This document shows positions 1 to 64,000 of a DNA stretch of 64,000 nt, in pieces. A program made the translations under genes and the position numbers. The notes beneath the pieces were generated by a model. It saw nothing but the letters and a program-made list of their open reading frames with translations. It searched no databases and was not told the DNA's origin. The DNA comes from Bacteroidota bacterium (lineage in GTDB: Bacteria > Bacteroidota > Bacteroidia > Chitinophagales > Chitinophagaceae). The stretch is from positions 1-64,000 of the forward strand of contig JABDGU010000005.1 in assembly GCA_013285905.1 (NCBI GenBank), in the 5' to 3' direction. Numbering within the stretch: position 1 is the stretch's first letter; each line of letters opens with the position of its first letter.

Positions 1-1
1 T

Positions 2-193
2 TTCCGCGTTTCTGCAAGAATTGGTTTGACGACAAATGCGAAAACGCCGTTACAAACCGAGGAGCAATTAGTTGCCAATATCCCCCGTGATCTGCTTGCT
101 ATAGCCCATCACTGGCTCATACTGCACGGGCGCTATATATGCGTGGCCCGCAGGCCTAAATGCGAAAAAATGCGGGCTAAAGCCCGCATGTAA
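2..193 (+). CDS. nth: Endonuclease III (C-terminal part, truncated by window edge, abnormal tail)
   Basis: This reading frame enters from the left edge and ends at TAA 191-193. It carries the C-terminal signature of the base-excision-repair glycosylase/AP lyase Nth: a HHWLILHGRYICVARRPKC block that matches the E. coli protein closely. In the family this leads into an Fe-S loop of the form C-x6-C-x2-C-x5-C. Here the first two cysteines are present, but after CEK the protein continues as MRAKARM and stops. Those seven codons are exactly the arms and loop of a 20-bp palindrome at 170-189. The last two cluster cysteines are therefore missing. Some Nth homologues naturally lack the cluster, but retaining half a cluster is odd. 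The identification is firm; whether the product is active is unknown. Confidence 0.85.
   Translation, partial: FRVSARIGLTTNAKTPLQTEEQLVANIPRDLLAIAHHWLILHGRYICVARRPKCEKMRAKARM
170..189. repeat. Perfect 20-bp palindrome forming the 3' end of nth
   Basis: ATGCGGGC-TAAA-GCCCGCAT. On the minus strand the loop reads TTTA, as in the hairpin at 27983-27994. It lies in frame inside nth and supplies its last codons. About 70 bases further right (roughly 190-262) the minus strand resembles the spacer of the elements at 7811 and 27854, so this may be one end of the same element family. Confidence 0.7.
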
Positions 194-277
194 ATTTTTT
201 CAAACCGATATGAAATATATTGTTGAAGAGGCGTAGTAAAATTATCCCGAAGATCAATTTCATTAAGTTAAGCAAAA

Positions 278-365
278 AGTCCGAAGGACTGGTATGATTG
301 TAGCAAAAACATAAGAGTGAAATGCTGGAAAACCCCGGAGGGGTGACATTATTCGGACGCAACAA
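278..365. repeat. Two-hairpin intergenic repeat, copy 1
   Basis: Hairpin 1 is AGTCC-GAA-GGACT (278-290) and hairpin 2 is ACCCC-GGA-GGGGT (332-344). The linker contains ATTGTAGCAA, close to the linkers of the copies at 1661, 7982 and 11954. The arms differ between copies but stay complementary. It lies between convergent nth and the thioredoxin-like gene. The remaining bases up to 431 hold a degenerate CTGCG-rich repeat and no gene. Confidence 0.6.
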
Positions 366-431
366 TTGTTCTTAATTTAATCACACCGTCGTCCTGCGAG
401 TCTCTGCGTTAATAAGTCTGCGAACTCTCAA

Positions 432-968
432 CTACCAATACTGGATAAAATCTTTCTGGTAATCTTCCCACTTCTTGGTTTTGTAGATATTCTCACCAAA
501 AAACTTCAATATCATTTCCATCGTTTTAACTTCCTGGTAGCCTGGAACAGGAACAGGATTTTGAAAACGCTCTTCCATAAATATCGCCGTTGGATAAGAC
601 AATTGTCCGTGCATCCACTCCGATGCAAGATTATTCGCTCTTAAATTAGGATCGAAATAATAGTATTTACTCATAAACCTGATCGTATCCTTCCGTTCGG
701 CATTAAACCTTACGCAATAGTATTTCTCGTTCATATACTTTATCACGTTCGGGTTCTGAAAGGTCGACGCATCCATTTTTTTGCACCATCCGCACCAGTC
801 AGTGTACATATCAACATATACTTTACGTGGCTCCTGCCTCATTTTGCCTTGCACTTCATCCATGCTTATCCAATGTATCTCTGCAGATTCATCTGCGCTT
901 TGGGCCACAACCTTCATTAAAGGGCTTATTGCCACTACAGCCAACAACACAAGTAATATACGTTTCAT
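432..968 (-). CDS. Secreted thioredoxin-like protein
   Basis: A 178-residue protein with an N-terminal signal peptide (about residues 1-22) and a thioredoxin fold. The redox motif C59-G-W-C62 follows the strand YVDMYTDW. The CGWC sequence and the KKMDASTF segment after it are typical of the DUF255/thioredoxin_7 group of periplasmic thioredoxin-like proteins in Bacteroidota. It probably reduces or isomerises disulphides in the periplasm, but the partner is unknown. It stands alone and converges with nth. The first ATG gives a clean signal peptide, so the start is secure. Confidence 0.85.
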   Translation of the reverse strand: MKRILLVLLAVVAISPLMKVVAQSADESAEIHWISMDEVQGKMRQEPRKVYVDMYTDWCGWCKKMDASTFQNPNVIKYMNEKYYCVRFNAERKDTIRFMSKYYYFDPNLRANNLASEWMHGQLSYPTAIFMEERFQNPVPVPGYQEVKTMEMILKFFGENIYKTKKWEDYQKDFIQYW

Positions 969-1059
969 GTTTATGCACCTATTTTATGGCGACGAATTTA
1001 CAATTATTCCATGTAGTTTTGGTAAATTACCACTCATTACATAAAAATTTAACGAATTC

Positions 1060-1614
1060 ATGAAGATAGCAGTGGCTGTTACAGGGGCAAGCGGGGCTAT
1101 TTATGCCAAAGTATTGCTGGAAAAACTAAGCCAATTGCAGGGGCAGGTGGAAGAAGTGGGCCTGGTATGGAGCGATAATGCATATACCGTTTGGCAGTAT
1201 GAATTAGGCAATAAGGACTATGAAAATTTTCCTTTTAAAAATTGGGCTAAAAACGATTTTATGGCGCCCTTTGCTTCCGGCTCTTCGTCTTATGAGGCAT
1301 TGCTGATCTGCCCCTGTAGCATGGGCACCCTGGGCAGAATAGCCAACGGCATCAGCAACGACCTCGTAAGCCGCGCGGCAGATGTGATGTTGAAAGAAAG
1401 GCGCAAACTAATATGCGTGGTAAGAGAAACGCCCTACAACCTCATACACCTTCGTAACATGACAACTGTAACAGAAGCAGGTGGTATAATCTGCCCCGCA
1501 ACGCCATCTTTTTACAGCATGCCCAAAACGATAGAGGAAGCAGCATATACAGTGGTACACAGAATATTACAATTACTTGGCTTAAAAGTTGATGGATATA
1601 AATGGCAAGAGTAG
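1060..1614 (+). CDS. ubiX: UbiX-family flavin prenyltransferase
   Basis: A 184-residue flavoprotein of the UbiX/Pad1 family. The start MKIAVAVTGASGAIYA is the FMN-binding loop. SGSSSYEALLICPCSMGT followed by LGRIANGISNDLVSRAADV is the family hallmark, and RETPYN near residue 125 is the prenyl-phosphate-binding region. The enzyme attaches a dimethylallyl group to FMN to make prenylated FMN for UbiD-type decarboxylases. No UbiD homologue is in the window. Because MqnB and MqnD are present, the natural client could be the UbiD-like decarboxylase of the futalosine menaquinone pathway; that is inference. Length is normal and no residues are missing. Confidence 0.9.
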   Translation: MKIAVAVTGASGAIYAKVLLEKLSQLQGQVEEVGLVWSDNAYTVWQYELGNKDYENFPFKNWAKNDFMAPFASGSSSYEALLICPCSMGTLGRIANGISNDLVSRAADVMLKERRKLICVVRETPYNLIHLRNMTTVTEAGGIICPATPSFYSMPKTIEEAAYTVVHRILQLLGLKVDGYKWQE

Positions 1615-1660
1615 TTTGATTTGTTGATAAGGTAATTGGTTAAATAGATAGTCCGTAGTA

Positions 1661-1738
1661 TTGTCCCAATAGGGACAATATATTGGTAGAACAATAAAGT
1701 AAAGATACCACCCGTCCCGTATGGGACGGTATATTGAT
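1661..1738. repeat. Two-hairpin intergenic repeat, copy 2
   Basis: Hairpin 1 is TTGTCCC-AATA-GGGACAA (1661-1678); hairpin 2 is CCGTCCC-GTAT-GGGACGG (1712-1729). The linker contains TATTGGTAGAAC. Arms are seven bases each with a 33-base spacing. It lies directly upstream of the first lipoprotein gene, whose in-frame ATG at 1721 falls inside hairpin 2 and is unlikely to be the start. Confidence 0.7.
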
Positions 1739-1756
1739 AGGTTAAAATGTTTTGTA

Positions 1757-2464
1757 TTGAAACCAACCGAGAAAATAGCGCAAATACTTCTCCTCTTTAA
1801 AGGGGCTAAGGGGGTATTTGTGCTTTTTCTATTTCTTTTTGTATTAAATAGTTGTAAAAAACAATTACCACATTACAGCATTGATTCCGATTTGAAAACG
1901 GCCTTTAATTACCAACCTGGCACTTATTGGATATACAAGGATTCCCTTAGTGGCAGAATAGACAGTTTTTATGTTACGCAAAATGTATTTCAAGCCAATG
2001 TGCCGTCTGGTGATGTTACACAAGATGAAATAACAATAAATGTAGTTGAGAAAGATATCGATGCTAATTCGACGGGGGCAACATCAATCCTTTATTATCT
2101 ATATGTGGGGGGAAATATGGTTTCAATTCAATATGCTCCTGATTCTCCTAGTCAAGGCGAATACATACTTTATAACCCATTTTTTACTTACCCTTTTCAA
2201 CTTGGAGCATTTGTATGGAAATCCGGTTTCGCGGGTTCGAGTGATGAAAGTTATTGCATGCAAATATTCCCATCTTACACTCTAAATGGCCTGGTATTCT
2301 TAAATGTTGCCGAAATACCTCATGGTTCTTCTGGACCAGGTGGTTATTTGGATACCTTTTTTGTAAATGCCGATGTGCTTATTGCCAAGATGGACCTACA
2401 TCATCCTTATGATTCGGTTGGGACAAAAGTATGGGAACTACAACGCTGGAATATTGTAAAATAG
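1757..2464 (+). CDS. Lipoprotein of unknown function, tandem paralogue A
   Basis: A secreted lipoprotein with the lipobox LFVLNSC, then a region with QPGTYWIYKDS and IDSFYV, ending in GTKVWELQRWNIVK. I do not recognise the family. The next gene is a clear paralogue sharing these segments. I chose the TTG at 1757 because similarity between the paralogues begins exactly there (MKPTEKIAQIL versus MKLNKKIEQIL) and because the upstream ATG at 1721 lies inside a palindromic repeat. The N-terminal region is coded by a CTCCTCTTTAAAGGGGCTAA-like stretch that resembles a dispersed Bacteroidota repeat. It is probably anchored to the outer membrane and may be a surface or adhesion factor, but nothing shows a specific role. 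Confidence 0.65.
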   Translation: MKPTEKIAQILLLFKGAKGVFVLFLFLFVLNSCKKQLPHYSIDSDLKTAFNYQPGTYWIYKDSLSGRIDSFYVTQNVFQANVPSGDVTQDEITINVVEKDIDANSTGATSILYYLYVGGNMVSIQYAPDSPSQGEYILYNPFFTYPFQLGAFVWKSGFAGSSDESYCMQIFPSYTLNGLVFLNVAEIPHGSSGPGGYLDTFFVNADVLIAKMDLHHPYDSVGTKVWELQRWNIVK

Positions 2465-2469
2465 AAAAC

Positions 2470-3243
2470 TTGAAACTAAATAAGAAAATAGAACAAATAC
2501 TTTTCACCTTTAAAGGGGCTAGGACCTTGTTTGTGTGTTTTTTGTTATTTACAATAATCTTATTCAGTTGCAAAAAGACAACACCTGTTAATAAACCAAT
2601 TGACCTTGATACAAAATCTCACTTCAATTTTCAATCAGGCACTTACTGGATATATAAAGATTCAATTACCGGTAGTATTGATAGTTTTTATGTAAATTCA
2701 AATATTTTCTCCTCAATACCTTATACCTATTTTCCGCCTAAAAATGGTCTCAATATTCCATTCCCAGGAACACTTGATCGTATTTCCATCGGGATTACTG
2801 ACGCTAAAACAGGTTCCGTAGGAAATATGGATACTATCTCCTACCAACTGGATATTCAAACTAGTGCCGTTTATCTATACTACAAGCCCGGTCGCACAAT
2901 GAATTATATTGTAAGCTGCCCTCTATTTACATATCCCTTTAATACCGGTACGTTTTCTGATCCTCTTATAAATGAGGAATCTGGTACAGCATATAGCTTA
3001 GAGCAACGTATTGATTCATTCACATATTGTCACCAAATTTTCCCTCAATATAATTTAGATGCACAAATTTTTTTAAATGTTGCGGAAATCTCTGTGCTTA
3101 ATGATCAGGTAAATTGGTTTTATGTTAATGATAGTATAGGAATGATAAAAATGAGATTAAATTATCCTAATGATTTAAATCATCCTTATGATCCAATTGG
3201 AACAAAAGTCTGGGAACTACAACGCTGGCACATTGTAAAATAA
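2470..3243 (+). CDS. Lipoprotein of unknown function, tandem paralogue B
   Basis: Second copy of the lipoprotein pair, with lipobox TIILFSC, shared SGTYWIYKDSITGSIDSFYV and the terminal GTKVWELQRWHIVK. The TTG at 2470 sits five bases after the stop of copy A and lines up with the TTG start of that gene. A longer frame from ATG 2431 would overlap copy A and is coded by its conserved 3' end, so I reject it. The middle region has diverged and is longer than in copy A. The pair looks like a recent tandem duplication followed by divergence. Function unknown. Confidence 0.65.
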   Translation: MKLNKKIEQILFTFKGARTLFVCFLLFTIILFSCKKTTPVNKPIDLDTKSHFNFQSGTYWIYKDSITGSIDSFYVNSNIFSSIPYTYFPPKNGLNIPFPGTLDRISIGITDAKTGSVGNMDTISYQLDIQTSAVYLYYKPGRTMNYIVSCPLFTYPFNTGTFSDPLINEESGTAYSLEQRIDSFTYCHQIFPQYNLDAQIFLNVAEISVLNDQVNWFYVNDSIGMIKMRLNYPNDLNHPYDPIGTKVWELQRWHIVK

Positions 3244-3317
3244 GAGCAATCACAAATCATAAACCACGAAGTGTTCATTGAGGCAAATAAAAATTATCAA
3301 CAACGAAATAATAAAGA

Positions 3318-4079
3318 ATGTATTCGCAATCATTAGAAAGGCTTAGAACAATAATGGATGAACTCAGGGAGCAATGCCCCTGGGATAAAAAACAGACCCT
3401 GCAAACCCTGCGCCAGCAAACGCTTGAAGAAGTGTATGAGTTGGTTGACACGATATCCGAAAACGATTATAAAGGCCTGAAGGAAGAACTGGGCGACCTT
3501 TTACTGCACATCGTTTTTTATAGCAAAATTGGCGCAGAACAAAACCAGTTTACACTGGACGATGTGATAGAAGGGGTTTGCAACAAACTGGTGGCACGTC
3601 ACCCGCATATATACAGCAACGTAAAAGTGGAAAATGATGATGATGTAAAACAGAACTGGGAAAAGCTGAAACTGAAAGAAGGTAAAAAATCGGTTTTAAG
3701 CGGCCTGCCGCCATCACTGCCGGCACTCATGAAAGCGCTCCGTTTACAAGGCAAAGCCAAGCAAGTGGGTTTTGAATGGGACCATGCCGAACAGGTAAAA
3801 GAAAAAGTGGATGAGGAAATAGCTGAATTATACGAAGCCGTTGCATCGGGCGACCAGGAGCATATAGAAGAAGAAATGGGCGATGTGCTTTTCGCACTCA
3901 TCAATTATGCCCGTTTTGTGCATGTGGACCCTGAACAGGCTTTGGAGAAAACAAACAAAAAATTCATTCGCCGCTTTCAGCAAATGGAGGAAATGGCGCA
4001 ACAACAAGGTAAAGCATTGCATGATATGAACCTCATGGAAATGGACGCCTTGTGGAACCAGGTAAAACAAAAGGAATAA
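3318..4079 (+). CDS. mazG: Nucleoside triphosphate pyrophosphohydrolase MazG
   Basis: A 253-residue MazG protein with two tandem all-alpha NTP-PPase domains. The N-terminal half has CPWDKKQTLQTLRQQTLEE followed by the Mg-binding EELGDLLLHIVFY. The C-terminal half repeats the pattern as KVDEEIAELYEA and EEMGDVLFALINYAR. It hydrolyses NTPs and dNTPs to the monophosphate and pyrophosphate, cleaning the nucleotide pool and modulating ppGpp-linked stress in E. coli. The length equals the usual full-length form. The histidine kinase starts six bases after the stop, so the two are probably co-transcribed. Confidence 0.95.
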   Translation: MYSQSLERLRTIMDELREQCPWDKKQTLQTLRQQTLEEVYELVDTISENDYKGLKEELGDLLLHIVFYSKIGAEQNQFTLDDVIEGVCNKLVARHPHIYSNVKVENDDDVKQNWEKLKLKEGKKSVLSGLPPSLPALMKALRLQGKAKQVGFEWDHAEQVKEKVDEEIAELYEAVASGDQEHIEEEMGDVLFALINYARFVHVDPEQALEKTNKKFIRRFQQMEEMAQQQGKALHDMNLMEMDALWNQVKQKE

Positions 4080-4085
4080 TATACA

Positions 4086-7000
4086 TTGTTTAAACGCTAT
4101 CCATATTGGGGTTGGCTGATACTCGGCATTTTATTGTGGAGCCTTACCGGCTACAGGTATTATCAGCACATCCGGGCCCTGCAGCCCGAAAATATGGCAC
4201 GGGCAATTGCCGACGATCTCCACAACAGGGAAAAAGCTTTAAACATATTCACAAGTAAACAGGAAGTGCTTAAAAGCATTTTCTCAGATTCTTTGGAAAG
4301 CGAAGAACAGGAAAAATTGCTGCATCTTCCTTTTTACATCTTCATCTACCACAAAGACAGCCTCACTTTCTGGAACACAAATAATATCCAGCTCACTTGC
4401 AGTTCAGAGCCCGGAAAGATAAAATTCATTCGCAGGCAGCGGGGCATTTTTCTGCAGCAGTGCATCAGCCTGCCATTTATCGATAGCCAGAAAAAACTGG
4501 TTGCCGCTATCCCTATAGTAACCTTATACCCCCAGCAAAATGATTACCTGAAGTCACGCTTTATGGCCGCAGATAATATACCCATAGAAACACAGGTTTC
4601 CGCAGATTCTGTAAAAGGCAGTATAGCAGTAAGAAACACCAACGGCATACCCGTTTTTTATCTCAAATTTCCGCAGCACATCAATACCGGGCCCTGGGTA
4701 CCCGATGGCATCTTAATTTGTTTACTGATAGCCGGCTTATTGGTCAGTATTTCCTGGATACAATTAACGATCATTTATTTTTCTAAAAGGTCTTATTTGA
4801 TCGGTCTGCTGCTTACCTGCGCTATTGTCGCCATATTGAGATGCCTCATTTACATTTATGGTTTACCCTTCGGCATCGAGAACCTCCCTGTCTTCTCTCC
4901 AAGCCTCTATGCATCCAGTATATGGTTGCCCTCTTTAGGGGCCCTTATCATTAATACGGTTTGTGTATTGTGGCTGGTGGTTTTTATTGCACGTCACACT
5001 CCCTATAAAACATTTTTCAGCAACTTAAAGCCCGGCGCCCTGAAGAATATCTTGGCAGCGCTTTTTGCTATAGCTCTCGTTATTTACCTCTTTGCCTTTG
5101 TAAAAACCATTAGCAGCCTGGTTATCGATTCAAGCATTTCGTTTGATGTAAGCCATTTTTATTCTATCAACATCTATACGATACTTGGCTTGTTTGTTAT
5201 CGTTGCCATAACGATCGTTTCCTGCCTCATTATATACCTTGTCAATACACAGCTTAGTGTTCTCACAACTAACAAATGGATCAAATACCTGCTCACGTCA
5301 GTTGTAGGCCTTGCATATGTTTTCCTTTACAGAAAAGATGGAAATTACTTTAACCTTACCCTGCTCGCATGGCTTATTTTATACATTGTACTACTGGATA
5401 TTAAAAGGCTTAAGCTGGTTGCCGACCTCTTTACACCACACATGGTTTTTTGGGCGTTTTTCATTTGCGCATTCACCACAGGCATACTCCAGTATTTTAT
5501 TGAGGTAAAAGAACACGAATCCCGGAAAATATTTGCAGGTCAATATATAGCGCCCGAAAGAGATAATGTCACCGAATATACTTTTAGTACCGTATCGGAT
5601 AAAATAGAAAATGACAAGGTGGTCCGGAGCTTTTTCAGTAAAGCCACGGATGTTGCACGCAAAACGCTTAATGAGCGTTTTGATAGCGCCTATTTCAAGG
5701 GGTCTTTAAATAAATATCGGGCTGTGCTGTACTTTTTCGATAAGAACGAACATGGCCTTTTTAACAAAGACACAACCTCTTATCAAACACTTACAAACGA
5801 AATAAACGAATCAACACCTACGCCTTCCAATACACTCTATTATAAAGAACATATACTCGACGGGCACCATTACACGGCTTATATACCCATACAAAAAGAC
5901 AGCCTCTCCGACCCTATGGGCTATGTTTTTATTGACCTCTCCCTCAAACGAACTGCTAATGAAACTGTTTATCCCGAACTGCTACAGGCGCCTGGCACAA
6001 AGCCAACTGTAAATGAAAACGAGTATGCTTATGCAGTCTATATAAACAGCCGCCTTATATCACAAACCAATAATTTCCCCTTCCCGGTTTATTTAAAAGA
6101 CACCCTTCACTCTCGCGAATTCGGTTTCAATGAAAGGTCAAGCTATTCAGAATTGCTATATAAATACAGCGACAGGAAGACAGTAGTCCTGGTCCGTTAT
6201 CATAACTATTGGTTCGAACTCACGACCCTGTTTTCCTACCTTTTTGGTATAGAAATCTCCGTTGCTGTACTCATATTATTGTACCAGTTATACCTGTCCT
6301 ACTTCACAAGCACCGTATTTATAGGCAAGTTCATTAAACTCACTTTACGCAGGCGTGTACACTATTCTATGCTCATAGCTGTACTGCTTTCGTTTTGCCT
6401 TATTGGGATTGTCACCATTCTGTTTTTTAAAGATCAATACAACACTTCCAATAAAAACAAACTACAGTCTGCCATGCAGTTTGTTGAGCAGGCTGTACAG
6501 CAATATGTAAAACAGGAAAACCTTTTCCGCAAAGACAATAGACTTGATAGTACTAACCACAGCTTCAAATACTTTATTACCAATCTTGCCAGCAGCAGGC
6601 AAATAGACATTAATGTTTACAATGATAATGGGCGGCTTAATGTTGCGTCACAGGAAGACATTTACGATAAGCACCTGCTCACTCGCCTCATAAGGCCGGA
6701 TGCATACTACCAGTTAACAACGCTTGGCAAATCAATTGTAATACAAGATGAAAAAATAGGCGCTTTATCATACCTCTCTTGCTATGTACCTGTCAGGGAC
6801 GAACGAGGTATAACACTTGCCTACATCAATGTTCCATTCTTTTCCTCCCAGAAAGACTTGAATTTTCAGATATCAAATATCGTCGTAACCCTGATAAACT
6901 TATATGCCTTCATCTTCCTGGTTTCGGGGCTTTTCACCGTTCTTATCACCCGTTGGCTCACACGCACCCTTAATGTTATAATACAGCAGTTCGGCCGCCT

Positions 7001-7796
7001 GAACCTGCAGCGCAATGAAAGGATCACCTGGCCTTATGATGATGAGATAGGCTTGCTGGTTCGCGAATATAACAGCATGGTAAAAAAAGTGGAAGAAAAT
7101 GCAATCCTGCTTGCGCAAAGCGAACGCGAAACGGCATGGCGCGAAATGGCAAGGCAGGTAGCCCACGAGATCAAGAATCCCCTCACGCCAATGAAACTGA
7201 ATATTCAGTACCTGCAGCAGGCGCTTAAAAACAACCAGGTAAACATAAAAGAGTTGGTAGACAAAGTAGCTGACTCTCTTGTCGAGCAGATAGATAACTT
7301 ATCTTACATAGCCTCCGAATTCTCGAACTTTGCTAAGATGCCCGAAGCTCGCCCGGAAAAGCTGGAACTTGGCGAACTCTTAGAACGCTGTGTGGAGTTA
7401 CATTTTAACACGCAGAACATTGCCGTCAGCCTTAATACACAGGCAGAGAATTTGTTTGTGTATGCGGACCGCAGCCAATTGCTGCGGGTTTTCAATAACC
7501 TGCTGGAAAATGCAAAACAAGCCATCCCCGAAAACAGGCACGGCAATATAGAAGTACTCATAAAAAAGGAAAATGAGTATGCGGTAGTAACGGTTTCCGA
7601 TAACGGCATCGGAATGAGCGAGGAAGTAGTTAAAAAAATATTCCACCCCTACTTCACCACAAAAACCTCAGGAACCGGACTGGGCCTGGCCATGACAAAA
7701 AAAATAATCGAATTCTGGAAAGGCGAAATTTGGTTTGATACTAAAGAAGATGAAGGCACAGTTTTCTCCATTCGTTTGCCTTTAGTAGATAATTAA
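4086..7796 (+). CDS. Very large multi-pass membrane sensor histidine kinase
   Basis: A 1236-residue kinase. The N-terminal half has a first membrane segment at about 10-28 and a cluster of roughly eight more between 205 and 470. A soluble, probably periplasmic region follows to about 730, then further membrane segments near 740, 795 and 950. The last segment leads into a HAMP-like linker, a dimerisation domain with phospho-acceptor His near 1027 (QVAHEIKNPLTPMKL) and an ATPase domain with NNLLENAKQAIP, DNGIGMS and GTGLGLAMTKKI. The H-box is of the NtrY/NtrB type, which often pairs with sigma-54 activators, but no response regulator is nearby. The start is TTG at 4086, just after mazG; no closer ATG exists. 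The signal sensed is unknown. Confidence 0.88.
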   Translation: MFKRYPYWGWLILGILLWSLTGYRYYQHIRALQPENMARAIADDLHNREKALNIFTSKQEVLKSIFSDSLESEEQEKLLHLPFYIFIYHKDSLTFWNTNNIQLTCSSEPGKIKFIRRQRGIFLQQCISLPFIDSQKKLVAAIPIVTLYPQQNDYLKSRFMAADNIPIETQVSADSVKGSIAVRNTNGIPVFYLKFPQHINTGPWVPDGILICLLIAGLLVSISWIQLTIIYFSKRSYLIGLLLTCAIVAILRCLIYIYGLPFGIENLPVFSPSLYASSIWLPSLGALIINTVCVLWLVVFIARHTPYKTFFSNLKPGALKNILAALFAIALVIYLFAFVKTISSLVIDSSISFDVSHFYSINIYTILGLFVIVAITIVSCLIIYLVNTQLSVLTTNKWIKYLLTSVVGLAYVFLYRKDGNYFNLTLLAWLILYIVLLDIKRLKLVADLFTPHMVFWAFFICAFTTGILQYFIEVKEHESRKIFAGQYIAPERDNVTEYTFSTVSDKIENDKVVRSFFSKATDVARKTLNERFDSAYFKGSLNKYRAVLYFFDKNEHGLFNKDTTSYQTLTNEINESTPTPSNTLYYKEHILDGHHYTAYIPIQKDSLSDPMGYVFIDLSLKRTANETVYPELLQAPGTKPTVNENEYAYAVYINSRLISQTNNFPFPVYLKDTLHSREFGFNERSSYSELLYKYSDRKTVVLVRYHNYWFELTTLFSYLFGIEISVAVLILLYQLYLSYFTSTVFIGKFIKLTLRRRVHYSMLIAVLLSFCLIGIVTILFFKDQYNTSNKNKLQSAMQFVEQAVQQYVKQENLFRKDNRLDSTNHSFKYFITNLASSRQIDINVYNDNGRLNVASQEDIYDKHLLTRLIRPDAYYQLTTLGKSIVIQDEKIGALSYLSCYVPVRDERGITLAYINVPFFSSQKDLNFQISNIVVTLINLYAFIFLVSGLFTVLITRWLTRTLNVIIQQFGRLNLQRNERITWPYDDEIGLLVREYNSMVKKVEENAILLAQSERETAWREMARQVAHEIKNPLTPMKLNIQYLQQALKNNQVNIKELVDKVADSLVEQIDNLSYIASEFSNFAKMPEARPEKLELGELLERCVELHFNTQNIAVSLNTQAENLFVYADRSQLLRVFNNLLENAKQAIPENRHGNIEVLIKKENEYAVVTVSDNGIGMSEEVVKKIFHPYFTTKTSGTGLGLAMTKKIIEFWKGEIWFDTKEDEGTVFSIRLPLVDN

Positions 7797-7810
7797 TCCC
7801 AATAAGCATT

Positions 7811-7936
7811 ATACCAATTAGGCTTTAATAATAGTATCACATAGTAGCTCTGACCTTCAGGTCGGGATAGTTTAAAATGCCGCCACACGGGATTTAGCCA
7901 AATAGACATTAGAGTAGTTTAAATGTCAAATAGGTA
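7811..7936. repeat. MITE-like element, degenerate copy (M1)
   Basis: The left end ACCAATTAGGCTTTAATAAT and right end AGTAGTTTAAATGTCAAATA match the ends of the better copy at 27854-28030. Inside is GACC-TTCA-GGTC (7852-7863), whose TTCA loop is the same as in the other copy, and a weak GGA-TTTA-GCC. The terminal inverted repeats are imperfect, so it looks like an old copy. Confidence 0.55.
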
Positions 7937-7981
7937 CTGTACACCTGTTGAAATTGGGCAACTTTTTATGTAAATATGTCA

Positions 7982-8048
7982 GCAGTCCATAGGACTGCAA
8001 GCTTTGTAGCCTAGTAACCAAATGTAAAACGCGCCACGTATGTGGCGC
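7982..8048. repeat. Two-hairpin intergenic repeat, copy 3
   Basis: Hairpin 1 is GCAGTCC-ATA-GGACTGC (7982-7998); hairpin 2 is GCGCCAC-GTAT-GTGGCGC (8031-8048). The linker starts AAGCTTTGTAGC. The hairpin 2 loop GTAT is identical to that at 1719-1722 although the arms are different. Confidence 0.7.
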
Positions 8049-8098
8049 AACAATTCGCGGCGGCAGATTATATTATTGGCAAAACCCAACTCGAAAGA

Positions 8099-8127
8099 AC
8101 CTTTGCGCCTCAGCGCCTTTGCGGTTA
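8099..8127. repeat. CTTTGCG / CAGCGCC dispersed repeat
   Basis: CCTTTGCGCCTCAGCGCC followed by TTTGCGGTTAA. Related degenerate forms (TCTGCGAGTNTCTGCG) occur at about 396-425, 12054-12080 and 12098-12120, and a short one near 55300. This type of repeat is common between genes in Bacteroidota; the function is unknown. Confidence 0.5.
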
Positions 8128-8135
8128 AACAATTC

Positions 8136-9149
8136 TCACCACACCTGCACTTCCCTTTCCAGGTTTATACCGAAGCGCTCCTTTACCGATTGCATTATTT
8201 CCCCCGACAGCGCCCATATCTCTTCACCGCTTGCCTTTCCATAATTTACAATTACCAATGCCTGTTTTTCATGCACGCCCGTATCGCCTTTTCTATATCC
8301 TTTCCAACCGCACTGTTCTATCAGCCAGCCAGCCGGCACCTTCATCATTGTTTCACTAAAAGGATAGCAGGGAATACCCGGGTAATTGGTCTGTAGCATT
8401 TCAAAATGCTCTGTGGAGATGGCCGGGTTTTTAAAGAAACTGCCCGCATTCCCTATTTTTTTTGGGTCCGGAAGTTTACTACTGCGGATAGCTATAACAG
8501 CATCCGCGATCGCTTTAATAGAAAGCTCTGCAATATTCATCCTTTCCAGTTCATGCTGTATGGGCCCGTAAGCAGTATGAAATGTCGGCTTCTTATTTAA
8601 TTTAAAAATTACAGAGCTAATAAATATTTTATCCTTTAAGCGGCCTTTAAAAATGCTGTCCCTATACCCGAAATTACAATCAGCATTTGTGTAATCAATA
8701 AAGGCTCTTTCCTCCCAATGCCACCCAGTTACACTCTCTATCGTTTCTTTTGCTTCTACACCATAAGCGCCTATATTCTGTATAGGTGCAGCACCCACCG
8801 TACCCGGTATCAGTGCCAGGTTCTCTATACCAGCCCATCCATTGCTTATGGCATACATCACCAGCTTATGCCAGATCTCGCCTGCTTCTACTCTTAGCCA
8901 GACGTGCTCACTGTCTTCTTTCTCAATAACTATCCCTTTCAATTTATTATGTACAACCAGGCCGCTCACAGCCTTGCTTAGCAATATATTACTCCCCCCT
9001 CCCAATGCGTGTACCTGCTTCGGTAAGGCCGCATCATTCGCAATTTCCTCCAGCATTGCTGCATGCTCCAGCTCCACAAAATACTCCGCGCTTACATCTA
9101 TCCCGAATGTATTAAATGGCTTTAAAGAAATGTTTTGTTGTAATTGCAT
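8136..9149 (-). CDS. murB: UDP-N-acetylenolpyruvoylglucosamine reductase MurB
   Basis: A 337-residue type I MurB. It reduces the enolpyruvyl group of UDP-GlcNAc-enolpyruvate with NADPH through bound FAD, giving UDP-MurNAc, the second committed step of peptidoglycan synthesis in the cytoplasm. Visible motifs are the FAD-binding LGGGSNILL (about 49-57), GTVGAAPIQNIGAYG (116-130), FGYRDSIFKG typical of type I enzymes, the catalytic serine in NAGSFFKNP (Ser237) and a C-terminal glutamate in LEREVQVW. It follows the dipeptide epimerase by 18 bases on the same strand, so the two form a small cell-wall operon. Confidence 0.96.
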   Translation of the reverse strand: MQLQQNISLKPFNTFGIDVSAEYFVELEHAAMLEEIANDAALPKQVHALGGGSNILLSKAVSGLVVHNKLKGIVIEKEDSEHVWLRVEAGEIWHKLVMYAISNGWAGIENLALIPGTVGAAPIQNIGAYGVEAKETIESVTGWHWEERAFIDYTNADCNFGYRDSIFKGRLKDKIFISSVIFKLNKKPTFHTAYGPIQHELERMNIAELSIKAIADAVIAIRSSKLPDPKKIGNAGSFFKNPAISTEHFEMLQTNYPGIPCYPFSETMMKVPAGWLIEQCGWKGYRKGDTGVHEKQALVIVNYGKASGEEIWALSGEIMQSVKERFGINLEREVQVW

Positions 9150-9167
9150 GAATTGGCAAAAATAGTT

Positions 9168-10208
9168 TTATGCTTTTATTTTTTCACGTTTCTCTCCCCA
9201 AAATTGTATGCCCAATCCGCTGCCTCCGCTTAATGAAATAATACCCTTGTCATATTTCAACCCCTCTGCAACATCTTCTTTTAGCAATAAAGGCCCATCT
9301 GCATCCACTTCATCTATTAGTGGCATGAGGTTAGCAATAGCTGCAGAGCCTATACTGCTTTCGTTCATGGAGCCTACCATTACTTTAAGCCCCAGGGTTC
9401 TTGCTTCTTTTATCATTCTCAGGGCCGGTGTTATACCCCCGCACTTCGTCAGCTTTATATTAATGCCATCAAAACCGTCTGCGCATTTTTTCACTTCATC
9501 TTCCGTCCTGCAGCTTTCATCGGCAAACAATGGCAGCTTCGATATTTGTTTCAGCTCTTTCATAGCCTCTGCCTCTTCTCTTTTTAGTGGTTGTTCTACC
9601 AGCTTCACATTTAGTTGCTCAAGCTCAGGCAATAACTTTTTTGCTTCCTCAAATGTCCAACCCTCATTGGCATCCACTCGGAAGGGTGCATCCGTATAGC
9701 TTCTTAATGTTCTTAATATATCTATATCATTGGGGCTTCCCACTTTTATTTTATACACCGGCCATGGATGTGCATTCATTTTTGCAAGCATTTCTACCGT
9801 GCCGCACATGCCCAGGGTATAATCAGTAAGCGGCACGTTTTCCCATTTCAGTCCCATTAATTCATAAATAGGTTTCCGGCGCAGTTTTGCAAACAGGTCC
9901 CATGCGGCAATATCCAATGCAGCGATCAGGAAGTTTTGTCCCGGCAATAAATGATGTAAAAAATGCCAGAAACGATTGGTATCGATAAGTGCATAACGCT
10001 CTATTACTGTTCTCTTTGCATTCAGCGCTTCGATCATTTTTTCAACGGTCACATCGTAATAAGTGATAGCAGGCGCCTCGCCGTATCCATTCAGGTTTCC
10101 CATTCCCAGCGATACCACCAGGCTCGGTTGAGAGGTCTTCGTGCCTTTATGGGTCGTAAAGGGATATTCAAAAGCCAGGTCAAAAGAATAATGTTGGACA
10201 CGTAACAT
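9168..10208 (-). CDS. Dipeptide epimerase (enolase superfamily, L-Ala-D/L-Glu type)
   Basis: A 346-residue member of the muconate-lactonising subgroup of the enolase superfamily. The catalytic Lys pair is KIK (Lys155 with Lys153), metal ligands are Asp179 (VDANEGW), Glu205 (VEQPL) and Asp230 (ADES), and the opposite catalytic Lys is Lys252 (INIKLTK). This pattern is that of L-Ala-D/L-Glu epimerases, which interconvert murein-derived dipeptides for recycling. Co-location with murB supports a peptidoglycan recycling role, though specificity for other dipeptides cannot be excluded. It is divergent from the glycosyltransferase, sharing a very short promoter region. Confidence 0.9.
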   Translation of the reverse strand: MLRVQHYSFDLAFEYPFTTHKGTKTSQPSLVVSLGMGNLNGYGEAPAITYYDVTVEKMIEALNAKRTVIERYALIDTNRFWHFLHHLLPGQNFLIAALDIAAWDLFAKLRRKPIYELMGLKWENVPLTDYTLGMCGTVEMLAKMNAHPWPVYKIKVGSPNDIDILRTLRSYTDAPFRVDANEGWTFEEAKKLLPELEQLNVKLVEQPLKREEAEAMKELKQISKLPLFADESCRTEDEVKKCADGFDGINIKLTKCGGITPALRMIKEARTLGLKVMVGSMNESSIGSAAIANLMPLIDEVDADGPLLLKEDVAEGLKYDKGIISLSGGSGLGIQFWGEKREKIKA

Positions 10209-10224
10209 TGCTGAAAATTGCGAT

Positions 10225-10232
10225 TATTTTTG
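10225..10232 (+). promoter_or_regulatory. Putative -7 box for the GT39 gene
   Basis: TATTTTTG fits the Bacteroidota -7 consensus TAnnTTTG and ends 18 bases before ATG 10251. A TTG lies at 10208-10210, a short spacing for the -33 element. The box supports the downstream ATG over the longer frame that opens at 10218. Confidence 0.45.
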
Positions 10233-10250
10233 CAAACGGAAAATTATACC

Positions 10251-11915
10251 ATGCCAAAAATACCTTTTTGGGTCTTCATTTTGCTCGCTTTGTTGCATTT
10301 ATCTGCAATACGCATAGATACTATGGATGTGGACGCATCGCAATATGCCGAAATGAGCCGCGAAATGATGCTCAGTGGAGACCATCTGCACCTATATGAT
10401 CGTGGTGCAGAGTATCTCGATAAACCGCCATTTCTCTTTTGGGTAAGTTCTGCCAGCATGAAGGTGTTTGGTGTAAACAATTTGGGCTACAAACTGCCAT
10501 CCATACTATTTGCATTCCTTGCCATGTACGCCACTTATCGCCTCGCAAAGCTCCTTTATAATGAAGCTACAGGACGAATGGCTGCCTTAATACTCGGCAC
10601 TTGCCAGGGTATGTTTCTCATGACAAATGATATACGTTGCGATACCATATTGATGGCATGGGTCATAACTGCCATTTGGGCCATAAAAGAATGCGAGATA
10701 AAACGCCGCTGGCAATTTGTTTTGCTGGGTGTATTAAGCATAGCATGCGGTATGATGACAAAGGGCCCAATTGCTTTAATGGTACCTGCCTTTTGTTTCG
10801 GCAGCGAATGGGTTTTAAAACGCAAATGGAAAAACATTTTTAATCCCTGGCATCTATTGGACCTTTTGCTTATTGCCATATTGTTAATTCCCATGAGCAT
10901 CGGCCTCTATCAGCAATTCGATATGCACCCGGAAAAAACAGTGAACGGCCTGCAGCATGTATCCGGCTTACGTTTCTTCTACTGGTCCCAGAGTTTTGGC
11001 AGAATAACCGGAGAAAGCCCCTGGCAAAACGGCGCAGATATCAGCTTTCTGCTCGTCAATATGCTATGGTCTTTCCTGCCCTGGATATTCCTCTTACTCA
11101 TCGCTTTGGCTATAAATATCAGCACACTTATCAAACAAAAATTTCGCCTGCAGGATGGCCAGGAGTGGATTACCACAGGCGGTTTTTTATTGGCCTATCT
11201 CTCTCTTGGTTCCTCCCGTTATCAATTGCCGCATTATATTTTCGTAGCATTTCCTTTAGCTGCCATCATTGTTGCCAAACTCTTAAAAGATTTCTTTGAG
11301 GCGGAAAAATACAAACGCCTTTACACAATAATAAAACCTGCTATGGGCATTATTATTTTATTATTGTTCTTCGCCATTCTTGTTCTTATAACCTATATTT
11401 TCCCATCAGGCATTTTCGCCATTGTCATATGGATTCTTAGCTTTGCTGCATGGTTATACATCGCATTCAAGAAAAACATTCCTGGCAAAATGCTTTGGGT
11501 AGCCGCCTCTGGTATGATGTTCCTTAATATTTTTGTTACACATTTCTTTTATGCCCCCTTGCTTCAGTACCAGATGGGTTCTCAATTAGGCCGCTTTATT
11601 AACCCTGGCAGTAACCCTGAAGATAAAATAATAGCTTACCGGGCAATAACAGTTTACAAAGTAGGCGACCCCCTTAATTCCCTGCCATTCTATGCAGAAC
11701 GAGTTATCAAAAGTTCCGACAGCTTACCCAATGCATCCAACAGTTATATCATCACCATGGACGATGGCATTGCCGACCTGCAACAAAAGGGATATGCTTT
11801 TGATATAATAAAGAAAGGAGAACGCTTTAAAGTAAGTGAACTCACGCCGGAGTTTATCAATCCCAAAACAAGAAGCAAGGCTGTAAATAATTACTATTTG
11901 GTTAGACTGAGATAA
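10251..11915 (+). CDS. Glycosyltransferase family 39 (ArnT/PMT-like) membrane protein
   Basis: An integral membrane protein of about 554 residues. After a first membrane segment it has the acidic loop DTMDVDASQYAEMSREMM with the Asp-Glu region typical of ArnT/PMT-type transferases, then LDKPPFLFW, a family hallmark for binding the lipid-linked sugar. About a dozen membrane segments follow and a soluble tail from about residue 450. Such enzymes move a sugar from a polyprenyl phosphate donor to lipid A or another envelope acceptor on the periplasmic side. The acceptor here is unknown. I moved the start to ATG 10251, after the putative -7 box; the upstream extension MRLFLQTENYT looks non-coding. 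Confidence 0.85.
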   Translation: MPKIPFWVFILLALLHLSAIRIDTMDVDASQYAEMSREMMLSGDHLHLYDRGAEYLDKPPFLFWVSSASMKVFGVNNLGYKLPSILFAFLAMYATYRLAKLLYNEATGRMAALILGTCQGMFLMTNDIRCDTILMAWVITAIWAIKECEIKRRWQFVLLGVLSIACGMMTKGPIALMVPAFCFGSEWVLKRKWKNIFNPWHLLDLLLIAILLIPMSIGLYQQFDMHPEKTVNGLQHVSGLRFFYWSQSFGRITGESPWQNGADISFLLVNMLWSFLPWIFLLLIALAINISTLIKQKFRLQDGQEWITTGGFLLAYLSLGSSRYQLPHYIFVAFPLAAIIVAKLLKDFFEAEKYKRLYTIIKPAMGIIILLLFFAILVLITYIFPSGIFAIVIWILSFAAWLYIAFKKNIPGKMLWVAASGMMFLNIFVTHFFYAPLLQYQMGSQLGRFINPGSNPEDKIIAYRAITVYKVGDPLNSLPFYAERVIKSSDSLPNASNSYIITMDDGIADLQQKGYAFDIIKKGERFKVSELTPEFINPKTRSKAVNNYYLVRLR

Positions 11916-11953
11916 TATCAATTGGACATTATATTTTCTGCATTGCTTGAGAA

Positions 11954-12017
11954 GGCCTCATAGAGGCCAAAGCTTTGTGGCAATAATAAAATATTGAAAT
12001 GCGCTTCGTAGGTGCGC
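11954..12017. repeat. Two-hairpin intergenic repeat, copy 4
   Basis: Hairpin 1 is GGCCTC-ATA-GAGGCC (11954-11968). Hairpin 2 is GCGCTTC-GTA-GGTGCGC (12001-12017), with one mismatch and one G-T pair. The linker AAAGCTTTGTGGC matches copy 3. The 32-base spacing is the same as in copy 3. CAATTGGACATTAT just upstream (from about 11928) resembles a MITE-like end. CTGCG-type repeats follow up to about 12120. Confidence 0.65.
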
Positions 12018-12172
12018 AATGTTCTGTACGCACTAAGGTTTCATTATACGGATCTGCGAGTATCTGCGGAACTTATTCATTGTTGTGAGTTAGCCGAAAT
12101 TCTGCGAGTGTCTGCGGGAAAATCTATTTACCACCTTTCAAATGTAAAATTTAGATATCTAATCGGTATAAA

Positions 12173-12931
12173 TCATTTAAACTCCTTAAAGTAGTAGGTC
12201 ATATCATCTTCCTGCAGCACCATTTCTTTGTCCTGGCATTTTATCACTGTGAAGCTGCGGTTATCTTTACCTACACATTCCAGCAAGCCTGCGCTAAAGC
12301 TTTTTATACTCCATGATGGTGCTCCGTCGGGGTCCTTCGCCGCATAGAGATAACCGAGTTTACCATCCGAGCTGCCACCCGTAATATCTATCATTTTTAT
12401 CACCCTCGTATAGTCCACCTCGTTCATCGCAGCTTTGGATGTTCGCCTGTACACAGACCAATGCCCTATCATCTGGTCTATGCTGTTCACAGGTAATATA
12501 GGTTCCACTATTTGCCCGTTTTTTATCTCCTTATTGCCTATCACCAGTTTCGATGTGTCGGCCATAAAAAAATAATAACTACTGTCGTCCTTCATTAATA
12601 GTTTGCCAAATTTCTTTTCTATCAGTATCGGATTAAAAAGCCCCATTTCCAGCTCATTGCCATCCTGGCTATATTTACCTTTATAAATAAACCCACCCGC
12701 TTTCCGCATCACATATTTATTCGAGTCCAGGAACTCTATATGCATCGTATCTGTAAAGGCCCTGTCTGTGCTGTCTATGTGCGTACGCTTCACCTCCATC
12801 CACCTGCTTTTTTTAATGATGATGGGCTTTTCCTTCTTATGCTTTTTATGCCTGTGTTTATGCTTATGTTTATGCTTTGCTATTGCCATCAAAGGCATTA
12901 ACAACAACAAAAAGATGATTATTTTTTTCAT
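12173..12931 (-). CDS. Secreted protein with His/Lys-rich N-terminus, unknown function
   Basis: A 252-residue exported protein. The signal peptide (about 1-18) is followed at once by a low-complexity stretch, residues 19-36, that alternates His and Lys (KHKHKHKHRHKKHKKEK) and could bind metal or a negatively charged surface. The rest has several short beta-rich segments, including EFLDSNKYVMRKAGGFIYKGKYS and QMIGHWSVYRRTSKA, reminiscent of lipocalin-like stress proteins, but I cannot place it in a family with confidence. It is divergent from the amidase gene and alone on its strand. Confidence 0.75.
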   Translation of the reverse strand: MKKIIIFLLLLMPLMAIAKHKHKHKHRHKKHKKEKPIIIKKSRWMEVKRTHIDSTDRAFTDTMHIEFLDSNKYVMRKAGGFIYKGKYSQDGNELEMGLFNPILIEKKFGKLLMKDDSSYYFFMADTSKLVIGNKEIKNGQIVEPILPVNSIDQMIGHWSVYRRTSKAAMNEVDYTRVIKMIDITGGSSDGKLGYLYAAKDPDGAPSWSIKSFSAGLLECVGKDNRSFTVIKCQDKEMVLQEDDMTYYFKEFK

Positions 12932-13022
12932 CAGAAATATCTTAAACCGCCGTATTCTTATAAATCAGTAATTTTATACGAGACTTCAAAAATATCCAAA
13001 TAAAGTATTAATTATAAGTTAA

Positions 13023-13802
13023 ATGGCGAGCCAATTAAATATAACGCTTATTCAGCCCGATATAATATGGGAAGATAAACAGGCAAATTTTGCACAATAT
13101 GAAAAATATATGGAGCAAATCACTGATAAAAAAGAAGTGGTTGTATTGCCTGAGATGTTCAGCACCGGCTTCAGTATGGCACCGGAAAGGCTTGCAGAGT
13201 CCATGGATGGCCCATCTGTACTATGGATGAAAACAATGGCGGCCAAACACCGCTGCATTCTTACAGGCAGCCTTATAATTGAAGACGAGGGAAAATATTA
13301 CAACCGTTTGCTTTGGGTGCAGCCCGATGGGCAGACTGGCATTTACGACAAACGCCACCGTTTTGGCTATGCCGATGAAGACGAACATTATGATGCAGGC
13401 AACAAGCGCCTTATAGCGCAGGTAAAAGGCTGGCGTATCTGTTTGCTTATTTGCTACGACCTCCGTTTCCCGGTTTGGGCTCGCAACCAGGGCGATGAAT
13501 ATGATGTATTGCTCTATGTTGCCAACTGGCCCGACCGCCGCAGCCTGGCATGGAGAACACTGCTGCAGGCAAGGGCCATAGAGAACCTGGCCTACGTGGT
13601 GGGCTGCAACAGGGTGGGTAAAGACGGCAAAGATTTTAATTACAATGGCGAAAGTTCTGTTTTCGGGCCCATGGGAGAACTGCTATGGCAGCAAGCCACC
13701 CTGCCTGCAGTACACACCATAACGCTTGATAAACAGCATTTAACAAACACGCGCAATCATTTCCCTTTTTTGAACGATGCCGACAAATTCATAATTCTGT
13801 GA
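13023..13802 (+). CDS. Nitrilase-superfamily amidase (omega-amidase YafV-like)
   Basis: A 259-residue carbon-nitrogen hydrolase. The catalytic triad is visible: Glu44 in VLPEMFSTGF, Lys110 in YDKRHRF and Cys144 in LLICYDLRFPVW. The sequence around the triad (MFSTGFSM, KRHRFGYADED) is that of the YafV/Nit2-like omega-amidases, which hydrolyse 2-oxoglutaramate or 2-oxosuccinamate to the keto acid and ammonia as metabolite repair after glutamine transamination. The substrate is inferred from family resemblance. Length is normal and the start ATG is the only sensible one. Confidence 0.9.
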   Translation: MASQLNITLIQPDIIWEDKQANFAQYEKYMEQITDKKEVVVLPEMFSTGFSMAPERLAESMDGPSVLWMKTMAAKHRCILTGSLIIEDEGKYYNRLLWVQPDGQTGIYDKRHRFGYADEDEHYDAGNKRLIAQVKGWRICLLICYDLRFPVWARNQGDEYDVLLYVANWPDRRSLAWRTLLQARAIENLAYVVGCNRVGKDGKDFNYNGESSVFGPMGELLWQQATLPAVHTITLDKQHLTNTRNHFPFLNDADKFIIL

Positions 13803-13840
13803 GGCATTTGGTCATTTCCTTTCCCGTTTTGTCTTCCATT

Positions 13841-13938
13841 CTCACGTCATTGCGAGGCACAGTCTGTCCCGGTACTTCGGGAAAGCAATCTCACGACCAC
13901 TCTCTCGCGTCATTGCGAGGAACGAAGCAATCTCACGA
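13841..13938. repeat. Two head-to-tail copies of a TCATTGCGAGG-type repeat, one with an inserted micropalindrome
   Basis: The first unit (about 13843-13895) reads CGTCATTGCGAGGCAC, then about 20 extra bases, then AAGCAATCTCACGA. The second (about 13908-13938) reads CGTCATTGCGAGGAACGA then AGCAATCTCACGA without interruption. The extra bases contain TCCCGG-TACT-TCGGGA (13867-13882). The repeat lies directly upstream of, and in frame with, the next gene. Confidence 0.7.
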
Positions 13939-13939
13939 A

Positions 13940-14323
13940 ATGCAGAGATATATACCCCTTATTTCGTTTAATGAATCTTATTTTATCCTATTCTGCTTTT
14001 TTGCTCTCTCCCCTTTAATCGGTTCAGCACAACCAGGCATGGCCAATACCCAAGCAACTCATATCAGCATCAAAGACCACAACATTTATTACGATAGCAA
14101 TATGATCGCCTATTACAAGGTCAATATGATCGATAGCGACTTCACATCTATTGTTATCTACAATAAGGCCAAGGCAAGAGTAGCAGAAGCCACATATGCA
14201 AATGGTGATGAAAACTGGACCATTGTTACCCCAGTGGACCAGGAAAAAATGTATTTACATTGGCATAAAGAGCATAGTCTTGAGTTATTGTTTGCTTTTC
14301 TGGTCGAGAAGAAATATTTATGA
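13940..14323 (+). CDS. Small exported protein of unknown function
   Basis: I place the start at ATG 13940, giving 127 residues with an export-type hydrophobic segment (about 15-31, ending IGSAQ). The longer frame from 13799 is open only because the two TCATTGCGAGG repeats happen to be read as LRGTKQSH-like peptide, and that part is unlikely to be protein. The mature part, with ISIKDHNIYYDSNMIAYYKV, is short and beta-rich, and I do not recognise it. It follows the amidase directly but is separated by the repeats. A 9-bp-stem hairpin at 14373-14400 lies after the stop; it lacks a T-run and is more likely another repeat than a terminator. Confidence 0.55.
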   Translation: MQRYIPLISFNESYFILFCFFALSPLIGSAQPGMANTQATHISIKDHNIYYDSNMIAYYKVNMIDSDFTSIVIYNKAKARVAEATYANGDENWTIVTPVDQEKMYLHWHKEHSLELLFAFLVEKKYL

Positions 14324-14451
14324 TTATTATATCTAAGTGGCAGATTTCCGACTTAAAAACCCCTTATTTCCCCGGGGAGTCTCCTTTTCGGGACTCCCCG
14401 CAGCTATTTCGAAGCGATAAAGCCTATTCCATCCTAACTGTAAAATTTTTT

Positions 14452-14820
14452 CTGCCACAACCCAAAACGGCACAAATTTTGCGGCATAAAATAGCCATAT
14501 AAACCCTTGGCATACTCAAAATGAAAAGAAATAAATTTCAAAAAACACTGCCAACTAACAACAGGATTATTTGTACATGATAGTACAAAATCGGACATTT
14601 TTATTATCGCTATGTTTTTATAAGTAATTGATATTAAATTAATTACAACAAATTAAACAAAACAAAATGTCCATGTTTTTTCATTATTGGGCATCGGGCA
14701 TTTTCAGTTTCACCCATGCCTCTTAGAAATAGATGCGGCCATTAAATTTTCCCACCTAAAAATCACATTATTACCATGAAACCCTTTGCCCTGGCTCATA
14801 TTATTGTTTCCCTTAGCGGC
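14452..14820. repeat. Two-copy hub element, copy 1
   Basis: Blocks shared with about 29905-30455, in the same order, are: GGCACAAATTTTGCGGCAT and TATAAACCCTTGGCA (about 14470-14512); an 80-bp core with GGACATTTT/AAAATGTCC ends (14593-14672); GGGCATCGGGCATTTTCA after it; and ACCATGAAACCCTTTGCC to TTAGCGGC (about 14774-14820). It looks like a non-coding mobile or structured element. Confidence 0.6.
14593..14672. repeat. 80-bp inverted-repeat core, copy 1
   Basis: It begins GGACATTTT and ends AAAATGTCC (9-bp perfect inverted ends). The other copy at 30177-30256 has exactly the same length, the same ends and, aligned by eye without gaps, 67 of 80 identical bases. The 3' quarter (AATTAAACAAAACAAAATG) is invariant. 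It contains no reading frame of note. Confidence 0.7.
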
Positions 14821-15296
14821 AAGAAATTGGCTTTTCGCAAAATCCCGACACTTCGGGAGCGGCCATCAAACGACAGCGAGTTCACGCGAGGCCGTTGCGG
14901 CGGAACAGTCGTAAAAATAATAAAGCGTTTTTGAACACATTATCATGTTAACTAAAGCGGCAATTTTCCTGCAACAGTCAAAAGCGGCAACTTTTACTAA
15001 ACAAAAATTACAAACAATTAAAAACCAATTAGATAATTGCTCAAATGAAAATCACTTAAGCGGCTTAAGTAGGCAACAAAGCGGCAATAATGATAAAAAT
15101 AGAATATGAAAGAAACTGCGTTTTAGTTTGAAATACTAAAGCTGAAAATTTGCAAAGGCACCTTTTTTCGCGCCCAAGATGAGCACTACGCCAAATCAAT
15201 GAACAAAAACTATCGTCTGCTGAAATGATAAATAGCGATACAAGCGAAAGGCAGTGCCCCACAATAGAGCTGCTAAGTAACATGCCTCAGAGCTAG

Positions 15297-15374
15297 GCAG
15301 AGGCCACGCGGAGCGATTTGGCCTCTGCGCGGCTTTTCTTTGGTTCTTTCTTTTGCCAAGACAAAAGAAAGAAC
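15297..15374. repeat. Pair of strong hairpins (dispersed-repeat type)
   Basis: The first is GCAGAGGCC (15297-15305) paired with GGCCTCTGC (15320-15328). The second is GTTCTTTCTTTTG (15343-15355) paired with CAAAAGAAAGAAC (15362-15374), a perfect 13-bp stem with a 6-base loop. The second resembles a repeat seen between genes in many Bacteroidota. It lies about 135 bases before the RND exporter gene. Confidence 0.65.
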
Positions 15375-15471
15375 ACTCGCGATGGGTAAATACCTCGGTC
15401 AGGTTTTGTTTATGCAAAGCACTACTTTGTTTTGCTCCACTAATTTCCGCCTCAAACTGCCTATTATTTAG

Positions 15472-15479
15472 TACATTTG
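15472..15479 (+). promoter_or_regulatory. Putative -7 box for the RND exporter
   Basis: TACATTTG fits TAnnTTTG and lies 31 bases before the ATG at 15511. No good TTG is seen at the -33 position, so this is a weak call. Confidence 0.35.
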
Positions 15480-15510
15480 CACCCCACAATTAATTATATC
15501 TTATTATACG

Positions 15511-17889
15511 ATGTGGCATCGCGCAGCCGCTTTAATTATTAAATTCCGCATACTACTGCTGGTCATCCTGCTGGGGCTTACAGCCATAATGGGCTATTAT
15601 GCAACTAAGGTGGAGCTCAGCTATGAGTTCACCAATGCCATACCTACCGATAACGAAAAATACATCGAGTATCAGAATTTCCGTAAACAGTTTGGTGACG
15701 ACGGCAACCTGATGATGGTAGGGGTGCAAACAAAGGACTTTTTTTCGCCTGCTTTTTTTAATGATTACACCGCACTCTCCCACGAAATAGAAAAAGTACA
15801 CGCTGTAGAAAATGTGCTGAGCATACCCGAAGCGATAACCCTTGTAAAAGACACCCTTACCCAAAAAATAAAAGTGGTGCATCTTTTCAGCGATTCGGTT
15901 TTTGCCAATACCGACAGCGCCAGGAATGCTTTTACTTCCCTGCCGTTTTATAAAGGGCTTTTATACAATCCTTCCACTAATGCTTACATGATGCTGGTGC
16001 GCATCAATAAGCAGGTGTTGAATTCTAAAGACCGTAAACAAGTGGTTGACAGTATCACCGCAGCCGGCGATGCATTTGGCCTCAAGCATAACACCATCAT
16101 GCATTATTCGGGCCTGCCATTCATACGCACCGAAATGGCAAGCCGTGTGCAGCATGAAATGAAGCTTTTCCTTATCCTTTCATTCCTGCTCACCGCCATC
16201 ATTCTAGTTCTATTCTTCCGCTCCTTCACTGCCGTGCTGGCCTCTATGGCCGTTGTGGGCATAGGAGTTATATGGTCTGTCGGGACTATTGTTTTGCTGG
16301 GCTACAAAATAACTTTACTTACCGCACTCATACCACCCCTGGTGGTAGTGATTGGTATTCCTAACTGTGTTTATTTCCTTAATAAATACCATGCGGAATA
16401 TTATAAAAGTCCCAATAAAACCAAATCGCTTTTGCGCATGGTTGACAGCATGGGTATTGTTACTTTGTTCACCAACCTTACTGCTGCAATAGGTTTTGGC
16501 GTATTTTATTTTACCAAGAGCACCATACTCAAAGAATTTGGTCTGGTGGCCGGCATCAATATTATCGCGCTGTTCTTTATCTCGCTTGTTTTCATCCCTG
16601 CCATTTTCAGCTTGCTGCCCGCACCCAAAGTGCGCCATATTTCTTACCTGGAAAGTAATTGGATAAACAAGCTGCTCAGCACTCTCACTACCTGGGTCTT
16701 CAGCCACAGGGCCTGGATATACGGTCTCACTTTCGTGCTCTGCATTTTCTCAGTTTGGGGAGTTTTGCGCCTTCGTACGGATGCCCATATTGTGGACGAC
16801 CTGCCTCAATCGGACAAAGTTTACCTAGACCTGAAATTTTTTGAGAAGAATTTTAAAGGTGTAATGCCCCTCGAAATTGTGATCGATACCAAAAGGAAAA
16901 ACGGGGTTATGTCATTGCCTGTACTCGAGAAGATGGACAAGCTCAATACCCTGTTGCAGCAATACCCTGATATTGCTCACCCGCTCTCCATAACAGAAGG
17001 TATCAAATTCGCAAGGCAGGCCTACTATGGCGGTGATAGCAGCAATTATGGTATGCCCGATAATTTCGATATTGCTTTCATCGCCCCTTACTTAAGTGCC
17101 AAAAAAGGAACCGACAAAAACAATGTCTTCAATAAACTTATCAACTCATTTGTTGACAGTACCAAACAGAAAACACGTATAAGTGTTAATATGGCTGATA
17201 TTGGCTCAAAACGCTTGCCCCTACTGCTGGACAGCATACGCCCTCAGACCTATAAAATATTCGACACCTCTAAATATAATATCACATTCACTGGCACCAG
17301 CATCGTATTTCTTGAGGGCAGCAAATTTATTATTCACAGTCTCCGCGACAGCCTCATTTTGGCCTTCCTCATGATATTCTCCTGCATGGTATTACTGTTC
17401 CGCTCATGGCGTATTTTATTGATTTCCATAACAACAAATATCATCCCTTTGCTTATTACAGCCGGGGTCATGGGCTGGATGGGCATTCGCATCAAACCAT
17501 CCACTGTCCTTGTCTTTAGTGTGGCCCTGGGTATCACAATAGATGTAACGATTCGCTTTCTTGTCAATTTTAAGCAAGAGCTTTCCCGTCATGATGAAAG
17601 TATTGCGGCCACCGTACGCAGAACAATTCATGACACAGGCCTTAGTATCATATATACTTCGTTGATCCTTATAGCCGGTTTTGGAGTATTTATTTTGTCC
17701 CAGTTCGATGGCACAAAATCACTTGGCTACCTCACCTCAATGACACTATTAGTATCCATGCTTACTAATCTTACATTACTCCCCGCTTTGCTGATGTGGA
17801 TGGACAAAGTGAAGGTAAGAAAGAGCGCAGAGTCCGACTGGTTGATCGACGGCCTGGAAAATGATGATATTAATTTGAAGAACTTGTAA
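15511..17889 (+). CDS. RND-superfamily exporter (MMPL/HAE3 type)
   Basis: A 792-residue inner-membrane transporter with the classic duplicated layout. Membrane segment 1 is at about 12-30, then a periplasmic domain to about 215, five segments to about 375, another single segment at about 395-413, a second periplasmic domain to about 610, and five more segments to about 775. This single-chain form with no MexA- or TolC-like partners is the HAE3/MMPL group, which moves hydrophobic lipids such as hopanoids and other envelope lipids. A fatty acid hydroxylase gene follows 30 bases later, which favours a lipid cargo; that link is inference. Confidence 0.9.
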   Translation: MWHRAAALIIKFRILLLVILLGLTAIMGYYATKVELSYEFTNAIPTDNEKYIEYQNFRKQFGDDGNLMMVGVQTKDFFSPAFFNDYTALSHEIEKVHAVENVLSIPEAITLVKDTLTQKIKVVHLFSDSVFANTDSARNAFTSLPFYKGLLYNPSTNAYMMLVRINKQVLNSKDRKQVVDSITAAGDAFGLKHNTIMHYSGLPFIRTEMASRVQHEMKLFLILSFLLTAIILVLFFRSFTAVLASMAVVGIGVIWSVGTIVLLGYKITLLTALIPPLVVVIGIPNCVYFLNKYHAEYYKSPNKTKSLLRMVDSMGIVTLFTNLTAAIGFGVFYFTKSTILKEFGLVAGINIIALFFISLVFIPAIFSLLPAPKVRHISYLESNWINKLLSTLTTWVFSHRAWIYGLTFVLCIFSVWGVLRLRTDAHIVDDLPQSDKVYLDLKFFEKNFKGVMPLEIVIDTKRKNGVMSLPVLEKMDKLNTLLQQYPDIAHPLSITEGIKFARQAYYGGDSSNYGMPDNFDIAFIAPYLSAKKGTDKNNVFNKLINSFVDSTKQKTRISVNMADIGSKRLPLLLDSIRPQTYKIFDTSKYNITFTGTSIVFLEGSKFIIHSLRDSLILAFLMIFSCMVLLFRSWRILLISITTNIIPLLITAGVMGWMGIRIKPSTVLVFSVALGITIDVTIRFLVNFKQELSRHDESIAATVRRTIHDTGLSIIYTSLILIAGFGVFILSQFDGTKSLGYLTSMTLLVSMLTNLTLLPALLMWMDKVKVRKSAESDWLIDGLENDDINLKNL

Positions 17890-17919
17890 ATTTGGCATCA
17901 TATTGGTAACTCATTTTTT

Positions 17920-18537
17920 ATGCAATTCGATAAAATAAAAAATAAGGGACAAGGAAGGCTCTTTAGAAGTGACTACCTGGAAATGGCCACTAAAACACAT
18001 CCTATAGTTATTTATAGTATCTACTTTCCAATAATTACCTTCTTTTTATATTATGCTCACGCCTACAAAAACATTACTTTCAATAGGGAAATCTTATTAT
18101 TTATAGGCGGCGTCATCTCCTGGACATTGTTTGAGTATATTCTGCATCGCTGGATCTTTCATATTGCAGTAGAGAGCGAGCGGGCTAAAAAAATAGTTTA
18201 TGCCATCCACGGTGTTCACCACGAATTTCCGCGAGATAAAGAACGCCTGTTCATGCCGCCATTGCCAAGTCTCATCGTCGCCTCTCTTTTCTTTTGTTTG
18301 TGGTACAGCGTACTGGGATGGAATGTTGTTGCATTTTTTCCGGGTTTTCTTTTTGGCTACCTTGTCTATGGCTCTATGCATTTCGCAATACATGCTTTTA
18401 GCCCACCTCGCTTTTTAAAAGCCTTGTGGCGCAACCATCACCTGCATCACTATAAACACCCGGAAAAAGGTTTTGGAGTTAGTTCTGTGCTATGGGATAT
18501 TGTTTTTCGTACAATGCCACGTAAAGACGAGACATGA
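17920..18537 (+). CDS. Sterol desaturase/fatty acid hydroxylase family protein
   Basis: A 205-residue membrane di-iron oxygenase. It has two pairs of membrane segments and the full histidine set: HRWIFH (after LFEYIL), HGVHHEFPRD, HFAIH and NHHLHHYKHPEKGFG. This arrangement is that of fatty acid 2-hydroxylases such as Scs7/FA2H, which hydroxylate acyl chains of ceramides. Sphingolipids are a known feature of many Bacteroidota, so hydroxylation of a sphingolipid acyl chain is a reasonable guess. It lies 30 bases downstream of the RND exporter and is probably co-transcribed with it. Confidence 0.88.
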   Translation: MQFDKIKNKGQGRLFRSDYLEMATKTHPIVIYSIYFPIITFFLYYAHAYKNITFNREILLFIGGVISWTLFEYILHRWIFHIAVESERAKKIVYAIHGVHHEFPRDKERLFMPPLPSLIVASLFFCLWYSVLGWNVVAFFPGFLFGYLVYGSMHFAIHAFSPPRFLKALWRNHHLHHYKHPEKGFGVSSVLWDIVFRTMPRKDET

Positions 18538-18557
18538 AGATGAGAATTCTAAACACC

Positions 18558-20828
18558 TTATTTGCTGATTTTCTTTATCATCCTCTCACCATTTTCTTTA
18601 CTTATCTCTAATAAATAGTTCCCGGGGCTCAGCTCATGGGTATTTATTATTTCTTTCTCTTCTTTCATCATGCCTTTATATACTTCCCTGCCTGTAATGT
18701 CTCTCAACACGAAAGCGTATCCTTTTTCAGCGCCCTCAATTATCAATTCGTTGCTTACAGGGTTTGGATAAATATGTATATCGCCAAAATTCGATTGCAG
18801 GTTTACAATTCCGGTAGGCACCTGGTAACAGGCAATTACAGAATCGGGATTCGCGCAGTGCTCAGGTGTGTATAATATAAGGCAGATGCTGTCACCCGGC
18901 TGAAGATTGGACGAACTGTAGGTAATGGTATTTTGCCCCGCTATGAACACACCATTTTTTTGCCATTTATAACTTACCCCGTTGAGATTGCCGCTGGCGT
19001 TGCCTGTGAAGACAAGAGCATTCCCCGCAGTGGCGACAGATAGACTCAGCGTCGGGGGGGCTACACTTATTACAGTCATGTGTATGTGGTTACTTATGGC
19101 GGAGTCGGTAGGCTGGCAGGGCAGGTTGCTCATTACTTCGCAACTTATCAGATCGCCGTTGCTCACGCTGCCTGTATAAGTAGCGCTGCTTGCGCCGCTT
19201 ATATTCACCCCGTTAAGTTTCCATTGGTAGCTTGCACTGCCTGCATTACTTGCAGAGGCGGAAAAGCTTGCAGATGGGTTACCGGCGCAAAGCGTATCAC
19301 CGGGGTTCACCGAGATGCTGACAGCAGGCGGCCCGAGGATCGGGTTAACGGTAACTGATGTATTGGCACTCTCGGTGCAGCCATTTAAAGAAACAGTAAC
19401 CGTATAAAGTCCTGTATTATTTGTTGCTGCAAAAAGGATATAAGGGTCTTGACTTAGGGAATTAAAGCTGCCTGGCCCCGACCAGCTATAACTAATGCCC
19501 GAACTCGCGTCCGATGCATATAAACCCAAGGAATCTCCCACACAAATGGGGCTGTTGCTTCCTGCCTGAGGTATAGCAGGGCTTTGCAACACAGGTACAT
19601 CGAAAGTGTCTGTTGTTGTGCATCCGGCACTGCTTAAACTAATCGTATAAGAACCCGAATCTGAAAAAGCCATATTGGGTCTGGATGTGTTTTGGTTTGC
19701 ACTGCTAAATCCAGGGCCGGACCATTGATAACTAACATTACTGCTGCTGGTGCTGACAGACAGGTTTAAGTTCTGCCCGGTACAGGCCGGGCTACTATAG
19801 TTTAATGATTGTATGACAGGATTTTTGCTGACTACATGGGTGCTGTCCGATACCGAGCCGCAAACATTCGTTACATTCAGTACATAGTAGCCGGTGTCGC
19901 TCAAAGCAAAAAGTCCTTCTGACGGATTTTGAACCGGCATAGAAAAGCCACCGGGGCCCGACCAGCTATAAGCTTCCGCCTCGGCAGCACTTGCATATAG
20001 ATGCAGGCTGTCTCCTGTACATACCGGGCTATTGGAAGAAACAGATGTAGCTGAAGGAATTGACATAACTGTAATATATTCGGACGAAGTATATACGCAG
20101 CCTCCCGTGTCATATGCATTTACAATATAGGTACCGCCGGCAGATGCGCTTATGTTGCTGATGCTGGGATTTTGAGACGTGGATGAATAACCCGGCCCCG
20201 ACCAGGCAAAGCTTACAGTAGGTGACAATGATGTGCCAGCCGCAATAAGGTTTAGGTTATTACCAACGCAAGCGGTATCGGGCGATGAAGAAGCAACAAT
20301 GTTTCCGGGGCAGGAGCCTCCGTACCAGAAATCATATATCCATCCGGAGCCGGAATTACTTTGGTAAACATCAATAGAGTCTATTCCGCTTATTACATAA
20401 GCGTCAAATTCTACTCCATTAGTACTTAACGAGCCAACTCCTACAATATTGCCATTAAGTATATAAGCGTTAAGGGGACCGGTGTTGCAGGTAGTATAAT
20501 TCGAGATCTCTGAGGGGCTGATAATATAATGCACAGCGTTGACATTAATTTTCACTGTATCATCCGGATTAATGCCAAAGATGTGCAGCCGCACCTTATA
20601 TATTGTACTTGAGAAAACGTACCGGTAACCCCCGGTCTGTACATAATAAGGCCCAACACCACAGATCGTGCCGACAGTAGGCGTGCCGATATCAACTATA
20701 CTGACCGTGTTCCCGTTTAATACCTGGCTGCCGCTTGTTGCTGTTACATTATAATATATCTGTGCTTTCAACGAGAATGGAAGCAGGCAAAGCAGAATTA
20801 TATATTTCAGGGCTCTGAAGGGTAACAT
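18558..20828 (-). CDS. T9SS-secreted Ig/PKD-repeat adhesin-like protein A
   Basis: A 756-residue protein with a signal peptide (1-22), an N-terminal domain from QIYYNVTATSGSQ to about 185, then a series of Ig/PKD-like modules of roughly 75-80 residues. Modules open with variants of SNSPVCTGDSLHLYAS and contain YSWSGPGGF. The C-terminus, from IHIYPNPVSNELIIEG to the end, is a type A sorting domain of the type IX secretion system. It is expected to be secreted across the outer membrane and anchored to or released from the surface. The next gene upstream is a full-length paralogue. The ligand is unknown. Confidence 0.9.
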   Translation of the reverse strand: MLPFRALKYIILLCLLPFSLKAQIYYNVTATSGSQVLNGNTVSIVDIGTPTVGTICGVGPYYVQTGGYRYVFSSTIYKVRLHIFGINPDDTVKINVNAVHYIISPSEISNYTTCNTGPLNAYILNGNIVGVGSLSTNGVEFDAYVISGIDSIDVYQSNSGSGWIYDFWYGGSCPGNIVASSSPDTACVGNNLNLIAAGTSLSPTVSFAWSGPGYSSTSQNPSISNISASAGGTYIVNAYDTGGCVYTSSEYITVMSIPSATSVSSNSPVCTGDSLHLYASAAEAEAYSWSGPGGFSMPVQNPSEGLFALSDTGYYVLNVTNVCGSVSDSTHVVSKNPVIQSLNYSSPACTGQNLNLSVSTSSSNVSYQWSGPGFSSANQNTSRPNMAFSDSGSYTISLSSAGCTTTDTFDVPVLQSPAIPQAGSNSPICVGDSLGLYASDASSGISYSWSGPGSFNSLSQDPYILFAATNNTGLYTVTVSLNGCTESANTSVTVNPILGPPAVSISVNPGDTLCAGNPSASFSASASNAGSASYQWKLNGVNISGASSATYTGSVSNGDLISCEVMSNLPCQPTDSAISNHIHMTVISVAPPTLSLSVATAGNALVFTGNASGNLNGVSYKWQKNGVFIAGQNTITYSSSNLQPGDSICLILYTPEHCANPDSVIACYQVPTGIVNLQSNFGDIHIYPNPVSNELIIEGAEKGYAFVLRDITGREVYKGMMKEEKEIINTHELSPGNYLLEISKENGERMIKKISK

Positions 20829-20962
20829 AATATAAATTTTTCTCTTTTTATACCCAAGTCTGTTTATAAAGATAACAAATTGTTAATAAAGTATAAAGAA
20901 TCAATAAAGTATTTTTCAAATAAGGCCTGAAAAAAAAGCAATAGCCATGTCTTTGGTCGGTT

Positions 20963-23047
20963 TCAGGGGTTTACAATCAGCTTGCTTGCTCTTATTTCTC
21001 TATCGGTTTTTATAAAGAGCATATACACGCCGGCTGTTTGTGCGTCCATGTTTATTTGTTTATTCATTACACCATTTTCTATTTTCTGTTCTTCTTGATA
21101 AACAAGCTGTCCTAAAAGATTAAATATTTCAATATTGGCTGATTTGCAATTTGGCAAAGTGCCGCTAACTGTGAAACTCCCATTATTAGGGTTCGGATAC
21201 ACATGTAGCCCCCCGATAGAAGATGACAAACTGTTTACTCCCGTTGTAAGCTCTGTGCATGTTATAGTAGAATCAGGAAAAGTGCAGGGAACTGAACTAT
21301 GTACAATAAGGCATATTGTATCATTTATACTGAGGTTAGAACTGGTATAAGTGGGCGAAGTAGCGCCTGCTATGTGCACACCATTCTTCGTCCATTGGAA
21401 ACTAAGCCCTGTGCTCCCCGCAGGCACATGGCCCGAAAATGTTACTGTATCTCCAGGTACATATTGTAAAGGGTAAACACTTACAGTTACCACAGGTGGC
21501 GGTATCAGCAGCACATGCATATGCAAGGCATTGCTTATAGCCGTGTCCACAGCCTGGCAGGGTGCAGTGCTTGTTACTTTACAGGTAATTATATCTCCAT
21601 TGCTTACAGATGATGTTGTGAAACTGGCAGCCGTGGCACCGCCTATATTGATCCCGTTTCTTTTCCATTGATAAGTGGGCGTAGAACCTGCGTTTGCAGC
21701 AATTGCAGACAAGGTTATATTTCCCCCAGCGCAAATTGTATCACTTGGGCTGACTGCAATGGTTATAACAGGAGTACCAAGTACCGGGTTAATAATAACA
21801 TTGGTGCTTGTGGAACTGCTACATCCATTAAGAGATACTGTAAGGGTATATATTCCCGAATTATTTGTTTGCGCATTGGCAATAGCAGGATTCTGCAAAA
21901 CAGAGTTGAAACTATTGGGGCCCATCCAGCTATAGCTTACTCCGGGGCTTGCAGAACTTGCACTCAGTTTTAAAGAATCGCCCGCACAGACTGGAGTACT
22001 ACTACCAGCAATTGCTGTTCCTGGGTCATACACGATTACGTGAGTAATAACGGAATCAGAACAACCGTTATTTGTAACTTTTATTTTATAGTTACCAGTA
22101 TCTGCCATCACAAGCGATGTTATAGAAGGGTTTTGGACTGCTGAGGAAAAATTATTAGGGCCAGCCCAATGATAAATTGCACCACTTATACTACTTACAC
22201 TAAGATCTAATGAATCGCCAGGGCAGAGTGGACTATTTGATGATACGGTAAATGAAGGAGCGGTATTAACAGTGATATGTACAGAAGACGTATAAATACA
22301 AGTATCAGTGGCTGTTACAGTATAAATGCCTGAATCTAAAATTGAAACATTATTAATTACCGGGTTTTGCAAGACAGATGTAAACCCATTAGGGCCTGCC
22401 CAGCTATAAGTAGCGGAAGTGGAAACGGAGTTAGTATCTGCAAATAAATACAAAGTATCATTTATACAAAGCGTATCATAGGAAGAAGATGCGACTACAT
22501 TTCCTGGACAGTCTGAATAAAAGTAAAAATCAAAAACTACACCCGATGCATATGGATGGATACCAAGTATCTCGATGCTATCTATTGGGTAGCCCGGGTC
22601 CACGTCAAATTGTGCACATGCGTGAAAACCATTTATGCCCGTTAAAGTGCCCCCAATAATAGTAGGAGTTTGATTGCATACACAGTTGCCTGCTGCAAAC
22701 GGAGATAAATTAGCGCTGCTAATGTTATACTGAATTCCGTTAATAAATACACTGATAGTGTCATCATAATCTACTGCTAATAAATGTGACCTGACCGCAG
22801 TGCTAGGGTGTGAAAAAGCAAACTTATAGCCACTTATAGTAGTGCTGAGAGATGGCATGGTCGTAATATAGGGCGAAACGCCACATTGCGTAATAGAACC
22901 TGTGTTACCAATCATTGTTACACTAACAGTTGTGCCATTTACAATCTGGCTACCGCTTGTTGCCGTCACCTGGTAATAAGTCTGCCCCTTCGCACCTAAA
23001 GCGTAAAAGCAGAATAATAAAAGGAAGCATAGTACTTTACAGGGCAT
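20963..23047 (-). CDS. T9SS-secreted Ig/PKD-repeat adhesin-like protein B
   Basis: A paralogue of the preceding protein, about 694 residues from ATG 23047 (a TTG at 23071 is also possible). It has the same architecture: signal peptide ending ALGAKGQ, YYQVTATSGSQIVNGT N-terminal domain, DCPGNVVASSS boundary, Ig/PKD modules opening SNSPLCPGDSLDLSVS, and a sorting domain beginning LHVYPNPNNGSF. The two genes are in tandem with 134 bases between them, so each may have its own promoter. The tandem pair probably arose by duplication. The N-terminal domain is conserved between the copies and is a candidate functional part. Confidence 0.88.
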   Translation of the reverse strand: MPCKVLCFLLLFCFYALGAKGQTYYQVTATSGSQIVNGTTVSVTMIGNTGSITQCGVSPYITTMPSLSTTISGYKFAFSHPSTAVRSHLLAVDYDDTISVFINGIQYNISSANLSPFAAGNCVCNQTPTIIGGTLTGINGFHACAQFDVDPGYPIDSIEILGIHPYASGVVFDFYFYSDCPGNVVASSSYDTLCINDTLYLFADTNSVSTSATYSWAGPNGFTSVLQNPVINNVSILDSGIYTVTATDTCIYTSSVHITVNTAPSFTVSSNSPLCPGDSLDLSVSSISGAIYHWAGPNNFSSAVQNPSITSLVMADTGNYKIKVTNNGCSDSVITHVIVYDPGTAIAGSSTPVCAGDSLKLSASSASPGVSYSWMGPNSFNSVLQNPAIANAQTNNSGIYTLTVSLNGCSSSTSTNVIINPVLGTPVITIAVSPSDTICAGGNITLSAIAANAGSTPTYQWKRNGINIGGATAASFTTSSVSNGDIITCKVTSTAPCQAVDTAISNALHMHVLLIPPPVVTVSVYPLQYVPGDTVTFSGHVPAGSTGLSFQWTKNGVHIAGATSPTYTSSNLSINDTICLIVHSSVPCTFPDSTITCTELTTGVNSLSSSIGGLHVYPNPNNGSFTVSGTLPNCKSANIEIFNLLGQLVYQEEQKIENGVMNKQINMDAQTAGVYMLFIKTDREIRASKLIVNP

Positions 23048-23152
23048 AATGCAAAATTTAGAGCCTTGCACAAATGGCGGATTATAAAGTTAATATAGTA
23101 TTTCCATAAATTATAAATATTTATTTACACACAGGCTGCAACCATAAAATCG

Positions 23153-23160
23153 TAATTTTG
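23153..23160 (+). promoter_or_regulatory. Putative -7 box of gpmI, implying a leaderless mRNA
   Basis: TAATTTTG fits TAnnTTTG and ends only five bases before the ATG at 23166. Transcription would begin at or within a base or two of the start codon. A -33 TTG is not evident. Confidence 0.4.
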
Positions 23161-23165
23161 CGCCC

Positions 23166-24692
23166 ATGTCTAAAAAAGCAATGCTTATTATAATGGACGG
23201 CTGGGGCCACGGTAAAGTGCCTAAAGCCGATGCCATTACACAGGCCAATGCCCCTTTTGTAAAATCGCTGTATGCTAAATACCCAAATACCGAGCTTATC
23301 ACCTGCGGTGAAGCTGTTGGCCTGCCCGATGGACAAATGGGAAATTCGGAAGTAGGGCATCTCAACATAGGTGCCGGCCGCATTGTTTACCAGGAGCTGC
23401 AAAGGGTAAATGTCGCTGTTAAGAACGGCGAACTGGCCAACAATAAAGTACTGCTGGATGCCTTTAATATTGCCAAAACAAAAAAAGTAAACTTGCATTA
23501 CATAGGCCTTGTCAGCGATGGCGGCGTGCACTCTCATATCAATCATCTTGAAGCCCTTTGCAGCCTTGCTAAGGAAAATAATGTGCCCTCTGTGATGGTA
23601 CATGCCTTTACCGATGGTCGCGACACAGATCCTAAGAGCGGCTACAACTTCATAAAACAATTGCAGGAAAATCTTTCACAAACCGGTGGCAAACTAGCTT
23701 CTGTTACGGGTCGCTACTACGCCATGGACCGCGATAAGCGCTGGGACCGGGTTAAGATAGCCTACGATGCCCTGGTGCACGGCACCGGCACAAAAACAAA
23801 AGATCCTTTAGCAGCCATACAAAACTCTTATGCAGACAATGTAACGGACGAATTTATTAAACCCATCATTGTTTGCGATGCAAATGAACAACCTCTTGCC
23901 ATTATAAAAGACGGCGATATAGTGATCTGTTTCAATTTCCGCACCGACCGTTGCCGCGAAATAACAACCGTGCTTACACAGACAGCTTTCCCTGAGCAAA
24001 ATATGGCTCCATTAAGCTTGCACTATGTTACCATGACGGAGTACGACAAGACCTACAAAAATGTGGAAGTGATATTTGATAATAAAGACCTTGCACATAC
24101 GCTGGGAGAAGTGCTGGCCGATAATGGCAAAAAACAGATACGCATTGCCGAGACAGAAAAATATCCACACGTCACCTTTTTCTTTTCAGGTGGGCGCGAA
24201 AAAGAGTTTGATAGGGAGCGGCGCATAATGGTCCCCTCACCACGCACCGTAGCCACCTACGACCAGAAACCCGAAATGAGTGCCTACGAAGTAACAGAGG
24301 CCATCCTACCCGAAATAGAAAACCAAACTGCCGACTTTATCTGCCTCAATTTCGCCAATGCAGATATGGTGGGGCACACTGGCGTATGGGACGCAGTTAT
24401 CAAAGCAGTTGAAACAGTTAATGATTGTGTATCGCGCATCATTCCTCTTGCGCTGGAAAAAGGCTATGCCATATTTCTTACTGCAGATCATGGCAATGCC
24501 GACTATATGATAAACGAAGATGGTACACCCAATACTGCCCACACACTCAATCCCGTGCCGCTATTCCTTATCTCAAACGATTATAAAGGCAGCATACGGC
24601 CAGGCAAACTGGGCGATATTGCACCTACTATACTGCACTATATGGGCCTCCCCATACCCAAAGAAATGACCGGAAATATTTTGATTGATTAA
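23166..24692 (+). CDS. gpmI: 2,3-bisphosphoglycerate-independent phosphoglycerate mutase
   Basis: A 508-residue two-metal enzyme of the alkaline phosphatase superfamily, which interconverts 3- and 2-phosphoglycerate in glycolysis. The first metal aspartate is Asp11 (IIMDGWGHG) and the phospho-acceptor is Ser61 (MGNSEVGHLNIGAGR). VHSHINHL, the DGRDTDP loop, FRTDRCREIT, FFFSGGREKEF, FANADMVGHTG and TADHGNAD are all present in order. Length and motifs are complete. It is divergent from the T9SS pair and convergent with the EnvC-like gene. Confidence 0.97.
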   Translation: MSKKAMLIIMDGWGHGKVPKADAITQANAPFVKSLYAKYPNTELITCGEAVGLPDGQMGNSEVGHLNIGAGRIVYQELQRVNVAVKNGELANNKVLLDAFNIAKTKKVNLHYIGLVSDGGVHSHINHLEALCSLAKENNVPSVMVHAFTDGRDTDPKSGYNFIKQLQENLSQTGGKLASVTGRYYAMDRDKRWDRVKIAYDALVHGTGTKTKDPLAAIQNSYADNVTDEFIKPIIVCDANEQPLAIIKDGDIVICFNFRTDRCREITTVLTQTAFPEQNMAPLSLHYVTMTEYDKTYKNVEVIFDNKDLAHTLGEVLADNGKKQIRIAETEKYPHVTFFFSGGREKEFDRERRIMVPSPRTVATYDQKPEMSAYEVTEAILPEIENQTADFICLNFANADMVGHTGVWDAVIKAVETVNDCVSRIIPLALEKGYAIFLTADHGNADYMINEDGTPNTAHTLNPVPLFLISNDYKGSIRPGKLGDIAPTILHYMGLPIPKEMTGNILID

Positions 24693-24728
24693 TTGCGAAC
24701 TGTTAACTCCAAATTAATTAACTGTAAA

Positions 24729-26102
24729 CTACCGCATCGGCGCTATCCAACCTGCCGGGTCCACTGGTGCTGCTTTGTCATTCGCGCCCACCTTCCATAG
24801 TTCAAAATGCATCATGGGTATATTGTCATCATTCAGCATCACCGTTCCCAGGGCTTGCTTCACATGTACATTATCCCCCTTTTTTACAACAACATTTTCA
24901 ATCCGCGAATAAGCCGTAAAGAATGCCCCATGCTTCAGTAAGATCAATTGACCCATGCCAGGTATATAAGATACACTTGTCACTGTGCCATCAAATACAG
25001 CCCTTGCACTGGCGCCCTGGCTTGTCTGTATTTCAAGTCCTTGGTTTTCAACCATCACTTTTTCTGCCACAGCATGTTTATGCCTTCCAAAAGGTTCTGC
25101 AATAAAACCCTTTTCTACCGGCCACGGCAGGCTGCCCTTATTGGCCTGGAAATTATTGGACAATGCTGTAACCTCCGGCGTTAACGAAAGCGAATAAGAT
25201 GAGGTGGTCGCAGCTGGCCTTGGTGTAGGTATGTACGTGGTGGTCGTGGTGCCCGGTGCACTGCTCACTTTTATGCCAGATGGGCGCGACCCTCCCGGTG
25301 TGGCCACCACACCAGTTCTTCTTTCTTCAGCAGCTTTTTTCTTTGCTTCTTCTTCTGCCTGCTTGCGTGCCAGTTCTATTTCCCTGCGTATAATATCGCT
25401 AATGGCTTTATCAAGACGTTTACTGGCTTTTTTATTTTTTTCTATATTATCTACCAGTTCTTTTTCCTTGCCCTTCAGTTCCTGCACCACATGATTGGTT
25501 TCTTCGGTTTCTTTTTTCAGTTCCTGTGTCTGTTGCACCTGGCTGCTCAGCAATTCATCTTTCTGTGCTTTCTGCGAATTCAGTACGCCTATCTTATGCT
25601 CTATCTGCGATTTGGTAATGCGTATTTGCTCCACCTGTTGTTTACGGTAATCTCTGAATTTTTTCAAGTAGCGCATACGCCGCATCGCATCATTATAGCT
25701 GCTCGATGAAAATATAAAAGCTAGCATCCCAAATGAGCTCCTCGTTTCATAGGAGTATCGGATAGATTGTGCATAGCGCACTTTATATTGTTCCAGGGTT
25801 TCGCGTAGTATCTGCACTTCGGTTGCCGATGTTTGTATATTACTGCTGATATTATCAACTTCATCGTTGATGTTATTGATCAGTTTCTGCCTCACTGCAA
25901 GCTTATTTTCCAAGGCGTGCAACTGGCCCATCGTGGCGTTCTTGTTTTTTTTCGTCTCGTCCAGTTGCTTCTGGGCTTCTTCTATTTCTGCCTGTATTTG
26001 CTGTTTGCGGTTTTCAAGGTCTGCACGCGAGTACTGCCCCGCCTGCTGGGCAAAGGCACCGCAGGCAAGTATTATACATATAAGAAAGCTTATTGTCCGC
26101 AT
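24729..26102 (-). CDS. EnvC-like murein hydrolase activator (coiled coil plus degenerate M23 domain)
   Basis: A 457-residue exported protein: signal peptide (1-18), long coiled coil (about 22-245), a basic/Ala-rich linker, a Pro/Thr linker and a C-terminal LytM/M23 domain. The M23 metal site is broken. The usual HxGxD is read as NQGLE, the YaHL histidine is Arg in AYSRI, and the HLHxE motif is MMHFE, with one of two histidines. This loss is the mark of EnvC/NlpD-type proteins, which do not cut peptidoglycan but activate amidases at the division site. EnvC is recruited by FtsEX in E. coli, and ftsX is also in this window. The role is well supported but the partner amidase is not seen here. Confidence 0.85.
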   Translation of the reverse strand: MRTISFLICIILACGAFAQQAGQYSRADLENRKQQIQAEIEEAQKQLDETKKNKNATMGQLHALENKLAVRQKLINNINDEVDNISSNIQTSATEVQILRETLEQYKVRYAQSIRYSYETRSSFGMLAFIFSSSSYNDAMRRMRYLKKFRDYRKQQVEQIRITKSQIEHKIGVLNSQKAQKDELLSSQVQQTQELKKETEETNHVVQELKGKEKELVDNIEKNKKASKRLDKAISDIIRREIELARKQAEEEAKKKAAEERRTGVVATPGGSRPSGIKVSSAPGTTTTTYIPTPRPAATTSSYSLSLTPEVTALSNNFQANKGSLPWPVEKGFIAEPFGRHKHAVAEKVMVENQGLEIQTSQGASARAVFDGTVTSVSYIPGMGQLILLKHGAFFTAYSRIENVVVKKGDNVHVKQALGTVMLNDDNIPMMHFELWKVGANDKAAPVDPAGWIAPMR

Positions 26103-26437
26103 CCGCAGGCCTTAGTGAAAAACAAAAATAACTATTTCTTGCTCCCTGCACAGCATATATTGCCTAAGTATATTCATTTGTGATTTTTTTTACTTTTTAT
26201 TTTCAACGATAAGTGAGGATGACAAAATATAATATTACTAAATGAGGCCGTTATTTTTCATTTTTTTCAAGGCGAAAAAACTGAGAATAGGAAGCTATTT
26301 AGAGCTTTTTTCAACGCAGAAAAAATGGAAAAGAACAAGTCAATTGCTAATATTTATTTTGTTATCCTCACTAAGCATGGCACAAATTATTACTTTTACA
26401 CCCACATTTGATACTGGTAAACAATCATAAATTATCT
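26103..26437. other. Non-coding stretch holding an inverted-repeat-bounded element
   Basis: A left arm TAAGTGAGGATGACAAAATA (from 26210) and a right arm TATTTTGTTATCCTCACTAA (to 26374) are inverted copies with two differences over 20 bases. They bound about 165 bases with no good gene. A 62-codon frame at 26242-26430 is open but looks unlike a protein. Confidence 0.6.
26210..26374. repeat. Inverted-repeat-bounded element of 165 bp
   Basis: The arms are at about 26210-26237 and 26348-26374 and extend with one indel into AATATTA. The interior is AT-rich with two further partly complementary T-rich and A-rich stretches. It may be a small non-autonomous mobile element or a long hairpin. It lies just upstream of yicC. 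Confidence 0.5.
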
Positions 26438-27313
26438 ATGCTATATTCAATGACAGGTTTTGGGCGTGCGGAATCTACTATCAATGGCCGGCAGGTGGTT
26501 GTCGAACTTAAATCGCTTAACGGCAAACAATTTGATGTAAATACCAAAATGCCCCCTATACTGCGCTCCTACGAACTGGATATACGCAACCTGCTTAATA
26601 ATCTTTTACTGCGCGGCACCATAGATCTTACAGTTACGGTGAAACATGAAGGGGCCTCTAAGCCAATGACTGTAAACACGGGCCTTGCCATTTATTATTA
26701 TCAGAGCATGATGCAGATAGCAAAACAGTTAAACATCCCTGAAGAGAATGTACTGTCCACCCTAATGCGCATGCCCGAAGTAGTGGCGCCCGAGCAGGAT
26801 GTGCTGCCGGAGGAAGAATGGCTGCAGGTGCAGAAAGTCATAGAAGAGGCCGCCCGTTTGCTGATGGAACACCGCAAACATGAGGGTTCTGCTTTATATA
26901 AAGACATGCACCAACGCATCAGTAACATTGAGTCTCTGCTGCAGGATATTTTGCCGTTCGAGGGCCAGCGTACAGATAAGATAAGAGCTAAACTTACCCA
27001 GTGGCTCAGCGACATGTCTGGCAAAGACAATATAGACCCCAACCGTTTCGAACAGGAAATGATCTATTACCTGGAAAGGATTGATTTCTCCGAAGAAAAA
27101 ACAAGGCTGAAACAGCATTGCATCTATTTCCATGATACGATAAATAAACAGGAAGTATCTATTGGCAAAAAACTCGGCTTCATCTTGCAGGAAATAGGAA
27201 GGGAAATAAACACCCTGGGCTCCAAAGCAAACGATGCTGAGATACAGCAGATAGTGATAAATATGAAAGACGAACTGGAAAAGGCCAAAGAACAAATATT
27301 GAATATACTTTGA
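26438..27313 (+). CDS. YicC-family endoribonuclease
   Basis: A protein of about 291 residues with the family N-terminus MLYSMTGFGRAES and the C-terminal DUF1732 domain (about 205-291) with DINEELHR-like EIGREINTLGSKANDAEI and a QIVINMKDELEKAKEQI tail. YicC proteins are endoribonucleases involved in RNA turnover. The frame is open from a TTG at 26408, but the canonical family start is ATG 26438, which I use. gldH follows after 18 bases, so the two are probably in one transcript. Confidence 0.9.
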   Translation: MLYSMTGFGRAESTINGRQVVVELKSLNGKQFDVNTKMPPILRSYELDIRNLLNNLLLRGTIDLTVTVKHEGASKPMTVNTGLAIYYYQSMMQIAKQLNIPEENVLSTLMRMPEVVAPEQDVLPEEEWLQVQKVIEEAARLLMEHRKHEGSALYKDMHQRISNIESLLQDILPFEGQRTDKIRAKLTQWLSDMSGKDNIDPNRFEQEMIYYLERIDFSEEKTRLKQHCIYFHDTINKQEVSIGKKLGFILQEIGREINTLGSKANDAEIQQIVINMKDELEKAKEQILNIL

Positions 27314-27331
27314 TTATTACATTGTTACTCT

Positions 27332-27850
27332 ATGAAATTCCAAATTCCAAATTCCAAATTCCAAATTCCACATCATGGAGTTCTATTAGGCTTTTTGCTT
27401 TGCCTGCTCATAACAGGCTGCATGCCTTCCCCTTATTTCCAAAGAGAGGAGCCGGTTCCCCAAAATGCATGGTCCTACGATTTTAAGCCTTCTTTTAAAT
27501 TTGATATTAGCGATACCACTTCCCCTTATCAGCCTTATTTTGTTATCCGTCATACCGATGCATACCCCTATTCTAATATTTACATATGGGTATATGCCAA
27601 ACAGCCGGGCGATACTTCTTTTCACAAAACACGTGTTAACATCCAGCTTGCAGAAAACACCGGTAAATGGCTGGGTCGCGGCATGGGAGAGCTATATGAA
27701 CAATATATGCCCCTTGCATTTAGCGATACAGATCCGAAAAGATTCTTTAAAAAGAAAGGTACCTACGAGATACGCCTCGAACAAAATATGCGCATTAACC
27801 CTTTGCCTGAAGTTTTGCATGTGGGATTGAGGATTGAAAAGATTAAATAA
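27332..27850 (+). CDS. gldH: Gliding motility lipoprotein GldH
   Basis: A 172-residue lipoprotein with signal peptide and lipobox LLITGC. FKFDISDTTSPYQPYFVIRHTDAYPYSNIYIWV and GKWLGRGMGELYEQYMPLAF are characteristic of GldH, a protein required for gliding in Flavobacterium. The first 13 codons are built from about five tandem 7-bp units (AAATTCC), read as KFQIPNSKFQIP. Because 7 is not a multiple of 3, loss or gain of a unit would shift the frame. The start codon lies directly before the repeat and no good in-frame ATG follows it before the lipobox. Confidence 0.88.
   Translation: MKFQIPNSKFQIPHHGVLLGFLLCLLITGCMPSPYFQREEPVPQNAWSYDFKPSFKFDISDTTSPYQPYFVIRHTDAYPYSNIYIWVYAKQPGDTSFHKTRVNIQLAENTGKWLGRGMGELYEQYMPLAFSDTDPKRFFKKKGTYEIRLEQNMRINPLPEVLHVGLRIEKIK
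27336..27369 (+). repeat. 7-bp tandem repeat (AAATTCC, about five units) at the start of gldH
   Basis: Head-to-tail AAATTCC units lie immediately after the ATG of gldH. Similar spaced CCAAATT/CCAATTCC occurs near 29098. Unit gain or loss by slippage would change the reading frame. Confidence 0.7.
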
Positions 27851-27853
27851 TAC

Positions 27854-28030
27854 CATTTAGACATTAATAGTAGATGACGGCTTAATTATCTTTTTCCAAA
27901 GCCCTTGTTGCTCGCCAGGCCAACAACAAATTTTCTGACAATAGCCCCGTCCTTCAGGGCGGGGGTGTTATGAAATAAAGGGCGGCTTTAGCCGAACCTG
28001 GGATGATAAGAGTGGTTTAATGTCTAAATG
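27854..28030. repeat. MITE-like element, best copy (M2), with perfect 14-bp terminal inverted repeats
   Basis: The left end is CATTTAGACATTAA (27854-27867) and the right end is its exact reverse complement (28017-28030), 177 bp overall. Inside are TTGTTG/CAACAA arms (about 27905-27928), CCCCGTCC-TTCA-GGGCGGGG (27945-27964, one G-T pair) and CGGC-TTTA-GCCG (27983-27994). The degenerate copy at 7811-7936 shares ends and loop sequences. There is no reading frame of note. It lies between gldH and a histidine kinase gene. Confidence 0.75.
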
Positions 28031-28091
28031 AAATATTTTTTTTAAACACAGCTTTGGGAATTTGTTTTTTTGATCTTTGGAATTTTAAAAT

Positions 28092-29057
28092 ATGCGTGTT
28101 TTTACATCGGTATATCTTTTATTATTTGCCTACACTATAGCAGCGCTTGTTTTTTGGGGCCTCAGTCTGGAAAAACAGAATAAGCGCATTTTTGAACAGG
28201 AAGTCCTTTTACTGCAAAAAAATATCGACAGCCTGCAGCAGCCATTTGTGTACATAACAAAATATGAGGAACTGAGCAAAAAACAAAAAGCGCGCAAAAG
28301 CCAGTATGTCGGCGAGGGGGCTACGTTTTTCCTCGTCATTCTTATTGGTGCATCTGTGGTCTGGTCCTCTTTCAGGCGCAATATCCGTTTATCAAAGCAG
28401 CAGAATAATTTTATGCTCTCCGTTACTCATGAGCTGAAATCGCCCATTGCCGCTATAAAACTCAATCTGCAAACGCTTGAGAAACATAAGCTGGATGAAG
28501 AAAATAAACTAAAACTCACCGAGCGTTGCATTAAAGAGGCCAACAGGCTTAACGATCTTTGTAATAATATGCTTTTCGCTTCGCAGATAGAAGGGCGCCA
28601 GTATATTGCCGCAAAAGAATCTTTCGACCTTTCCGAATTGCTGGAAGATTGCGTAAAAGATTACGCTTCCCGCTATCCTCGTGTATTTGACGAAGATATC
28701 ATACCGGCATGTAAAATTACCGGCGACAGGGTGATGCTGCAAATGGCGGTCAACAATCTGTTGGAGAATGCCGTTAAATATACCCCTGCGGAAAAACCAA
28801 TATTAATAAAACTGGAGAAAAACGGCCACCAGGTTGCATTACAGGTTATAGATCAGGGCCCGGGCATTGCAGAGGATGAAAAGAAAAAAGTGTTCAATAA
28901 ATTCTATCGCATTGGCAACGAAGAAAGCCGTCGTTCAAAAGGCACAGGTCTGGGCCTCTATATTGTCAGCAAAGTTGTTAAGCAGCATAAAGGAACTATA
29001 ACCGTAAAAGACAATAAACCACAAGGCTCAATTTTCGAAATATCCCTGCCTGTATAA
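28092..29057 (+). CDS. Two-membrane-segment sensor histidine kinase
   Basis: A 321-residue kinase with membrane segments at about 5-24 and 77-96 enclosing a short periplasmic loop of about 50 residues, then directly a dimerisation domain with His113 (SVTHELKSPIAAIKLNLQTLEKH). There is no HAMP domain. The ATPase domain has NNLLENAVKYTPAEKPI, DQGPGIAEDE, FNKFYRIGNEESRRSKGTGLGLYIV and GTITVKDN. In most Bacteroidota such kinases are followed by an OmpR-type regulator; none is adjacent here. The MITE-like element sits just upstream. The signal is unknown. Confidence 0.9.
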   Translation: MRVFTSVYLLLFAYTIAALVFWGLSLEKQNKRIFEQEVLLLQKNIDSLQQPFVYITKYEELSKKQKARKSQYVGEGATFFLVILIGASVVWSSFRRNIRLSKQQNNFMLSVTHELKSPIAAIKLNLQTLEKHKLDEENKLKLTERCIKEANRLNDLCNNMLFASQIEGRQYIAAKESFDLSELLEDCVKDYASRYPRVFDEDIIPACKITGDRVMLQMAVNNLLENAVKYTPAEKPILIKLEKNGHQVALQVIDQGPGIAEDEKKKVFNKFYRIGNEESRRSKGTGLGLYIVSKVVKQHKGTITVKDNKPQGSIFEISLPV

Positions 29058-29121
29058 AACACCCGATTCTCTATATGTCTTTCCTGTACAAACTCCTGGT
29101 TCCAAATTACCAATTCCCATT

Positions 29122-29709
29122 TCACACGTACTCCTTGCAAATACCAAATGTCTTGCGGTGGTAAGGGCTTAAGCCATGTTCCCTTATTTTCTCCCGGTGG
29201 CCAGGCGTGGCATAGCCCATATTTTCACTCCACCCATATTGTGGGTGCACCTCATGCAGGCCCCTCATATACTCGTCCCGGTAGGTCTTCGCCAATACGC
29301 TCGCGGCTGCTATCGGGGCATATATAGCATCGCCTCCTATCACGCATTGGTGTACAATTCCGAAATAAGGCGAGAACAAATGTCCGTCTATCAATAAAAG
29401 GTCCGGCTTTATTTGCAATTTATCTATTGCTCCATGCATAGCTTTAAAAGAAGCCATCAGGATATTGATACTATCTATCTCTTCATGATCTATCATCGCA
29501 ACGGCCCAGGCAATTGCTTTCTTCTCAATAATAGGCCTCAGCTTGTCCCGCTCTGCCTCCGTCATTTGTTTGCTGTCATTCAGCAATGGATGGCTGAATT
29601 TGGCAGGCAATATCACGGCAGCGGCAAATACCGGCCCGGCAAGGCAACCCCTGCCCGCCTCATCGCATCCCGCCTCTACCAGTCCTTTTTGAAAATATTT
29701 TTTCAGCAA
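29122..29709 (-). CDS. rnhB: Ribonuclease HII
   Basis: A 195-residue RNase HII, which removes ribonucleotides misincorporated in DNA and RNA of RNA-DNA hybrids. The first active-site acids are Asp16-Glu17 in AGCDEAGRGCLAGPV, the third is in LLIDGHLF and the fourth is in the region AAASVLAKTYRDEYM, all standard. The C-terminus HREKIREHGLSPYHRKTFG is typical. It is the last gene of its run, converging with the histidine kinase. Confidence 0.96.
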   Translation of the reverse strand: MLKKYFQKGLVEAGCDEAGRGCLAGPVFAAAVILPAKFSHPLLNDSKQMTEAERDKLRPIIEKKAIAWAVAMIDHEEIDSINILMASFKAMHGAIDKLQIKPDLLLIDGHLFSPYFGIVHQCVIGGDAIYAPIAAASVLAKTYRDEYMRGLHEVHPQYGWSENMGYATPGHREKIREHGLSPYHRKTFGICKEYV

Positions 29710-29904
29710 TGCCTTACCGTGATTGTAAGATAAAATTATTGTAAAAAAACAAGCGTTGCTAAAACGGCCCCGATTTTATTTATGCACATAACGCCACCCT
29801 CACGCAAGAATGCGGCATAGCTAAGTGAAAAATGTTCCTGTGCCTTCGTCTGTTTCAGGGCTTCACCCATATCTAAACAATAAATACACAACATTGTCAT
29901 GCAA

Positions 29905-30480
29905 ATCTGTCCTAAAGCCATATTCGGCATAAATTTTGTGGCATATAATGACTATATAAACCCTTGGCACTCTAAAAATGAAAACACCAATTCTCAAGGT
30001 TTGCAATCTGAAACTTCTAAAACTTTCTCACGGGGACAACTAAAATTTATTAATGATGAACGAGCTGATCCTGCAATCCAGATTCACACAACTTTCTCAT
30101 TCCGGTCTTTGAAAAATTAAATTGACCGAAATAAATAAAAAAACAAGAGAGAAGGGAATAAAATCGGGCACAAATCGGACATTTTAATAAACATAATGTT
30201 TTTATAACAAATTGATTTTGAATTATTCACAACGAATTAAACAAAACAAAATGTCCACGTTTTTTGTTAATCGGGCATCGCCTGCCCGAACCGACAGGGC
30301 GGGGGCATTTTCACTAAATGGCTTAGGATACCACGCCACTTTTGTGAACTTTGAATATCTTTTGTTAACGCCGTGGCAAACCTTTTCAACAAACAGCCCA
30401 TTACCCACATAAAACCCTTTACTATAGCTCATATTACTAGTTCTCTTAGCGGCCATAAAGCGGCCAAAAGCGGCCAGCCC
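29905..30480. repeat. Two-copy hub element, copy 2
   Basis: Blocks matching about 14452-14820 in the same order are: CGGCATAAATTTTGTGGCAT and TATAAACCCTTGGCA (about 29926-29970); the 80-bp core; GTTTTTTGTTAATCGGGCATC then GGGGGCATTTTCA; and CATAAAACCCTTTACTATAG to TTAGCGGCC. Between the first block and the core it has about 120 more bases than copy 1. It also carries the inserted GC palindrome. Confidence 0.6.
30177..30256. repeat. 80-bp inverted-repeat core, copy 2
   Basis: GGACATTTT to AAAATGTCC, exactly 80 bases as in copy 1 (14593-14672), with 67 of 80 matching positions by eye and no gaps. Differences are concentrated in the middle of the left half. Confidence 0.7.
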
Positions 30481-30581
30481 GGCGGTACTAAGCATAGGTC
30501 TTTATACCTTTTCGCAAAACACATCCTACGATCCCTTAATTCACAAATCCAAATCCCTTTTTTAATCGATATATTTGAAGA

Positions 30582-31637
30582 ATGGAAACACTCAAGCTTC
30601 CCTTTTACGCAAAACTGGCATTAACGCTCCTGGCGGTTTTCCTAACACTGTTCTTCCTTATAAACGGCAAGACCATTTTTGTTCCGCTTGTTTTTGCTTT
30701 AATATTTTCAATACTCCTCTATCCCCTCGCACGCCTCTTTGAGCACAGGCTTCACCTCGGCCGTTTTATGTCAGCCTTGCTGCCCGTGCTTGTTCTTATC
30801 ACCTGTATGGTTGCCTTTATCTTTTTCCTCACTAAAGAAATGGTCAATTTCACGCAGGATTTTCCTGAACTGAAAATACGTATTTCCGGTATTTTTAACG
30901 ATCTCCAGCACTGGATCAGCAGGGAGTTTCATGTCAACACCCGGCAGCAGCAGGATTATCTCAATAAATCCACAACGAGTATTGTAGCAACTGCGGCCAA
31001 TTCCATAAGCGCTTTTTTTGTCACCTTTGCTAGTTTTGCATTATGGATCGTCTTCATCTTTTTCTACACTTTTTTTATGATCTATTACCGCAAGCTCTTG
31101 CTCAAGTTCATATTCTATCTTTTCGACGAAAAGCACAGCACTCATGTGCACGAGGTAGTAAATGAGTCACGCACAATGATATACAGCTATATTTCCGGCT
31201 TGCTTTTGGAAATGCTTATTGTTAGTATTGCCACCTGCACCATTTTCAGCATCATGGGCATCAAGTATGCTATTTTACTGGGCCTTATTGCCGCCGTAAT
31301 GAATATTATTCCATACATCGGCATCTACACAGCTACAGCTCTTATCATGCTCGTTACCTTTGCTAATAGCAGCAGCAGCCAGGCCCTCTGGGTAGGCTTT
31401 GCAATGCTCATGGTACACGTTGTTGACTCCAATATCCTCATGCCGCGCATTGTAGGTTCACGCGTTAAAATGAACGCATTGGTTACTATTATTGCGGTTA
31501 TTGTGGGCGAATATGTTTGGGGTATCGCCGGCATGTTCCTATTCATACCTATCACGGGTATCTTCAAGATCATCAGTACAAGAGTAGCTGGAATGAAACC
31601 ATGGGCCACACTGATAGGCACAGAAGAAAAAGAGTGA
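30582..31637 (+). CDS. AI-2E family (PerM-like) membrane permease
   Basis: A 351-residue integral membrane protein of the AI-2E exporter/PerM/YdiK family. There are about eight membrane segments in the family pattern: a pair at about 10-45, one at 60-83, then the soluble stretch with HWISREFHVNTRQQQ, then segments from about 140 to 320. The family C-terminus AAVMNIIPYIGIYTATALIMLVTF and IVGSRVKMNALVTIIAVIVGEYVWGIAGMFLFIPI is clear. Members export various small molecules or ions; the name does not prove autoinducer transport. It stands after the non-coding hub. Confidence 0.9.
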   Translation: METLKLPFYAKLALTLLAVFLTLFFLINGKTIFVPLVFALIFSILLYPLARLFEHRLHLGRFMSALLPVLVLITCMVAFIFFLTKEMVNFTQDFPELKIRISGIFNDLQHWISREFHVNTRQQQDYLNKSTTSIVATAANSISAFFVTFASFALWIVFIFFYTFFMIYYRKLLLKFIFYLFDEKHSTHVHEVVNESRTMIYSYISGLLLEMLIVSIATCTIFSIMGIKYAILLGLIAAVMNIIPYIGIYTATALIMLVTFANSSSSQALWVGFAMLMVHVVDSNILMPRIVGSRVKMNALVTIIAVIVGEYVWGIAGMFLFIPITGIFKIISTRVAGMKPWATLIGTEEKE

Positions 31638-32063
31638 TGATGTAAAACCAGTGCACAGGCAAGCTGCGTTTCTTTGTGTCTTCCTGCTTTTGCTCTTGTC
31701 TCTTAGCAGATCATGGATTATATTTTTTAGGCTTTGCAGGAATAGCGATCTGTAATATCAGGAGTAAGAGTGCTGCGAAGAGCGGAACGGGCAAAAACAT
31801 GGTGTACATGATGTTAATAAAATTTGCGGCAAACATTATTATAAAGACGGTAAAATGCTTTCGCAGATCATGCACAAAAAACAGCAGCAAAGTTCCTCCG
31901 TGGATAAAAATCCGTATCTCTTCCTTTATTGCCCGTTATCGTGTTCTTATAACGTGCTTGTCAAATGACGATGCAAATATGCAACACTATAAACACTTAA
32001 TAATAAAATAATACTGCTTTAACCCTTCATTTAAAAACGCTTAATAAACTATTAAGAATTGCA
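31638..32063. other. Gap of 426 bases
   Basis: Apart from the possible small membrane peptide on the minus strand (31711-31875), the gap shows no gene, repeat or clear terminator. A 111-codon frame on the plus strand (31676-32011) overlaps it, but its composition is unlike a protein. Confidence 0.5.
31711..31875 (-). CDS. Possible small two-helix membrane protein
   Basis: In a 426-base gap, the minus strand has a frame ending at TGA 31711-31713 that reads as a likely membrane peptide: HDLRKHFTVFIIMFAANF followed by INIMYTMFLPVPLFAALLLL and a basic tail IPAKPKKYNP. The closing stop is firm, but the start is not: GTG at 31875 gives 54 residues, and the frame is open back to a stop near 31937 (through IKEEIRIFIHGG) without an ATG. 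The pattern is like 2TM-domain proteins common in Bacteroidota, but it could be a decayed remnant. The rest of the gap shows nothing. Confidence 0.35.
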   Translation of the reverse strand: MHDLRKHFTVFIIMFAANFINIMYTMFLPVPLFAALLLLILQIAIPAKPKKYNP

Positions 32064-32945
32064 TCAGGTATCGGCCAAAAGCACGTGCCAGGCCTTGCTT
32101 ACATCCCCCGCATCCAGCAGCTCTTTGGCATATTGGTGTTGGGCAAGCACCTTGGCTTTTTCGTCTCCTGCGTATTCCCGCATTATTTGTGTCAGCCTGT
32201 CATCGTATATAAGTTCGCTTACAACAGGAATGGAAGTGCAGTTGCCCAGCATGCCAAGATTATTGCCGCTAAGCAAAACGCTGTTCCGGATATTACGTGG
32301 CAATGCATCAATACCGATACCTAATTCTTTATTGGGTTTCGGCACTTCAAATACCGAGGCTCCGGAAGCGCGGCAATAATAATCAGCGCCCATCCTGGCA
32401 ACCAGGTCTATTTTATGCGGGTCTATCATCCCGTGTTCATCAAGCACATTATCATCTATATGCATACACAGCACCTCGCATATTACCAGGTTCGCGGCGC
32501 CACCTTCCTGGCCGGTTTCTATTACCTGCAATATTTTGCATTCTATTTGCACTGGCGACTCCTTCACACGGAAAGCCTTTACCATGTCCGATGCAATGGG
32601 CGTAAAGCCGGCTTTTACAAACTCATCAGTGCCTTTCGGATATTCACAACTGGCAAGGCTGGTTTGCTGCACCATGTTGTAGTTCACCATGTTTATTACC
32701 ACTTCTTTCGTTTCATACACGTTCTCAAGTGTATGCTTTATAGTATTATCCCTTACTCGGCGGGCGGGCGAGAATATCAATATGGGGGGCTTGCTGCCGA
32801 AACAATTAAAAAAACTGAATGGCGAGAGATTAGCATGGCCATTTGCATCAATTGTGCTGGCAAAGCAGATTGGCCTGGGGGCAACCGAGCCAAGCAAATA
32901 GGCATGCAGCAGCGCGGTTTTTATTTCACCGGGTACAACTTTCAT
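32064..32945 (-). CDS. Flavin reductase-like (FMN-binding split barrel) protein
   Basis: A protein of about 293 residues of the flavin reductase/RutF-like family. After MKVVPGEIKTALLHAYLLGSVAPRPICFASTID comes NLSPFSFFNCFGSKPPILIFSPARR, the typical FMN-binding segment, and a C-terminal extension of about 100 residues found in the longer members. It probably binds FMN and reduces flavin or serves an unknown oxidoreductase role. The frame is open further upstream to 33029, overlapping the next gene, but M29 at 32945 is the family start. It lies 44 bases after the DUF2911 gene. Confidence 0.87.
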   Translation of the reverse strand: MKVVPGEIKTALLHAYLLGSVAPRPICFASTIDANGHANLSPFSFFNCFGSKPPILIFSPARRVRDNTIKHTLENVYETKEVVINMVNYNMVQQTSLASCEYPKGTDEFVKAGFTPIASDMVKAFRVKESPVQIECKILQVIETGQEGGAANLVICEVLCMHIDDNVLDEHGMIDPHKIDLVARMGADYYCRASGASVFEVPKPNKELGIGIDALPRNIRNSVLLSGNNLGMLGNCTSIPVVSELIYDDRLTQIMREYAGDEKAKVLAQHQYAKELLDAGDVSKAWHVLLADT

Positions 32946-32989
32946 AGCTGCAAAATAAGACAGTAAATCCTTATAGAGTGCAAAACTTA

Positions 32990-33496
32990 TTAAAACTTCA
33001 TGGGAACAGAGACGCTTACATTGTCCCACTCCATTTTCATATCATTACCGCTGGCAGAGATAGTGAACTTTTCAACAACGTCCTTAATGTGTTTAACGGG
33101 CACTTTAAACTGTGCAATGTCTTTGTCTTTATATTTTTCATAATCAAAAGAACCCCACTGCTTCAACTGGCCGTTTATTATTATGGTCCATTCGTTTTCA
33201 CCCGGGATGGTAAATAAAGTATAAGTGCCGGGTTTAATTGTTTGGCCACCGAAATTACACTCCTTCTTAAATGTGATCTCAGTCGCTTCATTTGCCCCTG
33301 TGCGCCACACTTGTCCATAGGGTACTAAGCCACCGAATATTTCCCTGCCACGTTTAGATGGTTGGCAATAAGTGATGCTGACATTGCTTGTTTTTACAAA
33401 AGCCTTCGGGCTTGCGGCTTGTTTACTCTTTTCCTGGGCGTATCCTGAGAAAGTGGTACATATAATGACTGCCAGGATGGAAAATATTTTTTGCAT
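32990..33496 (-). CDS. Secreted DUF2911 protein
   Basis: A 168-residue exported protein with signal peptide ending FSGYAQ. SNVSITYCQPSKRGREIFGGLVPYGQVWRTGANEATEI, KPGTYTLFTIPGENEWTIIIN and QWGSFDYEKYKD are the hallmarks of DUF2911, a small periplasmic domain common in Bacteroidota and of unknown function. Length is typical of the single-domain form. The next gene on the strand (flavin reductase) begins 44 bases after its stop, so they may be co-transcribed. Confidence 0.88.
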   Translation of the reverse strand: MQKIFSILAVIICTTFSGYAQEKSKQAASPKAFVKTSNVSITYCQPSKRGREIFGGLVPYGQVWRTGANEATEITFKKECNFGGQTIKPGTYTLFTIPGENEWTIIINGQLKQWGSFDYEKYKDKDIAQFKVPVKHIKDVVEKFTISASGNDMKMEWDNVSVSVPMKF

Positions 33497-33570
33497 GGTC
33501 TGTGTTTTAGAAATCGTAATTTAAGTAGAAATTTTAAATATTGGTGATATTAAATAGGGTGAAAATTAGA

Positions 33571-33609
33571 GTGAAAATGAAAAAGCCTGCAAATTGCGTT
33601 GCGGGCTTT
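33571..33609 (-). terminator. Intrinsic terminator after the membrane protein gene
   Basis: On the minus strand an 11-bp stem (33599-33609 pairing with 33582-33592, one G-T pair) with a 6-base loop is followed by a T-rich tract (33584 down to 33571). It lies 36 bases after the stop of the 33645-35027 gene and before the DUF2911 gene. Confidence 0.8.
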
Positions 33610-33644
33610 AAACAAAAACAAACAAACTTCTTTATGCCTTGGCA

Positions 33645-35027
33645 CTAATCAAATGCTTCATATTTTTTTATGGGTAGTTCTATTTTGCTGTTTTCGTGCG
33701 TTATGAATATTGTCTTTTCTCCAAATAAGTTCATAATGTAGCGGTCATTCAATTGCTGAGTGAGCGTAGCACGAATTATATAAATGCCGGGTTTCACATC
33801 TTCTATTATAAAAAAAGCTGCCTCAGGCGATTTAATAAATGGTATGATGTCTTTGCCGTTCACATTATGTAAGGTTACGGCAGCATCATTAAAACCTGCA
33901 TTCAGGATCTCGGTTCTTTCATCTTCAAACAAACCACCCGAATCAAGTTTCAGTTCTACTTGTATTTCCTTAATAATTTGAGTGTCTGGTGTATCAGTAT
34001 CAATAAGGGTTTGCGCGGTGCCGGCACTCAACACCTCTATTCTTTTTTCCTTTATGGAGTGGCCATAACCAAATGGCTGTCTTATCGCTGTTTCCCGTCT
34101 CTCTGTCCTTAATGGTATGGGTCTTGAGCGTTGGGTCTGCTGATAAGGCTTATACGAGTATCTGTATTCCGGGATAATGGCATCTTTTATTTTTTCCAGG
34201 GCCCCCATCATTTTGCTGCTGAAAAGCCCTGCTATAAAGGCAAACACGATCACACCTTCGCTGGCATTCACTTCAACGATATTTCGGTGTTTGATGTAGT
34301 TATAACAAAGCAGCAAAACAATAGTGCAGAAGGGTGCGTATAAGAATTTGGCAATGTCATAAGGTATCTTACTTGTATAATATTTTGAGTTGCGCCTGCC
34401 GGGATAGGCCCTGATATCTGCGCCGATTGTAAATAACACGTTACACAATACGCCCATCAAAGCCCAGAAAATAGCCTCGATATACAGCAACGGTCCTGTA
34501 AGCCAGAAAAAGCTTTTTACTTTTATATCAGTTGTGGCAAGATAGGTACCACTTTCGTAAGGACCGAAAGATAACATGTACTCCCTGATGGAGTATAGCT
34601 GTTGTTCATCTATCCTGTCTCCAAATTCCCCATTTATATAATCCATCGCCTTACTGACTGTGCAAGTATCACATTTCACTTTTACATGGGCAGCAGAACT
34701 ATGCAAATAAATACGGTCAGAATCCGCTAAGGCAGTTCTTGCAGCGCCTGGCTGGCTGCTTTCACTAGAGGATTTTATTGCTTTAGGAATTACCGCTTCA
34801 TTGTTAGCCAGTATATTGCTTATGTGCTGAACTTGCTTTGCTGAGAAACGTGAATATTTATAACCCGTGAATTGGGCAGGTGCATGTGTAAACAAGTATA
34901 TGACAACCCAAAACAGCAGCAGGAAAACAGTTAAGGTAAACCACTTGCGCCTTGTCCAATAGCTATGTACAGACGGGCTATGATAACCGTAGTAGGAATG
35001 TGGCAACATGTACTTTTTATTCGACAC
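33645..35027 (-). CDS. Membrane protein of unknown function with C-terminal beta-rich domain
   Basis: A 460-residue protein with one membrane segment at about 28-48, a periplasmic region to about 170, then three likely membrane segments between about 172 and 290 (ending in the region SEGVIVFAFIAGLFSSKMMGALEKI), and a soluble C-terminal region. Residues from about 355 (KEIQVELKLDSGGLFEDERTEIL) look like a carboxypeptidase-regulatory-like or beta-sandwich domain with DVKPGIYIIRATLTQ. I do not recognise the family. It stands alone with a terminator downstream. Function unknown. Confidence 0.75.
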   Translation of the reverse strand: MSNKKYMLPHSYYGYHSPSVHSYWTRRKWFTLTVFLLLFWVVIYLFTHAPAQFTGYKYSRFSAKQVQHISNILANNEAVIPKAIKSSSESSQPGAARTALADSDRIYLHSSAAHVKVKCDTCTVSKAMDYINGEFGDRIDEQQLYSIREYMLSFGPYESGTYLATTDIKVKSFFWLTGPLLYIEAIFWALMGVLCNVLFTIGADIRAYPGRRNSKYYTSKIPYDIAKFLYAPFCTIVLLLCYNYIKHRNIVEVNASEGVIVFAFIAGLFSSKMMGALEKIKDAIIPEYRYSYKPYQQTQRSRPIPLRTERRETAIRQPFGYGHSIKEKRIEVLSAGTAQTLIDTDTPDTQIIKEIQVELKLDSGGLFEDERTEILNAGFNDAAVTLHNVNGKDIIPFIKSPEAAFFIIEDVKPGIYIIRATLTQQLNDRYIMNLFGEKTIFITHENSKIELPIKKYEAFD

Positions 35028-35251
35028 TGTATTCCGGTCTCTCTTACTTTTCTCTTTCTATATGCAGATTTCTCTGGGATTAAGCCCTTAAACCTTGGGG
35101 TGTGACACCGCTCTTACTTAAGGGTTGCTACAACACTGTATTTTTAATACATTGTATCTTTAGCAGGGTGTAAAATAAGTAAAACTTTAGCTTTCATCTT
35201 ACTATTTGATTGTTATTAAGCTGCAAAAGCCTTGTTAATCGGGCTAAGTGT

Positions 35252-35617
35252 TTAATTATTGGGATAGCCCTCATTTACCCATCGCACTATTTCGTTAATG
35301 CTGCAGGCGTCCAGCATGGGCATATCTTTGGGCATAGGGTCCGGGCCTGTATGTTTGATTGCAGGAATCAATTGACCATTTGACGCCACTACAGCAAGAT
35401 CTGAATATTGCCTGTAATCCAGGCCATTGGCAGTGCCCGGCCCTGTATGGCAACCACTGATGGCGCAATGTTGCTGCATTATAGGCAAAATCGTACCCGA
35501 ATAAGTTACAGATGTGGTGTCGCATACTGTAGTTGATGGATAGAGATCAGCTGCTTTACGATTGTAGCAGGAACTGAAAACGAGTATAATCACTAAAAGA
35601 ACAATTATCCTTTTCAT
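35252..35617 (-). CDS. Cytochrome c-like lipoprotein (CX4CH type)
   Basis: A 121-residue lipoprotein (lipobox VFSSC, Cys17). After SGTILPIMQQH it has C51-AISG-C56-H57, a heme site with four rather than two residues between the cysteines. This spacing, and the pattern ILPIMQQHCAISGCH, are typical of a small cytochrome c family found in surface lipoproteins of Bacteroidota and Planctomycetes. The distal ligand could be one of the Met residues in PMPKDMPML. It may be an electron carrier or a non-redox structural domain; the heme is not proven. Confidence 0.75.
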   Translation of the reverse strand: MKRIIVLLVIILVFSSCYNRKAADLYPSTTVCDTTSVTYSGTILPIMQQHCAISGCHTGPGTANGLDYRQYSDLAVVASNGQLIPAIKHTGPDPMPKDMPMLDACSINEIVRWVNEGYPNN

Positions 35618-35725
35618 TTGCTATCTGTCTTTATCATATAAATATAGATGTATTTATTATTCCAAACAAAACGCTACGATCTCCTCTCAAAAAACTAATT
35701 TTAAAATTCAGGTTCAAGTAAGATC

Positions 35726-36499
35726 ATGGCGTCCATTCTTCTTCTTTGCTGTTTTGCGTTTATGGCAGGCTTTATTGACGCCATAGTAGGCGGAGGTGGA
35801 CTTATACAATTGCCTGCATACTTTATCCTGCAGCCTCAACTCTCTCTCATTCAAACATTGGCGTGCAACAAAACCGCCTCCTTCTTCGGCACCATAGTGG
35901 CAACTGTTAGTTACGTGAAAAGAGTGAAAATAGATTGGAAACACCTCCAACCTGCCATTGTCAGCGCATTTATAGGTTCATTCAGCGGGGCCCTTTTGGT
36001 TAGTTTCATCCACAAAGAGCAGTTTATGCCCTTCATTATTTGTGCTTTGCTGCTTGTGCTGGTATATACGATACTTAAAAAAAACCTCGGGCTTCACCCA
36101 AATCATAAAGACCTTAGTACCACTACCTATTATTTATATTCAATAGGCACAGGCGGCATTATTGGTTTCTACGACGGGCTTATAGGCCCCGGCACAGGCA
36201 GCTTTATCATTTTTGCTCTTATCGTGTTATTCGGGTATGACTTCCTTCGCGCCAATGCCAATGCAAAAGTGCTGAATTGTGTTACCAGTGTTTCTGCCCT
36301 AATTTTTTTCTTTATTAAAGGCGCCATTGTGTGGCATATAGCAATACCTGTAGCAGCTTCCAATATGGCAGGTAATTACTTAGGCGCACACTTGGCCTTC
36401 AAGAAAGGCAGCGGGTTTATCAGGGTGTTTTTTATTGTTGTGGTGCTGGCGCTTATTGCAAAACTTAGTTATGATTATCTGCCGGTCTTTTTGAAATAG
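35726..36499 (+). CDS. TauE/SafE family anion permease
   Basis: A 257-residue membrane protein with about eight segments in two repeats. The repeats begin FAFMAGFIDAIVGGGGLIQLPAYFIL and GTGGIIGFYDGLIGPGTGSFIIFALIV, the two hallmark GG-rich motifs of TauE/SafE permeases, which move sulphite, sulphonates or other small organic anions. The cargo cannot be read from the sequence. The next gene starts 42 bases later on the same strand, so they may share a transcript, but there is no functional link I can support. Confidence 0.9.
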   Translation: MASILLLCCFAFMAGFIDAIVGGGGLIQLPAYFILQPQLSLIQTLACNKTASFFGTIVATVSYVKRVKIDWKHLQPAIVSAFIGSFSGALLVSFIHKEQFMPFIICALLLVLVYTILKKNLGLHPNHKDLSTTTYYLYSIGTGGIIGFYDGLIGPGTGSFIIFALIVLFGYDFLRANANAKVLNCVTSVSALIFFFIKGAIVWHIAIPVAASNMAGNYLGAHLAFKKGSGFIRVFFIVVVLALIAKLSYDYLPVFLK

Positions 36500-36540
36500 C
36501 TGTATGCATTTTTTCATAGATTAGCTTTTACCTTTGTCTT

Positions 36541-37941
36541 ATGCCATTTAAGAAGATCCTACAAGAGGACATATCCTTTTTTCATTCCATTTCGGGAAAC
36601 AATGTTTTAACTGATAAGGAGCAATTAGAACGCTGCGCATCAGATGAAACAGAAGATCTTCATTTCTTACCTGAAATTGTTTTGCAGCCCGATACCGTTG
36701 AGGCGGTAAGCAATATAATGAGGTATTGCAATGAGCAAACTATTCCTGTTACGGCACGTGGGGCAGGCACGGGATTGAGCGGGGGGGCCTTAGCAATATA
36801 TGGCGGTGTGGTGCTGGACATGAAGCGGTTTAATAAGATCATCAAGCTTGATAAAAGAAATTTCCAAGTTATAACGGAGCCTGGTATCATTACCCAGGAA
36901 CTACAGGAATATGTAAAAGCGGAAGGCTTGTTTTATCCGCCGGACCCCGCCAGTAAAGGTTCTTGTTTTATAGGTGGGAATGTTTCTGAAAATTCAGGCG
37001 GCCCTAAAGCTGTGAAGTATGGGGTGGTGAAAGATTATGTACTTAACCTGGAGATAGTATTGGCGAACGGCGATGTGATGTGGACTGGCGCCAATGTCCT
37101 GAAGAACGCTACAGGGTACAACCTTACTCAATTGGTTGTGGGCAGCGAAGGCACCTTAGGCATCATCACAAAAATTGTATTAAGGCTGATACCGGCTGTG
37201 AAGCATGATCTTTTATTGCTGGTTCCTTTCCGCTCTGCGGTGCAGGCCTGCGAAGCGGTGAATGCTATTTTGCTGGCGGGCTATACCCCATCGGCTTTAG
37301 AATTTATGGAGCGCGATGCGTTGGAATGGTCTATGCGTTATGTAAAGTCAGAAGGCATTCATTTGCCGGATGATATTGAAGCGCATTTGCTGATAGAAGT
37401 GGATGGGAATGATATGGAACAATTGTATAAAGACGCAGAAGCCATATCCGCGATCGTGCAGCAGTATAATATTGACGAAGTGCTTTTTGCTGACAGCCAC
37501 GAGCAAAAACAAATGCTATGGACATTGCGCCGTAAGGTGGGCGAAGCTGTTAAAAGCAATTCCATATATAAAGAGGAAGACACTGTGGTGCCGAGGGCAG
37601 AGTTACCAGAATTGTTGCAGATCATTAAAAGAATTGGAAAAGAATATGGTTTCCAGTCGGTATGTTATGGACATGCCGGTGATGGCAACTTGCATGTGAA
37701 CATTGTAAAAGGAAAGATGAGTGATGAAGACTGGAAGCTTAAACTACCGCAGGGAATAAGAGTCTTATTTAAAGAAGTGGCACGGTTGGGGGGAACAATA
37801 TCCGGCGAGCATGGCATTGGGCTTGTTCAGAAAGAATACATGGATATTGTTTTCAATAATGCGCAAATCAGCCTAATGAAAGAAATAAAACGAGTTTTTG
37901 ACCCTAAAGGCATATTAAACCCCGGAAAAATATTTTTATAG
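36541..37941 (+). CDS. FAD-linked 2-hydroxy acid oxidase/dehydrogenase (GlcD-like)
   Basis: A 466-residue flavoenzyme of the PCMH/VAO family. The FAD-binding N-terminal part has PVTARGAGTGLSGGALAI, CFIGGNVSENSGGPKAVKYG and NATGYNLTQLVVGSEGTLGIIT. The C-terminal cap ends with YGHAGDGNLHVNI and GTISGEHGIGLVQKEYM, followed by the family terminus DPKGILNPGKIF. This is the GlcD type of D-2-hydroxy acid (glycolate or D-lactate) oxidoreductase. No GlcE or GlcF is adjacent, so it may be a single-chain D-lactate dehydrogenase; substrate is inferred. Confidence 0.92.
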   Translation: MPFKKILQEDISFFHSISGNNVLTDKEQLERCASDETEDLHFLPEIVLQPDTVEAVSNIMRYCNEQTIPVTARGAGTGLSGGALAIYGGVVLDMKRFNKIIKLDKRNFQVITEPGIITQELQEYVKAEGLFYPPDPASKGSCFIGGNVSENSGGPKAVKYGVVKDYVLNLEIVLANGDVMWTGANVLKNATGYNLTQLVVGSEGTLGIITKIVLRLIPAVKHDLLLLVPFRSAVQACEAVNAILLAGYTPSALEFMERDALEWSMRYVKSEGIHLPDDIEAHLLIEVDGNDMEQLYKDAEAISAIVQQYNIDEVLFADSHEQKQMLWTLRRKVGEAVKSNSIYKEEDTVVPRAELPELLQIIKRIGKEYGFQSVCYGHAGDGNLHVNIVKGKMSDEDWKLKLPQGIRVLFKEVARLGGTISGEHGIGLVQKEYMDIVFNNAQISLMKEIKRVFDPKGILNPGKIFL

Positions 37942-38150
37942 GTTTCAGATATTTATTAAAAAAAAGCTAAAAAACAATAGAAAACTACTGTAATGTGTTT
38001 TTGCACTAACTTCGTAAAATAAATAATCAACATGAAACGACCATCCTAAAGCTGAAATTATGTTAGCAGGGAGTAAGAATTCCTCTGTTGAATTTGATTT
38101 TGGAGTTGGTGGGAGTTCCATCTGGCAAAAAAAAATAAAACTATTTTCAG

Positions 38151-38798
38151 ATGAAGTATATCATTTCCATATTGATGCTGTTTGTTGGTATCAATACTAT
38201 TTCAGCACAGGACACCTACAGCAGCAGCGGACGGCCTGACCATGCTCAAAAGAAAAAAAAGCAAGAAGGTTTCGACCCTAGTAAACTGATAATTGGTGGC
38301 GGACTGGGCGGATTGAGTTTTGGTGGCGGATATACCAGTTTCGGTATTTCCGGACTAGTAGGTTATAAGTTCACCAACACAATTTCTGCCGGGATAGAAT
38401 TGGGTTATCAATATATGAATATTCAGAACGATCCTGTCGATCTTTATGATAATTCCGGAAATTATATGGGTACTTATCCTTTTAACTGGAAATCTACTAT
38501 CTATACTACAGGTTTATGGTCAAGGCAAATGGTATGGAAAAACTTTTTTGTGCAGGAAAGATTTGAAATGCTGAATGTTGATAATTATCAGAATTTCGGC
38601 ATGGATGTTTATGGAAATATTATAGCCAGCGATAACAGGCAGTGGATACCCGCATTGATATTTGATGCCGGCATACGCCAACGCATAACAGAAAATTTTT
38701 CAGCAATTTTATTTGTTGGCTATGATGTAATACAAAATTCCAACAGCCCGTATTATAGAACACTTGATATTGGTGTGCTTTTTAACTCCGGTTTCTGA
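38151..38798 (+). CDS. Outer-membrane beta-barrel protein
   Basis: A 215-residue protein with signal peptide (ending NTISAQ), a short basic region with KKKKQEGFDPSK, and alternating beta-strand segments such as GGGLGGLSFGGGYTSFGISGLVGYKF and ISAGIELGYQYM, ending in an aromatic residue (VLFNSGF). This is the pattern of small outer-membrane beta-barrels. The ligand or role is unknown. A terminator follows 22 bases after the stop. The 209 bases upstream hold no gene I trust. Confidence 0.75.
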   Translation: MKYIISILMLFVGINTISAQDTYSSSGRPDHAQKKKKQEGFDPSKLIIGGGLGGLSFGGGYTSFGISGLVGYKFTNTISAGIELGYQYMNIQNDPVDLYDNSGNYMGTYPFNWKSTIYTTGLWSRQMVWKNFFVQERFEMLNVDNYQNFGMDVYGNIIASDNRQWIPALIFDAGIRQRITENFSAILFVGYDVIQNSNSPYYRTLDIGVLFNSGF

Positions 38799-38820
38799 TT
38801 TTTTGCAAACTATTTTTCAA

Positions 38821-38850
38821 GGCTTTGCCAAATAACGGCAAAGTCTTTTT
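38821..38850 (+). terminator. Intrinsic terminator after the beta-barrel gene
   Basis: Stem GGCTTTGCC (38821-38829) pairs with GGCAAAGTC (38837-38845), with one G-T pair and loop AAATAAC. It is followed by TTTTTATTTTT. It separates the barrel gene from the symporter gene. Confidence 0.85.
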
Positions 38851-38862
38851 ATTTTTAGGCAA

Positions 38863-40335
38863 ATGAATTCAGTGATACTTTTATCTATTGTCCTTTTTTA
38901 TTTCGCAGTCTTGCTGAGCATTGCTTTTTATACATCCCGCCATTCCAACAATGAATCTTTTTTTATAGGCAACCGCAGCAGCAAATGGTGGCTGGTGGCC
39001 TTTGGTATGATAGGCACTTCTCTTTCAGGAATGACGTTTATTTCTGTGCCGGGTACGGTTGGCAGCAAGGGCTTTGATTATTTCCAGGTGGTAATAGGTT
39101 ATTGGCTGGGCTATTTTGCCGTTGCATTTATTCTGCTGCCTATCTATTATAAAATGCACCTTACGTCCATCTATACTTATCTTGAAAGACGCTTAGGTGC
39201 TATCTCTTATAAAACCGGGTCGTTGTTCTTTATTCTCTCCCGCACACTAGGGGCTACTTTACGTTTATACCTCGTCATCAAAGTGCTGGAAAAATTTGTG
39301 CTGGAAGGCATGGGTATTTCTTTTGAGCTGACGGCTGTTGTTATACTCGGGTTGATCTTGCTTTACACTTTTAGAGGAGGCGTAAAAACTATTGTGTGGA
39401 CAGATACCCTGCAAACAACTTTTATGCTGCTTGCCTTGATTGTTTGTGTGGTATATATCATGCACTCCCTGCATCTTGATCTTGCAGGCACATGGAGCGC
39501 CATGCAGGCAAAGGGTTATACAAAATTCATACAGTCAGACCCCAAGCACAGTAGTTTCTTCTTAAAGCAAATTCTTGGCGGTGCTTTTATAACCATAGCC
39601 ATGACAGGCTTGGACCAGGAAATGATGCAGAAAAATATAAGCGTAAGCAATCTGAAGGATTCGCAGAAGAACATGATCACTTTCTGTTTCACCTTATTGG
39701 TTGCTAATTTCATTTTTCTTCTTTTAGGTGGTTTGCTTTATCTATATGCCAGTGCCAATGGTATCACAGCCACCGGAGATGACCTGTTTCCAACAATAGC
39801 TATGAACAGCGGACTGCCCTTCTTTATTACAGTATGCTTTTTAATAGGTTTGGTATCGGCTGTTTTCCCCAGCGCTGATGGTGCCCTTACCGCATTGACC
39901 TCGTCCTTCTGCATAGATATATTGGGAATGAAAAGAAGGACGGACATCGGTGAAAAACAAAAATCAAGAACAAGGCTGATCGTACATAATACGTTTGCGC
40001 TTGTTTTTCTTATTTGTATATTTTTCTTCAGGCGGATAGATAACGGATCGCTTATACAAACTTTGCTTGTTGTAGCGGGGTATACCTACGGTCCTTTACT
40101 GGCACTTTTCTCATTTGGCATTTTTACGAAGAGAAGCGTAAGAAACGAGTTTGTACCCTTTATTTGTTTAATATCCCCTATTGTATGCTATATATTGAAA
40201 CAGCATGACAAAGAATGGCTGAATGGCTATTGTGTTGGCACTGAACTGCTAATAATAAATGCTGGCATTGCTTTTGTACTTCTATTATTGTCATCAACAA
40301 AAATGGCACAAGTGAAAAGTGCAGAAAACCTATGA
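38863..40335 (+). CDS. Sodium:solute symporter (SSS family)
   Basis: A 490-residue transporter with about 13 membrane segments, first at 3-22, and the conserved SSS opening SFFIGNRSSKWWLVAFGMIGTSLSGMTFISVPG. The region ITIAMTGLDQEMMQKN and the segment with VSAVFPSADGALTALTSSFCIDI are family landmarks. It imports an organic solute with Na+; the substrate cannot be read. Its stop overlaps the start of the LOG-family gene by four bases, so these two are translationally coupled. Confidence 0.92.
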   Translation: MNSVILLSIVLFYFAVLLSIAFYTSRHSNNESFFIGNRSSKWWLVAFGMIGTSLSGMTFISVPGTVGSKGFDYFQVVIGYWLGYFAVAFILLPIYYKMHLTSIYTYLERRLGAISYKTGSLFFILSRTLGATLRLYLVIKVLEKFVLEGMGISFELTAVVILGLILLYTFRGGVKTIVWTDTLQTTFMLLALIVCVVYIMHSLHLDLAGTWSAMQAKGYTKFIQSDPKHSSFFLKQILGGAFITIAMTGLDQEMMQKNISVSNLKDSQKNMITFCFTLLVANFIFLLLGGLLYLYASANGITATGDDLFPTIAMNSGLPFFITVCFLIGLVSAVFPSADGALTALTSSFCIDILGMKRRTDIGEKQKSRTRLIVHNTFALVFLICIFFFRRIDNGSLIQTLLVVAGYTYGPLLALFSFGIFTKRSVRNEFVPFICLISPIVCYILKQHDKEWLNGYCVGTELLIINAGIAFVLLLLSSTKMAQVKSAENL

Positions 40336-41030
40336 AAGAGAAATTCACGAAGATAAAAATGCGCGACTGGACAGAAACCAAGGCCCACTCCAGCTGGCAG
40401 ATATTTAAGATAATGGCAGAATTTGTGCAGGGCTTTGAAAGCCTTGCCAAAATTGGCCCCTGCATTTCCATTTTCGGATCTGCCAGGACCAAGCCGGGGC
40501 ATAAGTATTATGAATTGACCGTTGAAATAGCAAGGCGACTTGCAGAAGATGGATTTGGTATCATAACGGGAGGCGGGCCCGGCATTATGGAAGCTGCCAA
40601 TAAAGGAGCGACAACAGCAGAAGGCCTCTCGGTCGGATTGAATATTTCTCTTCCTTTTGAAAAATCGGATAATGCATTTATTGGCCAGGACATGGCTGTG
40701 GACTTCGATTACTTCTTTGTTCGTAAGGTTATGTTCACTAAATACGCACAGGGCTTTATTATGATGCCGGGAGGATGGGGAACCATGGACGAGTTTTTTG
40801 AAATAGCTACCCTTGTGCAAACCCGTAAATTTTTCCAGGCCCCAATGATATGCGTAGGCTCAGCTTATTGGAAAGGCTTATTTGCCTGGATGAAGGAAAC
40901 CATGCAGGACGCGGAAAGCAATATAAGCCCCGGAGACCTGGACCTAATAAAAATTTTTGACACTGCGGACGAAGTGGTAGAACATATCCGCGACTTTTAT
41001 TCTCATAACAAATTACAACCCAATTTCTGA
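40332..41030 (+). CDS. LOG family protein (TIGR00730 Rossmann fold)
   Basis: A 232-residue protein with GSARTKPGHKYYELTVEIARRLAEDGFGIITGGGPGIMEAANKGA and MMPGGWGTMDEFFEIATLVQTRKF. The GGGPGIMEA and PGGxGTxxE motifs are those of the LOG/TIGR00730 family, first known as cytokinin riboside 5'-monophosphate phosphoribohydrolases and generally hydrolysing nucleotide N-glycosidic bonds. The bacterial role is likely nucleotide salvage. The start ATG overlaps the end of the symporter gene (ATGA), and the methyltransferase follows after four bases. Confidence 0.92.
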   Translation: MKEKFTKIKMRDWTETKAHSSWQIFKIMAEFVQGFESLAKIGPCISIFGSARTKPGHKYYELTVEIARRLAEDGFGIITGGGPGIMEAANKGATTAEGLSVGLNISLPFEKSDNAFIGQDMAVDFDYFFVRKVMFTKYAQGFIMMPGGWGTMDEFFEIATLVQTRKFFQAPMICVGSAYWKGLFAWMKETMQDAESNISPGDLDLIKIFDTADEVVEHIRDFYSHNKLQPNF

Positions 41031-41034
41031 TTTC

Positions 41035-41688
41035 ATGGCGCATCGTTTAGTAGAACAGGCATTAGAAGAGTACAGTGAAAATTTTACAAGCCCTGAAAAC
41101 GCTGTGTTGGCAGCCCTTAACCGCGAAACCAATATAAAAGTGCAGATGCCTGTTATGTTATCCGGGCATTTACAGGGCGCAGTATTACAAATGATAAGCC
41201 ACATGATAGCCCCAAAGTATATTTTAGAGGTAGGCACATACACCGGCTATTCCGCTATCTGCCTTGCAGCAGGGCTAAAAGAGGGAGGCGCATTGCATAC
41301 AATAGATATTAATGAGGAGTTGGAAAGCATGTGCAGCAGATATTTCCGTGAAGCAGGAGTAGCGGATAAAATAATACAGCATGTCGGCAATGCCGCAGAT
41401 ATCATACCCAAACTCGATCATAATTTCGATCTTGTTTTTATTGATGCTGACAAACAGAACTACCACCTGTATTACGACCTCGTCTTTGACAAAGTGCCAC
41501 TTGGCGGATTTATACTTGCGGACAATGTATTGTATGACGGGGAGGTAATATTAGCACCAGACAAACAAAGTAAAAATGCTAAAGCCATATCTGCGTTTAA
41601 TGAAAAAGTAAAGGCCGATAAAAAAGTAGAACATGTTCTACTGCCTGTGAGAGACGGCATTATGCTGATGCGGAAAATTGCCATGTAG
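41035..41688 (+). CDS. O-methyltransferase (class I, catechol-type)
   Basis: A 217-residue SAM-dependent methyltransferase. The SAM-binding motif I is ILEVGTYTGYSAICLAAGL (about 62-80), followed by the acidic HTIDINEEL, and the family signature FIDADKQNYHLYYDLVFDKVPLGGFILADNVLYDG. This is the bacterial catechol O-methyltransferase-like group (Methyltransf_3). The substrate is unknown. It starts five bases after the LOG gene and completes a three-gene unit with the symporter. Confidence 0.92.
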   Translation: MAHRLVEQALEEYSENFTSPENAVLAALNRETNIKVQMPVMLSGHLQGAVLQMISHMIAPKYILEVGTYTGYSAICLAAGLKEGGALHTIDINEELESMCSRYFREAGVADKIIQHVGNAADIIPKLDHNFDLVFIDADKQNYHLYYDLVFDKVPLGGFILADNVLYDGEVILAPDKQSKNAKAISAFNEKVKADKKVEHVLLPVRDGIMLMRKIAM

Positions 41689-41769
41689 CCGCCTGTTCTG
41701 AAAATTACGGCCCCACTCCGTGAAATATTAGGAAATCCATTACAATTAATTCTTTATTTTTAGGCGTTT

Positions 41770-43587
41770 ATGAATAGGCGGCTAATAATTTGTATTGCTA
41801 TTTTGTGTTCCGTTGTTTCTAACATACATGCACAGGATGACGCAGGATATACAGAGAGAGTGAATCAATACGTGGCGAAGTATAAAGGGCTTGCTATGGA
41901 AGAACAGAAACGTTGCGGCATGCCCGCAGCGGTTATACTGGCCCAGGCCATATTAGAAACTGAGGCCGGCAGCAGCGAACTGGTAAAAGGCGCCAATAAT
42001 CATTTTGGCATAAAATGCAAAACGGGCTGGAAAGGCGAGACATTTACCCATACAGATGATAAAGAGGATGAATGCTTCCGGAAATACAAAACCGTATTAG
42101 AGTCTTATAAAGATCATTCTGATTATTTAAAAAATACACCCCGTTACGCTTCATTATTCAAATTGTCGGTAACTGATTATGCTGCCTGGGCAATCGGTCT
42201 AAAACAATGTGGCTATGCCACCAATCCTATATATGCACAGAAGCTGATAGGATTTATAGAAGATTACCATTTGCAGGAATATACATACGCTGTTTTGAAT
42301 AGCAAAAGCAATTCGTATTCCGAACTTATTGCCCAGGACGAAAAGGAAAGAAAGGACACCCTAAGACCTAAAATACCTGTTTCTACACCGATAGATACAT
42401 TTGCTTTTAAGAAAATAAAAAAGGCAAAGGATACAATGTTGATAGCAAAAGTTGCTGATTCAGCAACACAAAAAATGGCTTCTTTTGTGAAAAAAGACAG
42501 CACTTATTCGAGGGCCATAACAAATATACCTGTCAACCAAACAATTGTAAAACAAGCGGATACCGTCGCAGTAATAAAAGATACTGTATCTAAAACCATT
42601 TTAACCAAAACCGATACAGGCGGACAGGTGCCAGCCAACATTAATGCCACCGCTGCAGCAAACTCCTTGAAAGGCACTGACTCCGTTAAAAAAAACAGTG
42701 TATCAAAAACACTGACAATGCATGGGCTGAAAGCATTCTACGCACACAAAGGAGACATGCTGTTAGAAGCGGCCGTTAAATATAATATACGATACGCAAA
42801 ACTGCTGGAGATAAATGATTTGCCGGATGCGCCATTGGAGAAGGATATGTATATCTATCTTGAAAAGAAACCTACGGAAGGAACACACCCTTCACATATA
42901 GTACAAAGTGGCGAGACCCTACAGGAGATATCCCAAATAGAGTGTATACAGTTAAAACGTCTGATGGCGTATAACGACCTGGAACCTGGAGATATGCCGG
43001 CTGTGGGGGCTAAGCTATTTTTAAAACAAGTTGCATTAAAAAAACCGCCTTTAGTTAATGCTAACGCGCCACACAAAAACATTTCCGTGTCGGCTGACAC
43101 TGTAAATAAAGCACAGACTAAAATACCTGATAATTATATTACCAAACCTGCGACAGAGGAAACACCTTTGCCAGTAAGCCCTGCAGCGCCTGTAGCTATG
43201 GCTGCTCCCGCTTCCGGTAATGGCGCTGATGATACTATAAAAGCGCCCGGCAGCCTTTCAGAGTCACAGCAGGATAAACTGACACAATTGAAATCTAAAT
43301 TGGACAAAGTTGTGTATTCAGCTGATACCCTAGCACCTGTGGAAGCTATGCAGGCAGCACAAATGCAGCAAGGCAATACTGAAACCCCGCAAGCTGCTCA
43401 GCCGGAACAGGCCCGTGTCATTAAAATCGTTTCAGATTCCGCGAACTACTATACTGTAAAGGACGGCGATACGATTTACAACATAGCCCACCGCTTTAAT
43501 ATAACAATGCGCCAACTGAACTCGTGGAATAATCTTGACCCGGATTCGGGTATAAAAAAAGGAATGAAGCTAAAAGTGAAAGAGTAG
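41770..43587 (+). CDS. Glucosaminidase with LysM domains
   Basis: A 605-residue exported hydrolase with signal peptide (1-21) and an N-terminal GH73 glucosaminidase domain (about 28-170). AAVILAQAILETEAGSS contains the catalytic Glu (Glu63), and YASLFKLSVTDYAAWAIGLKQCGYATNP is the usual end. A long linker rich in Thr, Lys and Asp follows, with three LysM-like modules: about 317-355 (weak), 375-420 (HIVQSGETLQEISQIE) and the C-terminal 555-604 (YYTVKDGDTIYNIAHRFNITMRQLNSWNNL). It cleaves the glycan chain of peptidoglycan, probably for daughter-cell separation or turnover. Confidence 0.9.
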   Translation: MNRRLIICIAILCSVVSNIHAQDDAGYTERVNQYVAKYKGLAMEEQKRCGMPAAVILAQAILETEAGSSELVKGANNHFGIKCKTGWKGETFTHTDDKEDECFRKYKTVLESYKDHSDYLKNTPRYASLFKLSVTDYAAWAIGLKQCGYATNPIYAQKLIGFIEDYHLQEYTYAVLNSKSNSYSELIAQDEKERKDTLRPKIPVSTPIDTFAFKKIKKAKDTMLIAKVADSATQKMASFVKKDSTYSRAITNIPVNQTIVKQADTVAVIKDTVSKTILTKTDTGGQVPANINATAAANSLKGTDSVKKNSVSKTLTMHGLKAFYAHKGDMLLEAAVKYNIRYAKLLEINDLPDAPLEKDMYIYLEKKPTEGTHPSHIVQSGETLQEISQIECIQLKRLMAYNDLEPGDMPAVGAKLFLKQVALKKPPLVNANAPHKNISVSADTVNKAQTKIPDNYITKPATEETPLPVSPAAPVAMAAPASGNGADDTIKAPGSLSESQQDKLTQLKSKLDKVVYSADTLAPVEAMQAAQMQQGNTETPQAAQPEQARVIKIVSDSANYYTVKDGDTIYNIAHRFNITMRQLNSWNNLDPDSGIKKGMKLKVKE

Positions 43588-43653
43588 GGTAATGTGAAAA
43601 TATGCAAATGAGAAAATGTGCAAATTATGTCCATAAGTAACTAAAAGTTTTAT

Positions 43654-44214
43654 ATGCCTTCTTCAATGATACAGGTTCATGATAAGCGTTTTGAAATTTT
43701 TATTTCGAAAGAGAAAATCAATGAACGTATTGCTGAGATTGGCAGAGAGATAAGTAAAGACTACTTAGGACTAAATCCTTTATTTATAGGCGTACTGAAT
43801 GGCTCTTTTATTTTCGCGTCTGATCTTTTCCGCTGTTTAAGTATTGAGGCTGAGATCTCATTTATTAAACTGGCTTCGTATAAAGGCATGTCTTCCAATG
43901 GCGATGTTATAACGGCCATAGGCTTGGATGAAAATATTAACCAGAGGCATATTATTATTACGGAAGACATTGTTGACACAGGCAAAACCCTCAGTTCTTT
44001 TTTGCCTGAGTTGCTACAGCGCAATCCGGCATCCGTAAAGATCGCCAGCTTCCTGTCTAAACCTGAAGCACGGCAATATAATGTAGAGCCCGACTATATC
44101 GGCTTCGAGATACCAAATAAGTTTGTGATCGGCTATGGGCTTGATTATGACAGGCTGGGAAGGAATTTGCCGGATCTGTATGTGACCTCCTCTGTCTCCT
44201 CCGAAGTCCCATAG
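43654..44214 (+). CDS. hpt: Hypoxanthine phosphoribosyltransferase
   Basis: A 186-residue purine salvage enzyme. It converts hypoxanthine or guanine with PRPP to IMP or GMP. The PRPP-binding motif is IIITEDIVDTGKTLSS (about 104-119). FIGVLNGSFIFASDLFR near residue 50, SFIKLASYKGMS and the C-terminal IPNKFVIGYGLDYD, where purine specificity lies, are all standard. A 66-base gap separates it from the glucosaminidase. It converges with the mqnD gene. Confidence 0.93.
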   Translation: MPSSMIQVHDKRFEIFISKEKINERIAEIGREISKDYLGLNPLFIGVLNGSFIFASDLFRCLSIEAEISFIKLASYKGMSSNGDVITAIGLDENINQRHIIITEDIVDTGKTLSSFLPELLQRNPASVKIASFLSKPEARQYNVEPDYIGFEIPNKFVIGYGLDYDRLGRNLPDLYVTSSVSSEVP

Positions 44215-44242
44215 GGATAAAGAGTAGAAGTGTAGCGCAGTA

Positions 44243-45076
44243 TTAATAGAAAATATTTTCTGCGGAAACATTTTGCTTCAACAATCCTCCTTGCTTTGCT
44301 TTTTCAAAAAGTGTAAGGATTGCTTTTCTGCCCTCTTCGCCCAAATCTGTGCTGTATTCGTTTACATAGAGATTTATATGCTTGCGCATCACATCTTCTT
44401 CCATTTCCTGCGAGTTTTGAATTACAAAATCCGAAAGGACCGGATAATTCTTCCAGGAATATAACAGGCTTTCTTTTATGATGCCGTCCACTGTAGCACA
44501 TAACGCTTTATCGAAACTTCTGCGTATCACAATGCCACCAAGGGGTATAGCTGCGTTAACAGTATTCTCCCACCAATCGCCCAGGTCTATTAATTTGTTG
44601 AGGCCTTTTTGCGTATAAGTGAAGCGGCTTTCATGAATGATGAGCCCGGCGTCAAATTCTCCGGATAAAACCCTTTCTTCTATCTCGCTAAAAACTATCT
44701 CTGTTTTATTTTTTGCCTGTGGAAAAGCCAGCGATAAAAGCAGATTGGCAGTAGTGTTAATACCGGGAATTGCAATTTTAAAACCTGCAATGTTGGCAAG
44801 ATCTAATGGCTTTTTAGAAATCAATAAAGGCCCTACACCTTTGCCCAGCGCACTGCCACTATGTAACAAAGCATATTGTTGCACAGTATGCAGAAATGTA
44901 TTGTAACTGAGTTTGGTAATATCAAGTTTGCCTTTCTCTGCCCATCGGTTAAGTGTTTCCACATCTTCCATGACATAGTCAAAGGAAATGCCTTTAGTAT
45001 CCATTATGCCATGCACCATAGCATCGAAAATAAAAGTATCGTTGGGGCAAGGGCTAAACCCTAATGTCAATTTCAT
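44243..45076 (-). CDS. mqnD: 1,4-dihydroxy-6-naphthoate synthase MqnD
   Basis: A 277-residue enzyme of the futalosine menaquinone pathway. It converts cyclic de-hypoxanthinylfutalosine to 1,4-dihydroxy-6-naphthoate. MKLTLGFSPCPNDTFIFDAMVHG, DVETLNRWAEKGKLDITKLSYN and IHESRFTYTQKGLNKLIDLGDWWEN are the family marks. The start ATG overlaps the stop of mqnB by four bases (ATGA), so the two are translationally coupled. MqnA, MqnC and MqnE are not in the window. Confidence 0.95.
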   Translation of the reverse strand: MKLTLGFSPCPNDTFIFDAMVHGIMDTKGISFDYVMEDVETLNRWAEKGKLDITKLSYNTFLHTVQQYALLHSGSALGKGVGPLLISKKPLDLANIAGFKIAIPGINTTANLLLSLAFPQAKNKTEIVFSEIEERVLSGEFDAGLIIHESRFTYTQKGLNKLIDLGDWWENTVNAAIPLGGIVIRRSFDKALCATVDGIIKESLLYSWKNYPVLSDFVIQNSQEMEEDVMRKHINLYVNEYSTDLGEEGRKAILTLFEKAKQGGLLKQNVSAENIFY

Positions 45077-45762
45077 TGCTTTGTATCATTTTCCATTTCC
45101 ACAAAATCTATTAACCACTTATTCAGAGCTATAATAGTTTCTTTCATTTTCCACTTACTTTTATCACGTGGCTCAATATAATTAGATATGCAACGTACTT
45201 GTGCAAAAGGAATATTCTCATTAAGGCCTGCATAATGAAAAGCAGCACCTTCCATGCTCTCTACCCTGCAATCAAATTTTTCGATGCGTTTTTTAATTGT
45301 GTCTTCATTTCCACTTACTGTGTTTACAGTTAAGCCGCTTACAGCAATAAGTCTATCGATTGCCGGTATAGAAAGCTTAGGCGCAACCAATTCGCCATCT
45401 GTAAAAGGGAAGACGTATTTTTCAAGCAAGCCCATTTCAAAAATATCCAGGTATTTATCATGGTCTTCGGCACCAAGGTCACCAAACTGGTCGCTTTTGA
45501 TATAAACAAGGTCCCCCAAATTCAGCTGCCTGTCATAAGAGCCACAAACCCCTGTCTGCATTACAAGTTGATATTTCTGCTTCACAAGCGCCTTTGTAAG
45601 AGCATAAGTTGTTGCCACCATACCAACACCTGTCAGGCAAATATCTATTGTATTGCCCTGCCTGGTATAGCCGGAATTACCTGTTTTTGCCCACGTATTT
45701 TCCAAATGATCCAGCAAGGGCCTGACTTCGAATTCCGTTGCCGAAACGATCAATAGCTTCAT
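45073..45762 (-). CDS. mqnB: Futalosine hydrolase MqnB
   Basis: A 229-residue nucleosidase of the MTA/SAH phosphorylase fold. It cleaves futalosine to dehypoxanthinyl futalosine and hypoxanthine. ICLTGVGMVATTYALTKAL, VMQTGVCGSYDRQLNLGDLVYI and the ESMEGAAFHYA segment, with the catalytic Glu/Asp pair, are the family marks. The hypoxanthine released can be salvaged by Hpt encoded next door on the other strand, a functional link that may explain the neighbourhood. It leads the mqnB-mqnD unit. Confidence 0.93.
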   Translation of the reverse strand: MKLLIVSATEFEVRPLLDHLENTWAKTGNSGYTRQGNTIDICLTGVGMVATTYALTKALVKQKYQLVMQTGVCGSYDRQLNLGDLVYIKSDQFGDLGAEDHDKYLDIFEMGLLEKYVFPFTDGELVAPKLSIPAIDRLIAVSGLTVNTVSGNEDTIKKRIEKFDCRVESMEGAAFHYAGLNENIPFAQVRCISNYIEPRDKSKWKMKETIIALNKWLIDFVEMENDTKQ

Positions 45763-45843
45763 TATGCAATATTAATCAAAAGCAGGTATCGGCTTCAGTG
45801 GCATCCTAAAATAGGACTATGTCGTTTATCTATGGATTCATTT

Positions 45844-45874
45844 TTGTGAAAAAGGCTATATAAGTCTAATTTTG
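45844..45874 (+). promoter_or_regulatory. Bacteroidota-type promoter for the PTPS/QueD gene
   Basis: TTG at 45844-45846, a 20-base spacer and TAATTTTG at 45867-45874 match TTG-N(19-21)-TAnnTTTG. The ATG at 45892 would have a leader of about 10 bases. Confidence 0.7.
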
Positions 45875-45891
45875 CATCATAAATTAGCAAA

Positions 45892-46302
45892 ATGGTTTAT
45901 TTAACACGTGTAGAACATTTTAACGCAGCCCACCGTTTATATAATAAAGCCTGGACAGACGAACACAATAACGAGGTTTTCGGGAAGTGCGCCAATCCCA
46001 ACTGGCATGGACATAATTATGAGCTGCATGTTACCATAAAAGGTGAACCGGACCCCGAAACAGGGTTTATTTTTAATGCCAAGACATTAGGTGACCTTAT
46101 AAAGGATGTAGTAGTAGAAAAGGTAGATCACCGCAACCTGAATATGGACGTGGACTTTATGGCTGGCAAATTTACCAGTGCGGAGAACTTTGCTATAGGC
46201 ATCTGGAACGAATTACAACCACATATAAAAAAAAGAGGCAGCACAATGCATTGTGTAAGGCTGGTGGAAACTCCTAAAATATATGTAGAGTATTTCGGAT
46301 AA
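45892..46302 (+). CDS. queD: 6-carboxytetrahydropterin / 6-pyruvoyl-tetrahydropterin synthase family protein
   Basis: A 136-residue pterin enzyme. Zn ligands are His14 (FNAAHRLYN) and His39/His41 (NWHGHNYELHV); Cys33 in FGKCANPNWHGH is the catalytic cysteine, and VDHRNLN gives the Asp-His pair. Queuosine-type QueD usually has C-x3-HGH, whereas here the spacing is C-x5-HGH, as in pyruvoyl-tetrahydropterin synthases. It may make carboxytetrahydropterin for queuosine or a biopterin-like cofactor. The FolE gene follows after 32 bases and supplies the common precursor dihydroneopterin triphosphate. The symbol queD is conventional and not certain. Confidence 0.8.
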   Translation: MVYLTRVEHFNAAHRLYNKAWTDEHNNEVFGKCANPNWHGHNYELHVTIKGEPDPETGFIFNAKTLGDLIKDVVVEKVDHRNLNMDVDFMAGKFTSAENFAIGIWNELQPHIKKRGSTMHCVRLVETPKIYVEYFG

Positions 46303-46334
46303 AAATTTATTGATCGTTCATTAAAATTATTAAT

Positions 46335-46931
46335 GTGGCCTATACAAGACAAGATAATTATTGCGAAGATACCCTTGCTAAAATGATGGAGCATTATAGC
46401 GGCATCATAGCGCAGATAGAAGAAGACCCTAAACGGGAAGGTTTGGAGAAGACCCCCGAACGTATTGCAAAAGCTATGCAATACTTTACGCAGGGTTACC
46501 ACATGGACGCTAAGGAGATCATTAATTCTGCAAAATTTCATGAGTCTTACAGCGAGATGGTGATAGTAAAAGATATAGAACTCTATTCTTTGTGCGAACA
46601 CCATATGCTGCCATTCTTTGGCAAGGCCCATATTGCTTATATCCCCAACGGCAGTATAACGGGGTTGAGTAAAATAGCCCGGGTGGTGGATTGTTTTGCC
46701 CGCCGCCTGCAGGTGCAGGAACGTATGACGCACCAGATATTAGATGCCATACAGGAAGCCCTGAACCCCCTTGGTGTGGCGGTAGTTATAGAAGCAAAGC
46801 ACTTATGTATGATGATGCGGGGCGTATCTAAGCAAAACAGTGTTACCACTACGTCGGCATTCAGTGGGCAGTTCCAGGCAAATTCGACCCGGTCTGAGTT
46901 TTTGAAGCTGATAACTGCAGATTTGTATTAA
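46335..46931 (+). CDS. folE: GTP cyclohydrolase I
   Basis: A 198-residue enzyme that opens and rearranges GTP to 7,8-dihydroneopterin triphosphate, the start of folate, queuosine and biopterin synthesis. The zinc-binding and catalytic block is [22 protein letters not shown], followed by [23 protein letters not shown] and the third Zn cysteine in [16 protein letters not shown]. All are present. The start is GTG 46335, which follows the PTPS/QueD gene by 32 bases; an ATG two bases upstream is out of frame. Confidence 0.95.
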
Positions 46932-46944
46932 TACTTGCGAATCA

Positions 46945-46973
46945 TTGGCAACAAAAAATAATTCTTATATTTG
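46945..46973 (+). promoter_or_regulatory. Promoter of the tRNA-Pro gene
   Basis: TTG at 46945-46947, an 18-base spacer, then TATATTTG at 46966-46973 is a good match to the Bacteroidota consensus. It lies 32 bases before the mature tRNA 5' end. Confidence 0.75.
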
Positions 46974-47005
46974 CGTCCCCCGTTTTTATGAACTCATAAA
47001 GGGTT

Positions 47006-47079
47006 CGGGAAGTAGCGCAGCCCGGTAGCGTACATGGCTGGGGGTCATGTGGTCGCAGGTTCGAATCCTGTCTTCCCGA
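47006..47079 (+). tRNA. tRNA-Pro (anticodon GGG)
   Basis: A full cloverleaf can be drawn. The acceptor stem is CGGGAAG paired with CTTCCCG (47072-47078), with discriminator A. The D arm is GCGCAGCCCGGTAGCGT, the anticodon arm CATGG-CTGGGGG-TCATG has GGG at positions 34-36, and the T arm is GCAGG-TTCGAAT-CCTGT. The 3' CCA is not encoded in the genome. The proline anticodon reads CCC and CCU. Confidence 0.95.
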
Positions 47080-47082
47080 CAA

Positions 47083-47112
47083 AAGCTCAACAGTAATGTT
47101 GGGCTTTTTTTT
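47083..47112 (+). terminator. Intrinsic terminator after tRNA-Pro
   Basis: Stem AAGCTCAACA (47083-47092), loop GTAA, TGTTGGGCTT (47097-47106), then a run of T to 47112. It ends the tRNA transcript. Confidence 0.9.
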
Positions 47113-47201
47113 ATGCATCATACGCTCTATTCTATTTCCATAACTCATTGTTTTCCTATTTATTTGCAAATCTTTTCCATCAAATCACAGTATTCATTAA
47201 A

Positions 47202-48224
47202 ATGAAACACGTTTACTTCTCAATTTTATTGCCGCTTATAATAACGGCCAAGCCATTTAATACCGCTGCCCAGATATCCAATATTGATGACGTTAAAAAA
47301 TCACTGCAAACTACCAATCTTGATACCATTGCATGGGTCTATGGTGGTGTGCTTGATATTGGTGCAAATGAGGGCTTTCTTCATAACTGGGCTGCAGGAG
47401 GCGAGTTGGCTTCTCTTACCGTAAACGGCATCTTCAGCGGGCATTTAGACAGGCTGCATAATAAAGAAATATGGAGTAATAACCTGGACATCACTTACGG
47501 GCTTAATTATACTTATTCTACAGGCTTCGTTCCTCATAAAACGGATGACCGCATAGATTTTACATCGAAGTATGGCAAAAGAATAGACTCCGCAAGGGAT
47601 ATTTTTTTCACAGGTCTTTTCAATTTTAAGTCGCAGTTTACAAAAGGATATGATTATACTTTAACAAATTGGGACAGCTCTTCTACTTCAAAGTTTTTAT
47701 CTCCCGCATACTTTACCACTGCCATTGGGCTTGAGTATAGAAGGGGAAGTGATATCAGCTTGTTCTTATCTCCCATAGCCGGAAGGCTCACAGTGGCAGA
47801 CAAATATTATACCTCTCAGTTACCTCAAGGGGCATTTGGGGTACCCTATAATAAGACAGCCTATTACCAATTCGGCGCTTATTTTTCCGGCAGATATGTT
47901 TATAACATCAGTAAGAATGCAATCTATAAAGTCCGCCTCGACCTCTACTCAAATTATCTTGCCAAAGACACAAAAGACAGCACAGGAAATATCATAAAGA
48001 GAGATAACCCGGGCAATATATCCGTATTGTTCGATAATTTACTTTCATGGAAAGTATCAAAGTATCTTAATGTAGTTTTGGGAGCAACATTTATCTACGA
48101 TAATAATATTCCTTACAGTAAATACGTTGACAACAGCAGCACACTTAAAGATGATCCCGGCAAGAACCTTGGCTGGCTGCAAATAAAACAAGTTTTTACG
48201 CTTGGCGTAGAGTACAAGTTCTAA
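47202..48224 (+). CDS. DUF3078 outer-membrane protein
   Basis: A protein of about 340 residues with signal peptide (ending NTAAQ) and a beta-barrel-like body, all of it DUF3078, a Bacteroidota family of unknown function. GGVLDIGANEGFLHNWAAGGELASLTVNG is the hallmark, followed by many amphipathic strands, ending VFTLGVEYKF with the terminal Phe of outer-membrane barrels. The open frame starts at 47148, but ATG 47202 begins the signal peptide cleanly and is the likely start. It lies after the tRNA terminator and needs its own promoter. Confidence 0.88.
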   Translation: MKHVYFSILLPLIITAKPFNTAAQISNIDDVKKSLQTTNLDTIAWVYGGVLDIGANEGFLHNWAAGGELASLTVNGIFSGHLDRLHNKEIWSNNLDITYGLNYTYSTGFVPHKTDDRIDFTSKYGKRIDSARDIFFTGLFNFKSQFTKGYDYTLTNWDSSSTSKFLSPAYFTTAIGLEYRRGSDISLFLSPIAGRLTVADKYYTSQLPQGAFGVPYNKTAYYQFGAYFSGRYVYNISKNAIYKVRLDLYSNYLAKDTKDSTGNIIKRDNPGNISVLFDNLLSWKVSKYLNVVLGATFIYDNNIPYSKYVDNSSTLKDDPGKNLGWLQIKQVFTLGVEYKF

Positions 48225-48282
48225 ATACACTGAAAGTTTATTTTGGCATTCTTCCTTCGAATAGGCTTATTTTGCATTGCTA

Positions 48283-49110
48283 ATGTCGCTTTTTTTTACA
48301 TCGTTAAATTCGGGTAGTAATGGTAATTGTTATTATGTAGGTAATAGCAATGAAGCTGTGTTGGTAGATGCCGGCATATCTTGCAGGGAGACCGAGAAAC
48401 GTATGAAACGTTTAGGTTTGTCTATGCAAAAGGTGAAGGCCATCTTTATAAGTCATGAGCATGGCGACCATATAAAAGGCATGGACGTGATGGCACACAA
48501 GTATCAAATACCCATCTATATCACCAAGAACACCTTGATTGGGGGCCGCTTGAAACGCAATAAAAAACTATGGGTAGATTTTAAAGCTGAAGAACCTATA
48601 AAGATAGGGGATATGACAGTGCATCCTTTCTCAAAACAGCACGATGCATCAGACCCACATAGTTTTACCATTGAATGCACTGGGATAAAGGTTGGTGTGT
48701 TTACAGACGTCGGCATTGTTTGCGACAATCTTATCAAGCATTTTAAAGAATGTCATGCTGCTTTTCTTGAAGCGAACTATGACGAACAAATGCTGGAACA
48801 TGGCGGGTATCCGCTTCATCTTAAAAACCGCATACGTGGTGGTAGGGGCCACTTATCAAACCACCAGGCTTTGCGGCTTTTCAAGGAGCATAGACCTCCG
48901 TTCATGAGCCATTTGTTTTTATCGCATCTTTCAAAAGAAAATAATGATCCCGAATTGGTGCATGCCCTATTTGCAAATGAGGCCAGTAAAACAAATATCG
49001 TTATCGCGTCCCGATATAAAGAAACGGATGTTTACACTATAGGTGGTGTAAACCAAGTTGAATATAAAAGGAAGCTAAGTGAAAAGCCTGCCCAGATGTC
49101 TTTATTTTGA
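48283..49110 (+). CDS. MBL-fold metallohydrolase (YycJ/WalJ-like)
   Basis: A metallo-beta-lactamase-fold protein of about 275 residues. The opening SLFFTSLNSGSNGNCYYVG and the metal site SHEHGDHIKGMD (His58, His60, Asp62, His63) are those of the YycJ/WalJ group, which are putative nucleases or phosphodiesterases. The later histidine and aspartate ligands are in KQHDASDPHSFTIE and FTDVGIVCD. The frame opens at a TTG two codons before, but ATG 48283 is the family start. It faces the convergent 2H gene only five bases away. Confidence 0.9.
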   Translation: MSLFFTSLNSGSNGNCYYVGNSNEAVLVDAGISCRETEKRMKRLGLSMQKVKAIFISHEHGDHIKGMDVMAHKYQIPIYITKNTLIGGRLKRNKKLWVDFKAEEPIKIGDMTVHPFSKQHDASDPHSFTIECTGIKVGVFTDVGIVCDNLIKHFKECHAAFLEANYDEQMLEHGGYPLHLKNRIRGGRGHLSNHQALRLFKEHRPPFMSHLFLSHLSKENNDPELVHALFANEASKTNIVIASRYKETDVYTIGGVNQVEYKRKLSEKPAQMSLF

Positions 49111-49114
49111 CGTA

Positions 49115-49717
49115 TCAGAGTTTAAACTCCGCTACTACTTTATAGTTGCCTTCATTTTCAGCATCCTTCCTGAGTAATATAAGCGCATCGGCAATGAATT
49201 TGCTTTCATACTTTTTATCCTTAAACACCTCCCAAACTTTATCGGTGTTTTTTTTATTCATGCCCTTGGCGATCGTAATGTGGGGCTCGTAGTAAAAATG
49301 CAGCTTCCTTTTCTTGTCTATCGCGCTGCACAACTTAAGAGCGGGGTAAATAGCTTTAATAATAGTAGTGAAATAGCTGAGTGGTTTTGGCTGGATGTAA
49401 ACAGAGCCGGCCGAATGCATACAGCCGTAATCCTGGAGCCAGATAAATGATGACCTTATTCTTCCCTTTAAACTGCCCCTGAGTCCCTCAATAACCGATT
49501 CTTCGAAAAGCGGGTTGGCGAAAAAACTAACGATAGATATGTGGGGACGTGACTGCTTGCCCGGGTAGTTACCGATGATCTCTGCAAGCTTTTTCTTGGC
49601 ATAGGTTACGTCATTTGAAACCTTTTCATCAGGGTTCATCACCAAAAGGTATTCTCCATACAAAACAGGTGTTTGTAAAGAAAATAAGGATGATTGCACG
49701 CGTTCTGTTTGGTCCAT
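49115..49717 (-). CDS. 2'-5' RNA ligase / 2H phosphoesterase family protein
   Basis: A 200-residue 2H phosphoesterase with the two His-x-Thr/Ser motifs SRPHISIVSFF (near 60) and YEPHITIAKG (near 145), in the usual spacing. Such proteins hydrolyse or ligate 2',3'-cyclic or 2'-5' phosphodiester bonds in RNA or small nucleotides. Substrate is unknown. It converges with the MBL gene with almost no space between the stops. Confidence 0.85.
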   Translation of the reverse strand: MDQTERVQSSLFSLQTPVLYGEYLLVMNPDEKVSNDVTYAKKKLAEIIGNYPGKQSRPHISIVSFFANPLFEESVIEGLRGSLKGRIRSSFIWLQDYGCMHSAGSVYIQPKPLSYFTTIIKAIYPALKLCSAIDKKRKLHFYYEPHITIAKGMNKKNTDKVWEVFKDKKYESKFIADALILLRKDAENEGNYKVVAEFKL

Positions 49718-49902
49718 TCAGGCAAAAAAGCTTTCCGAAGATACTTTTTTATCTGCAAGTTGAATAGAAAATGAGCCAAATAAGCGGTAAAAGGCATCTA
49801 AATTAGCTTATTAAAATATAGATATATGCCGAAAGTAAACCGCTCTCCCTGCTTATTAAACAAGTGATATTGAGCCGTGGAACCTAATTTGATGCGATTT
49901 AA

Positions 49903-49933
49903 TTTGGATAAGTCACTTTGTTAATTAATTTTG
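49903..49933 (+). promoter_or_regulatory. Promoter of the DUF3276 gene
   Basis: TTTG at 49903-49906, a 19-base spacer and TAATTTTG at 49926-49933 match the Bacteroidota consensus very well. The GTG start at 49965 would have a leader of about 25 bases. Confidence 0.75.
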
Positions 49934-49964
49934 TCTTGCTATTTAACATGTAAAATCAAGATTT

Positions 49965-50393
49965 GTGGCGTACGAAAATAAAAATTTTGGCGGTGACCGT
50001 AACAACGACAACCGTAATAATGAAAGCCTTTTTAGCAAACGCATAAAAGCCGGCAAGAGAAGAACTTACTTTTTTGATGTCCGTGCCACACGTGGAAATG
50101 ATTATTTTATCACTATCACAGAAAGCAAAAAACGTTTTGACGATAACGGTTACGACCGCCATAAGATGTTCCTTTATAAGGAAGATTTCAACAAATTCCT
50201 GGTTGCACTTACAGAGACCATATCTTATGTAAAAACCGACCTGATGCCTGATTTTGATTTCGACGCGTATAACCATGACCAGGAAAGCGAAGAAGGAGCA
50301 ACTGTTTCAGCACCGGCGGAAACTGAAAGTGTTACAGAAACAATAAGCAGCAGTGCAGAAGAAGGTAGCAGTGTTGATGATTGGAAGATCTAA
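49965..50393 (+). CDS. DUF3276 / PUR-alpha-like single-stranded nucleic acid-binding protein
   Basis: A 142-residue protein with an N-terminal Asn/Gly/Arg-rich tail, then KAGKRRTYFFDVRATRGNDYFITITESKKRF and KMFLYKEDFNKFLVALTETISYVKTDL, the PUR-repeat type fold of DUF3276, and an acidic Ser/Glu-rich C-terminus. PUR-alpha-like bacterial proteins bind single-stranded DNA or RNA. The role is unproven. The GTG start at 49965 is supported by the promoter and the family N-terminus. A strong terminator follows. Confidence 0.87.
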   Translation: MAYENKNFGGDRNNDNRNNESLFSKRIKAGKRRTYFFDVRATRGNDYFITITESKKRFDDNGYDRHKMFLYKEDFNKFLVALTETISYVKTDLMPDFDFDAYNHDQESEEGATVSAPAETESVTETISSSAEEGSSVDDWKI

Positions 50394-50417
50394 AATTTAT
50401 ACTAAAATATATTTATG

Positions 50418-50446
50418 ATCCCTTGCCCAGGCATGGGATTTTTTTT
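50418..50446 (+). terminator. Intrinsic terminator after the DUF3276 gene
   Basis: ATCCCTTGCC and GGCATGGGAT pair with one T-T mismatch, and the hairpin is followed by eight T residues (50439-50446). Confidence 0.88.
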
Positions 50447-50490
50447 GCCCGAAAGATTCCTGCAATCGCCGCCTGTGGCTTATCTTAGTG

Positions 50491-50520
50491 ATAAAGGTTC
50501 CGGCAAAGCGGAACCTTTAT
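50491..50520. terminator. Perfect 12-bp hairpin between convergent genes
   Basis: ATAAAGGTTCCG (50491-50502), loop GCAAAG, CGGAACCTTTAT (50509-50520). It is symmetric and lies between the DUF3276 and DUF3098 genes. It may end transcripts from the minus strand, although T-tracts are short. Confidence 0.55.
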
Positions 50521-50566
50521 TTGAAATTGTATCATCCCCGACATTGGGACTCTAATGTCTTAATAT

Positions 50567-50914
50567 TTATGCATTTGCATCTTCCTGTGGTTTCTTCATA
50601 ATAGCATATACTTCTACTGCAAAGCCAAGCAGAATAACTATTGGCGCCAGCGTGATGCGACGGAAACTATATATCTCGTCATACAGAAATTTGTGCGGGT
50701 CGGGGCTCTTGCCTCCGCTCATAAGCATAAAGCCTATCAATATCAAAACCACACCTCCTATCATCCATGTATAATTGCCTTTGTCAAAAAGAAAAACTTG
50801 GTTGCCACGGGGCTCACCGCTTTTAGCAATAACTGCCGGACGACTGCTTAGAGGCTTGGGCGTCGGAGCTACTTTTTGTATTGGTGTTGCTTGTGTTTTA
50901 TTTGCTGTTGCCAT
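50567..50914 (-). CDS. DUF3098 membrane protein
   Basis: A 115-residue protein with a Pro/Thr-rich N-terminus and two membrane segments: one in NYTWMIGGVVLILIGFMLMSGGKSPDP and the other in RRITLAPIVILLGFAVEVYAIM. This is the DUF3098 family, small proteins that neighbour ftsX in many Bacteroidota. It follows ftsX by 36 bases, as in that conserved order. A link to FtsX or to division is inference from neighbourhood. Confidence 0.88.
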   Translation of the reverse strand: MATANKTQATPIQKVAPTPKPLSSRPAVIAKSGEPRGNQVFLFDKGNYTWMIGGVVLILIGFMLMSGGKSPDPHKFLYDEIYSFRRITLAPIVILLGFAVEVYAIMKKPQEDANA

Positions 50915-50950
50915 ATTACAAATGTAGGAAAAAAGTCAAAAATTAATTAC

Positions 50951-51808
50951 TTAATAAAGATCATCAACATGCATTTTAAGATATTTTAGCACCGAGCGAT
51001 GCGTGCTAAGCATAGATATTAAAATTCCCAATACTATCATACCAATCATAAGAATGATAAACATGGGGGTGCTTTGCAGCAGGCGAAGTTCCGGCAGCTG
51101 GGTCTGCGCAAAATAGATAAGCACCCAAAGGCCGGCCACCGATATAAGACCGCTTATCAGGCCATTTAAAAACGCTCTTTGATCAAACGGGCGGGAAATG
51201 AAAAAGCGGGTAGCACCAACCATCTGCATGGTCTTGATGAGGAAGCGGTTGCTGAACATAGCTAACCGGACTGTATTATCTATGAGGAAAATAACGACAA
51301 TAAACAATACTAAAGAGATACTACCCAAAATGATGCCTATTTTGCCAAAAGTGCTGTCCATTTGGTCCACTACCACTTTCGACCATGTAACATCTCGCAC
51401 CACATTGCTCTGCATGATGAATGTCCTGATCTTTTGCAGGCTGTCTTTGTTCACATATTCTTCGTGCAGTTTCATTGTAACAGACGTGAACAGCGGGTTA
51501 TAACCCATAAAGTCCAGTATGTTCTCGCCTTCTACCTGGCTCTCCATTTTAATTGCTTCGTCTTTTGTTATGATCCTGCTCTCCCGCACGAAAGGCTGCT
51601 TCTCCAGTATTGCCTTCATCCGCTGCACGTTTTCGTCCTTTGTATTATCATGGAAATCTACCTGCACCTCGAGGTCTTCCTTAAATGCGCGGCTCAGGGC
51701 TCTGCCATTTATCACCAGCCAGCCAAGTATGCCCAAGAGGAACAACACAAGGGACACACCCATTATGGCGTAGAAATAGGATGGTTTTGCTTTTTTTCCG
51801 TTTGCCAT
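50951..51808 (-). CDS. ftsX: Cell division protein FtsX
   Basis: A 285-residue permease-like protein. The N-terminal membrane segment (about 13-36), the extracellular domain (about 40-165) and three further membrane segments (about 172-195, 220-240 and 258-280) give the FtsX topology. The extracellular domain has QRMKAILEKQPFVRESRIITKDEAIKM, typical of the family. With FtsE it transmits ATP hydrolysis to periplasmic amidase activators such as EnvC. An EnvC-like gene is at 24729-26102. FtsE is not in the window. Confidence 0.92.
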   Translation of the reverse strand: MANGKKAKPSYFYAIMGVSLVLFLLGILGWLVINGRALSRAFKEDLEVQVDFHDNTKDENVQRMKAILEKQPFVRESRIITKDEAIKMESQVEGENILDFMGYNPLFTSVTMKLHEEYVNKDSLQKIRTFIMQSNVVRDVTWSKVVVDQMDSTFGKIGIILGSISLVLFIVVIFLIDNTVRLAMFSNRFLIKTMQMVGATRFFISRPFDQRAFLNGLISGLISVAGLWVLIYFAQTQLPELRLLQSTPMFIILMIGMIVLGILISMLSTHRSVLKYLKMHVDDLY

Positions 51809-51940
51809 TGATTATTGCCGATACTTAGTGCTTCAAATGTATGAAAAATAGTAGAGAAGGAAATGTGAATTAATAAATTCAAACTCTTGAATTTCAAATT
51901 CGGGGCAAATGAGTATTTTTAGTCAATTTTAAAAATACAG

Positions 51941-53074
51941 ATGCAAGATCTTAGGGCCTTTTTTGAGACGGAACATTTTATAGAATCTAAGCTGCCGGGA
52001 ACTTACCAGCAGATGCAGTTGGGCACAAATATTAAATGCGCCACGGGGAATAATTTTGACTGGGACGACGCAGATATTGTGATAGTGGGATGTGGGGAAA
52101 GGAGGGGTGAAGAGGAAAATGCCGAATATAGCGGGAGCCCCGATGCGGTTAGGGAACAATTATATAAATTATATAACTGGCACCTTGCAGTGAAAATTGC
52201 CGATGCGGGAAATATTCGTTGCGGGGCGACACTGGGCGATACTCGGGCCGCGTTGCTTGCGGTACTTGAGGAAATACACCAGGCAGGCAAGATAGCCTTA
52301 GTGATAGGTGGCAGCCATGACCTGACTCTACAGCAGTATGATGTGTTTAAGAAAGCAGAGCAGATGATAACGGTGGCTGCCGCGGATATGCTCATAGACC
52401 TGGACGAGACAGAGACGATCACTTCGCGCAGCTACCTGATGGACATGCTAACCTCGCAACCCAATTTTGTGGGGCATTACAGCCATATAGGTTTTCAAAG
52501 TTATTATGCACACCCCAAGATGCTGGAGACGCTGGACAAAATGCGTTTCGATTTCTTCAGGCTTGGCAAGGCAAGAGAGCATATAGAAGATATGGAGCCT
52601 GTGCTACGGTCGAGCAATATGTTTAGTTTCGACATTAATACAATTCGTTACAGCGATTCGCCTGCGAATGTGCATGGCTCGCCAAATGGTTTTACGGGTG
52701 ATGAAGCCTGCATGTTGACACGTTATGCGGGTATGAGCAATAACCTGAGCTCGTTCGGGATATTTGGTTATAATAGTGCCGATGATACGCACTGCATGAG
52801 CGCTATACTTATTGCGCAAATGATCTGGTATTTTGTGGATGGCTACTTAGTGCGCAAGACGGAGGCAAGGCTGGTGGAAAGAGAGGAGTTTGTGCTGTTC
52901 AACGTGGCTTTTACGGACAATGACACAATATTTCTGAAAAGCAAGCGCACTAACCGCTGGTGGATGAAATTGCCAAACGGGGTGTTTGTTCCATGTTCTT
53001 ACAATGATTACCTGCTGGCGAGCAAGGGGGATATTCCCGAGAGGTGGTTGAGGGAGCAGGAAAGGTTGTTGTGA
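51941..53074 (+). CDS. Arginase-fold (ureohydrolase-like) protein with degenerate metal site
   Basis: A 377-residue protein of the ureohydrolase family, often annotated as formimidoylglutamase. It keeps the outer outline: VIGGSHDLTL where arginases have GGDHS-like, AAADMLIDLDE where they have DAHxD, and FSFDINTIRYSD where they have SFDxDxxDP. Thus at least one histidine and one aspartate of the classical two-Mn site are absent. Other Bacteroidota homologues I recall share the changed pattern (SIDISAIRQSD-like), so this is probably a family trait, not decay. The chain is long, with a conserved N-terminal region (DLRAFFETEHFIESKLPGTY) and GFTGDEACMLTRYAGMS. The substrate is unknown and it may be non-catalytic. 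Confidence 0.8.
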   Translation: MQDLRAFFETEHFIESKLPGTYQQMQLGTNIKCATGNNFDWDDADIVIVGCGERRGEEENAEYSGSPDAVREQLYKLYNWHLAVKIADAGNIRCGATLGDTRAALLAVLEEIHQAGKIALVIGGSHDLTLQQYDVFKKAEQMITVAAADMLIDLDETETITSRSYLMDMLTSQPNFVGHYSHIGFQSYYAHPKMLETLDKMRFDFFRLGKAREHIEDMEPVLRSSNMFSFDINTIRYSDSPANVHGSPNGFTGDEACMLTRYAGMSNNLSSFGIFGYNSADDTHCMSAILIAQMIWYFVDGYLVRKTEARLVEREEFVLFNVAFTDNDTIFLKSKRTNRWWMKLPNGVFVPCSYNDYLLASKGDIPERWLREQERLL

Positions 53075-53098
53075 TAGTTAATCCAACTTACTTAGAGG

Positions 53099-53287
53099 TT
53101 AATTTGCCTGTTGTTTTTTATTGTTCGACGCAATCTCACCTATCCATCTTACGAGGCTAAATATGAAACATATTACTGCCAGTTGAGCAGATAATTTATT
53201 TGCGGGCCACTTCAGCAAGGTAGCTATTATGGCATATGCTACTAAAACACACGCGGCTATCAGCAATAAGCGATTTGAGTTCTTCAT
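53099..53287 (-). CDS. Small two-helix membrane protein, unknown function
   Basis: A 62-residue protein with hydrophobic segments at about 7-24 and 34-51 and a polar tail (ASNNKKQQAN). The composition is that of a small inner-membrane protein. It is convergent with the arginase-like gene and has no recognised family. Confidence 0.55.
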   Translation of the reverse strand: MKNSNRLLLIAACVLVAYAIIATLLKWPANKLSAQLAVICFIFSLVRWIGEIASNNKKQQAN

Positions 53288-53391
53288 AACTGAAATTTGA
53301 AATAAAGTTAATAAAATGACCCAATTTACAACTTAGACATACCCCCCTAAAATAGATAATTGTTGTTTGAATATCGTATTTTTGCATGCAG

Positions 53392-53422
53392 AAAGCCATC
53401 TCATTAAAGAGGTGGCTTTTTT
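53392..53422 (+). terminator. Terminator-like hairpin in the hflX leader
   Basis: AAAGCCATCTC (53392-53402), loop ATTAAA, GAGGTGGCTTT (53409-53419), with one G-T pair, then TTT. A TATTTTTG -7 box lies at 53377-53384, so a transcript starting there would run almost at once into this hairpin. It could be an attenuator or a 5' stabiliser for hflX (start 53450). Confidence 0.55.
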
Positions 53423-53449
53423 ATACAATCGTAAATAAAGAATAAGCCT

Positions 53450-54634
53450 GTGATAGAATCAAAGATTAGTTTACAAAATGAAAAGGCTGTGCTGGTGGGC
53501 CTGGTGCATAAGGACCAGGGCGAGGACCAGGTGAAAGAATATCTTACCGAACTGGCTTTCTTAGCCGATACTGCAGGTGCGCAAACGCAAAAAATGTTTA
53601 CCCAGAAATTGCCGCACCCAGATAGCAAAACTTTTGTGGGCAAGGGCAAGCTGCAGGAGATAAAGGAATATGTAAAGGCAAAGGGCATAAACCTTGTGAT
53701 ATTTGATGATGAACTAACGGGATCGCAGATAGGTAATATAACTGACGCACTGGAAACCAAAACCATTGACCGCAGCGACCTGATACTGGATATCTTTGCA
53801 AGCCGTGCCAAAACCGCGCAGGCAAAAGTGCAGGTGGAGCTGGCACAATACCAATATATATTACCGCGGCTGAAAGGGATGTGGAAACACCTGGAAAGAC
53901 AGGGGGGCGGTATAGGAAGTCGTGGCCCTGGGGAAACAGAAATAGAAACAGACAGGCGTATAGTAAAGGACAAAATATCGCTGCTGAGGAAAAGGCTGGC
54001 CGAAATAGACAAGCAGGCCATGACGCAGCGGCAGGAACGCGGCACTTATATTCGTGTGGCACTGGTGGGTTATACCAATGTGGGCAAGAGTACATTGATG
54101 AGCCTGCTGAGCAAAGCTGATGTGTTTGCCGAAAATAAATTATTCGCCACCCTCGACACTACCACGCGGAAGGTTGTATATGAACAAACACCTTTCCTGC
54201 TGAGTGATACCGTAGGGTTCATACGTAAGCTGCCTCACCATTTGGTGGAGAGTTTTAAAAGTACACTGGATGAAGTGCGTGAAGCTGACTGCTTGCTGCA
54301 CGTTGTGGATATATCGCACCCGGCATACGAGGACCAAATGGCGGTAGTGAATAAAACGCTGGTAGAGATAGGCGCTTTTGAAAAACCGATACTCACCATC
54401 TTCAACAAGATGGATATTTATGAGGAAAAGGTTTTTGATGAATGGCTGGATGCTGAAGTGAAGCAAGACCTGCTGCAACAATTAAAAGACCGCTGGGAGC
54501 ATATTACAGAGGGTATGTGTGTTTTTATATCGGCTACTGAAAGAACAAATATAAATGTACTGCGCCAAACGATCTTGGATAAAGTGAAGGCTTTGTACCA
54601 GGAGCGGTATCCGTATATGACTAAGTTTTATTGA
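53450..54634 (+). CDS. hflX: Ribosome-associated GTPase HflX
   Basis: A 394-residue GTPase with an N-terminal nucleotide-binding domain (TKTFVGKGKLQEIKEYVKAKGINLVIFDDELTGSQ-like region, about 55-90), the GGGIGSRGPGETEIETDRR linker, and a G domain from about 200 with GYTNVGKST, the DTVGFIRKLPH switch and NKMDI. HflX splits stalled or hibernating 70S ribosomes in E. coli. The start is GTG at 53450. The terminator-like hairpin in the leader could control expression. It converges with purN eight bases away. Confidence 0.95.
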   Translation: MIESKISLQNEKAVLVGLVHKDQGEDQVKEYLTELAFLADTAGAQTQKMFTQKLPHPDSKTFVGKGKLQEIKEYVKAKGINLVIFDDELTGSQIGNITDALETKTIDRSDLILDIFASRAKTAQAKVQVELAQYQYILPRLKGMWKHLERQGGGIGSRGPGETEIETDRRIVKDKISLLRKRLAEIDKQAMTQRQERGTYIRVALVGYTNVGKSTLMSLLSKADVFAENKLFATLDTTTRKVVYEQTPFLLSDTVGFIRKLPHHLVESFKSTLDEVREADCLLHVVDISHPAYEDQMAVVNKTLVEIGAFEKPILTIFNKMDIYEEKVFDEWLDAEVKQDLLQQLKDRWEHITEGMCVFISATERTNINVLRQTILDKVKALYQERYPYMTKFY

Positions 54635-54641
54635 GATAATT

Positions 54642-55226
54642 TTACACATCGATACTGACCGTGGGCGTGCCCAACAAAAATTCTATAACCCTGGGAAAAT
54701 AAAAATGCTCCAGGTGGTGGATGCGTTCTGCAAGGCTGGCAGGGGTATCATTTTCTAATACTTTACAACGAGCTTGCAATATGATATCGCCGCTGTCATA
54801 TACTTCGTTTACGTGGTGGATGGTAATGCCCGATTCCTGTTGTTTGGCATTTATTACTGCATTGTGTACGTGGTGTCCGTACATACCTTTACCCCCATGT
54901 AAGGGTAGCAGTGCAGGGTGAATATTTATGATCTTGTTTGGGAAAGCCTTAATAATACTGTCAGGAATTTTCCATAAAAAGCCTGCCAATACTACCAATG
55001 ATGGTTTGCAACTTTCCATCTGGTCAATAATAAGTGTTTCGTGGATGGTTTTTTTATCCACTATAAGGAAGGGGATCTCTTCATTCATGGCAATATCCAA
55101 TACACCTGCATCAGGCTTGTTGCACACTATAAGAGCTACTTTGGCAATAGCATTCCTTTTGAAGTAGTCAATTATAGCGCGGGTATTTGTTCCGGTTCCT
55201 GAGGCAAAAATGATCAAAGAGTGCAT
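54642..55226 (-). CDS. purN: Phosphoribosylglycinamide formyltransferase PurN
   Basis: A 194-residue enzyme of purine synthesis that transfers a formyl group from 10-formyl-THF to GAR. FASGTGTNTRAIIDYF is the phosphate-binding start, INIHPALLPLHGGKGMYGHHVHNAVI holds the catalytic Asn and His, and VNEVYDSGDIILQARC holds the catalytic Asp. The length is normal for a bacterial PurN. It is alone on its strand. Confidence 0.95.
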   Translation of the reverse strand: MHSLIIFASGTGTNTRAIIDYFKRNAIAKVALIVCNKPDAGVLDIAMNEEIPFLIVDKKTIHETLIIDQMESCKPSLVVLAGFLWKIPDSIIKAFPNKIINIHPALLPLHGGKGMYGHHVHNAVINAKQQESGITIHHVNEVYDSGDIILQARCKVLENDTPASLAERIHHLEHFYFPRVIEFLLGTPTVSIDV

Positions 55227-55330
55227 AATGATTGTAAATTTAGCAAAATAATAGAGACCTCTCCCTACCTCTCCGAAGGAGAGGGGAAAGTACGTGAATC
55301 TTTGCGACCTTTGCAGCTTATTATCGAGAA

Positions 55331-56257
55331 ATGAAACAAAATTTTGCCATTGCCGTTCATGGGGGCGCAGGAACTATATTAAAAAGCAGCATGACGACTG
55401 CTTTGCAACAGGAATATGAAAAGGGCTTACAGGATGCTTTAGAGGCAGGATATGCGATATTGGAAAAAGGTGGAAGCAGCCTTGATGCTGTTGAGGCCGC
55501 TGTAGTGATATTAGAGGATTGCCCATTGTTCAATGCGGGACGTGGCTCTGTTTTTAACCATATCGGCGGGCATGAAATGGATGCGGCAATTATGGAGGGT
55601 AAAAATAAAGCCGCGGGGGCAGTAGCTGGCGTAAAGAGTATAAAAAACCCTGTAAGGCTTGCCAAAGCTGTGATGCAACATAGCCAGCATGTGATGATGG
55701 CAGGTAATGGCGCCGAAGATTTTGCCAAAACACGGCATATAGAATTTGCTGATGATGCTTATTTCTTCAATCAAAACAGGTACCAGCAACTGCAGGAAGC
55801 GCTTTTGGAAGGTGTGGTGCAAATGGACCATACAGAGAAGAAGTTTGGCACAGTGGGTGCAGTGGCTTTAGACATGGACGGCAACCTGGCGGCCTCTACA
55901 AGTACTGGAGGAATGACAAATAAACAATTCGGGCGTGTAGGGGACAGTCCTATTATCGGCGCCGGCACTTATGCTAATAATGATACTTGCGCAATATCCT
56001 GCACAGGGCATGGTGAGTTATTTATACGCTCGGTTGTAGCACATGATATATCCTGCCTCATGGAGTACAAAGGGCTTTCCTTGCAGGCTGCCTCTGATGT
56101 GTTGGTGCATGACAAACTCATCAAGATAGGTGGTGAGGGTGGATTGATAGCAATAGATAAAGCAGGTAATATTTATTTACCTTTTAATAGTGAGGGTATG
56201 TACAGAGGTTTTAAAAAGAGTGATGGGAGTGGGGAGATAAAAATTTATAAAGAATAA
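55331..56257 (+). CDS. Isoaspartyl peptidase / L-asparaginase (Ntn-hydrolase)
   Basis: A 308-residue plant-type asparaginase of the Ntn-hydrolase superfamily. It cleaves itself at a conserved threonine in KKFGTVGAVALDMDGNLAASTSTGG, which then becomes the nucleophile. AVHGGAGTI at the N-terminus, ILEDCPLFNAGRGSVFN and VGDSPIIGAGTYANN are all family marks. It hydrolyses isoaspartyl dipeptides and asparagine. It has no signal peptide, so it acts in the cytoplasm. A short repeat (CCTCTCC-GAA-GGAGAGG, near 55272-55288) lies upstream. Confidence 0.93.
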   Translation: MKQNFAIAVHGGAGTILKSSMTTALQQEYEKGLQDALEAGYAILEKGGSSLDAVEAAVVILEDCPLFNAGRGSVFNHIGGHEMDAAIMEGKNKAAGAVAGVKSIKNPVRLAKAVMQHSQHVMMAGNGAEDFAKTRHIEFADDAYFFNQNRYQQLQEALLEGVVQMDHTEKKFGTVGAVALDMDGNLAASTSTGGMTNKQFGRVGDSPIIGAGTYANNDTCAISCTGHGELFIRSVVAHDISCLMEYKGLSLQAASDVLVHDKLIKIGGEGGLIAIDKAGNIYLPFNSEGMYRGFKKSDGSGEIKIYKE

Positions 56258-56294
56258 ATTACGCTTGTCTTAGGTCCGTAAACTTGGCGATTAT

Positions 56295-56828
56295 TTATTG
56301 TTTAACCATTCTCATGCTACAAGTATAGCCTCCGGAGCCTCCGCCCGAGGCTACTGTATAAGTAACTGTGATAATGGTAGAATCAGGAAAAATTCTTAAA
56401 CTACCATGCGCTGAAACTTCCGAAACGGTTGAAGGAACAATATTGATAGTGGCAACGCTATCTACAGCCGTATCAACTGTGGCAACGGCAATAAGTGTAG
56501 TGCATCCGCCAAAATCGGATATATCAACAGTGTTGCCACCATTGGTCGCATCTACAGTTATAGAGCTTTGCCATGGTGCGGTACAACCTGAAATAGAAGG
56601 GTTACAGGTTTTTGTACAATTATAAGTGCCAATAAAAACCGAAGACCATGAATTCTGACAGCCATTGCCATAATACCCGGTGGGGCATTCACAAACACCG
56701 TCCACACATGTACCCCCGTTTGAGCAGGATGTACTGCCGCATTTGTCCTTACAACTGGTATATAATACAGAACTAAACACACATAGTGTTAGCAAAGCGG
56801 ATAATGCAATGTGTTTTACTTTTTGCAC
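56295..56828 (-). CDS. Lipoprotein with one EGF-like domain
   Basis: A 177-residue lipoprotein (lipobox VLYTSC, Cys26). Immediately after it is a six-cysteine module, residues 30-57 with SNGGTCVDGVCECPTGYYGNGC, the spacing of an EGF-like domain. The rest is a Thr/Ser/Val-rich, beta-strand-like domain with NPSISGCTAPWQSS and SDFGGCTTLI. EGF-like modules in bacterial surface proteins are uncommon but known in Bacteroidota. It probably sits on the outer surface and might bind protein or Ca2+. Function unknown. Confidence 0.75.
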   Translation of the reverse strand: MQKVKHIALSALLTLCVFSSVLYTSCKDKCGSTSCSNGGTCVDGVCECPTGYYGNGCQNSWSSVFIGTYNCTKTCNPSISGCTAPWQSSITVDATNGGNTVDISDFGGCTTLIAVATVDTAVDSVATINIVPSTVSEVSAHGSLRIFPDSTIITVTYTVASGGGSGGYTCSMRMVKQ

Positions 56829-57054
56829 AAATAATGATTTTAGAAATTAAATGGAAAGCACCTTAGTGTTTGCCGATGCAGCAAAAATACCAAACCTGCT
56901 CATTAAGACCTATCTTTTCTACAATGGTTTAACAAAACATATATTATTTAGGGGTTTGAGGTGTTTTTTGTTTATACTTTCGGGAATTTTTGTCTGTTTG
57001 TCGCACATTAATGCGCGCCAGCTCTGTATCTATTGGTAAATTGCGAACTTATTC

Positions 57055-59175
57055 ATGCACGGCACCTTTACAATAGCACTGGTAGGTAACCCCAACAGTG
57101 GAAAAAGCTCTCTGTTTAACACCCTCACGGGCTTAAACCAAAAAGTAGGCAATTTTCCCGGTGTGACTGTCGATAAAAAAACAGGGGTTTCACGGATCAA
57201 TGAGACCCTGAGTGCTAATATTATTGATTTGCCGGGCACTTATAGTCTTTATCCTAAAAGTGCTGATGAGCAAGTGACCTATGAAGTGCTTCTTAATCAA
57301 AAAAGCGCAGACAGGCCCAAACTTATTATTGTAATTGCGGATGCCTCAAACCTTAAGCGCAACCTCCTTTTCTGCAGCCAGATCATAGACCTGAAAATAC
57401 CGGTTATCATTGTCCTTACGATGATGGACATAGCTCGTCAGAAAGGTATTACAATTGATACGGAAGGTCTTGAACGCATGATGGGCGTACCGGTAATATC
57501 TGTTAATCCGCGTCGTAACAAAGGAATTCCATTATTAAAAAAAGCAATTGCAGACATTTATACAGAGGCAAAGACCCCGGCTGCCGACGATTTTATTGAT
57601 ATAGAAAGCCTAACAGGCAAATGGATAAATGAAATAAGAGAATTGTGCGGGTTGGAAAGCAATTACGCAGGCTTGCACGTGGCTTGCAATTATAATGAAC
57701 TACGGCACTTAAATGCTGCACAGCGCATACAAATAGCGGCCACTTTGGGGGAGGCCAAATTTCATAAGTCAAAAGTGCAGGCTGCCGAGATCATGGCGCG
57801 GTACCAGAAAATAGGGCAGATAATGCAACAGGCAGTTGTAGAGACGAGTCCCCAGAAACGCCTGGTGATAAGTGATCGCATTGATAAAGTGTTGTTACAT
57901 CCGCTATATGGGAACCTTATCTTGCTCATTGTGTTGTTTATTTTGTTTCAAAGTATTTTTTCTTTGGCAAAATTCCCGATGGACTGGATCGAACAGGGAT
58001 TTAGTTTCATCGGATCGTGGCTTAACACCCTACTGCCAAACAATTTTATCAAAGACCTTATTGTAAATGGTCTGCTTTCGGGTATAAGTGGAGTAGCGGT
58101 ATTTGTGCCGCAGATCATGATACTATTTGGTTTGATAACAATACTGGAAGACAGCGGTTATATGGCACGCATCAGCTTTCTAACCGACCGCCTGATGCGC
58201 AGCGTAGGATTGAACGGGCGTTCGGTTATGCCCTTGATAAGTGGAATGGCATGTGCTGTGCCTGCTATTATGGCCACCCGTACCATACAAAACAGAAAGG
58301 AAAGGCTCATTACAATTATGGTTACACCATTAATGAGTTGTTCAGCACGTTTGCCTGTTTATACAATACTGATAGCACTTGTGATACCGCAGCGACGTTA
58401 TCTTGGTTTTATTAATTTGCAAGGGCTTGTGTTGATGGGCCTGTACCTTTTAGGGTTTTTTATGGCGCTGCTTGTTTCTAAAGTTATGAGCTTTGTTATT
58501 AAGACAAAAGAGCGCTCGTTTTTTCTTATGGAGCTGCCAGTGTACCGTCCGCCGCGTTGGAAAAATGTGGGGATCACAATGGTAGAAAAAGCGAAAATAT
58601 TTGTTACCGATGCCGGAAAGATCATTGTTGTGATATCCTTGTTGCTATGGGCACTGGCTAGTTTTGGGCCTCCTGCGGAAATGAGAAAGGTTGAAACAAA
58701 ATATGAACAACTTATTAAGCAATACCCTGCGCAGGCCAAAGAACTGGAGAGAAAGCATGCTACTGAAAAACTGGAACATTCCTTTGCAGGTATTATGGGC
58801 CATGCGTTTGAACCTGTTATTAGCCCGCTGGGCTATGACTGGAAAATAGGGATCGCACTCATAACTTCGTTTGCCGCCCGGGAAGCCTTTGTGGGTACTA
58901 TGGCTACGCTGTATAGTGTTGGCGATGACAATGCAGGCAGAACCACTTTGCACGATAAAATGCGCAATGCGACCCGTGCCGATGGCAGTCCCGTTTATAC
59001 CTTATCCTGCGGCCTTTCCCTGCTTATTTTTTATGTATTTGCTATGCAGTGTATGAGCACCCTGGCGATAGTAAAGCGGGAAACAAAAAGCTGGAAATAC
59101 CCCGCCATACAATTTGCTTACATGTTTTGCATTGCCTATCTCTCTTCGTTACTTGTTTATCAATTGTTTAAATAG
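57055..59175 (+). CDS. feoB: Ferrous iron transporter FeoB
   Basis: A 706-residue iron transporter. The cytoplasmic G domain has GNPNSGKSSLFN (11-22), NFPGVTVDKKTG, DLPGTYSL and LTMMDIARQKG. G4 has Thr rather than the usual Asn in NMMD. The membrane part begins near 283 with two Gate motifs (MIIFG-like and the C-terminal MATRTIQNRKERL). No feoA gene is adjacent, unlike in many bacteria, and none is fused at the N-terminus. A tiny His-rich lipoprotein follows 96 bases later. Confidence 0.95.
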   Translation: MHGTFTIALVGNPNSGKSSLFNTLTGLNQKVGNFPGVTVDKKTGVSRINETLSANIIDLPGTYSLYPKSADEQVTYEVLLNQKSADRPKLIIVIADASNLKRNLLFCSQIIDLKIPVIIVLTMMDIARQKGITIDTEGLERMMGVPVISVNPRRNKGIPLLKKAIADIYTEAKTPAADDFIDIESLTGKWINEIRELCGLESNYAGLHVACNYNELRHLNAAQRIQIAATLGEAKFHKSKVQAAEIMARYQKIGQIMQQAVVETSPQKRLVISDRIDKVLLHPLYGNLILLIVLFILFQSIFSLAKFPMDWIEQGFSFIGSWLNTLLPNNFIKDLIVNGLLSGISGVAVFVPQIMILFGLITILEDSGYMARISFLTDRLMRSVGLNGRSVMPLISGMACAVPAIMATRTIQNRKERLITIMVTPLMSCSARLPVYTILIALVIPQRRYLGFINLQGLVLMGLYLLGFFMALLVSKVMSFVIKTKERSFFLMELPVYRPPRWKNVGITMVEKAKIFVTDAGKIIVVISLLLWALASFGPPAEMRKVETKYEQLIKQYPAQAKELERKHATEKLEHSFAGIMGHAFEPVISPLGYDWKIGIALITSFAAREAFVGTMATLYSVGDDNAGRTTLHDKMRNATRADGSPVYTLSCGLSLLIFYVFAMQCMSTLAIVKRETKSWKYPAIQFAYMFCIAYLSSLLVYQLFK

Positions 59176-59271
59176 CGTCTTTTCTATTTTGTATTCCCTT
59201 TGGCATTTGCTGGCTTGATATTTGAATAGTTGTATCTAAATGATATTAAAAATCATTTAAAAAATGAGCTT

Positions 59272-59406
59272 ATGAAAAAGATATTGTTGTCATTTGTCAG
59301 CGTACTGATTTTATCAATGTCCCTCACATCTTGTTATGTTGAGGCTGGTCATCCTCATCATCACCATTGGCACCATCATCACAGGGATGAAGTAATTATA
59401 AGGTAA
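59272..59406 (+). CDS. Tiny histidine-rich lipoprotein
   Basis: A 44-residue protein: signal peptide and lipobox SLTSC (Cys21), then YVEAG followed by HPHHHHWHHHH (residues 27-37, nine His) and a short tail RDEVIIR. Only 23 residues remain after processing and lipidation. The His cluster suggests binding of Zn, Ni, Cu or Fe. It lies 96 bases after feoB on the same strand and before a strong terminator, so it may be co-transcribed and assist in metal handling; that is inference. Confidence 0.65.
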   Translation: MKKILLSFVSVLILSMSLTSCYVEAGHPHHHHWHHHHRDEVIIR

Positions 59407-59418
59407 GAAGTAATTGAT

Positions 59419-59452
59419 AAAGCAGTAGAAAAACAATCTTTTCTACTGCTTT
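59419..59452 (+). terminator. Strong intrinsic terminator after feoB and the His-rich lipoprotein
   Basis: A perfect 14-bp stem, AAAGCAGTAGAAAA (59419-59432) with TTTTCTACTGCTTT (59439-59452), and loop ACAATC, followed by ATTG. It is symmetric enough to work in both directions for the convergent gene pair. Confidence 0.85.
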
Positions 59453-59499
59453 ATTGAATGTTATTTTGAACCAGGGAAGCTGCCCTGAAAAAAGGCGTC

Positions 59500-59808
59500 T
59501 TATTTGTTTACGAGGTCTTCGTATTCGGTATGTTCTTTGATATACTTAGCCACAAAAGGGCAATAAGGACGTATTTTCAGATTATTTGCGCGCACATAAT
59601 CCAGCACATATTTTACGAGGAAACTCCCGATACCTTTAATACGTATGTCCTTAGGTACAAAAGTGTGCATTAGTACCATATCGCCCTTGAGCCAGCGGTA
59701 TTGCAGTTCTGCAAACTCGCTATTTTCAAAAGCAATCTCGAACCTGGAAAGTTGTTTATTGTTTATTACTGTGTAATTATCGCCCATAGATACAGCAATA
59801 TTCAGCAC
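59500..59808 (-). CDS. GNAT family N-acetyltransferase-like protein (NATD1 type)
   Basis: A 102-residue single-domain protein of the small GNAT group. GDMVLMHTFVPKDIRIKGIGSFLVKYVLDYVRANNLKIRPYCPFVAKYIKEHTEYEDLV matches the NATD1/YjdJ-like pattern. The RIKGIGS segment is the acetyl-CoA loop. Normal members are about 90-100 residues, so it is complete. The true start may be M8 (MGDNYTV). Substrate unknown. Confidence 0.8.
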   Translation of the reverse strand: MLNIAVSMGDNYTVINNKQLSRFEIAFENSEFAELQYRWLKGDMVLMHTFVPKDIRIKGIGSFLVKYVLDYVRANNLKIRPYCPFVAKYIKEHTEYEDLVNK

Positions 59809-59849
59809 GCATGAAGCATGAAATTTGTTGAAAAATATAAATGTTACAA

Positions 59850-60083
59850 TTAGCCTACCTGTGTTGACAGGCCGATTTTGGTCATTTCCACGGTATCGGT
59901 AGTAGCTTTATCTTTAAAACGCACTAAACGCAGCGTTTGTAATGAAACCAGATGGGTATTTACTTCTTCCGGAGATAGTTGCAGTTCGTTGGCAATCCTC
60001 TCAACCGGCACTTGTCTATTTCCGCTTTCCAATTTGTAATGTATTTCTTTGGTTTTACGGAACACAATTTTCGCACTTGTCAT
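59850..60083 (-). CDS. Small winged-helix DNA-binding protein
   Basis: A protein of about 77 residues from ATG 60083 (MTSAKIVFRKTKEIHYKLES) with a helix-turn-helix: VERIANELQLSPEEVNTHLVSLQTLRLVRFKDK. This looks like a bare winged-helix domain of the type in MarR or DeoR N-termini without a ligand domain. The target is not known. It lies 163 bases from yceI on the same strand and could regulate the palindrome upstream of yceI, but this is a guess. Confidence 0.6.
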   Translation of the reverse strand: MTSAKIVFRKTKEIHYKLESGNRQVPVERIANELQLSPEEVNTHLVSLQTLRLVRFKDKATTDTVEMTKIGLSTQVG

Positions 60084-60185
60084 ATTGCAAACATTTAGGG
60101 AGTGCAAAGATACGCTAATTAATCTGTTTTAACTCATTATAAACATATTGGAGTTTTTATTTTCACACAGATGCTTCATAAACAA

Positions 60186-60215
60186 AGCCCTAGAGTCCAT
60201 ACTCCAGGGCATTTA
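60186..60215 (-). terminator. Probable terminator of yceI
   Basis: On the minus strand GCCCTGGAGT and ACTCTAGGGC pair with one mismatch, followed by TTTGTTTAT. It lies about 30 bases after the yceI stop. Confidence 0.5.
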
Positions 60216-60246
60216 TATCAAACCCTAAATCTATATGAAGACGAGT

Positions 60247-60843
60247 TTATTTAGCTTTTTGCTGACCAAGTTCTGCATTGATGGTAATAGTTACTTCATC
60301 TCCCACAACTGCTCCACCTGCTTCTGTAAGTTTGTTCCACAACAAATTGTAAGCCTTCCTGCTGATCCTGCCGGTGGCCTTAAAGCCGGCTTTGATATTA
60401 CCATAGGGATCCTTTACAGTACCACCGTATATGGTAGTGAATTTCACTTTTTTGGTTACATCACGTATGGTAAGGTTGCCTTCGAGGGCATACATATTGC
60501 CTTTTACTTTTTTAAATGAAGTGCTGGCAAAAGTCATTTTAGGATATTTCTCCGCATTGAAAAAATCATCGCTCTTCAGGTGTTTGTCGCGCATGTCATT
60601 GTCAGTATTAATACTGCTCACGTCAACGGTAAAATTGATACTTGCATTATTAAAATCCGGGCTTTTGCTATCTACAGAACCACCAAATATTTTAAAACTC
60701 CCTTCCACTTCAGACACTGTAAGGTGGCTTACACTGAATTTTACGGAAGTATGCATTGGATCAATGTCCCATTTTGTTTGTGCATTTGTGGTAAATCCGG
60801 CAGCAAAAAGCGCCATAGCCGAAAGGATGATTACTTTTTTCAT
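60247..60843 (-). CDS. YceI family periplasmic lipid-binding protein
   Basis: A 198-residue exported protein with signal peptide ending FTTNAQ and a YceI beta-barrel (about 22-196). WDIDPMHTSVKFSVSHLTVSEVEGSF, DNDMRDKHLKSDDFFNAEKYPKMTFAST and NLTIRDVTKKVKF are the hallmarks. YceI proteins carry isoprenoid chains or other lipids through the periplasm and are often stress-induced. The promoter has a palindromic operator overlapping the -7 box (60889-60907), so a repressor probably controls it. Confidence 0.93.
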   Translation of the reverse strand: MKKVIILSAMALFAAGFTTNAQTKWDIDPMHTSVKFSVSHLTVSEVEGSFKIFGGSVDSKSPDFNNASINFTVDVSSINTDNDMRDKHLKSDDFFNAEKYPKMTFASTSFKKVKGNMYALEGNLTIRDVTKKVKFTTIYGGTVKDPYGNIKAGFKATGRISRKAYNLLWNKLTEAGGAVVGDEVTITINAELGQQKAK

Positions 60844-60888
60844 TTAATTGTTTTTTTATTTTTTTAGTGAATTTATTCAATTTCAAGA

Positions 60889-60907
60889 CAAATGTATGTA
60901 CATACAT
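60889..60907 (-). promoter_or_regulatory. Palindromic operator overlapping the yceI -7 box
   Basis: ATGTATGTACATACAT (60892-60907) is a perfect 16-bp palindrome. On the minus strand TACATTTG (60896 down to 60889) fits TAnnTTTG and overlaps its left half. A repressor of the MarR, TetR or similar dimer type bound here would block the polymerase. The nearest candidate is the small winged-helix protein at 59850. Confidence 0.65.
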
Positions 60908-61000
60908 GCATTTTACGAAATCAGTTTGTTCTATGCCTGTATAGGGATACTTTAGCTATATTATAAGCAGTAAAATGTAAGCAAAAGAAAGCAAAAGCTA

Positions 61001-61522
61001 TTAAAAGCCTATGCAAATAACATAGAAGTTGCCATCATCAAAAATGGGGTAAGCGCCGGCGCCGATGGTACTAAAGGGTAATTCGGGCATAGGTTGTTTT
61101 GCGTCAATGCTGACAATAGGCCAATTAGCATCAAAAGAAAAGGTATTGCCCTGGATAAGAGATAGCTGAGATTTAAAACCATTGCTAATATCCGTATGTG
61201 CAAAACCGATATAGAAAATATCACTATCATTATCTACCAGGTAATATGGATGCAATGTTGTTGCTGACAGAAGATTGTTATTGCAGAGGCCACTACCTAT
61301 GCAATTTGGAGCTGCGCCAAAGACAACTGTACCGGAAAGCCCGGCAACGCCGGGGGAAGGATTTGGGTTCCAGTTTGTTACCATTTGGGGCCAATTAGCA
61401 GGAAGGCCTTGAATTCTTTTAGATTTGTATGGGTAAGACTTTTTAGTCCAGGCCCAGGAGCTATCTATTGTAATAACAAAAAGAAAGATGAACAGAATAG
61501 AAAATGAGAGTAGCTTTTTCAT
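61001..61522 (-). CDS. Small secreted protein, paralogue A (FGxxxxCxGxGxC motif)
   Basis: A 173-residue exported protein with signal peptide ending SSWA and a proline/asparagine-rich N-terminal region. GTVVFGAAPNCIGSGLCNNN is followed by IFYIGFAHTDISN and NTFSFDANWPI. The same pattern appears in the gene 101 bases upstream on the strand. I do not recognise the family. The conserved Cys pair may form a disulphide or a metal site. Function unknown. Confidence 0.7.
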   Translation of the reverse strand: MKKLLSFSILFIFLFVITIDSSWAWTKKSYPYKSKRIQGLPANWPQMVTNWNPNPSPGVAGLSGTVVFGAAPNCIGSGLCNNNLLSATTLHPYYLVDNDSDIFYIGFAHTDISNGFKSQLSLIQGNTFSFDANWPIVSIDAKQPMPELPFSTIGAGAYPIFDDGNFYVICIGF

Positions 61523-61623
61523 TTTTGTTTGTTTGAATAGTATTCAAAAATTCTATGACAAATACTCTCTTATAAGTCCTTTATATATTCTCGTTGATAA
61601 TAGATAGGGGGTTAAAATGAGTA

Positions 61624-62070
61624 CTATTTTAACCGGATGGAGAGGGTATATGTATCCTTGCCGTCGGATGTGACAGTAGCTTGGGTGCCTTTTTCTAAAA
61701 CTATTGGTTTTTTAAGTTTAAAATAACTGACTAAACATTTTTCCATTTTCCATCTCGCTTCAAATATATAAGGTGTTCCCGGCATAAAATCTCCAGCTTG
61801 TTTTGCAGAAAGATCACCTTTTTTGAAAACAATTGAAAATACGTTCTTAGAATCAATGTTAAAAGCAGCATTGATCAATCCTGTTCCTGGCACTGCAGGT
61901 GTGCAGTTGGCCCTGCAAATTCCTTTTCCTGAACACGTTAGTGGTACCCCAAATGCAATACTGCCAGATAGGTTGTGCGGGCGAAGTTTATGACCTTTAG
62001 CTTCTGCAATATTTAAAGAAAAACAGGATGTGAAAAACAAAATGGATAAGAAATAAATAATTTTTTTCAT
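61624..62070 (-). CDS. Small secreted protein, paralogue B (FGxxxxCxGxGxC motif)
   Basis: A 148-residue exported protein with signal peptide ending NIAEA. GSIAFGVPLTCSGKGICRANC is followed by NVFSIVFKKGDLSAKQ and YIFEARWKMEKC. It aligns with paralogue A through this core, suggesting a tandem duplication. In paralogue A a Trp-rich region replaces its basic N-terminus. The upstream gene on the other strand is divergent. Function unknown. Confidence 0.7.
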   Translation of the reverse strand: MKKIIYFLSILFFTSCFSLNIAEAKGHKLRPHNLSGSIAFGVPLTCSGKGICRANCTPAVPGTGLINAAFNIDSKNVFSIVFKKGDLSAKQAGDFMPGTPYIFEARWKMEKCLVSYFKLKKPIVLEKGTQATVTSDGKDTYTLSIRLK

Positions 62071-62212
62071 TGTATCTTGTTTGATTGTTATTAAAATATT
62101 TTATTTATGCTGTAAGAGGGCGGGGATTTATGATTTGATTGAAATAAATTATATATTTTGTGTCAAAATAAATCTTTTTTTTTATTTTTTATAATTTATT
62201 GAGCAAGGACCT

Positions 62213-63079
62213 ATGAAATCTTGCATACCACGTACTATTTTATTATTACTGTCTATGCTTACTTGGCTAAGTAGCAGGCAGGCCTATGCGCAGACCCCAA
62301 ACGGCAATAAGCGGATAGATTCATTAAATAAAGCCTTATTGACAGCAAGAGGAGATACTACAAGGGTAAAAATATTAATAGCCCTTTCGAAAATGACATC
62401 ATGTTCTGATTCTACGCAAAAGATGATTTATGCCAGGGAGGCATTGAAAATAGCTACAGACATAAATTGGGATAGAGGAATAGTGAATGCTGATAATGAA
62501 ATTGGGGGGACATATAGTTTTTGTTTAAAAAATTATCCAAAAGCAATAGAAAATTATCAAATAGCGCTCAAGCGGGCCACTCAATATGAAGATAAAATTT
62601 TGCAAGCCACCTGCCTGTCGGAAATTGCAAACGCTTATGTGAATAGTGGGCAGAATATTATAGCGCTGGATTATTATAAGAGAAGCCTTGAAATAGAAAA
62701 TAGATCAGAATATCAAATATCCACATTGGGTAATATGGGCGTAATATATGAAGACTTGGGAGACTATACACACGCTTTGGAAAACTACCAGAATTCACTA
62801 AAAGTATTTGACAGATGCCTGGCGTCTGATAAAAATTGTGATAAAAATGATTCCCTGACGCTTGGAATGTTGAAAATTAAAATCGGTGAAATATTTATGG
62901 TCATGTCTCAGTACGATAAAGCGCTTGAGAGTTTTGAAGATGCATTGGGTATGAATAAGAGCTTGCAAAATGAATCCATTGAAGAGATTGCATTAGGTAA
63001 TTTGGGTGGAGTAAACGTAATAAAAAATGATTATGGAAAAGCCTTGCTCTATTATAAAAAAAGGTTTGGGATACGCTAA
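62213..63079 (+). CDS. TPR N-terminal part of a split TPR-adenylate cyclase
   Basis: A 288-residue frame with signal peptide (1-26) and tetratricopeptide repeats from about 60 to 280 (KNYPKAIENYQIALKRATQYEDK, YEDLGDYTHALENYQNSLKVFD and MSQYDKALESFEDALGMNKSL). It then ends abnormally at RFGIR. A run of seven A at 63056-63062 causes the break. With six A the reading would continue YYKKGLGYAKKIKDKVV into the next frame without stop. The N-terminal part alone would be a periplasmic TPR protein. The full-length gene encodes a membrane-anchored class III cyclase. Confidence 0.8.
   Translation: MKSCIPRTILLLLSMLTWLSSRQAYAQTPNGNKRIDSLNKALLTARGDTTRVKILIALSKMTSCSDSTQKMIYAREALKIATDINWDRGIVNADNEIGGTYSFCLKNYPKAIENYQIALKRATQYEDKILQATCLSEIANAYVNSGQNIIALDYYKRSLEIENRSEYQISTLGNMGVIYEDLGDYTHALENYQNSLKVFDRCLASDKNCDKNDSLTLGMLKIKIGEIFMVMSQYDKALESFEDALGMNKSLQNESIEEIALGNLGGVNVIKNDYGKALLYYKKRFGIR
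63056..63062 (+). other. A7 homopolymer causing a one-base frameshift
   Basis: Seven A where six would keep the TPR-cyclase frame open. It is a possible sequencing error, a slippage site or a true mutation. Confidence 0.8.
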
Positions 63080-64000
63080 GAAGATCAAAGATAAAGTGGT
63101 CGAAGCAGAAATGCTTGACAGGATTGCGAATATTTATGTAGAAACTGATTCATTATTTGAAGCATTAGAGCTGGCAAAGAACTCTTTGGAAATTTTAGAA
63201 AGCGTCATAAAAAAAGATGAGCTTTCAACCCAATCCATGCAATTATCAAGCGACTATATAACGCTTGGCAAGATTTATAAGCACTTAAAAGATTATCCGA
63301 AATCAGTAAACTACTTGCAGGATGCAATAAAAATATGTAAGAAAATAGGTTCGTTAAATGATGAGAAGGATGCCTGGAAAGAGCTGAGCGATACTTATGA
63401 AAAAATGGGGCAAGCCCAAAAGTCGCTGGAGGCATACAAAAATTATATAAATGCCCGCGACAGTGTTTACAATCTTGATAAGGCCAAGGGAATAACGAGG
63501 ATGTTGATGCAGTCTGAGTTCGACAGGAAACAGGCAGCCGACAGCATAAAACAATCGGCTGAAAAAAAAGTATTTGGATATGAAATGCAAAAACAACGCC
63601 TGTTTACTTATGGTGGTTTTGCGGGTTTAGTATTGGTGTTATTGCTTTCCTTTTTCATTTTCAGGTCTTACAAACAAGAGAAAAATACGAATGTTATCAT
63701 TAGCAGGCATAGTGAGCAGATAAGTATGGAAAAAGAAAAATCGGACAGCCTCTTATTGAATATTCTGCCCCTTGAAGTTGCCAATGAATTGAAAGAAAAG
63801 GGAAATGTGCATGCAAAATCTTATGATAATGTAACAGTAATGTTCACCGATTTTGTTAATTTCACATCTGCGGGAGAGCGTATGAGCGCGCAACAATTAG
63901 TGGATGAGTTGGATGCCTGTTTTGTGGCCTTTGACGGAATTATAGAGAAGTACAATATTGAGAAGATAAAAACGGTAGGCGACGCTTATCTTGCAGTATC
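63063..64000 (+). CDS. Adenylate/guanylate cyclase part of the split gene (partial, right edge)
   Basis: In the frame that begins GGT at 63063, no stop occurs up to the window edge. It continues the TPR repeats (IYKHLKDYPKSVNYLQDAIKI), then a coiled region, one membrane segment around FAGLVLVLLLSFFIFR, and the start of a class III cyclase domain: LLNILPLEVANELKEKG, then VMFTDFVNFTSAGERMS with the first metal Asp, and TVGDAYLAV with the second. The product makes cAMP or cGMP. TPR-cyclases of this design are common in Bacteroidota. The 3' end of the gene is outside the window. It is read as separate only because of the A7 tract. Confidence 0.8.

Follow-up and report, generated by a model that had tools for sequence, protein, structure and literature searches.

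A perfect heptamer array directly after the gldH start codon of a Chitinophagaceae genome is probably a copy of a dispersed repeat

Simple-sequence contingency loci undergo slipped-strand phase variation in bacteria such as Haemophilus and Neisseria. Many bacterial genomes contain an excess of heptameric repeats, which are attributed to polymerase slippage, lie mostly between genes, and combine fairly conserved positions with variable length (PMC4692102, PMC4679880). Described units include TAACTGA in Beggiatoaceae, Cyanobacteria, and some Bacteroidetes (PMC4679880), as well as GGGAATC in Xanthomonas and GGGGATT in Nostoc (PMC4692102). The lipoprotein GldH is needed for gliding and chitin use and stabilizes GldJ and GldK (PMC9127263); gldH null mutants form no biofilm (PMC8444969) and are viable (PMC7965970). 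An initial annotation had described gldH as required for gliding in Flavobacterium, in agreement with the abolition of gliding upon its loss in F. johnsoniae (PMC9127263).

In the window (the whole 64-kb stretch of DNA that was analyzed), we examined a heptamer array that directly follows the start codon of a gldH gene. The relevant features are:

26408–27313, plus strand: yicC-family endoribonuclease gene, 18 bp upstream of gldH (profile matches, open reading frame)
27310–27324, plus strand: upstream TTG codons at 27310 and 27322, in the gldH frame when the array has 1, 4, or 7 units
27332–27850, plus strand: gldH, gliding motility lipoprotein gene, 172 aa (PF14109, TIGR03511, open reading frame)
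27332–27334, plus strand: gldH start codon, ATG
27335–27370, plus strand: perfect (AAATTCC)5.1 array, open in all frames, translated as KFQIPNSKFQIP, which forms the signal-peptide n-region
27371–27421, plus strand: remaining signal peptide (HHGVLLGFLLCLLITGC), which together with a two-codon start corresponds to the signal peptides (19 residues) found in the nearest relatives
27419–27421, plus strand: Cys30 of the GldH lipobox, ITGC

The product, whose N-terminal sequence is MKFQIPNSKFQIPHHGVLLGFLLCLLITGC, matches PF14109 (E value 8e-33) and TIGR03511 (score above the cut-off) in profile searches and has a lipoprotein signal peptide, as expected of GldH.

The array is real. With 5.14 copies and 100% matches, it has the top tandem-repeat score in the window, and the roughly five AAATTCC units that the initial annotation placed directly after the ATG are thus perfect and far beyond chance. 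It is the sole perfect run of at least three heptamers in 464 kb of the genome, where a second-order Markov model predicts 0, and the 21-mer (AAATTCC)3 occurs only at gldH across the whole 2.5 Mb assembly. That assembly is a metagenome bin, 60.8% complete and in 129 contigs, as might lead one to suspect an assembly artefact. We regard this as highly improbable, as the 36-bp array fits well within one read, the reading frame continues unbroken through it, and similar arrays occur in other assemblies.

A yicC-family gene is likewise the 5′ neighbor of gldH in several relatives. At locus L130 (G001:C338) of a same-genus genome, the contig past position ∼4382 departs from Chitinophagaceae sequence within yicC and enters GC-rich, proteobacterial-looking DNA; this contig is a probable chimeric assembly. 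Just 3′ of gldH, positions 27890–28000 hold a dispersed intergenic repeat containing a CCCGTCCTTCAGGGCGGGG-type palindrome, with more than 10 copies over this genome and a genome of the same genus. A candidate RNA hairpin around the gldH start codon was rejected, being no better than shuffled sequences (z −0.8). The genome contains type IX sorting domains; a search for GldM gave 0 matches, as did its positive control.

Gain or loss of a 7-bp unit shifts the gldH frame, as had been argued from the sequence. When arrays of 0–9 units were translated, full-length GldH was obtained from the ATG only with 2, 5, or 8 units, and all other numbers gave products of 9–60 aa. The accompanying statement that no in-frame ATG follows is wrong, since codon 31 (27422–27424) is an ATG; positioned just past the lipobox cysteine, it would yield no signal peptide. 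The stretch separating array and lipobox contains a single canonical start, the TTG of codon 22 (27395), from which only nine residues remain through the cysteine. Starts beyond the repeat, which the initial annotation would have held against a switch, are therefore present, but neither is usable, and the ATG at 27332 is the only usable gldH start. Because the upstream TTGs enter the gldH frame at four units, and two family members (G085 and G168) apparently start gldH at a TTG, a four-unit "off" allele might be leaky.

Having a unit that is not a multiple of three, a 5′ coding position, and a frame that shifts upon gain or loss, the array could in principle serve as an on/off switch. One explanation is that the locus is a contingency locus, in which heptamer slippage toggles GldH, and thus gliding and type IX secretion, and selection keeps the array. 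The restriction of full-length product to three unit numbers fits this explanation, as does the fact that loss of GldH in F. johnsoniae is not lethal and ends gliding, chitin use, and biofilm formation (PMC9127263, PMC8444969, PMC7965970). An array of five units is short for such a role, however, and in view of the evidence from the genome and its relatives given below, we consider a selected switch unlikely.

AAATTCC is not peculiar to gldH. When 0.72 Mb of the genome was scanned for 28-mers differing from the array at no more than 5 positions, we found 13 sites including the gldH array (12 others), versus 0 in five Markov shuffles. Permuted control units gave 0 sites in the same scan, and the related units CAATTCC and AAATCCC gave 10 and 6, respectively. 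As most degenerate copies are intergenic or sit at the edges of genes, AAATTCC has the properties of a dispersed repeat: one unit recurs at many genome sites beyond chance, mostly intergenically and within genes only at permissive places.

In the family, (AAATTCC)3 is present in 22 of 296 genomes, with many loci in G107, G184, and G247, and many of the relatives' perfect arrays are intergenic, often adjoining other heptamers. The reversed unit CCTTAAA, intended as a control, is itself amplified in G183, G161, and G134 (at most 33 matches per genome), and the favored heptamer differs from genome to genome. Where G000 and G001 were compared at L132:8432, the flanks align and the heptamer array falls within an unaligned gap. 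More dispersed elements, roughly 80–300 bp and with many copies per genome, lie at L132:1285–1570 and 11397–11750 (G000:C33), and one of them overlaps a degenerate heptamer array. At L083:1123–1522, a heptamer array lies 35 bp 5′ of a gene for a 23S rRNA intervening-sequence protein; a general tie between the heptamer and such genes was rejected, as this was a single case.

Perfect AAATTCC arrays also lie in frame within five genes of relatives:

L085: icmF (fused)
L088: OstA/LptA-like gene
L093: dnaX
L077: NadR-like gene
L006: AIR-synthase-like gene

These arrays encode (S)KFQIPNS, the same peptide as in gldH. In the NadR-like protein the array falls inside the matched Pfam domain; in the other four it falls outside. 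A frameshift in dnaX through a change in unit number is expected to be lethal, and the array there is therefore not a switch; by the same reasoning, AAATTCC in essential and housekeeping genes does not act as a switch in those genes. The presence of the same array in dnaX and other essential genes also counts against a contingency locus at gldH. Thus, the mere presence of a frame-shifting repeat beside an ATG does not establish a phase-variation switch, since essential genes carry the same repeat in frame.

Neighboring species, relatives of the kind in which the initial annotation proposed to compare unit numbers, carry no array at gldH. In the nearest gldH relatives (mature parts 66%–69% identical), the signal peptide is 19 residues long and lacks the array; here it has 30 residues. 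An in-frame start was present in 133 of 135 distinct gldH 5′ regions, the exceptions being L297, which is at a contig end, and L358, which is in frame from an upstream TTG. No clearly out-of-frame gldH, and hence no clear off allele, was detected among these 135 regions from natural genomes, which counts against toggling by slippage. Of 333 good family genomes, 330 have a detected GldH, a distribution that looks like selection for the on state.

Heptamer runs of other units do occur at gldH. Period-7 runs (at least 10 matches) were detected in the signal-peptide codons of 6 of 61 gldH orthologs, compared to 0.05 expected after codon shuffling, and periods other than 7 gave none. In an extended set comprising the 105 bases up to the lipobox from the 135 distinct 5′ regions, 10 of 135 contained such runs, two of them (L030 and L060) just 5′ of the ATG; again, no runs of other periods were found. 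The units include:

L056: TTTTTTG
L044, L051, L054, and L057: TTTTTAC or ATTTTTT
L299: TTTTTAT
L358: AAACTCC

At L358/L369 (G230:C95), the codons of the gldH signal peptide include the palindrome GCTGCTTGCCGGACAAGCAG and (AAACTCC)4, which remain in frame when read from the upstream TTG.

Period-7 runs were absent from ∼600 other genes with signal-peptide-like N termini and from an EnvC-like secreted protein examined in 29 of these genomes. In two control screens of ∼640 and 700 genes with hydrophobic N termini, which were overlapping sets with gldH copies included in the totals, heptamer runs were found in gldH alone. A rough Fisher test of the gldH excess gave p values of about 1e-4 (∼five independent events) or 0.004 (three events), in counts that ignore relatedness and with three in-depth genomes picked for having a gldH array. 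Given these features of the sampling, the small number of events, and the gldH copies in the control, the enrichment over other signal-peptide genes is only suggestive and marks gldH as an unusual heptamer site.

Two explanations bear on this clustering. The first is composition: T-rich hydrophobic codons and a relaxed n-region would tolerate heptamer slippage more readily than the rest of the coding DNA, and the gldH signal peptide is especially rich in F, L, and Y. Although the T-rich arrays do encode the hydrophobic core, the codon-shuffled signal peptides fell far below the observed count, other signal-peptide genes lack runs, and the AAATTCC array is not hydrophobic, making this explanation very unlikely. 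The second is recurrent contingency: across Chitinophagaceae, independent heptamer arrays would arise repeatedly in the gldH signal peptide, and their slippage would turn gliding and type IX secretion on and off in part of the population. Runs of differing units in several lineages, confined to period 7 and to gldH, suit any contingency locus, as do signal peptides of equal length built from different homogenized units, which gain followed by loss would leave. At L056, five units are followed by 11 bases to the cysteine, and at L299, four units by 12, a pattern that could be a weak trace of past slippage in which a unit change was compensated, weak because the mature parts are only 72% identical. 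On the other side, the signal peptide is fixed at 20 aa across the TTTTTAC clade, and there are only about five independent events. We therefore think recurrent switching rather improbable. We found no paper on heptamer-driven switching of gliding, and such a site would, to our knowledge, be the first known simple-sequence switch of the gliding or type IX machinery.

The explanation that we favor, and consider probable, is that the gldH array is a copy of the dispersed heptamer in a tolerant signal-peptide n-region, its capacity for frameshifting being a by-product. The repeat would have entered, or expanded in, the n-region directly after the ATG. GldH would have stayed in frame because AAATTCC has no stop in any frame and the net gain is about 33 bp. 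The n-region would thereby have become 11 residues longer, and we infer that the longer signal peptide is tolerated, with lipidation and function probably unchanged. Slippage of a 7-bp unit would give gldH-off variants at some rate, which we infer to be low; such variants would be incidental, not the product of an evolved switch. Two observations count against the dispersed-copy explanation. The sole perfect copy in the genome is at gldH, which suggests recent slippage or expansion, and the concentration of period-7 runs at gldH (versus none in the other signal-peptide genes) is at odds with plain random insertion.

The on/off switch proposed by the initial annotation is thus only partly upheld. 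Its frame argument stands, and the gldH runs of different units favor it, but the repeat is dispersed, occurs in essential genes, and is absent at gldH nearby. The array is real and ordinary in kind, and an unexplained side result is that, in several lineages, heptamer runs cluster at the signal peptide of gldH and at none of the others sampled.

Like simple-sequence contingency loci, the gldH array is perfect, has a unit not divisible by three, and lies right after the ATG of a gene for surface machinery. Unlike them, it has few units, no clear off alleles among its orthologs, and a repeat that is shared with essential genes. AAATTCC resembles the known dispersed heptanucleotide repeats in having a 7-bp, genome-specific unit that is scattered mostly between genes or at gene edges, with perfect and degenerate units mixed and sometimes within open reading frames. 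It differs from these repeats in being stop-free in all frames and able to sit in genes, and the gldH array differs further in lying just past a start codon, where it is translated.
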